NCBI GenBank assembly: GCA_963971425.1
Contig: OZ020518.1
Coordinates: 12,530,190-12,594,189, forward strand
Length of the DNA stretch: 64,000 nt
Reading direction: 5' to 3'
Source: Bryoerythrophyllum caledonicum
Lineage: Eukaryota > Streptophyta > Bryopsida > Pottiales > Pottiaceae
Part shown: piece after piece, positions 1 to 64,000 of the stretch
Numbering within the stretch: position 1 is the first letter of the stretch
How the letters are laid out: each line of letters opens with the position of its first letter
Made by a program: the position numbers and the translations under genes
Notes under the pieces: generated by a model
What the model saw: the letters and a program-made list of their open reading frames with translations, nothing else
What the model was told of the DNA's origin: nothing
The model's database searches: none

Positions 1-309
1 AGAGTATTTTCCTCATAGAATCTGACAATCAATTCTATGAGGAAAGTCTTGCAAACCTCAGATGGAATGTTGAAGATGGAATGAAGTTTTGGACCGAAGT
101 CTTGAACCTTCTACTTCTGCTTGTCCTTCGGCATCTTCTTTAAACCGCCGCCGTCCGAAACAGGTACAAGTTTTTAGATTTTTTTTAAAAAAAACGACAA
201 AACCTCCCCCCCCAATGTGAATGACTTTTTCCTCCGAAAGATGAGGAGCAAATGGATGGAAAATTGCCAACCACAGCCACTCCGCATCCACTCAAAAATA
301 TATCCTTGA

Positions 310-640
310 GAGGGGAGGAAAAAAGTGAGAGAAGAAGGAGGGCGGACGGCCTTTTACAGGGTGGTGGACGGCCATGAGGCCGACCGCCACTACGGCCGCT
401 CGATCGGACGGTCGGGCGGCCGACCGCCCATGGGCTGCCTAATCGGTCGGCCATCGGATCGGACGGCCGTCGCGCACCAGCGTGGTTCAATCGCGGCCGT
501 CGGATCGGTCCGTTGGCCGTTTGATCGGACGGACGGCCGAGCCGCTGTCCCGATCGCTCCAACGGCAGCGACCGATCGGAATTTGACGGCTGCGATCCAG
601 CCGCATGGCACTTCGGCGAATCCAACGGTCTAGAAAACTT
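310..640. repeat. GC-rich block with repeated GATCGGACGG motifs
   Basis: This block is far more GC-rich than the AT-rich sequence around it. It carries several copies of GATCGGACGG followed by CCG or TCG, in both orientations, and many CGGCCG and CGATCG palindromes. Dense short motifs like this resemble subterminal arrays of DNA transposons, but no terminus is visible because the assembly gap starts 50 bp further on. Reading frames cross it only because its high GC content removes stop codons, so I call no gene here. The preceding bases 1-309 hold no recognisable gene. Confidence 0.4.
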
Positions 641-692
641 ACCGGGGCCTTCCGTAAATGATTATTACCTCCTGGACAGTGCATCCGGCTTC

Positions 693-892
693 NNNNNNNN
701 NNNNNNNNNNNNNNNNNNNNNNNNNNNNNNNNNNNNNNNNNNNNNNNNNNNNNNNNNNNNNNNNNNNNNNNNNNNNNNNNNNNNNNNNNNNNNNNNNNNN
801 NNNNNNNNNNNNNNNNNNNNNNNNNNNNNNNNNNNNNNNNNNNNNNNNNNNNNNNNNNNNNNNNNNNNNNNNNNNNNNNNNNNNNNNNNNNN
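693..892. other. Assembly gap of 200 N
   Basis: Exactly 200 undetermined bases, a round number typical of a scaffolding placeholder, so the true distance is unknown. Left of it is GC-rich repeat sequence and right of it a short array of CCCTAAGTTGA-like units, so repeats probably caused the break. Confidence 0.98.
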
Positions 893-1044
893 CAATGCAT
901 TGATATCTGTCATTGATACCCGAAAATACAATACCCACATCCGAAACCCTAAGTTGACACCCTAAGTTGATACCTTGATGATAACCGGGTGTTGGTACTA
1001 CGGAAGTCATACCCTGGTGGTGATACCCTCACTATTGATACCCA
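893..1044. repeat. Degenerate short tandem repeat beside the gap
   Basis: The words ACCCTAAGTTGA and GATACC recur here: two ACCCTAAGTTGA units in tandem around 946-975, then several GATACCC/TACCCT units. It looks like a decayed minisatellite or the edge of a transposon. No coding potential is seen. Confidence 0.35.
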
Positions 1045-2015
1045 CAGTACCTTGGTCAATAAATGATGTGGAGAATATCTCAACCAAAAATCGTTAAAAT
1101 TGCTTGTTTTTGTGCAATTAGCAAGGAAGAAAAAATAAAGATTTTTTTGGTAGTTTTAACCGTAGGATCTCATTAACGACTTATTAAGTAATATGCATAA
1201 AAAATTTCATAAAGTTTCACCGCACGGATTGAAAGATTATAATGTTTGAAGTAGATAAAATGTTCATTTTCTTCCCTGCGTTTATTGGATCAGCAGACTT
1301 TGACTTCAATTTGTGTCGAATTTTTGCACTAAAAAAGGTCTCAGTAAATTACCATAATGTTAGGCATGATGTTAGTTCCTTACATACCAAATTTCAGAGG
1401 TAGATAAGGAGTGTAGCATATTCAAAAAAATCGCGCAATGAGTGGAGGTTTAAAAAATCTCAATTCACGTTATATATTTTTGTGCACTTGATATTGTTTT
1501 AAATGAGAATCCAAATGGTCAATACGGTGGGTTACAACACATAATGCCGTAGGAAAAATCAAAAGTAAATGATATGAAGATCTCAAAGTTTTATGTGGAA
1601 ATGTGGAAGTTTTTTTGGTACCTTGGCCGAAAATGTGTGACAATGTGTGAAAATGATTGACTTGGATTAATATGCTATTTCACCAAAACTAAAAGGATCA
1701 TGCTTAACACATTGATATTGGATTTAGATCTTGTGGAGTGCAAAAATTTGACACGAAGTGAAGTCAAAGTCTTTTGATCCAGTAAACATAGGGAATAAAA
1801 TGAACCATTTGTTTTGTTTCAAACACTATAATCTTTCGATCCGGGCAGTCAAAGTTGATGGAATTTTGTGAATGGGTTATTTAACAAGTTTTAATTTAGA
1901 TCCTACGGTCAAAAGTAGAGATAAAAGTTGATGTTTTTTTCTTTTATACATTGCACTAGAACCAAGGATTTTGAAGTTTATTTTTGAAATCGTCACGGTA
2001 CCTTTGGGGTTAATC
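1045..2015. repeat. Dispersed repeat, copy 1, with an inverted second half
   Basis: Bases ~1050-1690 match ~62880-63510 in the same orientation along most of their length. Shared words include CCGTAGGATCTCA, GCACGGATTGAAAGATTATA, CAGACTTTGACTTCA and GTGTAGCATATTCAAAA. Bases ~1697-2015 are the reverse complement of the first ~330 bp of the same repeat, so this copy is a foldback: forward copy plus partial inverted copy. No protein is encoded. The outer end carries TACCTTTGGGGTTAA, matching the start of copy 2 (TTAACCCCTAAGGTACC) in reverse. It is best described as a non-coding dispersed repeat, possibly a non-autonomous DNA transposon. Confidence 0.7.
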
Positions 2016-2447
2016 ATGATGTTCGTTATTTGTTCATACATTTTTTCAAGTACATGAAGGGTGTTTAATGGAAGAGAAGTAGTACTGAATGGAAATTTAG
2101 GGTTGGAGATGGAAGTGGATTAATTTTTCAATAGTTGATCTTCAATTAAAATGAACAACTTTGAAGTGTTTCTAGAAGGATTTAGATAATGCATTTTGTT
2201 GCTTAACATATTAAACTTTCAAATTATCCATAGTATTGGTTCTACGTACACAAATTTTTGCAAATAGGAAAAAAGTGTAATATATTAAAACAATTGTCCC
2301 TAAAATCAAGGTCTTACCCTAAATCAATACACATTTTCTATTCGTGTGAAATGATCATCTATTAATGTAATTGTCATGCCTTTGTGAAAAAAATCTATAT
2401 ATGAAAGAAGAATCTTATTCCATACTAATAGTGACTATCGTTTTGTA

Positions 2448-3128
2448 ATGATATACAGGTTTTTTGAGTGTTGCGTTATGGCACCACCAAATATTGATAG
2501 AATCTGGGAGAGCCACGGCTGGTGGATCGCGGAAGTGGATGAGTCGAGCGCCTTCTTATGGGTGACGGATTATCCCTTTGAGCTGGGGAAGCGTAAATCG
2601 GCGTTAGGGAAGAGTTTTGGCAAAATCCAGGCAATCACTCTTCGACGTGATGATATGGTATACGTTACTTGCGCAGTGGGTCCAGGTCAATCGGAGGTGA
2701 AGACTTCCCTTTCGAAGAAGTTGCTTCTTGCACCTGTCCCTTTGAATCTTCTTCAAAATCTAGGTCAGGTGAAATTCCTCAAATCATTGCAGACGTTTTG
2801 GTTGAACATCTCTCTTGCGGTACGTACAGCTAGACACAACAACGTCTTAGCCTGTTTAGCGTTATCACCGGAGATGGTGCTGAAGGCTAAGAAGATTATG
2901 GAGGAACATATTAGATATGAAGCATTTCGGGAGAGGGACCCATCACGTGCAACAACTCAAGCCCCACCAGCGGAACCAGAAGAAACAGAAGTTTATCGAA
3001 TTCCTGCTCAGCCGTTGCAACTGGATTGGCGACCACTGGAGGGGGGGAGAGGAAGTGGAGGCCAACATCCCACCACAACTTCTGAGGTACAGACATTACC
3101 GAATCCTCCATTAACCAGTAGACCCTAA
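2448..3128 (+). CDS. N-terminal segment of a ParB/methylase-like gene
   Basis: Open frame of 226 codons. The first ATG is at 2448 and a second in-frame ATG at 2478 (start MAPPNIDRIWE) is at least as likely. It ends at a TAA (3126-3128) and the same frame then stays open to 6128. I do not recognise the fold. The protein begins with a tryptophan-rich segment (WESHGWW) and ends in a Pro/Glu/Thr-rich linker, which fits an N-terminal part of a larger protein rather than a complete one. A possible 78-nt GT-AG intron, 3087-3164 (GAG|GTACAG ... AGAG|GAGATT), keeps the frame and would remove the stop. Otherwise the gene is broken here. About 300 bp of AT-rich sequence with no gene lies between the upstream repeat and this start. 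Confidence 0.5.
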   Translation: MIYRFFECCVMAPPNIDRIWESHGWWIAEVDESSAFLWVTDYPFELGKRKSALGKSFGKIQAITLRRDDMVYVTCAVGPGQSEVKTSLSKKLLLAPVPLNLLQNLGQVKFLKSLQTFWLNISLAVRTARHNNVLACLALSPEMVLKAKKIMEEHIRYEAFRERDPSRATTQAPPAEPEETEVYRIPAQPLQLDWRPLEGGRGSGGQHPTTTSEVQTLPNPPLTSRP

Positions 3129-3147
3129 TCCCTAAACCCTAAAGCAC
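3121..3147. repeat. Telomere-like CCCTAAA sequence within the coding region
   Basis: Two to three degenerate copies of the plant telomere unit (CCCTAAT, CCCTAAA, CCCTAAA) sit exactly where the only in-frame stop of the long gene lies; the stop is the TAA of the first unit. It may be an insertion, for example at a repaired break, or a telo-box-like intron segment. Confidence 0.6.
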
Positions 3148-3149
3148 CA

Positions 3150-6128
3150 GTGCCTACAACAGAGGAGATTGCGAAAGGATCAGTGTGGGGGAATTTTGTG
3201 TTTATGGCACATATGGACCGCATTGTCTCTGTAGAGAATCCGGAAACCAACCACCGGGTTTTATCACAGAAGAGGGTCAGAGAAGTATTCAACCGCTTAC
3301 GAGACCCAGAATCCGCGACTCGGGTGAGTAGATTGGTACTTCGACCGATCAGATACATCGTGCATACTACCACCGATGATGGTGTCGTTGAGAAGGAAGA
3401 GCTGTCATTTCCGTTGGTAGGTACCGCACGAGAATTTGAGCGCATGTTCATTGCACACGGAAGTGCTTCTGCACAGGGTGCCATGGGATCCCAGTATTCT
3501 TGGCTTCAAGATCATATCATTTGGGAACTAGTGGATGGGCAACACATAGTAGCAGCTTGTAAGTTTGCACAGCAGCAGTGGAGAGATGGTACTATGCCTT
3601 TAAACGAGTATCTGGACACGTTTGAGCGGCGGGAGGCCTCTTTTGTGGTGTATGATGATCGTCGCTTTTACATTGAGAAGTCTGCGCGGATCAACGTGGC
3701 GGAGTTCCAGAGACATTCATATTCTACCATGGAGGAGGATTTGAGGAAGATCCGTCAGATTTGGGATCTATACGGGAGGCCTGATAGCACATTACGTGCG
3801 GACGATGCACGCAGGGTAGTTGCTTTGGTGAGTGCGGCAAGTGCAGTGCATAAGTTGCCCAAGGGGGATGGAGTTGTCACGGTGAAGAGGTTGGCCAAAA
3901 ACATGGAGGATCTGACCAATCATGCATGGAATCCGAACAATGACTGCTTCGAAGCTATCATTCAAGTATGCAAGGACTACGAAGACGGCATTCTCTTTTA
4001 CAGCAAGGAGGAAGAGTACAAGTGGAAGGACATGGCGAGGAAGAAAGAGCTGGATCCAAATGTGGACGTACGACCAACAAGAAAGGAGATGACGCAGAAT
4101 TGGTTGAGGCCTCTAGGTAGGGTTCCGAATCCATATTATCTTCGGTTGACAAAGTCTGCTGCAGCGAAGCTGGTGAGGGAGGATGGAGTAAGACCTTCAC
4201 AAGCATATTACTTCGACGGTGTAAAAGACAAGAATCCACATCCTCGTACGATTGCCGGTGTGGTTGACCGATATCAGAGACGAGAAGCTGTGATGAATTC
4301 GATCCGTTGGTTGATGGTGGAGAACAAGGAAAGTACACCTGATTCCATGGAAGAGTTCTTTCGTATCCGTGTAGCGAAGTATTTTCCGAGGAGTAGTGCA
4401 CAACTTGATACCTTTGGGAAGCTTTTGAATGCTGCCACGAAAAAAGCTTGGAGTGCTCCTATGCGGGGGAAGGTGTCTAAACTGGAAGACATAGGCTACC
4501 TCATCCCCCCTTCCATCAGGTTTCATTATGGTGACATTGCAGCAGGGGGGCGTGGATATATTGGACTGTCCGTGGATGTGGGAGAATTGGCTACTGCTAA
4601 TTGGGAATGGCAGATGGAAGTCAAGAGGCCAGGGCAGAGCGACACAAAGAATCTTCTTTCGGTTCGGTGTAGAAGAGGATTATTCCGCACCGACTACATA
4701 GAGTTGGGGAAACCATGTTTGTGGGTGATTGATTGTCGACGTGGCGGTGGGAGGCATGGAGATGGTCATTGGGGAGACGCCCAATTATCCGCAGCTTTTG
4801 CACAGCTGACATTATGGATGGCAAATATTGAACGATGGAACGTCATCTTCTTGTTACCAACGGCTGTGTATGCCAATGAGGAGTTTTTCACGAAGGTGAA
4901 GCTTCCAGAGGGATGTACTATGCGACGTGGATGCTGGGCTTTTGATCCCAACTCGGTTAATCCCTATGCTCTTGATTTTACAGAGAATGGGCGTCTGGAG
5001 CAAGTAGTACAACCGATTGGCGATGTTGTGATTTGTATGCAGCACCCTGTGGGTACATCTCCTGGCCCGAACTATGTTTCTGGAGACGTTCCACTTCCAC
5101 TTGTATTCTTGGATCACTGGAGTGAGGCACGCCAACCCTCTGAAGTTGATTCACTTGAGAGATCTCCATCAGAGCTCGCAAGACTAGTGGGCTCATACTT
5201 GCCCCGTGGTTGGGGCTTAGTGGCGTGTAACATATCTACGGCCATTCTCACGATCCTTGAAGGAGATTTCCAGGGATCTGAGGTTTTCATCATTGACGAT
5301 TGTACAGACAGAGTTTCATTCGTGTACAATGAGTTGTCCGACAATTTCCAAGGACAACTGTTGGTCAGGACTGGTGGAACAAGTACTGGTTGCAACATCG
5401 TACCTGAGACCGTAGATGCGGTTGGTGGAGTGAGGAATGAAGAGGACAATGAGGATGGAGGTGGTTTACATGAGAGATTGCCACGTTTAGGTACCACTGA
5501 AGATTTTTCATCTGGCAGTGATTCAGACGCCGATGAGGATGGAGAGAGAATTCCATCAACACAGCGGACGGTGGGAGATACTTCAGGGGCGACGTCTGCA
5601 ACACCTACAGAGAGGATGCAAGATACAGGTGTAATAGATGTTAGTTTGGCGGCAGGGGCAGGACGGGGGCGTACATTTGATGGTCCTAGGTTGGAGATGG
5701 AGGAAGAAGGATTGGATTCATGTGAATTTTTTTCGGTGCAGAGGAGGATTCGACAGCCTTCGATGCCTCCTCAATCAGAGCCTGTATCGGAGACACAAGA
5801 GACGTTCGGAGGTACTCAGAGTGATACCGGACCAGGTTTGCCTCTCATTCCAAGATCTAGCGTATCTGAGGACATCATTGCATTTCAGGGGGCCTTCTCA
5901 TCAGAGCGAGAGATGTCCTTCAATGCAAAGGATGGCTTTTTCTATAATGATGACAGGGTAAGGCATACGCGGAAGGGTGTTCCTGGCAATTACCGATTTG
6001 TTGAGTGTGCGTCCATTGGCATTGAAGATGTGGGAGATCGTCCAGTGGAGGATCATGAACTATCCGCTATGGTAGGTAGCGCCATTGGACACGTGGAGGG
6101 AGTCGTTCCGCCAGCAGATGAGCTGTGA
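3150..6128 (+). CDS. ParB-like plus degenerate DNA-methylase-like protein
   Basis: Open frame of 992 codons with no intron needed; the first ATG is at 3207, and codons before it join the upstream frame. Numbering from 3150: residues ~60-140 end in WELVDGQHIVAAC, the layout of a ParB/sulfiredoxin-like core (xVDGxHRxxA). A helical segment follows at ~190-450. Residues ~456-735 follow the order of beta-class N6/N4 adenine/cytosine methylases: FHYGDI at 458, a strand ending VIDCRRGGG at 526-534 where DPPW/Y is expected, CWAFDPNSVNP at 595-605, NYVSGDV at 641, ERSPSELARL at 670, and VACNISTA at 691 where DPFxGxGT should be. FIIDD at 713 could be the acidic ribose-binding strand end. Both catalytic motifs are replaced, so activity is doubtful. 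Residues 760-992 are acidic, Ser/Thr-rich and probably disordered. The coding evidence is strong; the domain assignment is inference. Confidence 0.7.
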   Translation: MPTTEEIAKGSVWGNFVFMAHMDRIVSVENPETNHRVLSQKRVREVFNRLRDPESATRVSRLVLRPIRYIVHTTTDDGVVEKEELSFPLVGTAREFERMFIAHGSASAQGAMGSQYSWLQDHIIWELVDGQHIVAACKFAQQQWRDGTMPLNEYLDTFERREASFVVYDDRRFYIEKSARINVAEFQRHSYSTMEEDLRKIRQIWDLYGRPDSTLRADDARRVVALVSAASAVHKLPKGDGVVTVKRLAKNMEDLTNHAWNPNNDCFEAIIQVCKDYEDGILFYSKEEEYKWKDMARKKELDPNVDVRPTRKEMTQNWLRPLGRVPNPYYLRLTKSAAAKLVREDGVRPSQAYYFDGVKDKNPHPRTIAGVVDRYQRREAVMNSIRWLMVENKESTPDSMEEFFRIRVAKYFPRSSAQLDTFGKLLNAATKKAWSAPMRGKVSKLEDIGYLIPPSIRFHYGDIAAGGRGYIGLSVDVGELATANWEWQMEVKRPGQSDTKNLLSVRCRRGLFRTDYIELGKPCLWVIDCRRGGGRHGDGHWGDAQLSAAFAQLTLWMANIERWNVIFLLPTAVYANEEFFTKVKLPEGCTMRRGCWAFDPNSVNPYALDFTENGRLEQVVQPIGDVVICMQHPVGTSPGPNYVSGDVPLPLVFLDHWSEARQPSEVDSLERSPSELARLVGSYLPRGWGLVACNISTAILTILEGDFQGSEVFIIDDCTDRVSFVYNELSDNFQGQLLVRTGGTSTGCNIVPETVDAVGGVRNEEDNEDGGGLHERLPRLGTTEDFSSGSDSDADEDGERIPSTQRTVGDTSGATSATPTERMQDTGVIDVSLAAGAGRGRTFDGPRLEMEEEGLDSCEFFSVQRRIRQPSMPPQSEPVSETQETFGGTQSDTGPGLPLIPRSSVSEDIIAFQGAFSSEREMSFNAKDGFFYNDDRVRHTRKGVPGNYRFVECASIGIEDVGDRPVEDHELSAMVGSAIGHVEGVVPPADEL

Positions 6129-7247
6129 GCCGTGGAGCTATATACTTAGTAGAGCATGCACGCAGTTTAGGTGGCAAGTATGTTAGTATAATGCAGTTTG
6201 AGATGTGTCTATCGTTCGGTTGGTGATATATATTTATATATTGGGTGGTCCATATGATATGTTTGATTTTAGAATTCCTCAACAATAGTGTGGAATTGCT
6301 TGATTATGTATGTTTTTGCATTATAAAATACAGTGAGGTACTTTACACTGTCTTAGGAATTTGCATATATATTTTTGTATCTCTTACACATTGTATTTGT
6401 AGTGCAGTACTCTAAAATCCTATAATAACTCATAACACATTTATAATCTCTTTGGGCACATGATCATAATTTTGTAGCAGGATTTGCAAACTAGAGTAGA
6501 AATCATATATTTTCTAAAAAAAGGTAGCGAATGTAAAAAATATATTACTGATATGAACATAAAGATGCCAATGTATGATACGACAAACACCAAAAAAATT
6601 TGACAAAAAACATTCTGAAATTTTGTCAAATTTTGATTTAAAAAAAAGTTATGAGCAAATAACTTGCGGCTTTCTACCACCAACCAGTGCACTTGGCTAA
6701 GTGCATAATTGCTTAATTGCGTGTTCTAGGAGAAGACATGTTTGTAAGAGATGTTCGAAATGTAATGTCGACTAGATGATTGTAACACATATCACAGTTC
6801 ACAACACACATTTATAAAGTCATTGGGCTATACAGATCACATGCCTAATTTGTTTGAGGGATGATAAGAAGGTGACATAGTTCATGTTGTGTTTATGCAT
6901 TGATACTGAGTGTAGTCTTGTAGCCCACTGTTATAATTTTAGAACGATTTCTGCAATCTTTCATTTCTTGCAAATGAGCAGAATGGCTTCACTCAGTGTA
7001 GGCAAAAAATATAAGTGATTATAAAAAAATTTGTCACCTAATCAAAACTATGATCAACATTTATATAGCTGCAGGCCGTAAAAGCAACAAAGACGGTCCA
7101 AACACAACTCCGATATGCACATTCAATTAAACTGCAAAAACATAACATGAATGATAACTGTACAACGAGATCGAGACACGGAGATTAGGCATCACATGAA
7201 CAGCTCACTTAATCGATTGGAGCCTCTACTTTATGAATACCCGTCTT
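6129..7247. other. AT-rich intergenic sequence, no gene seen
   Basis: About 1.1 kb of AT-rich DNA with frequent stops in all frames. The first few hundred bases probably hold the 3' untranslated region of the preceding gene. I recognise no RNA gene and no transposon end. Confidence 0.5.
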
Positions 7248-7815
7248 GCTCTCCCCAAATCAAAGGCGATAAAACATCGAACTCACCAGCAGTTTAAGGA
7301 TTCCTCAGGTCGTAGTCTCAGCCTCTTCTCTTAGTCAAGTAGCCATAGTCCTAGTACCCGTCACCACACAAACCACCAGGCAGGACTTAAAGACACAACA
7401 TGGCAATAGTCTTGGTTCCACCACACACGGATGCATCCAAGTACCAACAAACCGGTCATGTACACTTGATCCCGGTCATGTAAACACATGCAGTCCAAAC
7501 TCTAAAATTGGATACGCATGCACTCGCAAGGCAAGTGTTATGGCATCCCACGAACAGACATAAGAAGTAACCTATGGAATCCAGAAGTAAGCTTACCATA
7601 TGATGTGCTTAGGATCTCTCCTTTGAACCATTCCAGACTCCTCTCCCCATACCAAAGCATTTTGCCCAGCACTTTGAAGATTCCTCAGGCCATAGTGTCA
7701 GTCTCCTCTTCCAATAAGAAGCCATAGTCCTAGTACCCATCACGGTAGAAACCACCAGGCAGAATTGCAAAACATAGCATGACAATAGTGTTGGTTCCTC
7801 AATACACGGATGCAT
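7248..7815. repeat. Two direct copies of a ~190-bp repeat
   Basis: Bases 7248-7438 and 7629-7815 match in order: GATTCCTCAGG, AGCCATAGTCCTAGTACCC, AAACCACCAGGCAG, CAATAGT, TTGGTTCC and ACACGGATGCAT recur at the same spacing. Identity looks like roughly 75-80%. The phrase 'ATGGCAATAGTCTT' also recurs near 10.6-11.0 kb, so the unit belongs to a wider repeat family of this stretch. No coding function is visible. Confidence 0.65.
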
Positions 7816-7913
7816 TCATAGTATTATTTGTACTGCAAGCTTAATGTAGAGAAGGCTATAGTCCATTTATTTGACAACTCTGATCTAGTAATTTTGTTTC
7901 TGGAGGCAACGTT

Positions 7914-7992
7914 CACTACAAGAATGAAGGGGTCTAAGCAACGTTTTTAAGCAACAGTTTATAACGTTGCTTAGACCCACTCATTCTAGTAG
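7914..7992. mobile_element. 79-bp CACTA-like foldback element
   Basis: The segment starts CACTACAAGAATGA and ends TCATTCTAGTAG. Its arms, 7916-7945 and 7963-7992, are inverted copies matching at about 27 of 30 positions around a 17-base loop; the conserved core is GGTCTAAGCAACGTT. The CACTACAAGAA end is typical of CACTA-superfamily termini. It may be a minimal MITE or the fused ends of a larger element. A nearby doubled word, TTTACTGACAATAAG (about 8000 and 8050), is unexplained. Confidence 0.55.
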
Positions 7993-8443
7993 AAGTCTTT
8001 ACTGACAATAAGTAAAGACTACAATAAGCGTATGTCATTCGAGTAGCGGTATTTACTGACAATAAGAGTATGACGTTCTAGATAGAGTTAGGTTGTAAAG
8101 CCCTTTTCTTTTGTAGATATTTAAAACACATTCATTTTGTGTCATGTAAGTCTTAGTGTCATGTAGAATTGAACTGGTGCACAATTCTTCATTTTCAAGT
8201 CTTGCAATGGAACAAACAAATGTACCTCTTCAACTCGTGGTAGTAGTTGGTTACTTCCTTCAAGAGCAACTGTTTGTAGAGTTTGAAGTAGGAAATATGC
8301 TAATTGCCGTCGGTTTATGTCTTCACGTTCAGAGCGACATTGGAAAAAGTCTCTCCATATTAATTGAGGAGATGCTAAAGCAGCAGCCGACTCCGATGTT
8401 AGACAAAGGTGCAGTAAATACTTGTTTGGATTATCGTAATTTT

Positions 8444-10257
8444 TTATTCATTGCGTATGCTTTGTCTCGCAGCCTTAGCCAACATGTTCACGGGAGCAGT
8501 AAAGTTTTCATGTGTCTGCAAGACAATGATGTCATCATTTTGAACGAGAGCATTGCCAAACATTCTTTTGTATGCCTCCTCATCCTTGTCGTCATTTTCT
8601 TCAGCATCCTCTTCATCGTCCACCTCTTCCCGGTACTCCTGCTCATGAGCTTCTTCCTGCTGTACTCGGTACTCCTAGTCATGAGCTTCTTCCTGTAAGT
8701 AACGTGCATTGTGTTCAGCGGAGCAAATGGGGGGTTGCACAATTCCATGAAAGCGCTCTAGTTTTTGGAATTTAGCCTCTGGAACATGGCCCTCTATGTC
8801 ACGACCATTTTCACTCATTCTTCAGACCTGGTGGTTGTTCCACGTTTCAATATAGGCGTCGAGGTCCTCTTGAATGATTGGGAGGAACATAAGCTTCAAT
8901 GAGCTCATGTACCACTCGTTGTCGAGGTTCAACCATCCTGCAATACACATGTTTGTGAATAAGTGTTTGTAATACCATGCCAAGTGGATCCAAAGCTGAC
9001 CCTAGTATTGCTCAACCCTCTCAACAAATAGAATGGTCAAAAATTTGCGAGTATTCAGAGGTCAAAACATATAGAAAGGTCAATACAAAAAGATCAATAC
9101 CATTATATAGTTTAAACGATCTAACGCCATTTGTGACAACCATGATATATGAGCTTTGAAGAATAAATGGTATAAATAGCCACCTGGTTGTGAATAGAAG
9201 ACCCTGTCAAAAAGGGATTTCGGATGTTTGGCCTTGTTCTCTCAATGTCATCCTTAACAAGGCAGTGTTCTATGGTATAGTCAGACCTCAAACAAATTGG
9301 ATGTCCATACAAATCAACTCTTGATCGGTAAGCATCATAAATTGTTTTCGCTTTCTTGTCTGTAGCCACTTTGGCCACAACATGAAATGAGACGCTCCAT
9401 CGATGCCTCCATGGATCTTGAACTTCCACTTTGCAAGTTAATCATACGCTGTTCATTCAGAAAAGGAGCTTGGTTATAACTTGAAACTGAAAGGAAATAT
9501 ATTACACAACAAAAATAAAGTAGGTATATATCCCTGTTGACTACAAATATATTTATACGCAAATGAATGCAATCTAGAGTAATAATATCACAAACTGTTC
9601 AAGATGCACTTTCTCATGCTAGGGCATCCTTACAGCCCATGTGCCTTAAGACCATTGGCTCCGTTACATTGTACTGTCCTCTCCAAATAACTCCAACTTC
9701 CCGTCTTGCCATGTGCTCTGGCTGGAGATCAAACAATACTGCGCGGACAAGTGCATATGTAACACAAAGGCCATGGGTGCTCCAAAGACGTACTTGCACA
9801 TGTTTAATGCTCCAATTGCAACCAACTCGAGAGAGAAGGACTGCCAAAATAATAATGTCTCTGAGGTTCTCAAAGTCCAGTTTGTGATACACTCCTCCTC
9901 ATTCCACTCTCGCAAGCCTTCTCTTTAGACATCCCATTGTCAATCTAAACGATTCGGCAATAACACAAAGCTTATCCCCACGATTTCGACGTTCCTCTAC
10001 ATGGTCCAGCAGCTCGCTCTCAGTCAAGTTGAGATGAACAAGAGCATCAATGACACCATCAACAAGATTATTGAAACTATCATCAACATCTAACTCGGAC
10101 TCAGTGTCATCCTCATTACATGTTCATCATAGTAGCCTACAGAGTTATCTCCACCGTAAATATAGAGGCCATCGTCTCCAAAATCACCGACAGAAAACCT
10201 CGCTGTCTGCTCATCAAGGTGAGCATTCTGCGCTACTCCATTGACAACCACTTCCAT
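8444..10257 (-). pseudogene. Decayed integrase-core (DDE, rve-type) gene
   Basis: Read on the minus strand from ATG 10257. An acidic N-terminus leads into ESELLDHVEERRNRGDK and an HTH-like LTMGCLKRRLARVE. There follow a GCNWSIKHVQVRLW...THG segment, then IHGGIDGASH (first catalytic Asp), SRVDLYGHPICLRSDY (second Asp), FLTGSSIHNQ, RVEQY followed by a stop, GQLW, and IQEDLDAYIETWNNHQ. This order, especially GSSxHNQRxEQxWGxLW and WNNH, is typical of eukaryotic integrase-core proteins. Likely exons are ~9592-10257, 9184-~9435, 8828-9019 and 8444-8692, with GT-AG junctions at 9184/9019 and 8828/8692. Damage: frameshifts near 10130, 9900 and 9385, a TAG for the expected Trp near 9006, and a TAG at ~8676 in a tandemly duplicated 36-bp EEAHEQEY unit. 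It ends in an acidic tail. It is transposon-derived and non-functional. Confidence 0.72.
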
Positions 10258-13200
10258 GGTATGACACAATTGCTTGAAAATAAATGCACCTTAAGTAGCC
10301 AAGTTGGCACAACATACCAAGAACCAAAATCAAGCAAGCAAGCATACCACTGAAACACGACACATATCCCAAGTCCTCATCACAAAACACGCATTACACG
10401 CTGAAAACTTCTAGAATACAATGGAATCTAGATCGGAGTATTGAGCAATAGACCATGCAATCATAAAACTCCTAAAATGGAACGCAATGCAAGCACGAGC
10501 CACAAAAATAGATTAGAAATTTGTCTCGATTCAAAAAGTCAGCCTTCTCTTGTCCGTCACAACTTAAACCAAATAGCGGAGCAGTGAAACACACCATGGG
10601 CAATAGTCATAACTCATGAGAACACAACACAAGAATATGTTGCAAAACCAAACTTCTATCTCTTAATCTAGGTATTCTACAAGATTGATTGCATCCCCTT
10701 AACGCATTGCAAATTTGCAATGCTTTTCACAGGGTACAATGGGCATGTTGGACATTCAAGCTGGGTATCACACCATTGAAAAGCTTGGCTTTAAACCACA
10801 TGTAACAATAGTCTTCACTCCGAGACACCAACATGCTATCCCCACATGGCATTGCAACCCAATCCCTACACCTTAAACCATATTCCTCGAGTCCCACAAC
10901 TTTCTACCCTAAACCCGGAAGCATTGAAGCGTTGCAAAGCTATCCACATGAATTGTAATGCAGCATGGCAATAGTCTTAAACGTGCAGCATGATAGCAAT
11001 AGTTTTGAACCTAGGAGACATGAACGATTACTTACGAGGTGCAGCGCAAAATGAGGAGCCCTCTCGACGTCGCCCTTTGTAACAGCAGACAAGCAGCACA
11101 AGGGAATTAGAGCGGCTCAATTGCTCAAGCTTCAAGGTGGTCTCCTGAATCTAAGCATGAAACAAGTTCTGGCAACTTGGCTTCGAGGCGAGAGACAGAG
11201 TTCCCATTGAGAACGTCTGGTTTGAACCCGCCCGTAGGGAGACATGATGTATGTAGTAGGGCGCAAGATGGGATTGTGCGTACTGACAAAGCACTCTAAA
11301 TCATGCCATATACTGGTTACGGGCTGTCCACTCCACTTCCTCCCATCTGTGTTGATGCGATGCCACGTCTCGAGCGCATACTCCCTAGTTCCTTCCGTGA
11401 CACGACATAATGTACAAGTAAAGTGGCGTGTTTGGTGACTGTGGTCTGTACCAGACTACGAAATTTTTGTATTCAATGACAACGTGAGTGGATTATACGA
11501 GGTGCTAGTTGTGGTAAGTACTTCCATGCATAAACTCTCCATTCAAAAATCATAGTACATCTTCCTTAGCAATAATATTCTAACCATTGTTTACTCAACT
11601 TCACCTTTATATGTAAATCAATATTAATAAATATTGTAATTTAATATCAGCCACCACTGGAATATTTGAACTTAAGAAGAGGAACTTTGGCATAAAGCTA
11701 ATAGTATAGATTGAATCAAGTATATTGTTTATCTTGAAGCATTGCAAATTGAATATCATGGGAGTTAGAAATTGTGGTGTGTTGAATCAAGCAATAGTTA
11801 GTAGGGATCCTAAATAATGACTAGCTAGAGGGCCTACAAATCAATTTGTTGGTTAAACTGCGATTGCTATGGCATTGTTTAGTTTGTTTATCTGGGTGAC
11901 GGCGTAGTAATTTTCATGCCCTAGTTGTGGGAATGTCTCGTCAAACAGACATAAGTACATTAACAGAATATAAATTTGTGACGTAGTGATGGGATAGAAA
12001 ATGCTATGTGATTGAATCTTGAAGCTATTGTTATTACCTACAACCTCAATGGATATAGATAATCAAGTTTTAGTTGACAACAAAGTTATGACACCGGAGC
12101 TTGATAAGCAGAGTAAAAGGAGATTTTCATTCTATACATAACAACAAGGGGCAGGGTTACAATCGTTAGTCATGTTAAATACTCATTATTAGGAACAGAA
12201 ACACAATTGTTGTTCAAAATATGATGAAAACTTGAATGTATAGGGTAGAAGCAAGCTACACCGGTATAAAAAACATGTCACAAGTTGTAAATGTAGGAGT
12301 AACAAACATTCTTTGGTCTGCCAAACAAGATGTACCTTTGTTTTCAGATTTTTGATGATGGAGTGTTGTTCCTAACTTGAATGGCTTTGAACAAATGCTG
12401 AAATTTTGGCAAGTTGATCAATGGTTTCATCAGTATGACTAAATTTGTGGGAGAAATATACTTGTCACAAAATACTAGATTAGTACAAATATATTGTTTT
12501 TAAGTGATCTGTGGCACATATGATGATGAAAATTTGCATGCACATTGGTAGGATGCTGTGAATGGACTATCCAATAAAAAAGAACAAATTTTCTAATCCA
12601 ATTGATAGAAAACATGCCGATCTTACATGGTTCAAAATGACTAAGGATTGGGTCGTCTCTTTAATGGATTTTTGTCAAAAGTAGTGCTCCATACATAACT
12701 CTAGGTCGGCATATGGTGGCTTATAAAAATAATGTTTTTTTATATCCTTTTTTAAAAATTTAAGTTGAAAATATACTAAAAATATACTAAAATATAATAA
12801 AAATATACCATGGTCTTTGCCTAAAATGGAGTGGGTATAGCATGCTTTCACCCTATACACACAATTGCCCAGCGCGGCTCAAAATGGCGTTCTGTCCGAT
12901 CTGAATGGATACTTCAAAGGAGCTACCTCTATACGCTGTACTATTTTTAATATTGACCTCATATCCGTAACAATAGTTGGATATCACTCTAGCAAAGAGC
13001 TACTAGATCAGATAGAAAATTTGACATGAAAAGACATCAATTTGCAAGGTCATCAAACATCTCAAGTATTACAGCGTAATACACACTACATTTCATTCTA
13101 ATCATCAATAACAAATTTGAATCGCAAATTGACTGAAAATAGATGGTTGGGACGCCTAGAAACTCACTGTCAGCTAGTTTTTAGGAGGACCAACTTACCT

Positions 13201-13362
13201 TTAGTATGTGTGAGAATTAGAGGATCATCCCTTTCATAGGTTGCCATAGTGAGAATGCACGCTTGCGTAATTGAGCTCAACAAACATTCTTGCATCATAT
13301 TGGTAATATGGGATTGTCATGGTGCAAAAGCATGTGGGCACTTCTGGTAATTTGCTTGTGTC
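10258..13362. other. Intergenic, no recognisable gene
   Basis: No frame with convincing coding character, no splice-linked exon series and no transposon ends that I can support. The stretch 10.4-11.0 kb repeats the phrase 'catggcaatagtctt' in variants and is probably diverged repeat sequence. 12767-12810 is a short AT-rich array of AATATACTAA units. The short frames here look like chance. Confidence 0.4.
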
Positions 13363-16300
13363 TCAGTCTGAGCTTTGTTCAATGGCGATGGGCTCAAATG
13401 CAAAGTACTCACTATCTGTGATGAATTTGTTGAGTTGGTAATGTTGGGCATAGCTCATGCTCTTTATAACCCAAATGAAGCACTTGTTCAACCTTGTACT
13501 AAGATTTGTAAACAAGCACATTTTGCAAAATTCTTCCGCATCCAGAGCAGTCACTGCTCCAAAGATGCCCACAATGTTTTCTGGTCCAATTGAAGCTAGG
13601 GTGATACCAATGTTACGTGCCGCTTGTTTTGAAACCCAACAACAACCTTTCAATGAAGCAATAAGATATCAAAAACTATCGTAGATGCACTTTGTTGTAC
13701 ATGCTTTGCTGCCTCAAATACGTTCAAATGCACTTGGGTTGTCATCAAGTTCTGTGCTTTCACAGTAAACAATGTTAGCTCGGGGTCGGTCACTTCTAGT
13801 GTCAAGTGGCTCACAGGGAGAATGATGTCTAAGAGATCCATGTTGCCCATCACACTCTCTTTTGCGGCTTTTTGACTATCAGGATCTTTTGCTTAAATCA
13901 GAGATTTCAAGGCGAGCGACTGGTTTGGTTTCATTGCTCTATAGTCGGGCTTATACTTGTGGAGCAATTCCGGTGTGTTTAGATAGTATGGGTGAAAGCC
14001 GGTGGTAAAGGCCAAGGAAGATAGTGCCATTGGGCAATTGACATGTTGACCATACATTGGTAGAAAGAAGGCCAACAATCCAAACAACTCCAAATTGAGG
14101 ACCCGACCCATATCAGCTAACTGTGCGGGTAAAAACAATTTTGGGAATCGCATGTGCCCTCCATTGCTCAAGCTAAATACTGTGCCATGTATCTGTAAAC
14201 AAATAGATCACTCGTTGGTGGAAGTTAAGCAAGGAGTGGAACAGTCTAAGAAATAATATATAATTCAATGGTGGGAAAGGCTTATAGCTGTGCATCTTAA
14301 ATTAACTTACCGAAACATCGCCTTAAAAATTGCGTCCAACAATTGCATAAAAAGTTGCGGACTGGGCCTCCACAGTCCAGAGTCATGCCTCCACAGTCCA
14401 GAGTCCATAAAATTGGAGGGACCTCCCGAAACATATTTGTATATTATCTTCATTAGTGGAAACGGCCATGAGCGTGCACTCTAACAGAATGAAAACAACG
14501 CTTGCAAAGATTGCAATTTGAGTCATGAGTTGACCTGACAGTGAACACCATAGTTAGCTGCTATTTACCAGAACTACTCAGTGTAATATGTACAAGTCCT
14601 GCAATAGCTAGAATGGACAGATGATTAAGTGCAAAGTATATATTATACATGAGATGAATGCTAAAAAATAGTGCATGAGAATTCTTGGAGATGAAATAGC
14701 AAGGACTTTGTGAGCGAGGTCTTACCGTTATATAATGGACACCGACGCTCACAAAGGCCGCCTTGTACTTGGACAAGATACGCGTTCTCAAGTTGGCCTT
14801 TTGATAGGCATTCCACACATCTTGCAAATGCCAGTAAGCCTTTACAATTTCAGATTGTGTGAAATCTTTGTTGGTTCGGTTTTCTGCCGCAATCCATTGC
14901 TGGTATCTTTTTCCATGCACTCAATTTTCTCAATAGATATCACGGATTCCATGCCCTTTGCTTCGAGCTTTGCACGAATCTCCACAGGAGGCAGCTCAAT
15001 TGTTGGCACCTTCAAGAAACCATCAAGCTTGTCCCACTTGTCCCAATCACGATGAGCTTGCTCACGGAAAGTAGATCCCACCTCACAAACTGAGAACATT
15101 GAAAAATCATTGTAGCTTGATAGCATGGTCACCATTGCAGTGTCAAGTGATTCTCCTATCAATCCCCTTCAGAGAGATCGTCGTTCCTCTAACATGCTCC
15201 ATTCTACACGTGCTTCTTCCTCTATGGTTTCGTCCATCCCCATTGCCTTGAAGATGGCCGAGAACCTGTGGAGATAATCATCATATCAACAACTAATTTG
15301 AATAATTCCAATTTTTTTCCCTCTAAGATTGATCAAGGTGCACTTTCAGTTAGTGCATAGTGAAAACACTTACCTCTTTACAGTGTCTAGTAGATTTCCG
15401 TCTTGGCGTAGTCCTTCCGCAATCAAAGCTATGGATGAGTTGCTGACGCCATTCACTAGGAGCGACTCATAAGTGGACGTTGCATCAATGAATGTTGCGC
15501 TAATTAGGACCTTGGTCCTTGAGGCTATCTAATTCAGTGGGGGTTAGGCGTCCTCAAAAGAGAGTACCAAACACTGGTGTCAATATCTCCGCTGGTTCTT
15601 TGAGCTCGTCGTCCAAGGTGATGAGATCTAAGGTCGACTCACCATGAATAGATGGAGTCCTTTGACTTCCATTCTAGCATCTTACAAGGAAATGACGATG
15701 GTTACCTTGAACAAGTGTAAGGTCCAGTGGCTCTTTTTCATCTAAAGTATTTGAATTTGCCATGGACACACTTTGACTACCACCAAAGTAATTGGCTATA
15801 GGCCGACTTGGAGCATTGCTCTGGCAATGTGAACAACCGGCCTTGCTATTCAATTGAATTCTTGGCCTCATATTCTGCACATGGCGAATGTGAGCTGCAC
15901 TAACGCCCACTCCAGAGGAAATGCGGGGGTCCTCAAGCCTGCATGGGGCGGTATTGCTGCTGTGAATCGACCATGTTGCAGGCAATCTATCGTAGGGTTG
16001 TTGCCTACCAATTAGAGGTGATTCAAGATTAACTTGATGGCTCCCAAGAACATCTCTTTCTTGCACAAATAGACGGCGTGTTGCCCCATCTAAATTGTTT
16101 CTCTCCTCTATGTCCTTGCGCTTGCTTTCAAAATGAGTCTCAGGAATGAGATCTTTCCATCGTCGCAATGAGATGCTCGAAGGGGGGACTACCCAGAGCA
16201 GACCGCGGCAAATTTAGCGAGGGCCCGAGGGGCAAAGGAGCATGACTATAGTCAACTGCTTTTACACTTCCTCGGTGTACTTCGATCTTTGCAATTGTGT

Positions 16301-16586
16301 TAGCTGCCTCTCCAGGTTGGCGATATAGACAACTGGTGTTAGAGAGCCCTTCTTCGGGATTTGTTTCCAAGTGAATCCTCGAGGTAATAAAAAGGGCTTT
16401 GTCATATCTGCACAACCCTTCTATTGTCGTTGCTAGATAATCAAGGGTTGAATTAAAACAATTGTAGGTATGTTGTAACATGCAAAGAAGCAATTGTAAG
16501 TAGACCATTGCTAATAAAGTGACGTGAATGAAAGCATGGCAACCAATAGCAAGATCATAATCTATCGAAGTGTCTGATGAGAGCAC
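13363..16586 (-). pseudogene. Decayed multi-exon gene of unknown family
   Basis: A series of minus-strand segments has protein-like composition and plausible splice sites: ~15674-16168 (PETHFESKRKDIEERNNL, with a Cys pair in GCSHCQSN), ~15370-15540 (IALIAEGLRQDGNLLDTVKR before GTAAGT), ~14850-15270 (FSAIFKAMGMDETIEEEARV onward to HRDWDKWDKLDGFLKVP), ~14720-14920 (AYWHLQDVWNAYQKANL, KYKAAFVSVGVHYIT before GTAAGA) and ~13650-14171 (MRFPKLFLPAQLADMGRVLN). I do not recognise the family. Damage: a one-base frameshift near 14920 between IEKIEC and YQQWIAAENRTNK, and TAA at 13893 within KSLI-stop-AKDPDSQK. A further frame, 13363-13653, may be the 3' end. It may belong to a transposon; no termini are seen. 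Confidence 0.45.
14366..14408. repeat. 21/22-bp tandem duplication
   Basis: Two adjacent units GCCTCCACAGTCCAGAGTC(C)AT, differing by one base insertion. It is a short local duplication lying between exons of the decayed gene. Confidence 0.7.
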
Positions 16587-16932
16587 TTAACTTGACAAAA
16601 TCCTCTTATGCTCGTACGTGTATGAGAGTACCTTGTAGAATAATATCGCAAGTGCTATGATTCAATATAGTAAGTATCTTGATTTGAATTTATCATGGCT
16701 CAGGATTCTCAATCAAATTCAGATTATTATTTAATGACCAAACCTTATGGCTCACAAAGCCTCACACAAGAACTTGTCTACAATCATTCTTTTGAACTAA
16801 AAACGTGCAAAATTCTCAAAGAAGCTAGCTTTTAAGGCAAGAATGAAGAACTATGGAGGTGGCCGAATTTACTCGTTCTTTCTCGAAATAAACTCTATAG
16901 AAGAAACCACCGGTTGTCTTCAGTCGCTCATC

Positions 16933-16980
16933 AGTGTAGATCTCGGCCGTGCATTTCAGCGACGGCTTTTTGGCCAGATC
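16933..16980 (-). repeat. Inverted partner of the sequence at ~17785-17832
   Basis: On the minus strand this reads GGCCAAAAAGCCGTCGCTG, then AAATGCACGGCCGAGATCTA. On the plus strand 17786 onward reads GGCCAAAGAACCGTCGCTG, then AAATTGTTGCCGAGATCTA. The two form a ~45-bp imperfect inverted repeat about 800 bp apart; the right copy leads directly into the left boundary of the captured HVA22 fragment. Confidence 0.6.
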
Positions 16981-17818
16981 CAAGAGGGAATGGGCTTTTA
17001 CAATCGTAAGGATCACCCCATGGTGTTTCGGGCGGGAGGCTCAATGTCAACATTGCTTGGCGGATACTCTCAACATGAGTCTAGGATTTTCAATGAAGTA
17101 ATGAAATAGTATAATGTATTAGTCTAATATATTAGTGAAATGGTCCAATGGTGGATGTTGCAGGGAACTACAGAATACACCAAAACACAGTAAAGATCAT
17201 AGTGGAGGAAATTAACTTGACATTACTATACCTCCGCCTCACCATCTTCATCGTATCTGTCGTAGTCTAGTAGTTCGTAATTCTCGAAGTTAACCGAAAT
17301 TAATCTTAAGTGAGCCCACCCAACCACATCGTTTCCAGGGATTTTTATCATATGTCAAACTCTCTAAATCTAAGGAGAACTCACACTCAATACCTCAGCA
17401 CATCCCGGAGGATGGCTTCCCCAATATCTCTGTGACCAGTAACAAGCAACCGCAAGTGTTTAGTTTAAACTCTGTTGAACGACAAAGTAGTTTTCCAATA
17501 AATTTTTACAGTGCCTGGAAAGTCACTGACCTCCGTTCTCATAGTCCAGAGGCCACAATATCCACAATCTAACTCTACACCTTGAAAGAGTTAAAAGGTT
17601 GCAGCTAATTTATCGGCCTTCACAATCTACCAAAAGATAGTCCCGGTAAACCAACACGCAAGACCAGGTTCCAACTACAACCACACCCAATGAATCAAAC
17701 AAAGAAGATACAAGAATCACAACAGTCTAATGCTAAGCAAATCACATAAGCAAGACAAGCTTCCACGGGGATCGTCGGACATTACTGGCCAAAGAACCGT
17801 CGCTGAAATTGTTGCCGA

Positions 17819-18538
17819 GATCTACAATGATCTACAATTAGGTTGAGTTTTTCTACAGGTGAGTTTTTCTCTGTGGATTAGGCATCCTATTTGTTCCTGT
17901 CTGGTTGAAATTTTTGAGTTGGCCGGGTTGTTGAGATTTCTGTCCAACGTGAACCGCATTAGGGTGGATTTTTAAAAAGTTTTTGGATGGATTCTAGAAC
18001 CAATTGTCTTGTGAGGATGGTTTGAGTTGTGGTTTCCTGAAACACATCTGATTTTGAGGTTTTTCATCGCATTCCAAGATGATTATTGCAGTGATGACTA
18101 TTGTAGAAAGATTGGGAGACGTTTTTATTTCCTGGTACGTTTTGCTTTTTGTTGTATGCTACATGTGGTTGATGACTTATTTGTGGAGATTGTGTATATT
18201 ACAATCTTGACGTCTGATGCGTCTTGTGTGTCGTATGTGTCACTTTGTGTGAGTACTTGTAAAGAAACCAGGACAATGTATCAGTGTTCTCCGCAATTTT
18301 GTTAAGGTTGCAATTGTTGTTGATTGTAGCGCATGAACTGGGTCTACCATTGATTAGTGGGTCTTTTTTTTTTCTCTTTCAGGGTGCCTATGTACAGTGA
18401 GGCAAAGTTAGCCTTCATAATCTATCTTTGGTACCCCAAGACTATGGTACGCCCCGTTGCACCGATGCATTTTTGTCAGTATTTACTCGATCGATAGGTT
18501 TGTATAGTCAGGAGCCTACTTGTAGATCATTGTAGATC
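17819..18538. mobile_element. TIR-bounded segment carrying an HVA22 gene fragment
   Basis: The segment starts GATCTACAATGATCTACAA (17819-17837) and ends with its exact reverse complement (18520-18538); the match continues outward as CCG(A/G). Between these 19-bp inverted repeats nearly everything is a copy of the HVA22-like gene at 30204-30870. A gene fragment with its introns between terminal inverted repeats is the layout of Pack-type DNA transposons. I find no convincing target-site duplication and cannot assign the superfamily; the element may extend left to the inverted repeat at 16.93 kb. Confidence 0.6.
17857..18523 (+). pseudogene. Partial HVA22-like pseudogene (exons 3 and 4)
   Basis: Copy of bases ~30204-30865 of the HVA22-like gene with introns retained, so it arose by DNA duplication, not retroposition. 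It begins at the exon 2/intron 2 junction and ends within intron 4. Exon 3 (18078-18134) keeps its frame with one Val-to-Ile change. Its acceptor AG has become AA (18076-18077, CCAAG against parental CCAGG), so normal splicing is lost. Exon 4 (18383-18446) is intact and encodes VPMYSEAKLAF. Exons 1, 2 and 5-7 are absent, and no promoter is expected. High identity to the parent points to a recent copy. Confidence 0.85.
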
Positions 18539-19849
18539 CCGGATCCTACTTCACCTATCTAACTTGGATATCCTATACCCTCCGGAACCCTCTACTCACA
18601 TTCAACCACATAACATTCAACACGCCACTACCTTACACATCCTAGCAAAGACTGACTAGGAGGATGTTAACTGGAAATTTGGGCTTATTCTAAGGTCTAG
18701 GTAGTAATTTTTCGAAGTTACTGAAGTAGTTATGGGTAAAAAATAGCACTGTGGATGAAACTGGATAGTGGATGAGACTATCCGGACTAGTAGTGGATGA
18801 AACTCTCAAGTATGAACTTTGGATGAAACTGTCCGAACATGATGTCATCGGTCCGGACATCTCCATCTATTGTGGAGGATTAGGGTTTGGAGGAGTAGAG
18901 AGCCACTCTCTTGGACTTTGGGGCTCTCTCTCTTTTTTCTGGTCTCTAGAGGTGTTGCAACTAGAGTGTGTAGAGGTGTGGTTAGAAAGCTAGGAAGTGA
19001 AGGTATTGTGTGGATCTAGAGTTGTAGTGAGTATGGAAGTGGTATGTGGAAGTTTAAAGAAGTAAAACAAGACTTATTACTCTTTATTGTCTGTTCGTAT
19101 TATGTTGTGAAGATGTGAGTAGATCTTGTTGTTAAAAGAGCATTTGTAGGAAACTTGGTTGTGGGCATAGTCTGAATTGTTGTAATCTAGCGTAAAACTT
19201 CCAATCTGTGAGTTAAACCTAAGAAAAATAGCAGAAACAAAGTCCCAACTAACTCTGAATTCAGATCTAGATTCAGATCTAGGTTGAATCTGGAGTTTTA
19301 GACCCAGTTTAAGTCCGGTTCTGGACTTTTGTCTTACTGCCCTAAAACATCAGTTTGATTGAGCGTAGAGAAGATTTTATTTCACTTGAACTTGAGGTGA
19401 AATCTCCCTTTAACAGAGGACTCAACTCTCTCCCCATCTATTCACACAAGCTCATCAAAGACTCTAAACACAAGCAATGAAGGCAAGACACAAGCAAAGA
19501 AACAAAGAGAAGAGAAGAGTACTTAAACCAAGAGCCCAAGTCTCCTTAAGTACACAAATGTCACTAGCGTCCCTCCAGAACTCTATCCTCAAAAGGACAA
19601 AACAGCATCTAGCTCCTAAAATTGAGGGCTACCTAGTCACCGGCGGATAACCGGTAGACCAGTAAACTAGAAGACTCTCGCTCCGAGACCAATAAACCGG
19701 AGAAATCACTCAAGTGGTAGTGACCAGGAGCGCAAGCGGGCCCCATCGACATCACTATTCTCATCCTAGTGTTTAAATCTAATAACTTTAACAACATCCA
19801 ATCAATCGATAGGATAAATCAACAATAACACATAACATATACCAAAGGC
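18539..19849. other. No gene recognised
   Basis: Low-complexity words recur (GTGGATGAAACT three to four times near 18750-18840; GATTCAGATCTAG pairs near 19255). A small imperfect palindrome, CATCCTAG...CTAGGAGGATG, lies at 18637-18666. The first minus-strand gag-like coding appears only after 19.85 kb. This stretch may be the distal part of that element. Confidence 0.35.
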
Positions 19850-22800
19850 TCAACCGGAAGACTCATCCGGATGAGTGGAATTATCTTTCGGTTGATCCAT
19901 AGGGGGATTGACAAGAAGGTTGGGCGTACCCACGGGTACATGGTCAAGAGAATCCACCAGAAGGTTGAAAGTCTCAACCGGAAGGTCTACCGGTGAATTG
20001 GGAGTATCCACCAGTAGATTGAAAGTATCTAAAGATACATGAGGAATCTCCATTAGATCAACAAGCATGGCTGCTGAAGACTCAACCAAAGAATCCCGTG
20101 GTGAGAAAGGGAGGTCAACCAATTTCATTTCCGGTAGGTTTTACCGGGAGGTCTTGTTTCCACTTGTAAACTTTTACACCCCAGCGCTTGGAGAATGGAA
20201 AATCCGCTCGACTCATTGGACATTGAGTGGGTGGATCATCCTCCTCTAAAGAGAGAGAGTAGCCATAGACAAATCTTCTCTTCTTCCGGGGTAGGCTTCG
20301 GGCTTGCAATGGCATGGTGGCACTCGTTTGACCGGCAAGTAAGTTGGTCAATGCCACCATGGTCTCTTGAGCCGTGACCTTTGAGTCAAGATGCTCCTTC
20401 TAGGAGGTCCGGAGATCTTTCTTCAACTTGGTTAATTGTTCCCAATTTTCCCAGGCTGTAGGCAAGATGTTGCCGTTGTCCTCCACTCCAAATACCTTCC
20501 GGAGAGTCCTCTGAAGACTCCTTGCCTCCAGAAGCTCCATCTCCATCTAATGGACATCTCGGATCACCTACCGGAAGAACTTGGCTATGTTCTCCATGAG
20601 AATGAGACTCTTGGATGACCGGGGTTGCGGTGGTGGTTTCTCCTGATGAGACCAGGAGGACCTATCCTCACTCAAGATTGCCTGAGATGATGAGCACTAT
20701 AAGAAACCCGTGTTTTTTGTAACGTATTGAAAAACATGCCTGAACATCAAAAATAACATGTTGCGTCAATGTTGGTGTCACCTAAAATCCGTCTAGATGA
20801 ACAGGCCAAAACGTCAAAAAATTATTGTAACATGGTTGTCAATCTCTTGACATCCAATTGAACGTGGCTAGAAAAATTTTGAAAAGTGTTCGAGGTGAAG
20901 GGGGGCCCATGTCCACATCAGCTATGTTTTCCTTGGGCAGCGCCAGGCATGATTTTTTTCATCAAACTCTATTTTGAGCGGGCAGTGACGTGGAATTAAT
21001 CATTGCTAACTTAGATCCAAAGAATTATGACGTGGGCAACCCACGTCAGTTGACGTCATGCTTTTAGAGCATATTTCGTCCACACAAGGTTGTTACTTTT
21101 GACGTTCGTTTTTACATGCTCGTGTTGTTCATGACATCAATCCAAACGTTGGCGCGTTCTGCCTATATGTTGTTATTGACCTTTTTCATGCTGGAGTTCT
21201 TGTTCACTTGAACATCTAGCATGTTCTTGCGGACGTTTTTCTAAACATGCTTTTAAAAAACTGCTATTCTATGTGATGTTCTCATTAACGTGAGATGAAC
21301 GCGTGACAATGTTAGTGAAGACGTGCAACATTGTCAGCCATGACGAGAGGATGAACATGCCATCAACGTGGCTTTCTTATTCCAAGTAACATAGACGGTG
21401 GTCAAGCGTGAAACACTGTTGCTATATTTGTTGCCTGCAACAACACAAAGCATGCTACATATCCTTTTGTTCTACCAATCCAAATCTGACATACGAAACC
21501 TATTTAATCTAACGCAATAAAAAAATGGCAGTTGTTTAAACATAAAAAAAACACTTGCCGATTGCCTTAACATCAATTTGACAACATTGCCGCCCCTCAC
21601 TTTCTCCGAATGCCTACAAGTTTCTTGCCACTCCCAGCTTGCACAATTGAAATAGCCATCCTCATAGCGTTAGTTTGTGGATCAACTACTCCATCTAAAA
21701 GAGCATTGTTTATGTGGATTTAACATATTTCTATCTCAAAACTTGCATTCATTTGTATTGAGAATTAAATTGAAACAAAAAATAATATTAATACTCCTTA
21801 GTCACCTTTCACAGTACCTGAGGAGGTTTAGGTAGACCAGCTTGCTTCGGTGTTGGGCATTTGCTTGTTGTTGCCTGAGCCGTTTACTTCGTTGCCTTCA
21901 CAGCATGTGACGTCTTTGTAGTATGTCGTGGGCGGGTTGATGGCTCACCTAGTGCGATATCTTTCTGCGTGAGTTCAAGAGTTTGACACATTAGATGACT
22001 AAATTGGTATTCTTACCGAAGCTCAACGATTTCACATTCCCAATAACATGGAAAAACATCTAACATCCAGACATGAAAATAATAGGACCTCCCTGTCAAA
22101 AACAAACGCATTTGGAGGCTACTCTCACCCATATGGTAAATCATATGTACTGCCTCCGTTGTCACTAACGTTACAAACTGTCATCTGTGATGTCAAAATG
22201 ACGTCAGGATTGACGGGAGGTTGTCTTCTCGAACGGTTAGAAGTTGCAAACTATACCAACTCTCGCGGTTTTGAGGAAGTACACTTGTCAAATAAAGGAT
22301 TCATGGATGTCATGCGTACCACGGGCTCTGAAATGCTTCCAGAGAAAAATTCAATAGCCTCCACCTCCGTTGTATTTGCTTTACCCGCCAAGTCGACGCC
22401 GCTACATCAAGGAAAGACGTCAATAACTCTTTTGTGAGCATAAAAAAAACACGGGAGAAGGAGGTACTAACGTCTAAACTTGCAAATTCTTGAGCTCGCC
22501 CTTGCTGCTACAGCAGCCTCTCCGCGGTGGCGAACACTGAACTTGGCTATGGCTAGGGTTTCCTAGCCATGGCTGAGGTCAGCTATGGTTGGGGTTAGCC
22601 GGCTATGGCCAAAGCTCCCCCTACCATCGTTCTTCTTCCCTTTGAGCTCTCCCCTCGCCGTCTTGATTTGCCGCAAATCGCATTACTTGCTCCCAGCTAG
22701 CTCTGTCGTCACCGCTCCATGGCTCCCGCCATAGCCGTCGCCATAGCCGCAGTTGCTTTGCTCCAACACCTTCAAGTTGCTTCTTTCTACTCCTTCTTGT

Positions 22801-24028
22801 TCTCCTAATCTCCCTCCTCTTAGCGTTCTAGTGAGCTTTGCCGCTCCCCACTTCACACTTCTATCATCTAAGTTCACTTTGCTCTCACCCACACTCCCAA
22901 AAGTAAAGTGTAGATGATGTGGAGGTTGCTTTAATATAAGCCGCCTTTTAGCTCTTCCTTCCTTGCGATATATTTCATCCACTACGGATGAAAGTTGCCC
23001 ATTTCCTCAATTTTTTGCTTTTAGGCAGCGGGCTGCAATCATTCTACAGTGAAATTAAATGTAGTGGCTGACGTGGACATTCCATGTTTTCTATGACGTT
23101 ACAGTCTGATTTGGTCACGTTTCTTTTGACGTCACCAAAAACGTGCATGTCTACGGTGACATCAACGCGTTTTGTCTTCAACACGAACACGTTTGATGCA
23201 ATGTCAAACTAAATTCGAGGTATTGTAGCAATTTTTCAACTAACGCATGACGTCACAGAAAATACAATACGTAACAATCTTGACGACACCAAAAACATGG
23301 TTTTTTTGTAGTGGAGGCTTCTCGTAGAATTGCCGTTAACGCCAACTGAAACTCATTGTGTTGGGGAAGGGCCCGGGGAGCATGATCTTGAGGAGCCATC
23401 CCTTGTCTCCACATTCTCTTCTCTTCCGACTCCAGACAATTGTGATGCTCATACAAGTGCATGAGATATGGAGTCAAGAAAGTCTTGGAACATCCACCTT
23501 GTTGAATTGTCCGGAGTTGAGGCAAAATTGCCTCTTCCAACAAAGACCCTAATCCAGGAAGGAATCCTTAAAAAATGCATGAATGTAGGTGGTGGCTAGC
23601 CGGGCCATGACTCTTTCACATTGGTTGGGGTGGAAGATTGAGTTTAAAAACTCAACCACCTTCCTCAACCGGTGGCTCGTAAATTGGTCACTCCGGTAGC
23701 ACTCCGACACGTTGTAAAAACTCGACACGTGCTTGTCCAGTAGCTCCCGGTTGACTCTAGGTGTCCACCCCTCCTCTTGACAAAAGGAATACATCTCATG
23801 CCATACTTCCGTGGTCTACGACCAGAGATTAGCCCCGTAAACTACTCAGGGCATCCCGGGAGGTTGCAACTCTGCCACCGCACGTCCCTTCTGGAAGACC
23901 CAAGGCTTCTCGTATAGTCCTCTACAACCTATCTGGAAGAGGTCATCCTCCAATTGCTCACCTTTTGCAGTCCCCTCCCACTTGTTCGGGTCGACTTTCA
24001 AAAGCGTCAGTGATACCGGTAGGGCCAT
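19850..24028 (-). pseudogene. Gag-like retroelement frame, split by a CACTA element
   Basis: Read from ~24028 downward, one frame runs with a few stops through LKVDPNKWEGTAKGEQLEDD, HEMYSFCQEEGWTPRVNREL, LATTYIHAFFKDSFLD and MLEEAILPQLRTIQQGG to FQLALTAILREAS at 23316. It resumes in the same frame at 20694 with SSSQAILSEDRSS, a possible coiled coil (MELLEARSLQRTLRKV; ETMVALTNLLAG) and WGVKVYKWKQDLP. A frameshifted tail follows with repeats of the type TFNLLVDTPN. I do not recognise a specific gag family. The tail, coiled coil and repeat neighbourhood suggest the structural gene of a retroelement, decayed by at least four stops and one frameshift. Its neighbouring duplicated ~1.2-kb unit lies upstream on the same strand. 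Confidence 0.45.
20695..23313. mobile_element. CACTA element A, non-autonomous
   Basis: It starts CACTATAAGAAACCCGTG at 20695 and ends ATGGTTTTTTTGTAGTG at 23313. It is flanked on both sides by GAG (20692-20694 and 23314-23316), the 3-bp duplication expected of the CACTA superfamily. The left end shares its first 27 bases with element B. Both subterminal regions are dense in ACGTC/GACGT and ACGTG words. The right TIR is more diverged (about 80% match). No transposase was found; a 129-codon frame at 22048-22437 is unrecognised. Excision with one GAG would rejoin the gag-like frame without a shift. Confidence 0.88.
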
Positions 24029-24469
24029 GTCGTCCGGGATGGATTAGCTCCGTGAACTGCATGTACCTCCACCAATCTCTCTATCAGCTTATCACAACCT
24101 CCGGTCCGGCCCGGAAATCATAAGTATACCGGACAACCGGTGTACTTTTTCCGAAACACTTTACTAGACTAACATGGATGTAGGTATTGCACGTATCTAG
24201 TAACACGACAAACAAAACAACATGACAATTGACCACTTCAAAGAGGTGACTTGGGAAACAAGAGGTTGGAAGGAGGTTTCTCGGTCAATCGGAAAGACCG
24301 GAAAAAAGATAGAAAAATTAGACAAGACCTAGAGATGAGGGGAGAATAGAGAAAACATAAAAGAAGACTTTTACCACGAGGCCGGAACAATGGAAAACAA
24401 ACAATGGGACACGAAGGTAGACTCACAAGTGCAAGAAACTAAGATCTAGGATATACAAGGTCTAGATAG
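24029..24469. other. Upstream part of the gag-like element, non-coding
   Basis: The sequence is rich in CCGG and ACCGGAG words shared with the gag-like region and with the repeat unit to the right. No additional frame is supported. Confidence 0.35.
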
Positions 24470-25845
24470 TGTCTACCGGTAGACTTTTCTCAAGACCGGA
24501 GAGGAGATAACCGGAGGTCACCCCGGGAGAAGAGATCTAACATACAAGAAAGTTGTACAAACAAGAAAAACCCAATATTTGGCAAGAATCACATTCTCCA
24601 CAACTTCTTGCCACCTCCTTGTTGCACCCTCAACCTCCTTGAAATCGCGGCATTGTCTCTTGAATCTTCACGCTGCGGTTGTGAATCTTCACGCCGCGGC
24701 TGTGAATCTCCTTGCACCACCTCCACGCCTAGGAATCTCCACCACCGTTGTCAAAAAGCCTCCTCCACCACTATCTTTCAAACCCTAGGTTTGACGTTTC
24801 AAACCTAGATGCCACCAACTCTCCGCCCTTCCTTCACCACCTATAACACCTGCTTGAAAAGCCTCCTCCAACAACCTAGAAATCTCCTTGAAAAGCCTCC
24901 TCCTTCACTTTCTTCTTCTTCAACTTCTTCTTCTACCTCCTTGTTTTTCTAAGCCCCAACTCCCAAGAGGGATAGAGAGAAAAAAAACAGAGAGAGAGAA
25001 AAAAAAAATTAGAGGGGATGAGGCAGGAGATCTAGAGGGAGGTCGGGAGAAGAAGAGTCTATTGGGATCGCTGAAGTCTGGCCAAGAGAGGGTTGGGGTG
25101 GGGGGGGCTTGTAATCGGCTGTTGGTCGGGTTGAGGCCCGATTGGGGGGTTGAGGCACTATAAGAAACCCGTGTTTTTTGTCACGTCCTGAATCATGTCC
25201 TAGGAGACATGTAGACATCCGAATTTACATCCCTCTGACGTACCAACGCGTGTAACACGCTATAACGCGTGGGGACATCACCAAAAACGTGAGGACATCC
25301 CTGCGACAGGGACGATTTTCGGAGATTTTGGGAGGCTGGAAATGGTGCCAACTGGGCGCCACGTAGACGACACCTAAGCGACAGGATGACGGGCAGTGCC
25401 ACATGGCCGGGAATTTCATCCGATCCAATGGTGACGTGGAATCTGACGTGGCGTCTGACCTGGACCCAGGAAAGAGTGACGTGGCAGGCCACGTCAGCAG
25501 ATATTTGCATGGTTTTTTTTTCAGATTCGTGTTTGCGGGGACGTCATTGGTAACATGGCTGTGTTTTTTAAGAGTCCCGGGTTGACGTGGAGATGTCCTG
25601 TTCGACGTCTACGCCAACGCTACCTGGATTTTGATGCTGATTTCGTTGAACATCGCCATGCCCTAGAGGACGTGGCGATGGACATGATCGCGTCCTCCAA
25701 TATGTTGCCGATCCATGGTCGTCGGCAATGAGGGTGTCATCGCAGACGTCTCAAAGAACTTATGCGTGTCTGACGTGACATCCCCTGATGCATGGTATTG
25801 CTGACGCTGTGTATGTGATGGTGTTTTGGAGGGACATCGAGAGAT

Positions 25846-25918
25846 GTTGTACAAGACATGAATACGTTGTACAAGACATGAGTATGTTGTACAAGACATG
25901 AGTACAAGACATGAATAC
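25846..25918. repeat. 20-bp tandem repeat, about 3.5 units
   Basis: Units of GTTGTACAAGACATGARTAY repeat three times with one or two changes, followed by a partial unit. It lies inside CACTA element B. Confidence 0.85.
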
Positions 25919-26267
25919 CTCATCATACATGTAACATGTACATTCATCCAAATTCATGCTTACTAGCCTACTTGCAAATGTGGTAATATGATATACACGC
26001 AATTTAAAATATGAATGCCTTCCACTTTATAGTCATTACATAGACAAATATAGCCTACACTGTACTCAAAATTGAACATCGCTAAAGTGTCACAACATCG
26101 TAGCCTAAAACATTGCCGTGTTTGTGAACATGTCCAGGAATGTCTCCATAGACACGGGGATGTTTCAAAAGACGTCCCTGCGTTTCCTAAGTGTTGCGGC
26201 ATACGTCTTCTACAACATGGTCACGTCTATATGTCGCTCACAACACATTGCATGTCCAACACTGCAC

Positions 26268-26412
26268 CTCTAACCTCTACACTCTAAACTCTAACCTTTA
26301 CACTCAAAACTCTAACCTCTACACTCTAAACTCTAACCTCTACACTCTAAACTCTAACATTCTAACTTGTAAACTCAGTCTACACTCTAAAACTCCAACC
26401 TCTACATTCTAA
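26268..26412. repeat. CTCTACACTCTAAACTCTAA minisatellite
   Basis: About five units of roughly 24 bp built of CTCTAAA-, CTCTAAC- and CTCTACA-type words lie inside CACTA element B. The sequence superficially resembles a degenerate telomere array but is not one. A 39-bp duplication with GGCTGCAGCAGCTAACCC follows at ~26476-26565. Confidence 0.75.
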
Positions 26413-28150
26413 ATTCTAACTACTTGGAGAAATGAAGGCCAAAGTGAGCTTTGTGCAACCTCAAATTCTACTTAAAGGTCTCATGACCTAACTATGGCTG
26501 CAGCAGCTAACCCTAGCCGCCTCATGACCTAATTATGGCTGCAGCAGCTAACCCTTGCCGCCTCTATTCATCCAATGAACTTAACGAAATTCATCCTACT
26601 TGATGGTTATGTTTTGCAAGACACGATGATGTTTTCCAGGACATGTCAATGTTTTGCCAAACACTGCTGATGTTTTCAGAGACGTCTCTGTGGGATGTCC
26701 TCAAAGATATGTAGATGTTACTCGAGACATCTTCAATTGGATGTCTCAAGTGACATGGACCTATACACAGCATGACGTGTCACCTTATCCGACATGGAAT
26801 TGTGTTTGCCATGTAGATGAAGTGCTGTAAACTACAAAATATATAAAATGTCCACATGGGTAAGCCACCAAGGACTTTACAAAATCACCCTAAATTCCTT
26901 ATAATTCTGGTTTTGGTAGAAAAGTGGTATTTTAATATTATATTAATTAATAAATATTATTTAATATTTAAATATACAGTACTGAATTTAATATGTCCAC
27001 TTTAATTACAGAATAATCAGTTTTTATAAAATATTATTATAATATTAATTAATATTTTGTATTTTTAATATTTAAAATTTCATTTTATTTTGGAAACCAT
27101 TTTGATACGAAGTGGACAAATCAAAGTTAATAAATATAATCAGAATATTCTTCAATTTTATATACTTTATTTTTTTTATTTTTTATAAAAAAATCTTATT
27201 TTATAAGGCTCATGCCCTTTTTTTTCTCCTCTTGCAGACCGCTGCCCGTTTCGTTGTTTTTTTAACGTTGGGCTGCTTTCTACCTTGCACAGTAGTAACT
27301 TCGACATTCTTACCCCAGGTGAAACGTTTGTCCGCTGCCAGCGTGGCAGTTTTGCGTCACCCAAGATGTCCTCGATGACGTCCTCGGAGACGGGCGCGTT
27401 GTTAGAGACATCGTCGCGTCTCCTATTTCGCACGCGCGTTTCGGGACCCTCCCACCTCCACTGTTCATTATTGACGCGTGGACATCCTCACGTTCACGGG
27501 GACATTACTGGCTAGCTCCAAGACATAAAAAAAAACACGCTGACATGATTAAGGACATAACAAAAAACACGGGTTTCTTATAGTGAGGCCTGGAGGCGAC
27601 TGCCCGGGTAATACCCGGTCACCCGGGTATCCGGCCCATATCCGAGTGGGGCCATACCCGGATTGATACCTGAGTATTGCATTTATTTATTTTATTTATT
27701 TATTATTATTATTATTATTTTATTTTCTTTCTTTTGTCTTTTTCCTTCTATAAAATTAAGTGCCTATTTATCCAAATGGACACTTAAACTTCTACAACAA
27801 CATCGTAAAAACCTAAACAAGTCCTACTAAAACTAACACTACTAAGTATACTATCTAGTTGATGAAGACTTTGTTTAGTTAGTTTAATCTTAAGTGCTGA
27901 TTTGGACTTTTGTCTCGGAGATCCTTCCCGGGCATTCTTTCTAGGTTTTCCCGAGCACAATCTTGGTAGTTTTAAGGCCCAATTTTATCACCACTTTAAC
28001 ACAAATTAACTAGTTAAGCTTTCACCGACTTTCACTAATTATTATACAACCTACTTCTACGTAATACTAACTACTTTTCCGGTTATCTAAGACTAAAAAT
28101 CAAAATTTAACTAATTTTTTCTGTAGGGGCAACCAAGTGGGAGTTTTAGA

Positions 28151-29310
28151 CTCCCACAAGAGTCTACCATAAGATTTTTCTTTAGACCGGAAAGAAGGCA
28201 ACCGGAGTTCACCCCAGGAGAAGAAAAGTAAGAAGAGATTTAACAAACAAGAAAGTTGTACAAACAAGAAGAACCCATCAATTGACAAGAATCATCTTGT
28301 TCACAACTTCTTGTTGCGTCCTTGGTGCACCCGCAACCTCCTTGAAATTGTGGTTTAGTCTCTAAATCTTCTCGCCGCGGTCTTGAATCTCCTTGCACCG
28401 CCTCCACGCCTAGGAATCTCCACCTCTTTTGTGTCAAAAGCCTCTTCTACCACAATCTTCTTAAAAACCCTAGGTTTGAAGATTCAAACCCTAGGTGCTA
28501 CAACTCTCCTTCTAAACCCTAGCTCCACAAACCCTAGCTTCCGCGCCCTTCCTTCACACTTCCTCCAACACTTCCTCCAACGTTCTTCTCTACTTCTTCA
28601 CCTCCTCCTTCTTCTCCTCTTCCTTCTTCTCTTCCTCTCCTCCTTCTGTGCAGTCCGGGTGTTGGTGCTCTTTCTTCGACTCCGTGCAGCGCGGTACTAG
28701 TGCTCTCTCTCGACACTGTGTTGCGTGGCAATGGTGCTCTCTCCAACTTTGTGCAGTCTCGGTGCCTGGATTTGTCTCTCAACTTTGTGCAGTCTCGATG
28801 CCCGAGGCTGCCTGGTACGCGGGGCTAGTGCTTTCGGCACTTGTTTTTCTTTTCATTTTATTTATTATTTGATTATTATTCATTTTTTTATTTTTTTCAT
28901 GTAAAATTAAATTCTTATTTTTCAAATAAGAATTTATGTTTTCTACAACAATTAAGTAAAAGAAAACCTAAACAACTAAATTGAAAAGAAACACTTATTT
29001 GTAGTCTATCTAGTTGATGAAGACTTTAACTAGCTAACTTAGTTTTAAGTGGTGATTTGGACTTTTGTCTCGGAGATCCTTCTCGGGCATTCTTTTTAGG
29101 TTTTTTCCGGGCATCACCTTGGTAGTTTTAAGACCTGGTTTTATCACCACTATAACACTAATTAACTAGTTAAGCATTCACCGACTTTCACTAATTATTA
29201 TACAACCTACTTCTACGTAATACTAACTACTTTGCCAGTCATCTAAGACTATAAATCACAATATAACTAATTTTTTTGGTAGGGGCAACCAAGAAGGAGT
29301 TTCAAACTCC
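28151..29310. repeat. Copy 2 of the duplicated ~1.2-kb unit
   Basis: Uninterrupted copy matching 24470-24900 at its left and 27670-28140 at its right. The middle (28540-28860) has long TTCTTCTCCTCC pyrimidine tracts and a segment with repeated TTTGTGCAGTCTCG words. No protein is recognised. The right edge lies about 670 bp before the HVA22-like start codon, so the repeat adjoins that gene's upstream region (29311-29978, where I see no other gene). Confidence 0.6.
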
Positions 29311-29978
29311 TACATCCGAGCAACAACTTTTCTTCAAGCCCTGGTCGACATCCCATGGGTTTTGACGCCAACGGTTGGCTCTTACCACCATAGTGGCTTT
29401 ACTTTTGCACAATCGCACCCTAATTTGAGATGATATCATTGTGTTCCTTTGCCTAAACCCTGCCCATATCTGCTTCAACCTGCCCATGTCTGTGCCCGTT
29501 TGGAGATTTGCCTCAGTGCGCTCTGGCCATTTGCCCGGTTACCGGTGTGCCCTATTGCCGCCGAGCTCGGCTACTTCGCCATCGTTTTTCAGTTCCACGA
29601 ATGCCACCAAACACATGCTAACTTAACTTGGAACGCCCACGACTCTAGCGTACGCGCTTTGAGTGGGAAACCTGGCTTGAACCCCAGCTTCCTTCCTCAC
29701 GTTGCCCACGAAATCCACTCCAGGGTTTAAACCTTCGGCGGAGCAGCAAGACAGACAAACGCAATCTAGCGGAGAATTGCGTCTGCATCATCTCTTCGGA
29801 TTTCGCATCGGGTCGGAGGGGCGGAAGATTTTGTTGGGTTTTGAGGATTCCTTGGGACGCCGACGGTTTGAAGTCCCGTGGTTGGGGTGCACGGTTCGGA
29901 GGTTTTCTTGGAGAATCCGCTTCGAATTCGGTCTCTTTCCGTAGTGTCGTTTTGAATTTGAGGTGGAAGGCGTTCAAG

Positions 29979-32310
29979 ATGGTGGGGTCCTTCATCACTC
30001 GGGGGATCATGTAAGGCTCTGTTGTTTGTTGAGGGGAATTGGTGTGAGAGTATGGTTGCGTGGGCGCTGATTGTTTGGTTGTGTGCGGGTTGACGTTAAT
30101 GCAGCATGGCGGTTGGATACGTGTATCCGGCTTATGAGTGTTATAAGATAGTGGAGATGAGACAGCCAGAGTTAGAGCACCTGCGATTCTGGTGCCAGTA
30201 CTGGTGAGTTTTTCCCTGTGGGTTAGGCATCCTATTTGTTCCTGTCTGGTTGAGAATTTTGAGTTGGCCAGGTTGTTGAGATTTCTGTCCAATGTGAACC
30301 GCGTTAGGGTGGATTTTTAAAATGGTTTTAGGATGGATTCTGGAACCAATTGTCTTGTGAGGATGGTTTTGAGTTGTGGTTTCCTGAAACACATCTGATT
30401 TTGAGGTTTTGCATCGCATTCCAGGATGATTATTGCAGTGATGACTGTTGTGGAAAGATTGGGAGACGTTTTTATTTCCTGGTACGTTTTGCTTTCTGCT
30501 GTATGCTACATGTGGTTGATGACTTATTTGTGGAGATTGTGTGTATTACAATCTCGACGTCTGATGCGTCTTGTGTGTCGTATGTGTCACTTTGTGTGAA
30601 TACTTGTAAGGAAACCAGGACAATGTATCAGTGTTCTCCGCAATTTTGTTAGGGTTGCAATTGTTGTTGATTGTAGCGCATGAACTGGGTCTACCATTGA
30701 GTAGTGGGTCTCTTTTTTTTTCTTTCAGGGTGCCTATGTACAGTGAGGCAAAGTTAGCCTTCATAATCTATCTTTGGTACCCCAAGACTATGGTACGCCC
30801 CGTTGCACCGATGCATTTTTGTCAGTATTTACTCGACCGATAGGTTTGTATAGTCGGGAGCCTAACTGTAGTGTACTGATGGTGAATATGGCGATCTTAC
30901 CTAGATCTGAACTGATTTTCCGCAGGGAACAACCTATGTATACCACACGCTTTTAAGACCACTTGTGGCCAAACATGAGTCAGAAATCGACCAGAACCTG
31001 AACGACCTAACTACCAGGGCTGGTGATATCGCCCTTCTCTGGTGGCAAAGAGGCTCAGGCCTTGTTCAGGCCCGGTTTTATGAGCTGCTTCAGTTCCTTG
31101 CAGCGCAGTCTAATCGAGTTCAGCAGGCCTCGGTTTCTACTCAAGGTGCTCCACCCCGACAGGGGCCTCCTCGCAGCCAAGTCTCACAGGTGCGCTTGTT
31201 AGCTTACACCTTTGCAACTTCTGTTTGGCTTCATAGGATTCCGCCAGGTGCTTTTGGTCATTAGAGAGCTTGGACCTCTGTTCTTCTGGATAACAAGTTT
31301 ATGCGAACTAGAACGTCTATTTGCATGACTTTTCTAGGGGTATGGGAAAAACCCTCCGAAGCTCTTAAACTGAGATTTGAGAGTCATCAGAGTTGTTTGT
31401 AAAGTCGCTCAAAGTTTCAATAAGACAACCCCCTCTTCTAATTTCAATACTGCTTCTTGTTCACCCTTTATTTGTTCACTCTTAATATGAGATCAATGAA
31501 AGAGCTTGGTGGTCTCTCAGCTAAAATTCTATTCGGCATGGAAGAGCGAGGTGGTTTGTAGAAGTAGTTTCAACCGAAATGAAGAAAGAGACCGCCTGTT
31601 TCCTCTTTGAGTTGACTGTAGAAACTTTTGGTACCTTTGCCTGACTTTACTAATGACTGTATTCTAATTCATATTGTTCTGCATCTATGCAGGGAGTTCC
31701 TCAATCGCATCCTCCGCCTCCTCCAGCCAGAAGTGCAGGCGATGGGGCTCCTCCGCAAAGTGATCTACCTGGCCAGGGACTGTACCCGTCTCTGCCGCCC
31801 TATTTGCCTGGGACACATCTCCGACGTCAGTCAGGGTCACGCGGTCTCTCGGATGATGGAGAGGATTCAAAGCATGATGTTTCTGCAAACCAGCCAGAGA
31901 AGCGCAAAGGGTTCCGATCCGAAGGTCGATCAGCTGGAGAGCAAAATCCGCCTCAAGGCGCTCCCAACACAAGGAATCGCCCACAGGCTGATAATTCCTG
32001 GTGAGAGTCGAATCCAATCGTCAGGGTTAGTCCCTGGTGACAAATCAGTACGATATTTTCCTTTTGGTTCCTTAAACGACAGTTTCCTTTGAGGGGAATG
32101 AAGTTGTGGTTCTTTTACGCGGTTTTATGATGTTCAGGAGCTCCTATGGTCAGAATTTCAAGACCTCAGCTGGAACGATCGTTCATATGTTTTACTCATT
32201 CTTTTCAAGGCTTCTAATCTAAAGTTGTGTTGTGTTTTTTTTATAGGAATCTGTCGGCCTGGTTACCCACACTATTTGGAACTCCTGCACCTTCCAAGAA
32301 GGTCGATTGA
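29979..32310 (+). CDS. HVA22/TB2-DP1-family protein, 7 exons
   Basis: The exons 29979-30010, 30105-30203, 30425-30481, 30729-30792, 30926-31189, 31693-32000 and 32247-32310 join in phase through GT-AG introns to 295 codons plus TGA. The start MVGSFITRG is followed by YVYPAYECYKIVEM, LRFWCQYW, ERLGDVFISWVPMYSEAKLA, FIIYLWYPKTM, VAKHESEIDQNLNDL and TRAGDIALLWWQ, the full TB2/DP1/HVA22 signature. The family (REEP5/Yop1 type) shapes tubular ER with hairpin membrane segments; plant members are often ABA- or stress-linked. After residue ~170 the tail is Pro/Gln-rich and probably disordered, as in the longer HVA22 subgroup. Two short exons (57 and 64 nt) are duplicated at 17.86-18.52 kb. Exon 6 could also terminate at a TGA two bases past its donor if intron 6 were retained. 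Confidence 0.92.
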
Positions 32311-33232
32311 GTTTCTTCTCGTCGCTGCTTGAGAGCATCATCTGCTACGTCACTGCATCCTTCGCCGTCACCAATCAGTTCAGGAAGCTGAGTATATCTT
32401 ATGACCAGTGTTTCCATAAGAGCAGTTGTGACTACCTTTGGAATAGGTTGATCTCTAATTCCAACTTAGTGTCCAGGTACGTTCCAAATACCACTGCTTG
32501 CAGTTCGTAATTCCCAAAAAAACTAGGGGCTATTGACTGCTCAGTGTATATTGTGTGTGTCACTTCTATTCATTTTACCAGGTGCACGATTAAGGTGCTC
32601 TGGTAGTTGAAATTTGTAAAAAGAAATTTTCTGGAGTTCTTTCATTTGCACTGTGGCGAAGTTCCCTATTGATATTGGTCTGATTTGCATGTATAATCTT
32701 CTTTTACATGTGTCATTTGCAACTCGTGTTTATCTTGATGCTTAGTCTTGGTGATTCGTTCGACTTCCTTTTCGCTCTTCCGATTGTGTGTTCTCACGAG
32801 GAACATGAATGACGTGCACAAGAATAGTACCTTGTCCATCATTTGAAAGGGATATACTATGAACCAATCAACTGCGGGGAGTCGCATGCTGTGTTTCAAA
32901 TTCTTTCATCTTTGGGCTTTGGGCAATACTTTACATTTATCTGTAATGGGATAACCTAAATGCTACATACATCACCAGCATACACTTTGTTCACACTGTT
33001 GTGATAGATGTAAAAAATTTCAAAAAAGGTTATGGCCAACTCACAAATATGTTGGTGAACGCAACAATGAACTTCAGGCCAACTGCTAATTTTTTAAGCA
33101 TAGCAAGTGCAAAGTCTACACGCAAGACACCGCCACTTCAAGACAGCCAATCTCATCCATCCCATTCAGTAGACAATACCAAGATAAAAAGATTGTGCCT
33201 CTGTTGAAATCAAAATAACTGCCAACTGGTGT
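32311..33232. other. Convergent 3' region between HVA22-like and CYP22
   Basis: About 920 bp between the stop codons of two convergent genes; it should hold both 3' untranslated regions. No third gene or mobile element is supported. Confidence 0.5.
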
Positions 33233-35059
33233 TCACATCTCACCACACTCGGCAACTGTACACGCAAGCTTAGGGCGATTGTTTTGCCCTGTTTGCACAT
33301 TCTCAAGTTTTCTTACAACCAGCAAACCTTCTCCGAGCACGCGCTGGCACAAAAAAACCCAACGAGGTAAAAAAAAGCGTTAATACAACCATCTCAACTG
33401 AAGGACAAAAAGTTGGACTCTCTTGGACCAGCCAAATAATATATAAATACCAAGATAACTATATTGTGAAGAATCTACAAGTGAAAAATAAAAGATGAAT
33501 TTCTGCACTTTTCTCAAATCAGCACATGAATATGAAAGGTGAGCCAGCGTACCCCAAAAACGACGTGCTTGTTGTCTAACCAATCGCACTTGGCACAAGT
33601 GATGAAGAACTGCACATTCAACCAACTCAATTAACGAATGAATCATTCAAACCACAACACAGGTCTTGACGCAATCGTCACCAATAATAAACAGAAATTT
33701 AAACTTAGCAACAAATACCTATAATATCCGAACACTGAATACCGCTAGGAAGAAAGACCTACCATACTGTAGCTGTTGGCACTGCAAATTCCAGATCTAG
33801 ACACTTCATATCATCAAAAAAATTGTAAGATGAATTCGGTTCAGAGTGTGAGTACCTGGCACCCATTTGTATTTTGACCACTATTTGCCTACATACACGT
33901 AACCAACAGAAAATTAAATTTTTGCTGCCAATTGATTATACCGTCGACAAAGATCAATCCACTCCTGTGGCGAAGTCGAGAGAGGAATGCAGAAGAAGAC
34001 TTTGTCACTCATGCATGAATCTATCAGATCAGAACATCTTTTCTCGGAGGCCAGCAACTCAATATTGGAAGCGATCAGGATAACACGGATCAGACCCTTG
34101 TTTAGTAAACAAAACAAAAATGAATGTGTACAAAGACAGAGATCTCCCTCTGATAGATGAGAGAAACAGCTTTTCAAACCATTTTCTACACAACATCCAA
34201 GACACACAAGCAACTCAAAAAACATCAGTAAAGGAGAGCGGCGAATATGACTAACGCTATCGTGAGAACAGATACACCTCAGTGAAATAGAGGTAAGTCC
34301 AGATTACCATAGAAAGAAGGCCAGGACCGGTGTGCTTCGCAATGAAATTCTCATCGTCGAATTTGCTGCCATAAATACTGGTACAGCCACTTCCATCCCC
34401 CTTCACGAAATCGCCCCCTTGGATCATGAAGTCCTTAATAACACGGTGGAATGTGGATGTTTTGAAGCCAATTGGATTATTGCCCTTCCTGCAGACACCG
34501 CCACCATACATCTAATATGATAACCCAGAGCATAAAACTCCCTTCCACGTTCTGCCTCCACACAATTCTTGAGTGAGGAGATAAAAAAAACGGTGTGAAA
34601 GAGCTGGTACCTGAACTCTCCGGTGCAAAATTGCCTGCGGCATACACCAAGGCCCTCAATCAGAAGAGAGCAATATCAACCAAGTCATAAACCCTAAATC
34701 CTAAACCCTAAACCCCAACTGATATACTATTTGGAACAGAAGCATCATGCATATCCTGATGTGAATCAACGAAGAGGGGAATAATCGCTCTCCCGAACTT
34801 TTCCTACAAACACTTTGGTTTTGGTAGAAACGATTCCTGTAATCCTGACCAACCTAAACCTCTAAAACAGAGATTGCCATTACGAAGAGCCACGGAACCT
34901 GAAATTCTCGGCCGTCTTGGGCACGACGTCCGCGAAGAGCTCCATCTTGATCCGGCCCGCGGGCAAGCTGCCGATGGTGACATCGAAGAAGACGATAGGG
35001 TTCTTGGCGTTGGGCGGTCTGAGGTGCCACTCCACGGCCGCGCCTCCTGGTGCCGCCAT
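33233..35059 (-). CDS. CYP22: Spliceosomal cyclophilin, CYP22/PPIH type, 6 exons
   Basis: The minus-strand exons 34899-35059, 34611-34634, 34308-34488, 33856-33888, 33553-33609 and 33233-33343 join in phase to 188 codons plus TGA, close to human PPIH (177) and plant CYP22. The protein opens [17 protein letters not shown], then [65 protein letters not shown] and ends AECGEM. Catalytic Arg and Phe (FHR...F), Gln (GCQFF) and the cyclosporin-contact Trp are all present, so peptidyl-prolyl isomerase activity is expected. PPIH-type proteins bind the U4/U6 snRNP protein PRP4. Two exons are tiny (24 and 33 nt). One unusual residue: ANSGQN instead of ANSGPN. The start is the first ATG that fits the plant family's N-terminus; a GA-rich leader (35110-35130) and telomere-like words in intron 1 (34685-34720) are seen. 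Confidence 0.93.
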
Positions 35060-37132
35060 CGCCAAGCTCCGCCTCTTCGATGCCTCTGTCACAGTCGCCT
35101 CAGATGACAAGAGAGAGAGAGAGAGAGATGGCTCCTGCTGTCTGCGCAATCCTCTAGTTGAGACTCATGTTGCGACACGGGACGTCTGCAATGCAGCGTG
35201 GTCGCGACGACGCCCTGTTTGAGCAACCACTTCGGACTCGGGTTTGGACCCCAGAGTCGGACCTTGCTTCGGACCCTGGGCCGGAGTTTGGACCCGCCCT
35301 TGGACCATGGTTCGTACTGTACTCAAGGGTCAAGTTTGGCACGCTAGTGCCGAGTAATTTAAGTAAATGTAAATCTTAAATTTGAAAAAAAAATTAGTAT
35401 TCTCAAAAATTTGTTTATGTACAAGTATAAAAATGTTCATAAATTATTAATTTACACGAAAAACAAATTTGAATTACTTTCTATCTAATTAAATCATCGG
35501 ATATGGGATTTGAAAACTCATTCTAATATAGTTAGACAGACAGGAATTTTTAGGAAGGAAAGGATTATGTGGGACTTAAAAATAAAACAAATTAGATTAT
35601 TTGAAGGATGGATTTTACTCTTTGAAAAAGAGATATATTTTCTCTATGGTACTTTGGTGCTACAGCACAAGCTGGCAACACCCTTCCTTAACCCTTAAAA
35701 GACGGAGCCATCCTATTGTGTGCTCTGATTTTCATCAAATATAAGTGGAATTTATTTTTTCATTTTTCAGGTATCACATGTTTTGGTTAAGTCACAAAAA
35801 TCACAATTTTGTTTGGGAAAATTTGAATTTATTGTCATTTTTTGAAGAAAAAGTGAAGGAAATTAATATCAAATACAAAGTATGCTAAAAAAAAAATCTG
35901 ATAATTTCACCAAAACTATACTATTGTAGGGACAAAACTTGTGGTGTAAATGAAACCTCCATGTTTAACTAAAATTAGAAAATCAATTATAGGCCCAAAG
36001 TTCAAATTACAATAGCTTATTCAGTTTGAAGTATTTTGCAAAGTTTCAAACTAGAATGGAAACTAGACTTTGTAAACTTCATTTCATTAGTTGGACTCAA
36101 AACCAAAAAATATCATTTTAATGACTCGAATTTAGATTTAGAGCTAGAGCGAGAAGTTTCTAAAATTCACTACATTGAGATCCATGTCACAAACTTTTTC
36201 TTCTTTAGATGTAACATGATTACTTCAATGAGGCAAGTTTCATCAGCATCTAATACTTACACATTCTATGAACTCTCCAAAAAAAAAAAATTGGATGAAA
36301 ACAATCTTTTACAGTGATAATTATCCTCGAAATGTCATCCTAGAAGTGACTTTTAGGCAACTGTAGAGTTTTAGGGTTGAATCATAAATCGCAACTCTAA
36401 ATATGTTTTTATTGCAACAAAGAGATGTGTACCTCCAAGAACCAAGGTTCACAGTGTAGACCAATTTTAATTGAGAGCTCTACATGATTATCTGAAGAAT
36501 CTCAATAGGGCTAGCTACAGATGGATTTGCCTAAATACCCTAGTCAATCATTGCACGAAGCCTTAGACTAGGGAGGGTGAGGGAGGGTAGGGACAAAACC
36601 GGCCACTATTTTTATGTTGGAGGAGGGCCCTATTTGATCGAAGGGGGGGCCTCCGAGGGTTCTTTGGGTCTGTAGGCCCTAAAACTGGCCAAAAAAATCC
36701 AGAAAAAGCCTCTAGAGCCCTGAAAGTCAAGAGGCCAACAAAATGGACCCACCCAAGGCTGAGGCTTGGTGCAATGCTTAACTAGGGTAAATAGGAAGAT
36801 GTGCTTCATATGCCTTTATCCACAAGAGCAAGGGAAGGTTTTGCATCTCGGGAGACTCTGCAGACCAAGAATTCTTTGGCACATCATCCAACAACTGCTC
36901 TTCTGCAACATTTTCTTCACATTGGGAGGTAAGGAAAATTGCAGTCAATGAAGTACAGTACAAGCAAGGGTTTTGCCACCACTAAAGTCTTTTTGTAACT
37001 TACAAGCTTGATTGAAGGAAGGCAATGTTCCCGGTTAAGTACAAGTGTGAGAGAGGTGACTCATGAGGATGAATCTACAGTAAAGTGAAGTGCTCCTAAG
37101 AGTATGGTACAAATGTGGTTTGTTACACCAAC
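35060..37132. other. AT-rich intergenic sequence and probable Copia LTR
   Basis: No gene recognised. The right end (roughly 36.7-37.13 kb) should contain the LTR of the Copia element to the right, because a polypurine tract followed by TGTTGG lies at 37133-37142 on the minus strand. The LTR's outer end was not located. Confidence 0.4.
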
Positions 37133-39520
37133 ACCCCCTCTCAAACCATATTTGAATAAGTAACAATGTCTAGACCAAGGAAGAGAGTTCAAGGGGTGAT
37201 ATCCAAGCTGAGAAAGCACCGGAAAGTGTTGACTATAGTAAGCATCTAATCTAATGTTCACAAACTAGTTTGCAATATGACAAGATGGTACTCGTCTACA
37301 ACTAGTAAGATACCTATTGGCAATAAATTGATTGGTGGCAAGGGTTTTGTGAGTAAATCCGCTTGTTGGAGATGGGAGGGGACATGTGAGATGACAATTG
37401 AGCCATCATTGTATTTTTCTTAATTGTAGTGATGTTCTAATTTGATGTGGTTAGTCCGCTCATGGATTAATAGATTGCGAACTAATTTAATACTACCAAG
37501 ATTGTCACAGTAGATAGGAGTTCGGGATGAGCTACTAATTTTGAGTTCTTCCATAAGGCATTTAAAGTATGTGATGTTGCGGGCGGCCTCTAAAACTACT
37601 TGATTTTCGGCCTCAATGGATGATAATGCAAGGGTTGGTTGCAACTTGCTAGCTCAACCAAGCAATAGGGGATGAGCCAAGTTAATATAAGATCCTTGAG
37701 GTGAATCTTCGTGAGTCAATATCCCCGGCCCAATCTGCTTCTGTAAATACAGAGAATATGCCACTGTCATTGGCAGAATAGAAGATACCATAGTCAATTG
37801 TGTCCTTTAAGTAACGATTTTTTTTTGCTGCACTCAAATGAGCTTGTTGGATTGTTCATGTAGCGGGAGATACAATTGACAACATATTGTATGTCCCACC
37901 GGCTTATAGTAGCGTATAGGAGCCCTCCGACTAGGCTTTGGTAGACAAGTTTGTCTACCAGATTTTTCTTAGTGTCTTTGCAAAGTTTAATCTTGGAATT
38001 TATAGGCACTGAGAAGAGATTGCAGTCTTGCATTCCAAACCGTTTAGGTAAGTGTTTGATATAGCTCCGTTTATGGAAGTAAATCCCATCATCTGTATAC
38101 AGTCTAATCTTGATAATATCACACTCTCCGTTTCACCCAAAAATGTGATATTATCAAGGTGTGACAATTTTGATAATATCACGTTTGGCAATTTTAGGCA
38201 AAATGTGATATTATCAGAAAAGAAGGCCAAAAAAATTTCAATTTTTTTCCAAAAAAATCAGAAAATTAAATTAAATTACAAACTGTCATGCACTTGATTT
38301 TCCAACTTGAATCAATCACCATCAGATGTTATAAATCACAAAAATCAAATAAATGAATTAGTGAAATCTCATATTGAGACTTAAAAAATTAGTAAATCCA
38401 TTGAAACCTAATATATGATTTATCTCACCTCATGTCGAATGGTCATTGAGAAATTACACGTGACAAGGTGTAACTGGTTCACATTACACATACAGTATCA
38501 TCAATTAATCGCCATTCCAGCAATGAACTTACACCCCAACGATGTGTACTGTACTAAATCTATAAAGAAACCAACCGCAAGCAAACCCTTGTCCTCTCTC
38601 GAGTCTCAATGCTTTTTGAGCTCAGAACCCTCGCTCTTCCTAGAACCCTCGTCTTCACCAAAATCTATCATTTGTGCACAATTTTCATTCAAGAATCACC
38701 CCCAATTGTAGATACAGTAAAACATTCCGACGAGATATGCCATCATCCACACTTATTCATCCATCCATTTTTTATATTGTCACACTTACTCTACAGATTT
38801 TGAAAAAAAAAGTGATATTATCAAGGGTGATAGTGATATTAACAAGGTAGTTTTACACTAAGAAAATTTGTTTCAAGGTTTTGGGTGACAATATCAAGGT
38901 GTTATATTAACAAGTGTGATATTATCAAGGTTAGACTGTAGAGAAGTTCAATACCAATATATAGTTGTGCATCACCTAGATGTGTCAATTTGAACCTTTT
39001 TGTCAAGTTTTTTGTCAAGTTTTTGCATTATTGTCCTGATCATTACCTATAAGTATAATATTGTCAACAAAGAATGGAAGTAGTGTGTGTTTCATGTTGC
39101 AAATGGAGAAATAAAGGTTAGGTTCTTCTGTAGTCTTTGTAAGTCCTTGTTGCTGAAGGTAGGTGTTGATTTTGCCATACCAAGCTCGGGGAGCTTGGCG
39201 GAGACCATATAGTGCTCTCCTATGTTCAAATCCAAGGAAAATGGTCATATAGACCTCCTCGTCAATTTTGTTGTTTAGAAAGGGAGTCTTTTCATCAAGG
39301 CAATCTTTACATTAGGGCAATGTAACTTCCATTTTACCATGCGGCAAGGGCCACTACACTACGCATAGTAGACCAACAAACAATAAGAGCAAAAGTTTCA
39401 AAAACGTCTATGCCCTCTTCCTGTTCACATCCTCTAGCCACAAGCGTGGCTCTAAGTTTCTTGATTTTGCCACTAGGTCTAGGTTTGGCTGTTAAAATCC
39501 ACTTTGCACAAATTGAATTT
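37133..39520 (-). mobile_element. Dead Ty1/Copia retrotransposon (RT and RNase H remnants)
   Basis: On the minus strand: RT start with KARLVARGCEQEEGIDVFET and several stops (about 39480-39280), ALYGLRQAPRAWYGKIN (39210), FFVDNIILIGND (39070) and a GDAQLYIGIELL segment ending at 38941. The element resumes at 38097 with DDGIYFHKRSYIKHLPKRFG, MQDCNLFSVPINS, YQSLVGGLLYATISRWDIQY, then RNase H with ALSSIEAEN and IYCDNLGSIKLVRN (37644-37420). A polypurine tract (GAGAGGGGG) is followed at 37133 by TGTTGG, the expected LTR start. The RT active site reads FVDN instead of (Y/F)VDD, and stops and frameshifts are numerous, so it is inactive. Gag, protease and integrase were not seen upstream. Confidence 0.88.
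38100..38938. mobile_element. Pogo/Tc1-mariner-like non-autonomous element
   Basis: It starts CAGTCTAATCTTGATAATA and ends with the reverse complement of CAGTCTAACCTTGATAATA; the ends match at 22 of 23 positions including the following TCAC. It is flanked by TA on both sides (38098-38099 and 38939-38940). CAGT-type TIRs with TA duplication fit the pogo/Tigger branch. The word GATAATATCAC and its complement recurs several more times just inside each end. No transposase is present (839 bp). It sits inside the Copia RT coding region. Confidence 0.85.
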
Positions 39521-40129
39521 TTACCAAAGGGAAGATCTACTAATTTCTAGGTGTTGTTCTCCAAAATACGCGAACAACATTTCACACATTGGATACCCTA
39601 ATTTCAACCTCGTACTAATGCCGCCCCCTTCTCTAGCTTCAAAAACGTGGACATCATTGTCAACATGTCTGTATCCATGTCTTCGCTTCCATCCACCATG
39701 ACCCTTGTTAAACTCCAACTTACTCCGCTTACATTTCTCAATACCTATGCGTAATTGGTCCCGGATGCAAAATTGTGTCATTGAATAGAAAATATATTGG
39801 CAAGTTTGTGCTATAGAAGACCCTGAGAAGAAAAAAAACAAAAATACGATATGGATTGGGGGGAGTTTCCAAACCTTAACTTCAAGGTGCTCATAGAAGA
39901 CCACGATAAATTGCAAACAAGTATGCAAAACGAGCAAGTAGGGTTTAAGATATGATCGGCAGCTTGGAACAACCACTAGGCTGTGCAGCCCACTCGAGCT
40001 ACTTATGAATTAATCAGTTACAAGAATTGTAACTATACCATATGTAATGATCAACATCTTCCAAGCTGCAAATTATAAATTAATACAAATATTTTTCATA
40101 ACATTCAATATACATTCTATAAATAACAA
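39521..40129. other. No gene supported
   Basis: One long minus-strand frame (39521-39976) exists, but its translation is Phe-rich and unlike any family I know. No splice-linked exons and no transposon ends are seen. It may be remote upstream sequence of the Copia element. Confidence 0.35.
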
Positions 40130-40801
40130 TCATTCTTTGAATGTAAAAGCAATGTATTCTTCTCCTTCGTTTAAGCTTCCGAGTTGCCAATCTACCAAAC
40201 TTGTACAAATCTCATCAACCATACTATGGTCTACATAAAAATGTGTTTGAATAGCGCATTTTGTAGGTGTAATTGCAATTGCACAATTTTGCACATACGG
40301 AAGACAACTACGCTCAATGAGTTCTCCAAAGTGTTGTGCACTTAAGTCTTTGTTGCACTTTTTCAATGTTGCCGCCTCTAATGCCTTCACAGCATACGGG
40401 TGGCATGAAACCAAACCACAAGTCCATAAATCATTATCTGTCCAAAGTTTGTGAATCAAGCCCGTCGCCACGCCGTTGTTCCGATGGTCTTGTTGCACAA
40501 CAAGTTGCGTTATCCACACCGCTTGTTTGCTTTCATGGCACAAATACTTCACATAAAAAGCTTGCCCAAGATAATTTTGTTTTGAATCTTTGGCCATCAC
40601 TACACCACATGCTAAAGGGTCAAATAAAAATTGTTCCATAAACTTTTTCACTGTAGCTTTTACATGGCTACCAGGTCGTGGGCCTCGTGAGCTCCAAATT
40701 CCATATGAGGTGCTATACAATTCTTGACATTGTTTCACTTGAGTAGGTGTAATCTCAAGTCCAATGTGATTGGAAAATGTATAAGTGTTACACCCATCCA
40801 T
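40130..40801 (-). CDS. GNAT-type N-acetyltransferase, intronless
   Basis: Single-exon frame of 223 codons from ATG 40801 to TGA 40130. Residues 95-120 read VWITQLVVQQDHRNNGVATG followed by LIHKLW: beta4, then the acetyl-CoA pyrophosphate loop of GNAT enzymes (Q/RxxGxG/A, here RNNGVA) and the start of the following helix. GLVSCHPYAVKALEAAT (residues ~133-149) matches the beta5-alpha4 region in which GNATs often carry a 'NPxAxxxYEK'-like motif. The substrate is unknown. No introns, an AT-rich setting and isolation between repeats set it apart from the spliced host genes; a recent or transferred origin is possible but unproven. Confidence 0.72.
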   Translation of the reverse strand: MDGCNTYTFSNHIGLEITPTQVKQCQELYSTSYGIWSSRGPRPGSHVKATVKKFMEQFLFDPLACGVVMAKDSKQNYLGQAFYVKYLCHESKQAVWITQLVVQQDHRNNGVATGLIHKLWTDNDLWTCGLVSCHPYAVKALEAATLKKCNKDLSAQHFGELIERSCLPYVQNCAIAITPTKCAIQTHFYVDHSMVDEICTSLVDWQLGSLNEGEEYIAFTFKE

Positions 40802-41864
40802 TTAGTTGAAAATAAAAATATATAACAAATAATGGGTGTAGAAGTATGTCAATTGATGCAACTTCTAGACTTGCTAAATGTTGTTGAATAGATACTAAAT
40901 CAACAATGAATATCAACTTCAAACCTTAGGTGAATATAATATGAATCATAACAAATAGCAAGTTGCTTCCTTGTGTAAACCATATTACAAGCTTATTATA
41001 AGATAGGCATATTAGAATAGGATTGCAATGCAGTTTTATCCTTTATATCATCATTTTTAAGAATATGAAAGTAAAAGAAAAAGTAAAAATAATTAAAAAT
41101 AATTAAAAGTAATGGTAAAACAAAAGCTAAAGTAAGGACACGGTTATCTCTAGGGTCTCTAGGTTCGTGAGTACAAGGTGAGCAGGAAGCAATTAAAATG
41201 AATAAGGCAAGCTTTGAATTGGGGAGTTTAGAGGAAAATTGTACCCCTAATCTTTTGTGTCCTTCAAAAGATTGGAGAAACTACGGAGAGAGCCGTTGGA
41301 CTTAATCCACCCGTTTGGATCCCTCCCGGCAGTAGCTTTGGTAGGAACTTGCTTACGTTTCCTAGAGTTACTTCCGCTACTGGATATGGTGAAGACTTCT
41401 TGTAAGGCTTGCAAAGGCTCAATCAATGGATCTATCCTTGCAAGAATTTTTTTTTTTCTAATCCATGGATATGGAACAAAAGAGTGAATTCATTTTTATA
41501 GCACATCATCAAATCTATAAAGCGTCGGAATAACACATAAGCTTTTTCCTTACAACATCATGTGCAACATAAAATTGGAGCACCAAAATGTGCAAGTTTC
41601 CATAATAGTCTTCATTTTCCATCAAATAAACAAGTCTTGACATGATAGAAGGATTTTGTGCCATAATCACCTTTGGTACACAAAGACTGTTGTTGTCCAA
41701 GCAGATACTTCAAAATTCCCAAACTCATCTACAACTTGGAGTGACTATGTTTGTGTTCCAGAATTTATTTCAGACTTGTGATCTAAACCAAGGTTGTGCC
41801 AAGGTCGTGCTTGATCAATACCTACAATACAATTAAAAAAACATGAGAAATTGAAGTTTGATTT
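40802..41864. other. Intergenic, no gene supported
   Basis: Two modest frames (41257-41487 plus; 41515-41700 minus) have no recognisable domain. The first ends in a run of Phe and Ile encoded by poly-T. Upstream sequence of the acetyltransferase gene lies here. Confidence 0.35.
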
Positions 41865-42246
41865 GACGTGCACAAATCAAACTTCATCGTTTGCATGAAA
41901 ACCTGTTTTCGAAATCCACATTATGTTGCTAATTCCCAAATGGTATGGCAAGTGACAACCCGACCAAGAACCAATGACTTATGGATGGATAAAATATTTT
42001 GTTGTAAAAGTTCATCTGCTTGTAATACATCCACTCTTCGTCCGATGGACGATTGCCAGCACAAATTTGACCTCATTATTCATTTGAAAACTCGTATTAT
42101 AAATGGACTACGATCTTGACATTGTGTTGTTGACTCCAAAATAGTATGGCAAGTGACAACTGACCAAGAACAAACGAGTTATAGGCGGATGAAGAAATTT
42201 GTTGTAGAAGTTCATCCGTTTATAACGCTTCCATTCTTCGTCCGCC
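41865..42246. repeat. Tandem duplication of a ~190-bp unit
   Basis: Bases ~41885-42052 and ~42080-42246 share in order TGAAAACYTG/CTCGT, GTATGGCAAGTGACAAC, GACCAAGAAC, GATGGATAAAATATTTTGTTG or GCGGATGAAGAAATTTGTTG, AGTTCATC and TTCGTCCG. Identity looks like about 75%. Confidence 0.6.
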
Positions 42247-42464
42247 ACACTAAGTTGAAGTCAACATATCACAAAAGAGAGCGTCATGTGCTTGAAAACC
42301 ACTTTCAATCAAGAACTCAAGAGTCACAAGTACAATAGAATGTTCAACATAGCTGATACAATGTTTATGATTTTTCAAGTGCAGCTAAGTACAAAGGTCG
42401 ATAAAGGATGACATACTATGAGAACAAAATGATAGACAATATGTGAAATGAAACTGATAAAGGA

Positions 42465-42530
42465 CAACACATGTGAAATGAAATTGAGAAGTTGTTGAGT
42501 TTACATCTCAATTTCATTTCACATGTGTTG
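42465..42530. repeat. Perfect 25-bp inverted repeat (hairpin)
   Basis: The arm CAACACATGTGAAATGAAAT plus TGAGA (42465-42489) is followed after 16 bases by its exact reverse complement (42506-42530). A partial extra copy of the left arm (ATGTGAAATGAAACTGA) lies at 42441-42457, and TGACAGTTCACAACAT occurs twice to the right. A transcript would form a stable stem-loop. Confidence 0.8.
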
Positions 42531-42713
42531 ACAGTTCACAACATGATGGGCTTTTTTATGACAGTTCACAACATCGTGTGCTTTCTTTTTTTATGGCGAC
42601 AAACTAACAAAATTGCATTTGCGTCCAATTTGGATTTGCTTAAACTATGCGTGAGAGATTGCCTCGCCAAAAAAAAGAAGACCTCCCCTACACTATTTGT
42701 ACCACTACACTAA

Positions 42714-43275
42714 GGGCCGCTTCACACTATGCCCAAGTTGAGTGACCGTCCGTCAAAATGAGTGGCCAAACTATGGCGAGAGGACAAAAATTTTTGCCAA
42801 AAAAATACATTAAATAATATATATTGAAGGTTTGGCCGGTCGTGGAATGAAGCCCCAAAGGCCAAGTTCAAAGTCCAAACCTCATATCATTACGCCTAAA
42901 AAAAACCAACCCAGAAAAACCAGCCATTAAAAATCAGCCAAAAAAATCAGCCAAAATAATTGGCCTCTTCCATCTAACGGTCTAGATCTTGTCAGTTTTT
43001 TTTTTTTTAATTCAAAAATTTGACGGACTCTCGATTGTAGTTTGGGTCAGCTATAATGGGCGACCCAAGTTTTGCTCGAGAGGCCTTCGCTTTAGCGCCA
43101 AAACAACCCAAAAGTGTTGCCATGTAGGACAACGGCCTATGGAGTTTGGGCAGAAGTGTGAAGGTCCAAAGTCCGGACTTTAGCCATTCTAGCAATCTCA
43201 TTGGTGGAAATTGACGGCCAGTCGATTTGGCGACCAAGTGAACTTGGTGGCCAAGTTCACTTGGTGAAGCATCCC
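42714..43275. mobile_element. PIF/Harbinger (Tourist-like) MITE
   Basis: It starts GGGCCGCTTCACACTATG and ends, read inward, GGGATGCTTCACCAAGTG. It is flanked by TAA on both sides (42711-42713 and 43276-43278), the 3-bp T(A/T)A target duplication of PIF/Harbinger elements. AAGTTCACTTGG-type inverted words lie just inside the right end. 562 bp, no transposase. It ends about 200 bp before the PHF5A-like sequence. Confidence 0.65.
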
Positions 43276-43481
43276 TAAACATCAAATTTAGTGAACTAGG
43301 CGTTCTACTAACGATAGGAGTTTTTACCTAACAGAGAAGAATCATTCATCCACGCCAGGCGTGACGGAAGGATGGCGAGGACGAGAAGTGGGAGAGTTCG
43401 GTGAGAGCGTGAGGCTCAAGAGGAGAGAGACGAGGCGGGTTTAGGGTTCGCGGAGGAGCAGCCTGAGCCCGAGCGACAGCG

Positions 43482-43761
43482 ATGGCGAAGCACCACCCGG
43501 ACCTGATAATGTGCCGCAAGCAGCCGGGCATCGCCATCGGGCGGCTGTGTGAGAAGTGCGACGGCAAGTGCGTGGTGTGCGACTCCTGCGTGCACGCTGG
43601 TGCGCTTCTGCGACGGCTCGTTCCAGGGGCGCTGCATCATCTGCGGCGGCCAGGGCCTCTCCGACGCCAAGGAGTGCACGCAGCAGGAGAAGGACCGCGA
43701 CGGTTGCCCCAAGACCGACCTCTTCTACGAGCGCAAGAAGTACGGTTTCAAGAAGCGCTAG
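43482..43761 (+). pseudogene. PHF5A/Rds3 (SF3B subunit) pseudogene with internal deletions
   Basis: The sequence opens [20 protein letters not shown] and [15 protein letters not shown], then loses frame. The second frame continues [20 protein letters not shown] and [20 protein letters not shown] and ends [10 protein letters not shown] plus TAG. Compared with the highly conserved 110-residue PHF5A family it lacks four pieces: about 8 nt after CDS (frameshift), ECNY after CD, YYC before KEC, and an IVNLGSAK-type segment before TDLF. Zinc-binding cysteines are lost with them. Several deletions lie between short direct repeats such as AAG. It is intronless and GC-rich. The normal protein is an SF3b component holding the U2 branch helix; this copy cannot make it. 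It may now be leader sequence of the helicase gene. Confidence 0.82.
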
Positions 43762-43810
43762 GGTTTGCTTCTTCGTTTCATGTGGCGCGCGTTTTTTAAG
43801 CTAGGGCACG

Positions 43811-45871
43811 ATGCGGAGCGGTCTCGCGGGCGCGTGGAAACCGGGCACTTCGAAGCCTGCTCCACGCACGGTCGCGATTGAGGATGTGAACGACGATGCG
43901 AGTTTCGCGGTTCACGCGAGTGTGCAGAAACAGCGGCACCAGCTACCTGTGTATAAGCAGCGGGAGAATGTGCTGTACCTCGTGGAGAATCATGCCACCA
44001 CGATTGTTGTAGGCGAGACTGGGAGCGGGAAGACCACTCAAATTCCGCAGCTTTTGGTCGAGGCCGGGTGGGCGGAAGGCGGCCGGGCCATTGCGTGCAC
44101 GCAGCCGCGCCAGATTGCCGCGCAGACGATTGCCGCGAGAGTGGCGGAGGAGATGCGGGTCACGCTCGGCACGCAGGTCGGGTATTCCGTCCGGTTCGAT
44201 GAAGTTGCAACTCGGGGTGTAACGAAAATCAAGTACATGACGGATGGTGTGCTGTTGCGAGAGATGATGGCGGATCCGTTGCTGTCGACTTACAGCGTCA
44301 TTATGGTGGACGAAGCGCATGAACGCAGTATTGCGACCGATGTTCTTCTTGGGCTTTTGAAGAAGATCATCAGGCGACGCCCGGAGTTGCGTTTGATCGT
44401 TGCTTCTGCTACGATGGACACTCAAGCTTTTCGTGACTTCTTTGACACCAGCGGAGAGAAATTGCGACTTGGAGAGTCGTCGTTGCCCAGTCGAACTCCA
44501 GCCGTGCTGTTGGTTGAGGGAAGGACACACTCGGTACTTGTACATTACAGTGACGAACCGGTGAAGGACTATCTCCAAGCCGTGGTCTCCACGACTATGT
44601 CTCTTCACAAGAATGAAGCCCCGGGCGACATTTTAGTGTTCCTTACGGGCCAGGATGACGTGAATGCGGCTGTGCAAATGATTAGTGAGGAGGCCGAGAA
44701 GTTACCACGTGCTTTGGTGGTCTTTCCTCTCTATGCAGGGTTGCCTGCGTCTGACCAGGAGCTTGTCTTCCGGCCTTCGTTATCCTCACGGCGGAAGGTT
44801 ATTTTGGCCACGAACATTGCAGAGACGTCGGTCACTATACCTGGGATTGTGTATGTGATTGACAGTGGTTTTTCGAAGCAGAAATTTTACAATCCCGTCA
44901 CCAATGTTGAAGCATTGGTTGCAGTCCCTATTTCTCAAGCCTCAGCTGAGCAGAGGGCTGGACGAGCAGGTCGTGAACGTCCGGGAAAATGCTTTCGCTT
45001 GTACACTGAAGAAACCTTTGCGACCATGAGGCCAGAGGGTGTGCCTGAGATTCAGAAGTCGAATCTCCTGTCGACAGTACTGCAACTGAAAGCGTTGGGA
45101 ATAGACAATGTGATGCAGTTCGATTGGTTAGCGCCACCGCCTCCCGAGTGCATGGTCAGGGCACTAGAAATCCTATATGCACTTGGTATTATGGATGACT
45201 ATGCCAAACTCACCTCACCGCTCGGTTACCAGGTTTCAGAGCTTCCACTTGATCCCATGTCAGCGAAGATGTTGCTCACTGCAGCGGAAATTGGGTGCCT
45301 GAAAGAGGGTCTCACGATGGCCGCTGTGATGTCGGTCCAAACGATCTGGGCATCTGGCAGGGAGAGGAAAGAGATGGACGAAGCTCGTGGACAATTCGGA
45401 GTTGCTGAAGGGGACATGGTCTCTTACTTGAATGTTTATGAAGGATATTTGGGAGCGAAGAACCAGGGGCGGTGGTGCTATGCAAATTGCGTCAACTATC
45501 ACGCCATGGCGAAGGTTGCGAAGGTGAGGTCCCAGCTCAGCAGGCTATTGCAGCAACTTGGTGTCAACAAACATGCACAGCGTGACGACGACGATGTGAA
45601 GCTGGTTACAAAGGCAATCACAGCAGGTTTTTTCTCCAACGCAGCCCGACTTGAGGCGGAAGGTGGGAACAAATACTGGTCTTTGAGGGGCAATCAGGAA
45701 CTGTTTATACACCCTTCCTCTGTTTTGTTCAGAGTTTCACCCAAGTGGGTGGTCTTCCAGTCAATTATTTTCCTGGAGCGCTATTATATGTGGAATGTCA
45801 CGGCCATTGACTCAGCATGGCTTTCGGAATCGGCCCCTCATTTTTACCGGCTTGGTCGGGGCAGAGGTTGA
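43811..45871 (+). CDS. DHX35: DHX35-type DEAH-box RNA helicase, intronless
   Basis: Single-exon frame of 686 codons. Motif I GETGSGKTT at 68-76, Ia TQPRQIAA at 97-104, II DEAH at 167-170, III SAT at 199-201, V region TNIAETSVTIPGIVYVID, VI QRAGRAGR at 381-388, then winged-helix, ratchet and OB-fold parts ending near DVTAIDSAWLSE-type text (here NVTAIDSAWLSESAPHFYRL). N-terminal FW/WKPGT-type start, length and C-terminus match DHX35 (about 700 residues), a helicase of catalytic spliceosomes. The N-terminal MRSGLAGAWKPGTSK fits that family, supporting the chosen ATG. Other host genes nearby are spliced, so lack of introns suggests a retrocopy or lineage-specific intron loss; the frame is fully open and likely functional. 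It starts 49 bp after the PHF5A-like stop. Confidence 0.95.
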   Translation: MRSGLAGAWKPGTSKPAPRTVAIEDVNDDASFAVHASVQKQRHQLPVYKQRENVLYLVENHATTIVVGETGSGKTTQIPQLLVEAGWAEGGRAIACTQPRQIAAQTIAARVAEEMRVTLGTQVGYSVRFDEVATRGVTKIKYMTDGVLLREMMADPLLSTYSVIMVDEAHERSIATDVLLGLLKKIIRRRPELRLIVASATMDTQAFRDFFDTSGEKLRLGESSLPSRTPAVLLVEGRTHSVLVHYSDEPVKDYLQAVVSTTMSLHKNEAPGDILVFLTGQDDVNAAVQMISEEAEKLPRALVVFPLYAGLPASDQELVFRPSLSSRRKVILATNIAETSVTIPGIVYVIDSGFSKQKFYNPVTNVEALVAVPISQASAEQRAGRAGRERPGKCFRLYTEETFATMRPEGVPEIQKSNLLSTVLQLKALGIDNVMQFDWLAPPPPECMVRALEILYALGIMDDYAKLTSPLGYQVSELPLDPMSAKMLLTAAEIGCLKEGLTMAAVMSVQTIWASGRERKEMDEARGQFGVAEGDMVSYLNVYEGYLGAKNQGRWCYANCVNYHAMAKVAKVRSQLSRLLQQLGVNKHAQRDDDDVKLVTKAITAGFFSNAARLEAEGGNKYWSLRGNQELFIHPSSVLFRVSPKWVVFQSIIFLERYYMWNVTAIDSAWLSESAPHFYRLGRGRG

Positions 45872-47531
45872 TATAGGAGTGGAAGGAGGACAATACTTAG
45901 CGCCTGTTATGTTTTTCAAGCCATTTTCATTGAACGAGAGCTTACACTGATTGCTGCGATTTATGTCTTCAATCAGTGATTACCTCGGACCTTCTATCGT
46001 ATTTGCTGTTCGTGTGATGGGCAGGGAGAGGTACTGAATGGATTACTTCAATTTGCCCTTTCGCATTGAGATCATGACTATGTGCTCCTACTTACTGTAA
46101 ATAATGAAACGATACCGGTTTCAGCTGTCGACCGAGATGATTGCCGTCGCAGTGTTACAGCTCGAGGAGTTGAAGGTCGTGCTCATGTTTGCTGCACAAC
46201 AGGAAGATAAGTCGTTGGAGACATCAATTCTGTCACTGCTTCGGCGCTTACAGCCCGAGTGCCCAGCCAACTCAAGCCAGGTGAGGTAAGGAGCCTTCTC
46301 TGTGTTTGTTGTTGTGTCACTTGAAGGTGTGCAAGGAATTTGTAACGAATCTGACTGCAGTATATGGTACCTCGCCATCAATCTTAGTCGCCATGGTGTT
46401 CTGTCGAAAACATCCAGCTTCAAATGATTGAAATGGAAACTGAGCTTTTTAAAGATGAAGCAAGCACTTTCTGGGACGAAAATCTGCAGAATCTGCAACA
46501 CGACGTCTTCATTTGTGGTGCGGTAGGTTTTGCCTCTGTAGTATTCCGGTCTGTACCAAACTTCTTAATGTTTTTTTGACCCTTCTTCGAGACTAACGCG
46601 AGATTATCACTTCCCGGCATCGCTGCCTCCCTCCCACGACAGGTCTGGTGCTCTCGAGCGGTCACACCGTCGCGACCATCCTTGATGATGATCACAAGCT
46701 GGACCGACCAGGATATATGTAAACTGTGTAATGTATGAGACGCTTGAGCTGGACTGGTGTGGTTGGGACCGCAGCTGCCCCGCTATAAATCATGCTGGAT
46801 GTGGAGGAGATCAACCAGCTGCTCCACGGAGAAGAATTCCCAGTCTCCGCACACAGCAGGACCTAGAACGGTGAGCAGAGTCCGACGAGCAAGGTCCGAG
46901 GAAGGACTTCCGATCGAGTTGACAGAACATGTGACGCTGTTACTCGGTTCTGCTTACATCGGAGAGAATGTCCCAACGTCACAGAATCTGCTCACGTGCA
47001 CCTTGATTGTGTTGCGTATCGCCCACCGCATTGTCCAAAGAGTTTATGCAGTTTGGAACACAAGTGAGCGCCAAGTACTTGGTGACGGGAGTAGCGAGAA
47101 AATGTTCAAGCTACTGCAAGTTTTCTTTTTGTCCAAGTACGGTGAAGTTGGTGAACAAACCAAGAACGTCTAAAATGAACAAGCTGACAGACATCTAACA
47201 AACTTCAATCTGCAGCACAACTGCATTCAGAGTTCATTACTACCGCTTTTTTACAAATGTTGATGTTGATAAAAAGGAAGCGACCATCCAACCTGTAGCT
47301 ACTCAACCACTGCCACGCTTGAAATTACCTCCTCTCAGATAAAGATAGCACCCTCTTCTTAGCCTATTTTTTTCTCTCCAACCTACAGCAACTTCTCGAT
47401 TCCCAGGGCCTTTGTTCTATATAAACCAGGATTGACCTCGGATTATAAATCATGAGCTATAATTAAGTTGATATTGGCCATTTACTAGTAGTACACATAA
47501 TATACAAGCATGACAAAACTCTAGCATGTGC
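45872..47531. other. Region between convergent DHX35 and TRPC4AP genes
   Basis: It should hold both 3' untranslated regions. A 61-codon plus frame (46104-46289) with LEELKVVLMFAAQQEDKSLE ends at a CAG|GTGAGG donor, and a 138-codon plus frame lies at 46757-47173; neither matches a family I know. A small spliced gene is possible but not supported. Confidence 0.35.
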
Positions 47532-50500
47532 CTAAGCGTGAGTCCACATGCCATCAGCTTGGAAGCCATAGAGGAGAGAGCAGGGCGAGTCTGGTTGGGA
47601 ACAGAGCAAGTCCACAATATGGAGCCAATCCGAAAACGGTAGCTGGGTTGAGTATTGGAGGGACACGCCCTCACGCCCTCGTTTCCTCAGATAATAGCTG
47701 CGCCAGAACTCGAGAAGAGACCGGAAGGTTTGAAGAACTCTCATGTCATCTGCTCTCAACGCTTGAAGGTATGCCTGAAGCTCTCCGCCCCTCTCCAAAA
47801 ACATAAAGATGATGAGAGCCGTATTTAGAACACATATATTATCCTGCACATTTTATAATCCATCTTGTCAGTGGCTCTCAGGTGAATCAGTAGGTGAAAG
47901 AAGACATCGACATCTTGCCAAAAACAAAAAATCACAGAATCTACAACACACCCCAGTCATTTTGATATCAGTACTAGATATTGTCCTCTTCGAAAAATTC
48001 GACCAGTTAGCCACAGTTTATCAAAGAGCGCGTGACGAAAAAACTTCTAAGCATCGTCACTTTACTTGGAGGGATTAGAGAGGTTGCGAGACTGAAATGC
48101 ACCTGGTTGATGTCATCGACCTGCACGGCGCACATGAGGCTTTTCAGCAACCGTAAGGTGTTGTGCGAAACGAAGGTAGCAATCTTACAGTAATCTACGT
48201 CCTCCCTAAACCCAAATCCATAGCCGTCTTTCCTCGTTCCAGTTTCCTTTGAAAACAACCCATATGGGCTTGAACCCAGGCCTGTTGAGTGTCTCTTGAA
48301 GTAATCCAGAGACAGAACGACAGCCCGAATGAACACATTTGAGTCCACCAGATTTGTAACCAAGACCTGCAGTTGACGCATCAGAAACAAATCAAAAGCC
48401 TTGGTCTGCTTACAAGATACACACCTCGTCGAAAGCTTTATCTAATATGCATCGATGGCACATATTTTACTACAAGATTTGTGAGATTGATTGTCCTAGA
48501 ATGCAGAATCCTTCTGGTGCATATGATGGAAGAACACTTTCTTTCAATCAAGGCAAAGCATTGACACTTTAGTGATTTCACGACTTACCTCTACGAACTG
48601 GTCGAACTTAACTCCAGCCAAAAGTCTGTCAAGACGCTCAAATAATGATTTGTTGAACTTGATGAGCTCTCCCAGAAGGTCAAAGTTGATCTAATCACAA
48701 TCAGAAAAGGAAACCTCTGAGATGAAAGGATCACAATAATTTGCAGCCTCTGCAGCGAACCAAAGCACAATATTACGAAGAGTAATGCAACACTAACCTG
48801 TAGAGAGGTAGCACATTTAAATCCTCCTTTCAGAATCTCTTGCAGTAGATGTTCCATCAATCCAGTCGATGCTGCAACTTCCTGCTCAATCCAACAAAGT
48901 GATAAGCCATTTTGTCAAAAAATTTGAGGACTCCTTCAATACTACCCAGCAGCATCCAAAATATAACATAAACTTGATGCTACATATTGAGTTCTCCTGA
49001 AAAATGACATCGAACAGACTTCAAGTGTGAGAGTAAGGTCCTTACTTGATCCTTATGATCCGCACCCCGCAGAAAGGCTTCCACACATGAGGCAAGCCAG
49101 AACCTGCAAGTGCTATTCTGTGAGTAGTAAGACCTTAAAAGTACTGCAAAGTAAAAGTATCAAAAACCAAGACAAAGTAGCGCAGTCTTGGAAGATGTGC
49201 GTACCGATAAAGAGAGTCGCCGGGTTCTTTTACTAATATCTTCAGAATCTTCACCATAAGACCATCTGATTCCTTACCATCGTTGTTTTTGCTCCAGAAG
49301 GAGAAGCTCTCCTGAACGCAACCACGCATGAACAATCCTTCAATGGTGGCGAAGGCATTTGACAAAAAGCACAAAACTAGCGAGGCAATCAAGGCTAGGT
49401 CTCTTGTTTGTTGCAATATGATTGCAATTGAGGAAGACTGGTCGTGGTCTTATGAGGGTACCTTGGAGACGCTGGGAACCAGTAATAGTTGCTTGTTGGT
49501 ACGATTGCAGCTGTCACGATCGCAAAAGTTGTGAATTAACCTTAGATATTGAATCTTGAGGGCCTGCAAGGAGGGAGATATAGTCAAAATTCCACGCACA
49601 AACACTACCTGCAAGACTGGCGAGCACAAGCACTACAGAAGGAAATATGAAAACACATTGAAACAAACATCCAACTCTTTGACTTAGAAAAGAAGTACGC
49701 TGAAATTACCATGTATCCATTGCAACCAGGGCTTACTATTCCAAGTCCCGTGCACAAAAGTGGCCGAAATGCCTCAAACCTACTTGTGTAGCAAACAAAA
49801 ACTGCCAAATTTTGTACCAATCCGTCCAGAACGTCTACCATCCTAGACGGTATTCATAAGTTAGGGCCTTCAAGTCCTTACCGACTTCGGATTGCAGACA
49901 CATCCAAGGCCATGGATTCCTCGAGAATGCGCACGGGTGGGTGTTGGCACCCAGTCTAGCTTGTCAAACATGTCGTTTAGCACGTTAACCAGCCCCAGCT
50001 CTGCCAGCGAATTCTGCACCTGTAGATAAATTTTTATCACACGTTGAATTATATCTTACGTCGCATGACTGGTATAATTCCACTTGTGAACTCACAGCAA
50101 TAATGACATAGTCTCTCTCAGCCAGATTTTCAAAGCAATGTAGAGCAAAATCAACAACCAGGACTAAACATTTGCTGGGTATATGTACCTGCTCTCTTCT
50201 TTTACCGCTGCACAAGGCACATAACACAAAGAGCACTTCGACGTGATGCTGCATGCCACAACTCAAGCATCAACAATCACGTACAAAACATATAGAAAGG
50301 TTCTTACGCAGCAGAATCTACCTAAGAAGAAAAGGTCTAGCTGAAATATTTGCATCCAAGGAAAAGTCTCAGGTGGAACGCATTCGAAAGTTCAAGGTCA
50401 GCGAATAATAGATCTCCCTAATGAATCACCTCTCCAGTGTCTTAAATTGAATATTCACGAAAGACACCTTGCATTGTTTCCTCTCTGAATACAAGAGAAA

Positions 50501-52899
50501 AAAAGCTTCATTTGTGCTTCATTGTACGAAATTACACTGGACTTCTTTTTTGACGCAAAAAAACTGACAATTCCCACAATCTGAAGGAAATCAGTATATA
50601 CAAGATCTTACCGAAGCGGCCAGGTGTACGACGCCAGTAGAGAGAGCAGTACGATCCAGAAAGGTTATGATGTTCCAATCTAAAATCCTCTCATCCGATA
50701 GACTTAAGCCTGCCGTCTCTTGATGGAGATGAGAATCAGGACCGGATCGTTGCCGACCTGCCAGTTGCGAAATCACAGCTCCCGTCTCGTCAAGCAGTTG
50801 CGCTCGAGTCACACGAAAAGCATGATACATCCTTTCTAATGTACCCCGCATAGATAAGGCTGCCGTAAGCTCAGAAAGCTCAGATGATGGATTACCCTGC
50901 AGCCACTCCGCCCACGACTGGATTGTGACGTCAAACATAGCACAGTTAAGTACATGCATACATCAGTTATGGTACCAGTTACGTCAATAACACTCGAGTG
51001 CAAACATTGACTTGATAGGGTCAGAAGCAAATGTTGGAAAAATCTTGGTTTCCATTTTATGACCTACAAGCATAGCCAGGAGAACATATAAAAGAGTATT
51101 GAAGATGGTCAGTCGCCTCACCTCACGATTGAACGAAACTTTGTTCAATGTGAGGAGTTTCACCAGGCGTGCAAGAATGTCGGGTATATGTAGAATGGCC
51201 TCATGGTTTTTGTCAACCGCCGTCCATTCCGCCTCCTCAAACCTAGGCTTTTGTTGTTGGACACAACTATCTGCACTCCGATCCTGGCCCAACCATGTAT
51301 TCCCTGCCTTGGAAACAAAAACAAAAGCCACAGCTACACATTTGAGCAGCCTAACTCACCAGCAGAATTTCCATGTACACCTACTAGAGCATGATTCAGA
51401 CCCAAGAAAACTCTCCAATGATACACGAATCACTCATCGGGCTATCAACGTGATCCCTTACATTCTAAAGTGTGAGCAGGGAACTTCATTAAGAGGTGCA
51501 ATTAAGGCGAGAGATCCCGCAACAAATCACAGATGGCATGTTTCATTATAACACACGATCCTTTAGGGAATGGCTGCATGGTTACGAGATGAATGGATAA
51601 CATATGAACATAACGATGTGGCTATACACCACGGGACATCCATACATACAAGGTCGGTCCATTGTACCATTATGCAGTACCTCGGGTTCAAAAACCACCA
51701 CCGCAAAAACGCGGCAGAATGAAGCCAGCTGCCTTGAGGAGAAATTGGAGACAAGGCTTGTAAAGTTCGGGATATCCTGCACTAGCCATGTGTCTTGTCG
51801 AGTTGCCAGAACTTCTTCTGCGAGATTAACAGCTGCACCGGAAACACAGACACCATATCAGAAGGTAAAGAACCTACTCATCACTTCCAAACACTCAAAT
51901 TACCGTGAACAAAGCTAAGGAAGCACACATTGAAAACACAACAGCAACGGTAATGTTGTACATGTATTGTTCAAGCCTACTGCACCCAACTAAAAGAGAT
52001 CGTGAGATGAGCTGCTCTCAAAGGACATACAGAATCTTCAGAGCTGCTTGCAATTACATAGAGATCAAGCTGTAATACAAAGCTAATAACCACATCCAGC
52101 GACGAGGACGAGATTAGTTTAGTGCCATCGTCAATCGAAAGAGATCAAATGTCAAGTCATCCACACGGATTTACAAACGCGGACCTACCCATCAGAAAAC
52201 TTCTTCGGATCAACGTCGACAGAATGATCGAGCTGCTCGTTGAGGTCAACCTTTACTGAACTCATGAACCTTTGCATAGGGCAAGCAATTTCTACAACGC
52301 CAGGACATAGTAAATGATGAGTGGATAAAGATGTAAGGGCACTAACCGTTGTTGAACGTATTGTGAAAGCGCATCAAGCCAAACAGCTTCACCACGAACT
52401 TCTTATCAGCGGCCAAATGCTCGATGACGGGGTGCACCGTGGAACAGAGCTCACGCAACACACTCAAGCACTCATTCCGGATGTACAGCACCTTCACCGT
52501 AAACCTCAGCTTCTCAGAATTGTCCGGAGACGAAAACTTGCAGAAGAGAGCTCGGAGGAGCAGTACGTCCCCCCCAAAGAGCACGAAAGCTTCCCGGTTC
52601 AGCTGGTACCCGTCGTTGTTCCACTCACATAAACTCTGCGCCACTCTTGACAGCACCGCTTGGCAGGAATCCACATCGAGGGCCACCAAGGCGCTCTCCA
52701 GCTCAATGCACAGAGGAGCTATCTCAGGCGCCCTGCTCTCTAGTCTGCCATAAACCGCCGCCGGCAATTGCCGCAAACTCTTGCACCCTTTCCCTGTAAT
52801 TTGCGCCCTAATCAACACGTTCACCATCGCCTTCTGTTGCAACCCACCACCCTCATCGTCCATCTGGGAGTCATAACCGCACGGTCGCTCGGACCCCAT
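47532..52899 (-). CDS. TRPC4AP: TRPC4AP/TRUSS orthologue, 13 exons
   Basis: The minus-strand exons 52347-52899, 51681-51832, 51122-51307, 50612-50917, 50189-50248, 49882-50019, 49462-49563, 49205-49311, 49046-49103, 48798-48881, 48589-48690, 48103-48366 and 47532-47843 join with GT-AG introns and consistent phase to 807 codons plus stop; the animal protein is about 797. Matches run end to end: LTGRGL-like ITGKGCKSL, LFGGDVLLL, DIPNFTSLVSNFSSRQLASF, VEVLFVLCALCSGKRREQ, LKIQYLRLIHNFCD, LVKEPGDSLYRFW, FDLLGELIKFN, NLVDSNVFIRAVVLSLD, CVLNTALIIFMFLERGGEL and LEFWRSYYLRK. In animals TRPC4AP is a substrate receptor of the DDB1-CUL4 ubiquitin ligase that reads Arg-containing C-terminal degrons. The protein is all-helical (armadillo-like). 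A similar receptor role here is inference. The first ATG is 52899. Confidence 0.95.
52189..52291 (-). other. Candidate cryptic (poison) exon in TRPC4AP intron 1
   Basis: A 103-nt stretch is bounded by TTGTAG| and |GTAGGT, starts in the phase left by exon 1 and stays open (EIACPMQRFMSSVKVDLNEQ). Because 103 is not a multiple of 3, its inclusion would put a TAA two codons into exon 2. The animal protein has no counterpart. It is either chance or a regulated exon that would trigger nonsense-mediated decay. Confidence 0.3.
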
Positions 52900-53760
52900 C
52901 ACTGCGCAACTCCCAACAACGGCGTAATCCCGAAACCTACCGCCTCAAGCTCCAATTCCCCACTACATACTACGGGGCGCGTGACAAGCTTGCTCTGAGA
53001 AACCCAATACAATGCTGGATCTCAACATAACCCCAAAGAATCGCAGATTGCCCATCCTCACGTCCTCATACAATTAAGAGCTCAGAAGACCAACTCCACT
53101 TGAACCTGAACCACGAAACCACCATAAAACACTGTCTCACGCCATAGCCCATCTCCTCAGCAAAGCCAGCAACATATTCTTACGCACTCACTCAACCAAC
53201 ATAACCCCGACATCGCCCCTCACATCAAAACCACATAACTCAACAAAACCCAAATGCGATCGGCAACCAAAACAGAGAAGCTCCGCAACTGACGCATATA
53301 ACTGAATTCAAGCTCACTCTATCTCTCCACCCGCCCCCACACACACACATACACACTCACTCGATCGAAATGACAAGACTAGGATCATCAGTGCAGCGAC
53401 AACCACACACTCCCCTATAGCCACCATTCAACTCCATACCACTCACCGATTTCCACATCCTCACAAGCATGGCGCCTCGGTCGGCCACCACAGCGCCAAA
53501 CACAATCCGTCGAGACTTACGAGTGGCAGCTTCTCGTCGTCATCGCCATCGGCTCGTCTCTCGCGAAGAAGTCCTCGCGATTCAGGAAGAAACTCCTTCC
53601 TCCGACAAGGTCTCATTTCCGACATAAATCAAGGTATTCGTTGATTCCGGAATATAGCGTCGGAGGAGCCGGAATTTGGTCTATGCCGGAATTAGGAGGC
53701 AAGCCCTTCTTTGTCAAAACCACGACACCTAACTCCGCCACCAAACAAGATCTACAGCTA
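52900..53760. promoter_or_regulatory. CpG-rich 5' region of the TRPC4AP gene
   Basis: A moderately GC-rich, gene-free stretch directly upstream of the TRPC4AP start, with a short (CA)n-like CACACACACA tract at 53337-53360. It probably contains the promoter and 5' leader on the minus strand. A 52-codon plus frame at 53469-53627 is too short to call. Confidence 0.4.
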
Positions 53761-56700
53761 GTACTGATCTTGACCTGAAGATCTAATTTTACGGGTTTTC
53801 GTACTATATGCGAACCTCTTCGGACTCTTATTCCGAGACGAGGTGATGATATCTAGGTTTCTTTGGATTCCTCTCTCTCTGTTATCTACGATTTTGGGGG
53901 TTTCGAAGGTCATCTGTGTGATCGCGTTCGCATTCATGCGTACGCCAGTCATCAATGGCGGTTTATCATGGTTCTTACATGCGTGACGTCATTTTGGTTT
54001 TGAATATTACTGGATATCATATGCTTTCCGTACATTTCAGCATTTTAAAATCATCTGCATTCTAGGTTTCGCTCTAAATTAAATTGTTGGATTAGACTTT
54101 TGCTACTTTCATGTTATTTTTTTCCTTGATTTAAAAGGCAGAACTATTTTATGACTATGAATATAGCTTTCTAAATAATTTTGTTTGGAGGTGATTGCAA
54201 CAAGTTGTGTAGTGAATTTTATTTTGGTAAATGTTGTGAGTTTTTATGAATTTTTTTTTTTATTGATGAGTATATCCAAAATCCGAGAAAAATTCCATTT
54301 TTGATTAGAAGTGAATCCATTAGAAGTGAATCAATTAGAAGTGAAATTTGTATGACTGCAAGCTTTTATGTTATGGATTTTGATTGATTTCATGTGAAAG
54401 ATTAGCCTCGTAGAATTGAAAGTGTACATAATTATTAGCTCTTATCATAGTGTAGCTTTTAAGTAATTGGTCAGAATCATGGAGCTCAATCTAAGAGAAA
54501 CATAATTTATAGTATCTAGAATCCTTATTATCCTATGACATGTATTTTAGAAAAAATCTAAAATATTGACAATGATATTCCAATAAAATATTACTTTGAA
54601 GATAAATAAATACTAATGTCTAATCATATGTATATCCTAAATAAAATTCATTAGAAGACATCACATTTTTTTTTAAATACAAAAACATCTAACCCCTAAA
54701 GGATTTTTTTTTTGTGCGAGGACGTTTTCTGTTTTAGGCACGCTCCTATGTAAGTTACTTTTTGAATGTAGTAGCTTTGAGGAAACATGATTTTCTTTTG
54801 GAATTGGACTTCAGAAGAAAAAAACTATGCTATTCTATATGTTGAAGTGGGAACTCTAGGCCTTTGCACCTAGGGAAGGGGCACCTGAAAACTACCTGGA
54901 GGGTTGTAAATGCTCAAGAACTAGCAACCGTATTGGCATATGTGCAACGGTGCTTCCATTGTGTTGTGCAATTGTGCATACACCTTGTTGTCCTCCAAAA
55001 CTTTGCGCTTCCATTCTTGTGCTTTCTCCACATCAAGAGTGGAGGCACATTGTGAACAATGCGCGTCGAGAAGGAGCAACGGTTGCAATTAGATTAGAGG
55101 TTCTATTTCATTGGGTTTATTAAACACTACTTTTATCACAAATTCAGTGAAGTGAAAGTACATTTGCTCACACACAATTTTGGACTAGAACATGGTGTTG
55201 CACAGGGTCATGGTCTTGGCGAACTACCCTTGTCCTGTCGAAGATGACGGGTATGTACACTTGTCTATTTTATACGAACAGTGTTAATAATGATGCAAAA
55301 AAAGGAAAGTCTACATCATTATCAATATTTAAGAAAGGCAACTAGAAAAAATACACATATAACATCATAAAGCCAGACATTCAATCCTGCAACCCATCAT
55401 AACATGGAAAAAAATGAGAACTATTTATGCGAAGCATTTTTGAATTACATTTGGGTATGTAGGGTTGACCATGTGAAGCCTAATCCTACATATACCAACG
55501 TGTATGATTGCACGACCTTTATCTCATGGATTTTGATTTGGTGATGGAACAAACAAATACTCTATTCACACCAGCCTCACATTGAGACCGAAGTTCTTCT
55601 TCTTCTTTGTAAGCCTGCATTCACAAGTGTATCTTCATATGGTACTAACAAATTTCATGGCCATAAATAATATGCCTATGAAAACTTTACATATTGATAA
55701 GCATATATAGGCCTCCTAAACCTCATATAGGTTAAGGGCTTATCAACATACCCTAAGCCCTAAAACCTTTCTTTACCGTACCAACACACAATTTCCCCCT
55801 CCTTCTCCAAACGTTCTTTCCCCCACAAAAAAAAAAAAAAAAAAAACAAGCCCCAGATACGCCCACAATCTGTACAACCTGTACCCCTCTTGTCCCAACC
55901 ACACCTTGTCATTGATGACCCCACCCCCCATCAACGTCAATCAACTAAGTTACGACAGCCCACCCAACAGCACCGACGTGCTCTCACCAACCCCCAATGA
56001 AAAAAGAGCGATGGAGAGAACTTCCAAAACGTCCACCATGAGCCCCACCACATGAATGTGACGCCCACTCACACATTTGGAGCCTGGAACGCAGTGAGCA
56101 CACGTAGCCATAGGGTTTTGCGTTTTAGGGTTTAGGGTTACGAGGGTTTAGGGTCTAGGGTCTAGGCAGGACGAGATAGGCATTATCTCTCTTGCGTCAG
56201 TTATTCCAGCCCGACTCCATTGATTCGGAAATCAACGTGTCGTTGGCGCTTGTGACGGCGCCAGTTGTTATTGTGTGCTTTCGAAGGCAAAGGTACTTCA
56301 CTCACAGTTGGACTTTTCACATGTTGAGGAGGAAGAAGAACTTTTCACATGTCTTTGACGATGACTTTGTTGATGAAACTGAAGGGTTAATCATATAAGG
56401 TAAGCCCCCCATAACCAACAAAAATCCATAGCGAGCGCCTATAAAATTGGGGTATATCCAACCCTCTTCCATCCTATTACCACCAACTCAGCTCCAAGTG
56501 GAGGTTTGGTATTAGTCAAGACCCTTACTTTTGGTCGTTGGTTATGGCCACCCATTTTCAAATGAGTACGAGTTTAAATCCTTCTTTTAAAAATCTCGCC
56601 AGAGTGGTGAAAATCGTTTTTGAATGGTTGAAATCATCACCCTTTGATTTCACTTTTCAGTCCTTACTTCTGGATTCACTTTATTTTCCTTCTAGTTTAT

Positions 56701-57357
56701 TTCATCTTCTCCTTGTGGATGTCGGGAATAAGATGATCTTTTTAATATATCCATAGTTATTAAAAAAACTCTAATCTTTAAAATCCATGTGGTCAACTTC
56801 TAGAATTTCTTTTCCATATCTTTTGGAAGTACATCAAGATCCCACTATTAAGAAACTTAGCAACTTTCATAGTGTTTTTGGTAGAAAATAGTAAAGATTC
56901 AACAAAAATCTCACCAAAAATCCAAATGATTGTTGAATGGAAAACCCTGACTCCTTTGAAAGCACTCATTTGGTTCCTGTATGTACGGAAATGTTACTCT
57001 TTTCTTGCTGTGTGCACAGGGCTTTCCTTTTCCGCCAGAAAAAGAAGGAGCCCTGATTATTACTACACTGATTTTGATGTTTTGTGTAGTGATTTGAAAG
57101 AGCTACAACTTTTTCCTTTCGACGAAGATTTTTACTGAGAGTATACACTAAGAGGGTGATCATTGTCAAGATTGTTGGTAAAACATATTCATCAAGAGTA
57201 CAAACTTATAGCATTTATAAATCATATAACGTGCCTTCACTAAGCTTAAAATTTAGAGTACAACAGCTACAGCGTTTTTCATTATCATATTTTCGTTCAA
57301 TTCTCACCGAAGTAGATATCGTCAACGAAATCATCAACGAAGTCATCTTTCGTTGCC
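53761..57357. other. Long intergenic stretch, no gene
   Basis: AT-rich sequence with frequent stops. It contains a run of 20 A at 55827-55846 and a telomere-like tract at 56110-56168. A short 68-codon plus frame at 56192-56398 follows the latter without recognisable content. Confidence 0.45.
56110..56168. repeat. Degenerate interstitial telomere-like repeat
   Basis: GTTTTAGGGTTTAGGGTTA, then CGAGGGTTTAGGGTCTAGGGTC: four to six degenerate copies of TTTAGGG on the plus strand. This is the plant telomere unit, here internal to the chromosome or serving as a telo-box-rich promoter element. Confidence 0.75.
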
Positions 57358-58944
57358 TTGGAGAATGAGGCACTCAAATGGCATTCGCAGAACATGAGCT
57401 GTGGCGATGGCGATGATGCCGATCTAGCACTTCCTTCGCAGCGCAAGCCATGTCCGAAGCTGCTCTGGATTCCAGAAGCAGCACCACGATTCCGCCTCGC
57501 GCTGAGGATGGGGTATCGTGATATGAATGTGGTAAATGCTACTTTAGTATTCTCTTCTTGGTGTTGAAACTCTAGGTCACGGCTTCTTTCCTTTTTGGGT
57601 GTCATGGAATTCCCGGTGGCGTGGGATGAGGTCTTTTGGTGAGGCTGCGACGTTGGTGGTGGATTCGTTGAGGGTTCTTCGTTTTAGGGTTTGTGGTTGG
57701 ACGTGTGGGGCAGTGCACCAGTTTGTTTGGCTGTTACTTGATCGGGTTGGCTGGAGTTTTCATTTGCCTCCAGGATTGTTAGCTTAGGATCTCGAAGCTG
57801 GGTTGTTACAGCTCCTTTTCTGATGTGTCGTTTGTTGTTGTTGCTGCTGCTGCTGCTACAGGTCGTTTGATGCGAGATTGGGCGACGGCGATGGTTTAAT
57901 TTGGTTGTATGGTTTTGATTGGGGTCGGAATTCGGATAATTTTTGGGGTATTGAAGTTTGCACAGGTTTCTCTGGCTTCATGTGGAGTTTGGCTCTGACG
58001 AGTGAGTCCTCTTTTCCATGGTTGCCAATTGAAGGTTATGTGGGAGGGCCTGTGTTTGATTCAAGCACCCACTGCCTCTTCTGTCTCAGTTGAAGAGCTT
58101 CTGTTGAATGTTTTGAAATTCTACTAGATCGTTCTAGAGAAATTTGGGGCGGTTAGCGTTTGTGCAGCTGTGAAGGTTTTCGTGCAGGTCAAGGAAAGTC
58201 GGTTCTTTCATATGTATATGTATTACAGGGACTGTCGAACGTTTTGGCTTCTTTAATAACAGTAGTCTATAGAGAGTTTCTTAGTATTCGAGGAGTGGTT
58301 GGCTCAATTTCGTTTCGAGGCTCACTCCCACTCTCTATTGCAGCTTCGAGCTTTGAAAATTGACCAGCTGTCGAAGAACATCGCCCTGGATTGAGTGTGA
58401 ATACAGAGGATTCCATGGGTTCTGCTACGGTTTCTTCACTTCTTAGTCATCCTTCTCAGAAGTACCACGTACGCCTCTCAACTCATCGTTTCAAATTGTG
58501 TTCTTATCAATGATTTTATCAAGATTCTTATGTTGAAAAGTTCTCGTAGTTTTTGTTTTAGGTTCATCTAATAATTTCCTCTTTTTATTCATCGTTCAGT
58601 TTCTCTTCTTCGAAATCCACTTCTTATTCGTATTGATTCAGTGAAATCTACGTCTTGTTGGTTGGTTCTTTTTCAACTCAATCATAACCTCTAAATCCTG
58701 GTAAAAAAATTTATGATTGATGGATCATTTTTAGGTGAAAGTATACCTTCAATTTAATAACTTCCAATTTTATACTGAGGGTTTCTGGTATATGTGGTGA
58801 TGGAACGATGGGCTTTCCGTGCGGACAATAATTTGCTTCAATATTGTCTGCAGAGAAGGAGATTGACATTTAAACCACTGGTAACAGCGAAAGCAGAGAA
58901 GTGACGCACCGCTTGGTCGGGATTGTAGCAACCAGCTGTGTACA
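57358..58944 (+). promoter_or_regulatory. Probable upstream/leader region of the PRT1-like gene
   Basis: GC content rises here. An open stretch at 57358-57567 includes KPCPKLLWIPEAAPRFRLAL, vaguely like the start of a GARP/Myb domain (KPRLxWTPELHxRF), and ends at TG|GTAAATG. No second half of such a domain is found, so I do not call a gene. A (GTT)n(GCT)n microsatellite lies at 57834-57857. Untranslated exons of the downstream gene may lie here. Confidence 0.3.
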
Positions 58945-60426
58945 ATGGAGACGCACGACGATGTGGAGCAGTTCCAGTGTATCATCTGTTTGGAGCTCGT
59001 GTACAAGCCGATCGTGCACGCATGTGGCCACCTATTTTGTTTCTGGTGTGTGCACAGGGCCATGGACGGCGCGTACAAGAATCTGTGCCCTCTCTGCCGC
59101 CGACCCTACATGCACTTCCCGCGCATCTGTGAGCAACTGCACTTTGTCCTGCTCAAAGCCGTGCGCGACAAGTACCTGGTGCGGGCCAAAGAGGTCCAGG
59201 AGGAGGAAGCGCAGGGGGGCATCTTCTCTCCCGAGATTCAATTGCAACCGCCTCGCATCATCACAAACATGCGGCTCGACGTCATGATGGAGGAAGCGTC
59301 CTCGACTAGCACCGACACTGCGATGTCTTTCGAAAGTGCCTGCCTCTCGACTTCGTCCAGCAGCAGCAACGACGACCCAAACCCGAACCTCATGGTCTCT
59401 TCCAAAGGCAAGGCGCCCATGCCTGAGGAAGGGGGAGGAGCATTTCCTGCAGAGGAGTTGCCTGGGGAGACTGAGGACATCGCGCCGCCAGACTTCAGCG
59501 TGACGACCCTCGACCTGGCTTGCTTGCACTGCGGCAACCTGTTGTACCGACCGTTGGTGTTGAACTGCGGCCACATGTTTTGCGAGCACTGCGTGGTGGT
59601 CGGTGACGACAACGCCGTCAGCTGCCCCTCGTGCAAGGCAGAACATCCGGGGATGTTCCCGCAGGTATGCTTAGAGCTCCACCACTACATCGACCGAGTT
59701 TTCCCTCTCGAGTATGCGCAACGGTCTCTGCAAGTGGCCACGGAGGAAAGGGAACGACCCCCCAACCGACCGCCGCTGCCTCCGTCAGAGCCGCAGCAGG
59801 ACTTGTTGCTGAAGAGCCAGATCAGGAGATGCCTGCCGGGACCAGTGCACCGCGCCGTCGGCTGCGACGGCTGTGGCATGATGCCCATCATCGGGAAGCG
59901 CTTCAGGTGCCAGGACTGCCCCGAGGCCATCGGCTTCGACCTGTGCCAGAAATGCCATGAATCTGGCTGCGTCGTGGGCAGGTTCAACCAGCGCCACACG
60001 CCTGAGCACCGCATGGAGGAGGTCCGGCTCCCCAGCCGCGGCATCGCACGCCAGCTCCTGGACGTGATGGCGAACCGCAGCATCAACCTCCTGGACTTTC
60101 GTGCCAACGACTGCAACGAGGCCGAGGCGCTGCAGATCTTGCTCATGCAGCACCGCCTCGGCAGCGAGAGTAACGGGTTGGAATCGTCCGCCGCTCAAGC
60201 TGCTGCTCCATCTGCTGTCGAGGAGATCACCGACGACGCTCTGCAAGACGGCGGTGATCATCACGAAGCGTATGTTTTGCACGACGGCGACGATCACCAC
60301 GAGGCTTTCATGCTCAGCCACGGGGAAGACGGCGGGTTCGACGACCCCGACGATGAGAGCGAGTTCGAGGCTTTCAGCCGCGACGACGAGGACATGGATT
60401 TTTTCCGCGTTGTTTTCCACTCGTGA
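58945..60426 (+). CDS. PRT1: PRT1-like E3 ubiquitin ligase, two RINGs plus ZZ
   Basis: Single-exon frame of 493 codons from METHDDVEQF. RING 1 (Cys12, 15, 27, His29, Cys32, 35, 48, 51: QCIICLELVYKPIVHACGHL), a Ser-rich linker (115-160), RING 2 (Cys193, 196, 208, His210, Cys213, 216, 227, 230) and a ZZ finger (about 301-358: Cys307, 310, 322, 325, 334, 337, His351, 355). This order and the phrases YKPIV, FPRICEQL, VLNCGHMFC and RFNQRHTPEHR are those of Arabidopsis PRT1, the N-recognin for proteins with aromatic N-terminal residues in the plant N-degron pathway. All zinc ligands are present. The C-terminal ~90 residues are very acidic and carry a doubled DGDDHHEA unit. Codon use is strikingly GC-rich compared with the AT-rich flanks. 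Confidence 0.93.
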   Translation: METHDDVEQFQCIICLELVYKPIVHACGHLFCFWCVHRAMDGAYKNLCPLCRRPYMHFPRICEQLHFVLLKAVRDKYLVRAKEVQEEEAQGGIFSPEIQLQPPRIITNMRLDVMMEEASSTSTDTAMSFESACLSTSSSSSNDDPNPNLMVSSKGKAPMPEEGGGAFPAEELPGETEDIAPPDFSVTTLDLACLHCGNLLYRPLVLNCGHMFCEHCVVVGDDNAVSCPSCKAEHPGMFPQVCLELHHYIDRVFPLEYAQRSLQVATEERERPPNRPPLPPSEPQQDLLLKSQIRRCLPGPVHRAVGCDGCGMMPIIGKRFRCQDCPEAIGFDLCQKCHESGCVVGRFNQRHTPEHRMEEVRLPSRGIARQLLDVMANRSINLLDFRANDCNEAEALQILLMQHRLGSESNGLESSAAQAAAPSAVEEITDDALQDGGDHHEAYVLHDGDDHHEAFMLSHGEDGGFDDPDDESEFEAFSRDDEDMDFFRVVFHS

Positions 60427-62869
60427 GGTGCGGATCCAGTGTTCTCTCGCTCTTCAGATGATCATGTACAGACTGTATGGTTGAGGAATTCAAAGCTGTC
60501 AACAGATTGGTCTACTTTCTACTTTCTCCAGCCTAAGAGTGTATCAATGAAATTAGTGAATTGTAGCGAAATAGTGCGAGGTTTTTTTGTGTTTTTTGAT
60601 GCATATATTAATCAGAAGTGTGAGAAAACGATGCTGGTGAAAACGAGGGTAGATTGAGAGTTCCGATTCAACTGCATTTGCTATTGCAAAGGACTGAAAC
60701 GTTTACTTACATGGTAGATTCTAGAAGTGAATCCGAGATCGGTATTGCAAAAAGTTTACAGGGTCATGAGTTCTACACTTGGAGGATGAAGAATGATGAG
60801 CTCCAATGGCTGAACTTTGTGAGTTTGCTCCTGTTTCTCATCAATTACCGTGAAAACTTGAAGGAAGATGAGCTTATCATCTCAACGTCTTCGTGGAAAA
60901 CGCTCCTAAAACAAACAGTAAGATATGGCGACCCAAAACCGACCACCAGCCCAATACCGCCAACTTCTGCAGCCAAATGGGAAATCACAAAGGAAACTAT
61001 GCAATTCAACCCCTAAAGGACAATTTGTGCTTCTTGAGTACCCTAAATATTGAAGATAAATTTTTGAAAATTTTACTAAGAATAGGAATACAATTTATCT
61101 TTGTGAGGATTTTTTTTTTTTTTTTGGACTTAAGAGAAAAAATTATGGTGCTTCAAACATCAAATGCTTGAGTCTTGGGGAATTGGGAAGGGGATTGTAG
61201 GGCTGAACAATACAACTTTTTGAGGCTGGCAATAGTGAAGGGAAGTATTTAGCAGCCTTGAGTGATTTTACTTCAAAATGTATAGAAATCAAGGTTTTTA
61301 AAATATTTTAAACATTTTCTCCCTGATTGAAGAAGTTATGATAATTTCATGTACCATTTAGATTTTAGATTCAACAAATATTAATTTAAATAAGAATAAT
61401 ATGGCTTTGCTAAAGAAATGGTAGCATTCTATACCCCTAGTCATTAGAGGACCTTTTTTCTTATCCTAAATCCCTCCGTTATTTGTAATTTTTGGTGTGC
61501 AATGACCTAACATAACATGGAACATAGTTTCATAAAATTTATGCAATGTGCAATAGAAAAATATGCTACTATCATGAGTCAAAGTACATTGACCCGGTCC
61601 ACGTAGGAAAGAGAAAAACTATACTATGCGTCTCAAATGCATGTATTTTACAACCCGCTCGGTAAAAATTTACAAAGTTTTTCTAGAGCCTTCTTATGAT
61701 ACTAAACTTTGACATCCTACGTTTGAAACTAGTTAAATTTTGTCTCAATGAATCTAATAATATCTCATATGAAAAAGGCAAATTTGGGGTGGTTTCGGTG
61801 AAACATAGTCACTATCTTTTAGGGGATAATCTCAAAGGTGCGAAATTGATACGGAATTCAATAGTCCAAAATCTACCAAAACACCTAATTGCATTGCAGA
61901 GTATGTAGTACTTATCATGGGCTAGTTGGAATTTTGTGCCCTTTCTTTTGCAATGGTAAGAACTGACAGTGAGTGAGAGAGAGTAGGCATGTTTTGCATG
62001 TTTTAAAATTGCACGTGCATGATGAGACTTTTCAATAAGGCCACTAATGAGTGAGGTGGAGCAACCCAAAACTAGCCATCTTCATGACCCTTAACGGCTA
62101 CTGAATATTTCTAGTTACAGCTATTCAAAATTTATAATGACTTATCCGTGTTAGACTTCACTATTTTATGCTCAATCTACATAACAATTTTGAATAGTAG
62201 TACTATTATGGATTGCTTTATTTCAGGTTATTACACCACATATATATATTTATTGGTCAATGCACAAATCATGTGCGGACAATCTACATTTCTTCATTGA
62301 AGTCTAAAAATGGTATGGAAGTGAGCGATATTGGGTCATTAGTCAATTTTAAGTTGTCCCACCTTGATTACTACAAATTAGTTAGTAGAAGAAGTGTGGA
62401 CTACATCCATCATCTCCAATAGACAGTAGGGATTTATAGTGAGGAAGGGAATTCATTGAAGGTACAAACCTTCCTTTAGTGTACAATTAGTATAATGTGA
62501 AACTTAGGGGTCGGAAAGTATGAGCTTATTGATGACATGACATGTGACATGTCAGTTCTTCATTTGGAAAGGGCGTGTGATACAATCACAAAATGCTAAT
62601 CAAAATACCATTGATTGGAAATTATTACAACTTGGTAAAATCTTCAATAATTTTGAGATTTTGCAAAATGGATAATATTTTGGGTGTTATTGTTACACGC
62701 ACTATAAAAGAAATATCATGTCTATTGGTATTTAATTTCAAAACTTCACACATGGAGTGTAAAATAAAGTAGCTTTCATGACTACAGAAAGAAAATCTTG
62801 GAGTATTTATAAAAAATAAATATCAAGGAGTTTTAGGAATGACTAGGATTTTAACTTTTAACTGACTTA
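60427..62869. other. Intergenic, no gene recognised
   Basis: The first ~150 bases should be the 3' untranslated region of the PRT1-like gene. The remaining AT-rich sequence has scattered short frames (60654-61016, 61696-61908) without recognisable domains. No transposon ends are seen. Confidence 0.45.
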
Positions 62870-63515
62870 ACCCCTAAGGTACCAAGACAGTTTTACACCA
62901 AAAACACTTCAAAATTGTTGGATTCTAGTGCAATGAATAAAGAAGGAAACCAAAAAAAATATTTTTAGTTCTGACCGTAGGATCTCAATAAAGGCTTATT
63001 AAGTAATACATGTACAAAATTTCATAAACTTTGACCGCACGGATTGAAAGATTATAGTGTTTGAAGTCAAGCAAATGGTTCATTTTCTTCCCTGCGTATA
63101 GTGGATCAACAGACTTTGACTTCACTTGGTGTAAAAAATTTTCATTACACAAGGTCTAAATCTATTACCATCTTGTTAAGCATGATGTTAGCTCCTTACA
63201 CACCAATTTTTAGAGGTAGAGACGGGGTGTAGCATATTCAAAACAAGTGTGCAAGGAGTGGAGGCTCGAAATTTGTTAATTCACACTTTAATTTTTTTTG
63301 AACTTAATATGTTTTTGATTAATAATCCGAATGGTTGATAAGAAGGTTTACAGTACATATTGTTGTGGAAAAAATAAAAAGTGAAAAATATGAAGATCTC
63401 TAGGTTTTATGTGGAAAAGAAGAAGTTTTTTTGGTACCTTGCCCGACAATGAGTGACAATGTGTGAAAATGTTTGACTTGGGTTGGTATGCTATTTTTTA
63501 CTAAAGACAAGAACT
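62870..63515. repeat. Dispersed repeat, copy 2
   Basis: This copy matches 1050-1690 in the same orientation and, in reverse, 1697-2015. It begins TTAACCCCTAAGGTACC. About 300 bp to its right (63803-63823) an inverted-looking TTGGTCCTATAGGGGTTAA occurs, so the full element could end near 63823, giving about 950 bp, similar to copy 1. It is non-coding. Confidence 0.65.
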
Positions 63516-64000
63516 TTTTTTTGACAACATGAAAGGAAATAATATTACTTGCGAGTACTGAAAATCTCACTTTCAATAGAGTGTCCTATCAAAAGTTTTT
63601 GGAGGTGCCCGATGTGCCCGCCCTCCCCATTTAAAATTCAAAACCCTATAACTTTTTCACCAAATGTCCAATTTAGGATTTTTTTTTTTCCCACTAAGCT
63701 CTTGGTAATGTCTTTCTACTGTGGAAATTTCAAAGAAGAATGTTGGAAATTGACACCATAGGAACTTGACCGAACTTTCAAAAAGCCCATTTTTGACACT
63801 TGGTCCTATAGGGGTTAATGAAGAACGAAAAGGGTACCCCTATCACTTTTAACAAATTGGTAAGAATCAGCGAAAAAGTTTTCACTGCACAATAACGTCG
63901 TCCAATTGTCACCGACCGAAAACACCACAACCCAAACATATCGTCAACGAAGGAGATATCGTCAACGACGTCCTCATAGGTCCGCCTCAGCAATGGACGA
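63516..64000. other. Window end, no gene called
   Basis: AT-rich sequence. The last 65 bases carry two copies of ATATCGTCAACGA, a word that also occurs at 57316-57326. The window edge cuts whatever this belongs to. Confidence 0.35.

Follow-up and report, generated by a model that had tools for sequence, protein, structure and literature searches.

The open reading frame at 3150–6128 of the window, by which we mean the whole 64,000-nucleotide stretch of Bryoerythrophyllum caledonicum contig OZ020518.1 that was analysed, is the 3′ part of a longer gene, here called gene B, and gene B belongs, as an accessory gene, to a plant DNA transposon that has been active recently. The element has defined ends, is present in many copies, has moved recently and carries a divergent pair of genes, of which gene B is under purifying selection. 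The features of the window copy, which is dead and damaged, are the following.

693–892, unstranded: 200-N assembly gap 5′ of gene B; all five copies that were extended have such a gap upstream of the gene.
1392–1739, forward strand: monomer-like unit 5′ of gene B, 84% like the monomer of copy L021.
2413–2477, forward strand: leader, similar in the 21 aligned copies (TACTAAT ... ATACAG/G).
2478–6128, forward strand: damaged copy of the transposon's gene B, in frame with 3150–6128; intact copies encode 1314–1321 aa in a single frame.
2478–3128, forward strand: 5′ piece of gene B, 216 aa, ending at an in-frame TAA (3126–3128) that comes from the filler.
3124–3140, unstranded: filler CCTAATCCCTAAACCCT, 17 bp, telomere-like, replacing 311 bp (3194–3504 of copy L009).
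3150–6128, forward strand: open reading frame of the earlier note, the 3′ part of gene B.
3516–3563, forward strand: ParB-box-like motif IIWE[P]VDGQH[IV]VAA.K, in which I or V replaces the Arg of the canonical ParB GxxR.
4731–4760, forward strand: DCRRGGGRHG, at the place of the beta-class methylase motif IV DPPY/W; a resemblance only, to which the profile comparison lends no support.
5154–5243, forward strand: LERSPSELARLVGSYLPRGWGLVACNISTA, like the stretch from motif X to motif I of beta-class methylases; again a resemblance only, with profile support absent.
6699–6725, unstranded: right terminal inverted repeat AAGTGCATAATTGCTTAATTGCGTGTT; the element ends at 6725.

The 992-aa frame occupies exactly 3150–6128 of the forward strand. 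It had been taken as a real gene in the earlier note, and this is borne out by at least 46 near-full-length genomic copies and by purifying selection on the intact ones. A start at GTG 3150 was rejected; the gene begins further upstream, in frame, at ATG 2478. Read from the corresponding ATG of each copy, gene B is open for 1314–1321 aa in 18 of 21 copies (20 copies fetched with flanks out of the 46, mostly picked as intact, plus the window copy), the exceptions being L012, L014 and the window copy itself. The deletion with filler was seen in the window copy and in none of the 20 other fetched copies. Because the filler places an in-frame TAA at 3126–3128, the earlier note covered only the 3′ part of the gene. 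Compared with the majority, the window copy differs at 22 of 992 residues, and at 13 of these 22 it differs from all 18 intact copies compared; the L of WELVDGQH in the window copy is P in 18/18 intact copies and was counted as damage. Judging by its letters, the leader resembles the end of a 5′-UTR intron, with branch point and 3′ splice site.

The CCCTAAA-type repeats would agree with the plant origin stated in the earlier note. A search of the 437-Mb genome (894 contigs), in which 46 copies were scored of 1724 candidates, revealed at least 46 copies of the open reading frame with 93–100% identity, aligned over nearly its whole length; the stretch aligned to it is stop-free in 28 of the 46 copies listed. 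All 21 copies terminate at CATAATTGCTTAATTGCGTGTT (window 6704–6725; one mismatch in L019 and L020), and the flanks diverge beyond this point. Five copies (L009, L012, L021, L022 and L024) were extended 8 kb further upstream, and the left end, which is the inverse of the right end, was found in three of them (L012, L021 and L024); it is absent from the stretch fetched for L009 and L022. The three complete elements measure 13.7–14.4 kb, each with an internal 200-N gap, and in all three the terminal inverted repeats are 27 bp long and perfect. The target site duplications are TTGT (L021), TGTT (L024) and ATCTG (L012), that is, 4 bp in two of the three and 5 bp in one. The Sola1 superfamily of transposons is characterized by a 4-bp target site duplication.

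From the start of gene B to the right end (~4,550 bp), L016 and L017 show no difference, and the pairs L009/L010, L016/L018, L017/L018 and L023/L024 show two differences each. Since copies with 0–2 differences sit in different 3′ flanks, the element must have moved recently. Segmental duplication was rejected on the same observation, as the 3′ flanks differ between near-identical copies, and phage or bacterial contamination was rejected in view of the many copies on contigs of 20–65 Mb. Taken together, the inverted repeats, the target duplications, the large number of near-identical copies inserted in different places and the divergent partner gene establish the product of a mobile element that the earlier note had offered as one possibility. 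In the window, the partner gene was not found by DNA comparison, and positions 1–692, to the left of the gap, are unlike every other fetched copy in the same comparison; either the left half of the window copy is missing, or the sequence is mis-scaffolded there.

The partner, gene A, encodes 1063 aa and lies divergently, on the minus strand at the left, in all three complete copies. The product of the L024 copy, which was the one tested, matches PF25273 (DUF7869) with an E value of 1.3e-50. It contains the blocks VDGMDQ, QADNC and GHTHEDID, and D509/D512, D591 and E630 fall in blocks that are invariant among the three close copies; these would represent the catalytic core and triad of a DDE-type enzyme. 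The DUF7869 protein is probably the transposase of the element, and its gene gives a pN/pS of 0.24 in the three copies. The genome contains at least 150 matches to the DUF7869 family (150 scored of 3610 candidates), and no match was obtained in 14 control genomes. Among the matches listed, an opposite-strand DUF7869 match lies 7.0–10.3 kb upstream for 25 of the 46 gene B copies; no such match lies within 15 kb downstream of any of the 46, and in no copy is a same-strand partner the only one. The other 21 copies, the window copy included, are without a DUF7869 partner among these matches. No mention of DUF7869 was found in the literature searched.

Upstream of gene B, monomers of 354–356 bp are arranged in tandem, with 1–7 full units seen per copy, a count in which some arrays leave the fetched stretch or run into the gap. 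L009 and L011 are 98.8% identical in the gene region and 82.5–84.5% identical in their upstream parts, and the situation is similar with L013 and L015; over these comparisons of L009 with L011, L013 and L015, the monomers are 82–85% alike while the gene region is 98.5–98.8% alike. The upstream version of L009 is shared by L010, L012, L014 and the window copy at 97.4–99.95%. The divergence of the monomers could alternatively have come about by exchange of 5′ regions between subfamilies. Monomer-like sequence is also present outside the elements, at 63146–63496 of the window and in the flanks of several copies, and therefore the monomers are not necessarily a dedicated target.

The 18 intact copies of gene B gave an overall pN/pS of 0.261, a descriptive value, as are those by region, since broken copies were excluded and pairs of copies are non-independent. 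The values by region are 0.164 (columns 1–200), 0.579 (linker, columns 200–340), 0.147 (ParB-like part), 0.201 (columns 560–780), 0.179 (methylase-like part) and 0.517 (tail). Diverged relatives adjoin two of the copies, L035 by L014 and L034 by L019, and both are broken by frameshifts or stops. In the ParB-like part, L034 and L035 are 68% and 67% identical to L009, respectively, and in the methylase-like part 60% and 62%. The 18 intact copies, the window copy, L034 and L035 make up a set of 21 sequences from three families, in which the motifs were followed.

The motifs on which the earlier note had built are present: WELVDGQHIVAAC corresponds to residues 125–137 of its open reading frame, and the remaining segments occur in the order in which they had been quoted. 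By eye, this arrangement would suit a beta-class methylase preceded by a ParB box. VDGQH[IV]VAA and [DE]C[RQ][RH]GGGRHG are found in 21/21 sequences. NISTA is found in 18/21 and is not kept to the letter in L034 and L035; the motif-I-like stretch has changed in L035 and can no longer be recognised in L034. None of the 21 sequences has motif IV ([DNS]PP[YFW]), none has motif I (FxGxG), and none has VDGQHR, that is, the conserved GxxR active-site arginine of the ParB/sulfiredoxin superfamily. As VDGQH[IV]VAA and [DE]C[RQ][RH]GGGRHG are kept in all 21 sequences across three families, the replacement of the catalytic and SAM motifs proposed in the earlier note is not simple decay. For comparison, seven phage ParB-methylases (e.g., phi29862, L044), which are 404–422 aa long, contain DPPY in 7/7, D[PL][FC]xGSG in 7/7 and GxxR in 5/7, the arginine being absent from L051 and L052. 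The missing arginine alone cannot exclude gene B from ParB, because two of these seven proteins are also without it.

Homology searches gave no corresponding match. Nothing relevant to gene B was obtained in sequence searches of Pfam, NCBIfam, PHROGs and PDB; the PHROGs search returned a single weak row of unknown function (E 0.37). A match of a gene B fragment to DNA_pol_alpha_N (E 0.0038; 17.7 bits, cut-off 26) was taken as chance. A phage search gave only five weak rows with a best E of 0.3. With the window protein, gene A, A3 and A4, viral_contigs yielded no confirmed relative, and no relatives of A3 were found in prokaryote genomes. Regions of gene B (four rows) were also compared by HHalign and HMMER with the seven phage ParB-methylases, nine methylases and three single ParB-like proteins, using as decoys 15 single other proteins, two of which (PrmA and a cytosine methyltransferase) are themselves methyltransferases, and two reversed sets. 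In both programs, the scores of gene B against all three groups did not exceed those of the decoys or of shuffled columns. The observed score was reached by 42, 101, 66, 109, 80 and 120 of 120 column shuffles in the six methylase tests, and by 97 and 56 of 120 in the two ParB tests. The positive controls worked, the C-terminal part of the ParB-methylases finding the methylases at 8e-39 and the ParB part or profile finding YbdM at 2.4e-5; the single-sequence control failed to link YbdM to two phage ParBs (0.11 and 0.02). The negative profile result is weak evidence, because the query alignment is shallow and the single-sequence control missed known ParB pairs. The earlier note had itself named profile searches as a check and would have given up its reading if neither family matched above noise, and no ParB or methylase match above noise was found. 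Its interpretation as a whole is borne out in part. A DNA-binding pseudoenzyme of ParB/methylase type is no more than plausible: the segment order, the kept box and a published precedent speak for it, the family, PDB and profile searches do not.

The precedent is Sola1-1_Ec32, a giant Sola-1 transposon of Ectocarpus, for which PMC12477816 describes a gene of 1104 aa on the opposite strand encoding ParB plus an N4/N6 DNA-methyltransferase. The same paper reports ParB/methylase accessory genes in transposons of brown, green and red algae and contains its authors' suggestion of self-modification by the algal proteins. Like the moss element, Sola1-1_Ec32 is a large DNA transposon with a second gene of 1.1–1.3 kaa opposite to the transposase strand, whose product unites a ParB-like with a methyltransferase-like part. 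Unlike it, the gene B of the moss element is without a profile match to either domain and without the catalytic motifs, and the moss element resides in a plant-like genome and has 354-bp tandem monomers; the two are likened by layout and not by their transposases. It is the precedent of Sola1-1_Ec32, together with the kept VDGQH box, that keeps a ParB/methylase ancestry plausible. A table of PMC9033089 lists a Physcomitrella Sola1. Phage and bacterial ParB-methylase fusions have the two-part layout proposed for gene B, but a significant profile match to gene B is absent; for the ParB domain of one protein, Bce_0392, nicking activity is described in PMC5512222. KDZ and other fungal transposons with TET/JBP genes likewise carry a gene linked to DNA modification (PMC12730594), though the accessory enzyme differs and the likeness leaves the transposases aside. 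In Arabidopsis, the targets of VANC, the anti-silencing proteins of VANDAL elements, form tandem repeats that diverge rapidly, according to PMC5735166 and PMC10398659. VANC and gene B are alike in being non-transposase proteins of plant DNA transposons accompanied by non-coding tandem repeats that vary between related copies; VANDAL, however, is another transposon group, and gene B is likened to VANC by description and not by sequence. In the literature searched, in which few subscription papers were covered, no report of a ParB/methylase-like accessory gene in a plant transposon was found.

We propose, at a probability of about 0.4, that gene B is a degenerate, non-catalytic and DNA-binding descendant of the algal class of ParB/methyltransferase accessory proteins, carried by a ~14-kb cut-and-paste transposon together with DUF7869. 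Gene B would have descended from accessory proteins reported in algal transposons that join ParB to an N4/N6-methyltransferase, would have lost the ParB arginine as well as the catalytic and SAM motifs of the methylase, and would now be a non-catalytic, sequence-specific DNA-binding protein. Its likeliest targets would be the 354-bp upstream monomers, which differ between subfamilies, the terminal repeats, or both. There it might shield the promoter region from silencing through the host's cytosine methylation, in the manner of VANC, and/or it might help in assembling the transposase at the ends. Because the sequence is kept by selection though without catalytic motifs, gene B may aid a non-enzymatic escape from silencing, and a VANC-like role is proposed because the diverging upstream tandem repeats resemble the reported VANC targets. 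We thus hypothesize, by analogy, a repeat-binding anti-silencing factor. A more specific history, that a bacterial-type ParB-methylase was acquired by a DUF7869 transposon lineage and became, in plants, a catalytically dead DNA reader of the element's own 354-bp array, protecting it from silencing, is rather unlikely as a whole.

The noise-level result of all profile tests, obtained while the alignment-based controls worked, and the complete absence of [DNS]PP[YFW], FxGxG and VDGQHR from the 21 sequences would be expected if the ParB/methylase likeness were accidental. Gene B would then be a lineage-specific transposition cofactor of the transposon with an unrelated fold, e.g., a second, end-binding transposase subunit. 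This has to be taken seriously, at somewhat less than even odds; the order of the motif-like segments, the VDGQH[IV]VAA box in three families and the one comparable element in the literature covered, whose gene opposite the transposase encodes just these two, ParB and a methyltransferase (PMC12477816), argue against it. The retention of the atypical sites in three families (60–68% alike) under purifying selection suggests more than scaffolding, and might mean that gene B retains an enzymatic function: as a methyltransferase or nuclease whose active site (DCRRGGGRHG, VDGQH) has been rebuilt, it would modify the element's own DNA, in line with the self-modification idea for the algal proteins (PMC12477816). 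Nevertheless, the known catalytic and SAM motifs are absent, and the motif-I-like stretch is lost in L034 and altered in L035, though both copies are broken, and we regard an active enzyme as improbable. Practically no weight is left for a captured or domesticated host gene that was merely duplicated, which is refuted for the gene B family by the inverted repeats, the target duplications, the differing flanks of near-identical copies and the recurrent divergent partner.

DUF7869 is a domain of unknown function, and its setting in a recently moved element with terminal inverted repeats and target duplications points to a probable transposase gene; it is the partnership with DUF7869 that provides the context for gene B. 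It becomes a testable question whether such proteins modify DNA or bind DNA against silencing. The moss element would extend the ParB/methylase-like accessory genes from algal transposons to a plant, in a form without catalytic motifs. If a ParB-methylase has indeed become a dead reader of the element's own repeats, evolution would have found a new way for a transposon to resist silencing, maintained by purifying selection in a high-copy family that has been active recently.

An assembly gap of 200 N lies 5′ of the ParB/methylase-like accessory gene (gene B) in all five extended copies and in the window (693–892), and the three complete copies of the transposon place it between gene B and the DUF7869 gene. 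Tracts of the AAACCCTA type adjoin the gap in several copies; some feature at this site upstream of gene B defeats the assembly. A second sequence resembling the 354-bp monomer (~79%) was noted at 63146–63496 of the window, distant from the element.

Within the window gene B, 311 bp are deleted and replaced by a 17-bp telomere-like repeat of plant type (CCCTAAA units, 3124–3140), which is apparently telomere-type filler inserted in repairing a break.

The following open reading frames were recognized by eye in the window and on both sides of the complete copy L024 (L033 being a stretch that covers one of these sides):

Window 43811–45871, DEAH-helicase-like, without introns
Window 58945–60426, double RING/ZZ-type
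L033 3–1373 and L024 7079–9989, minus strand, RNase H-like and reverse-transcriptase-like

Because the last of these flank the L024 copy on its two sides, the transposon seems, judged by eye, to be located within a LINE.

In the whole genome, at least 150 DUF7869 matches were scored from 3610 candidates. Open frames among the scored matches are of several sizes, many of 1044–1092 aa, which suggests that this moss genome carries several transposon families of the DUF7869 kind.
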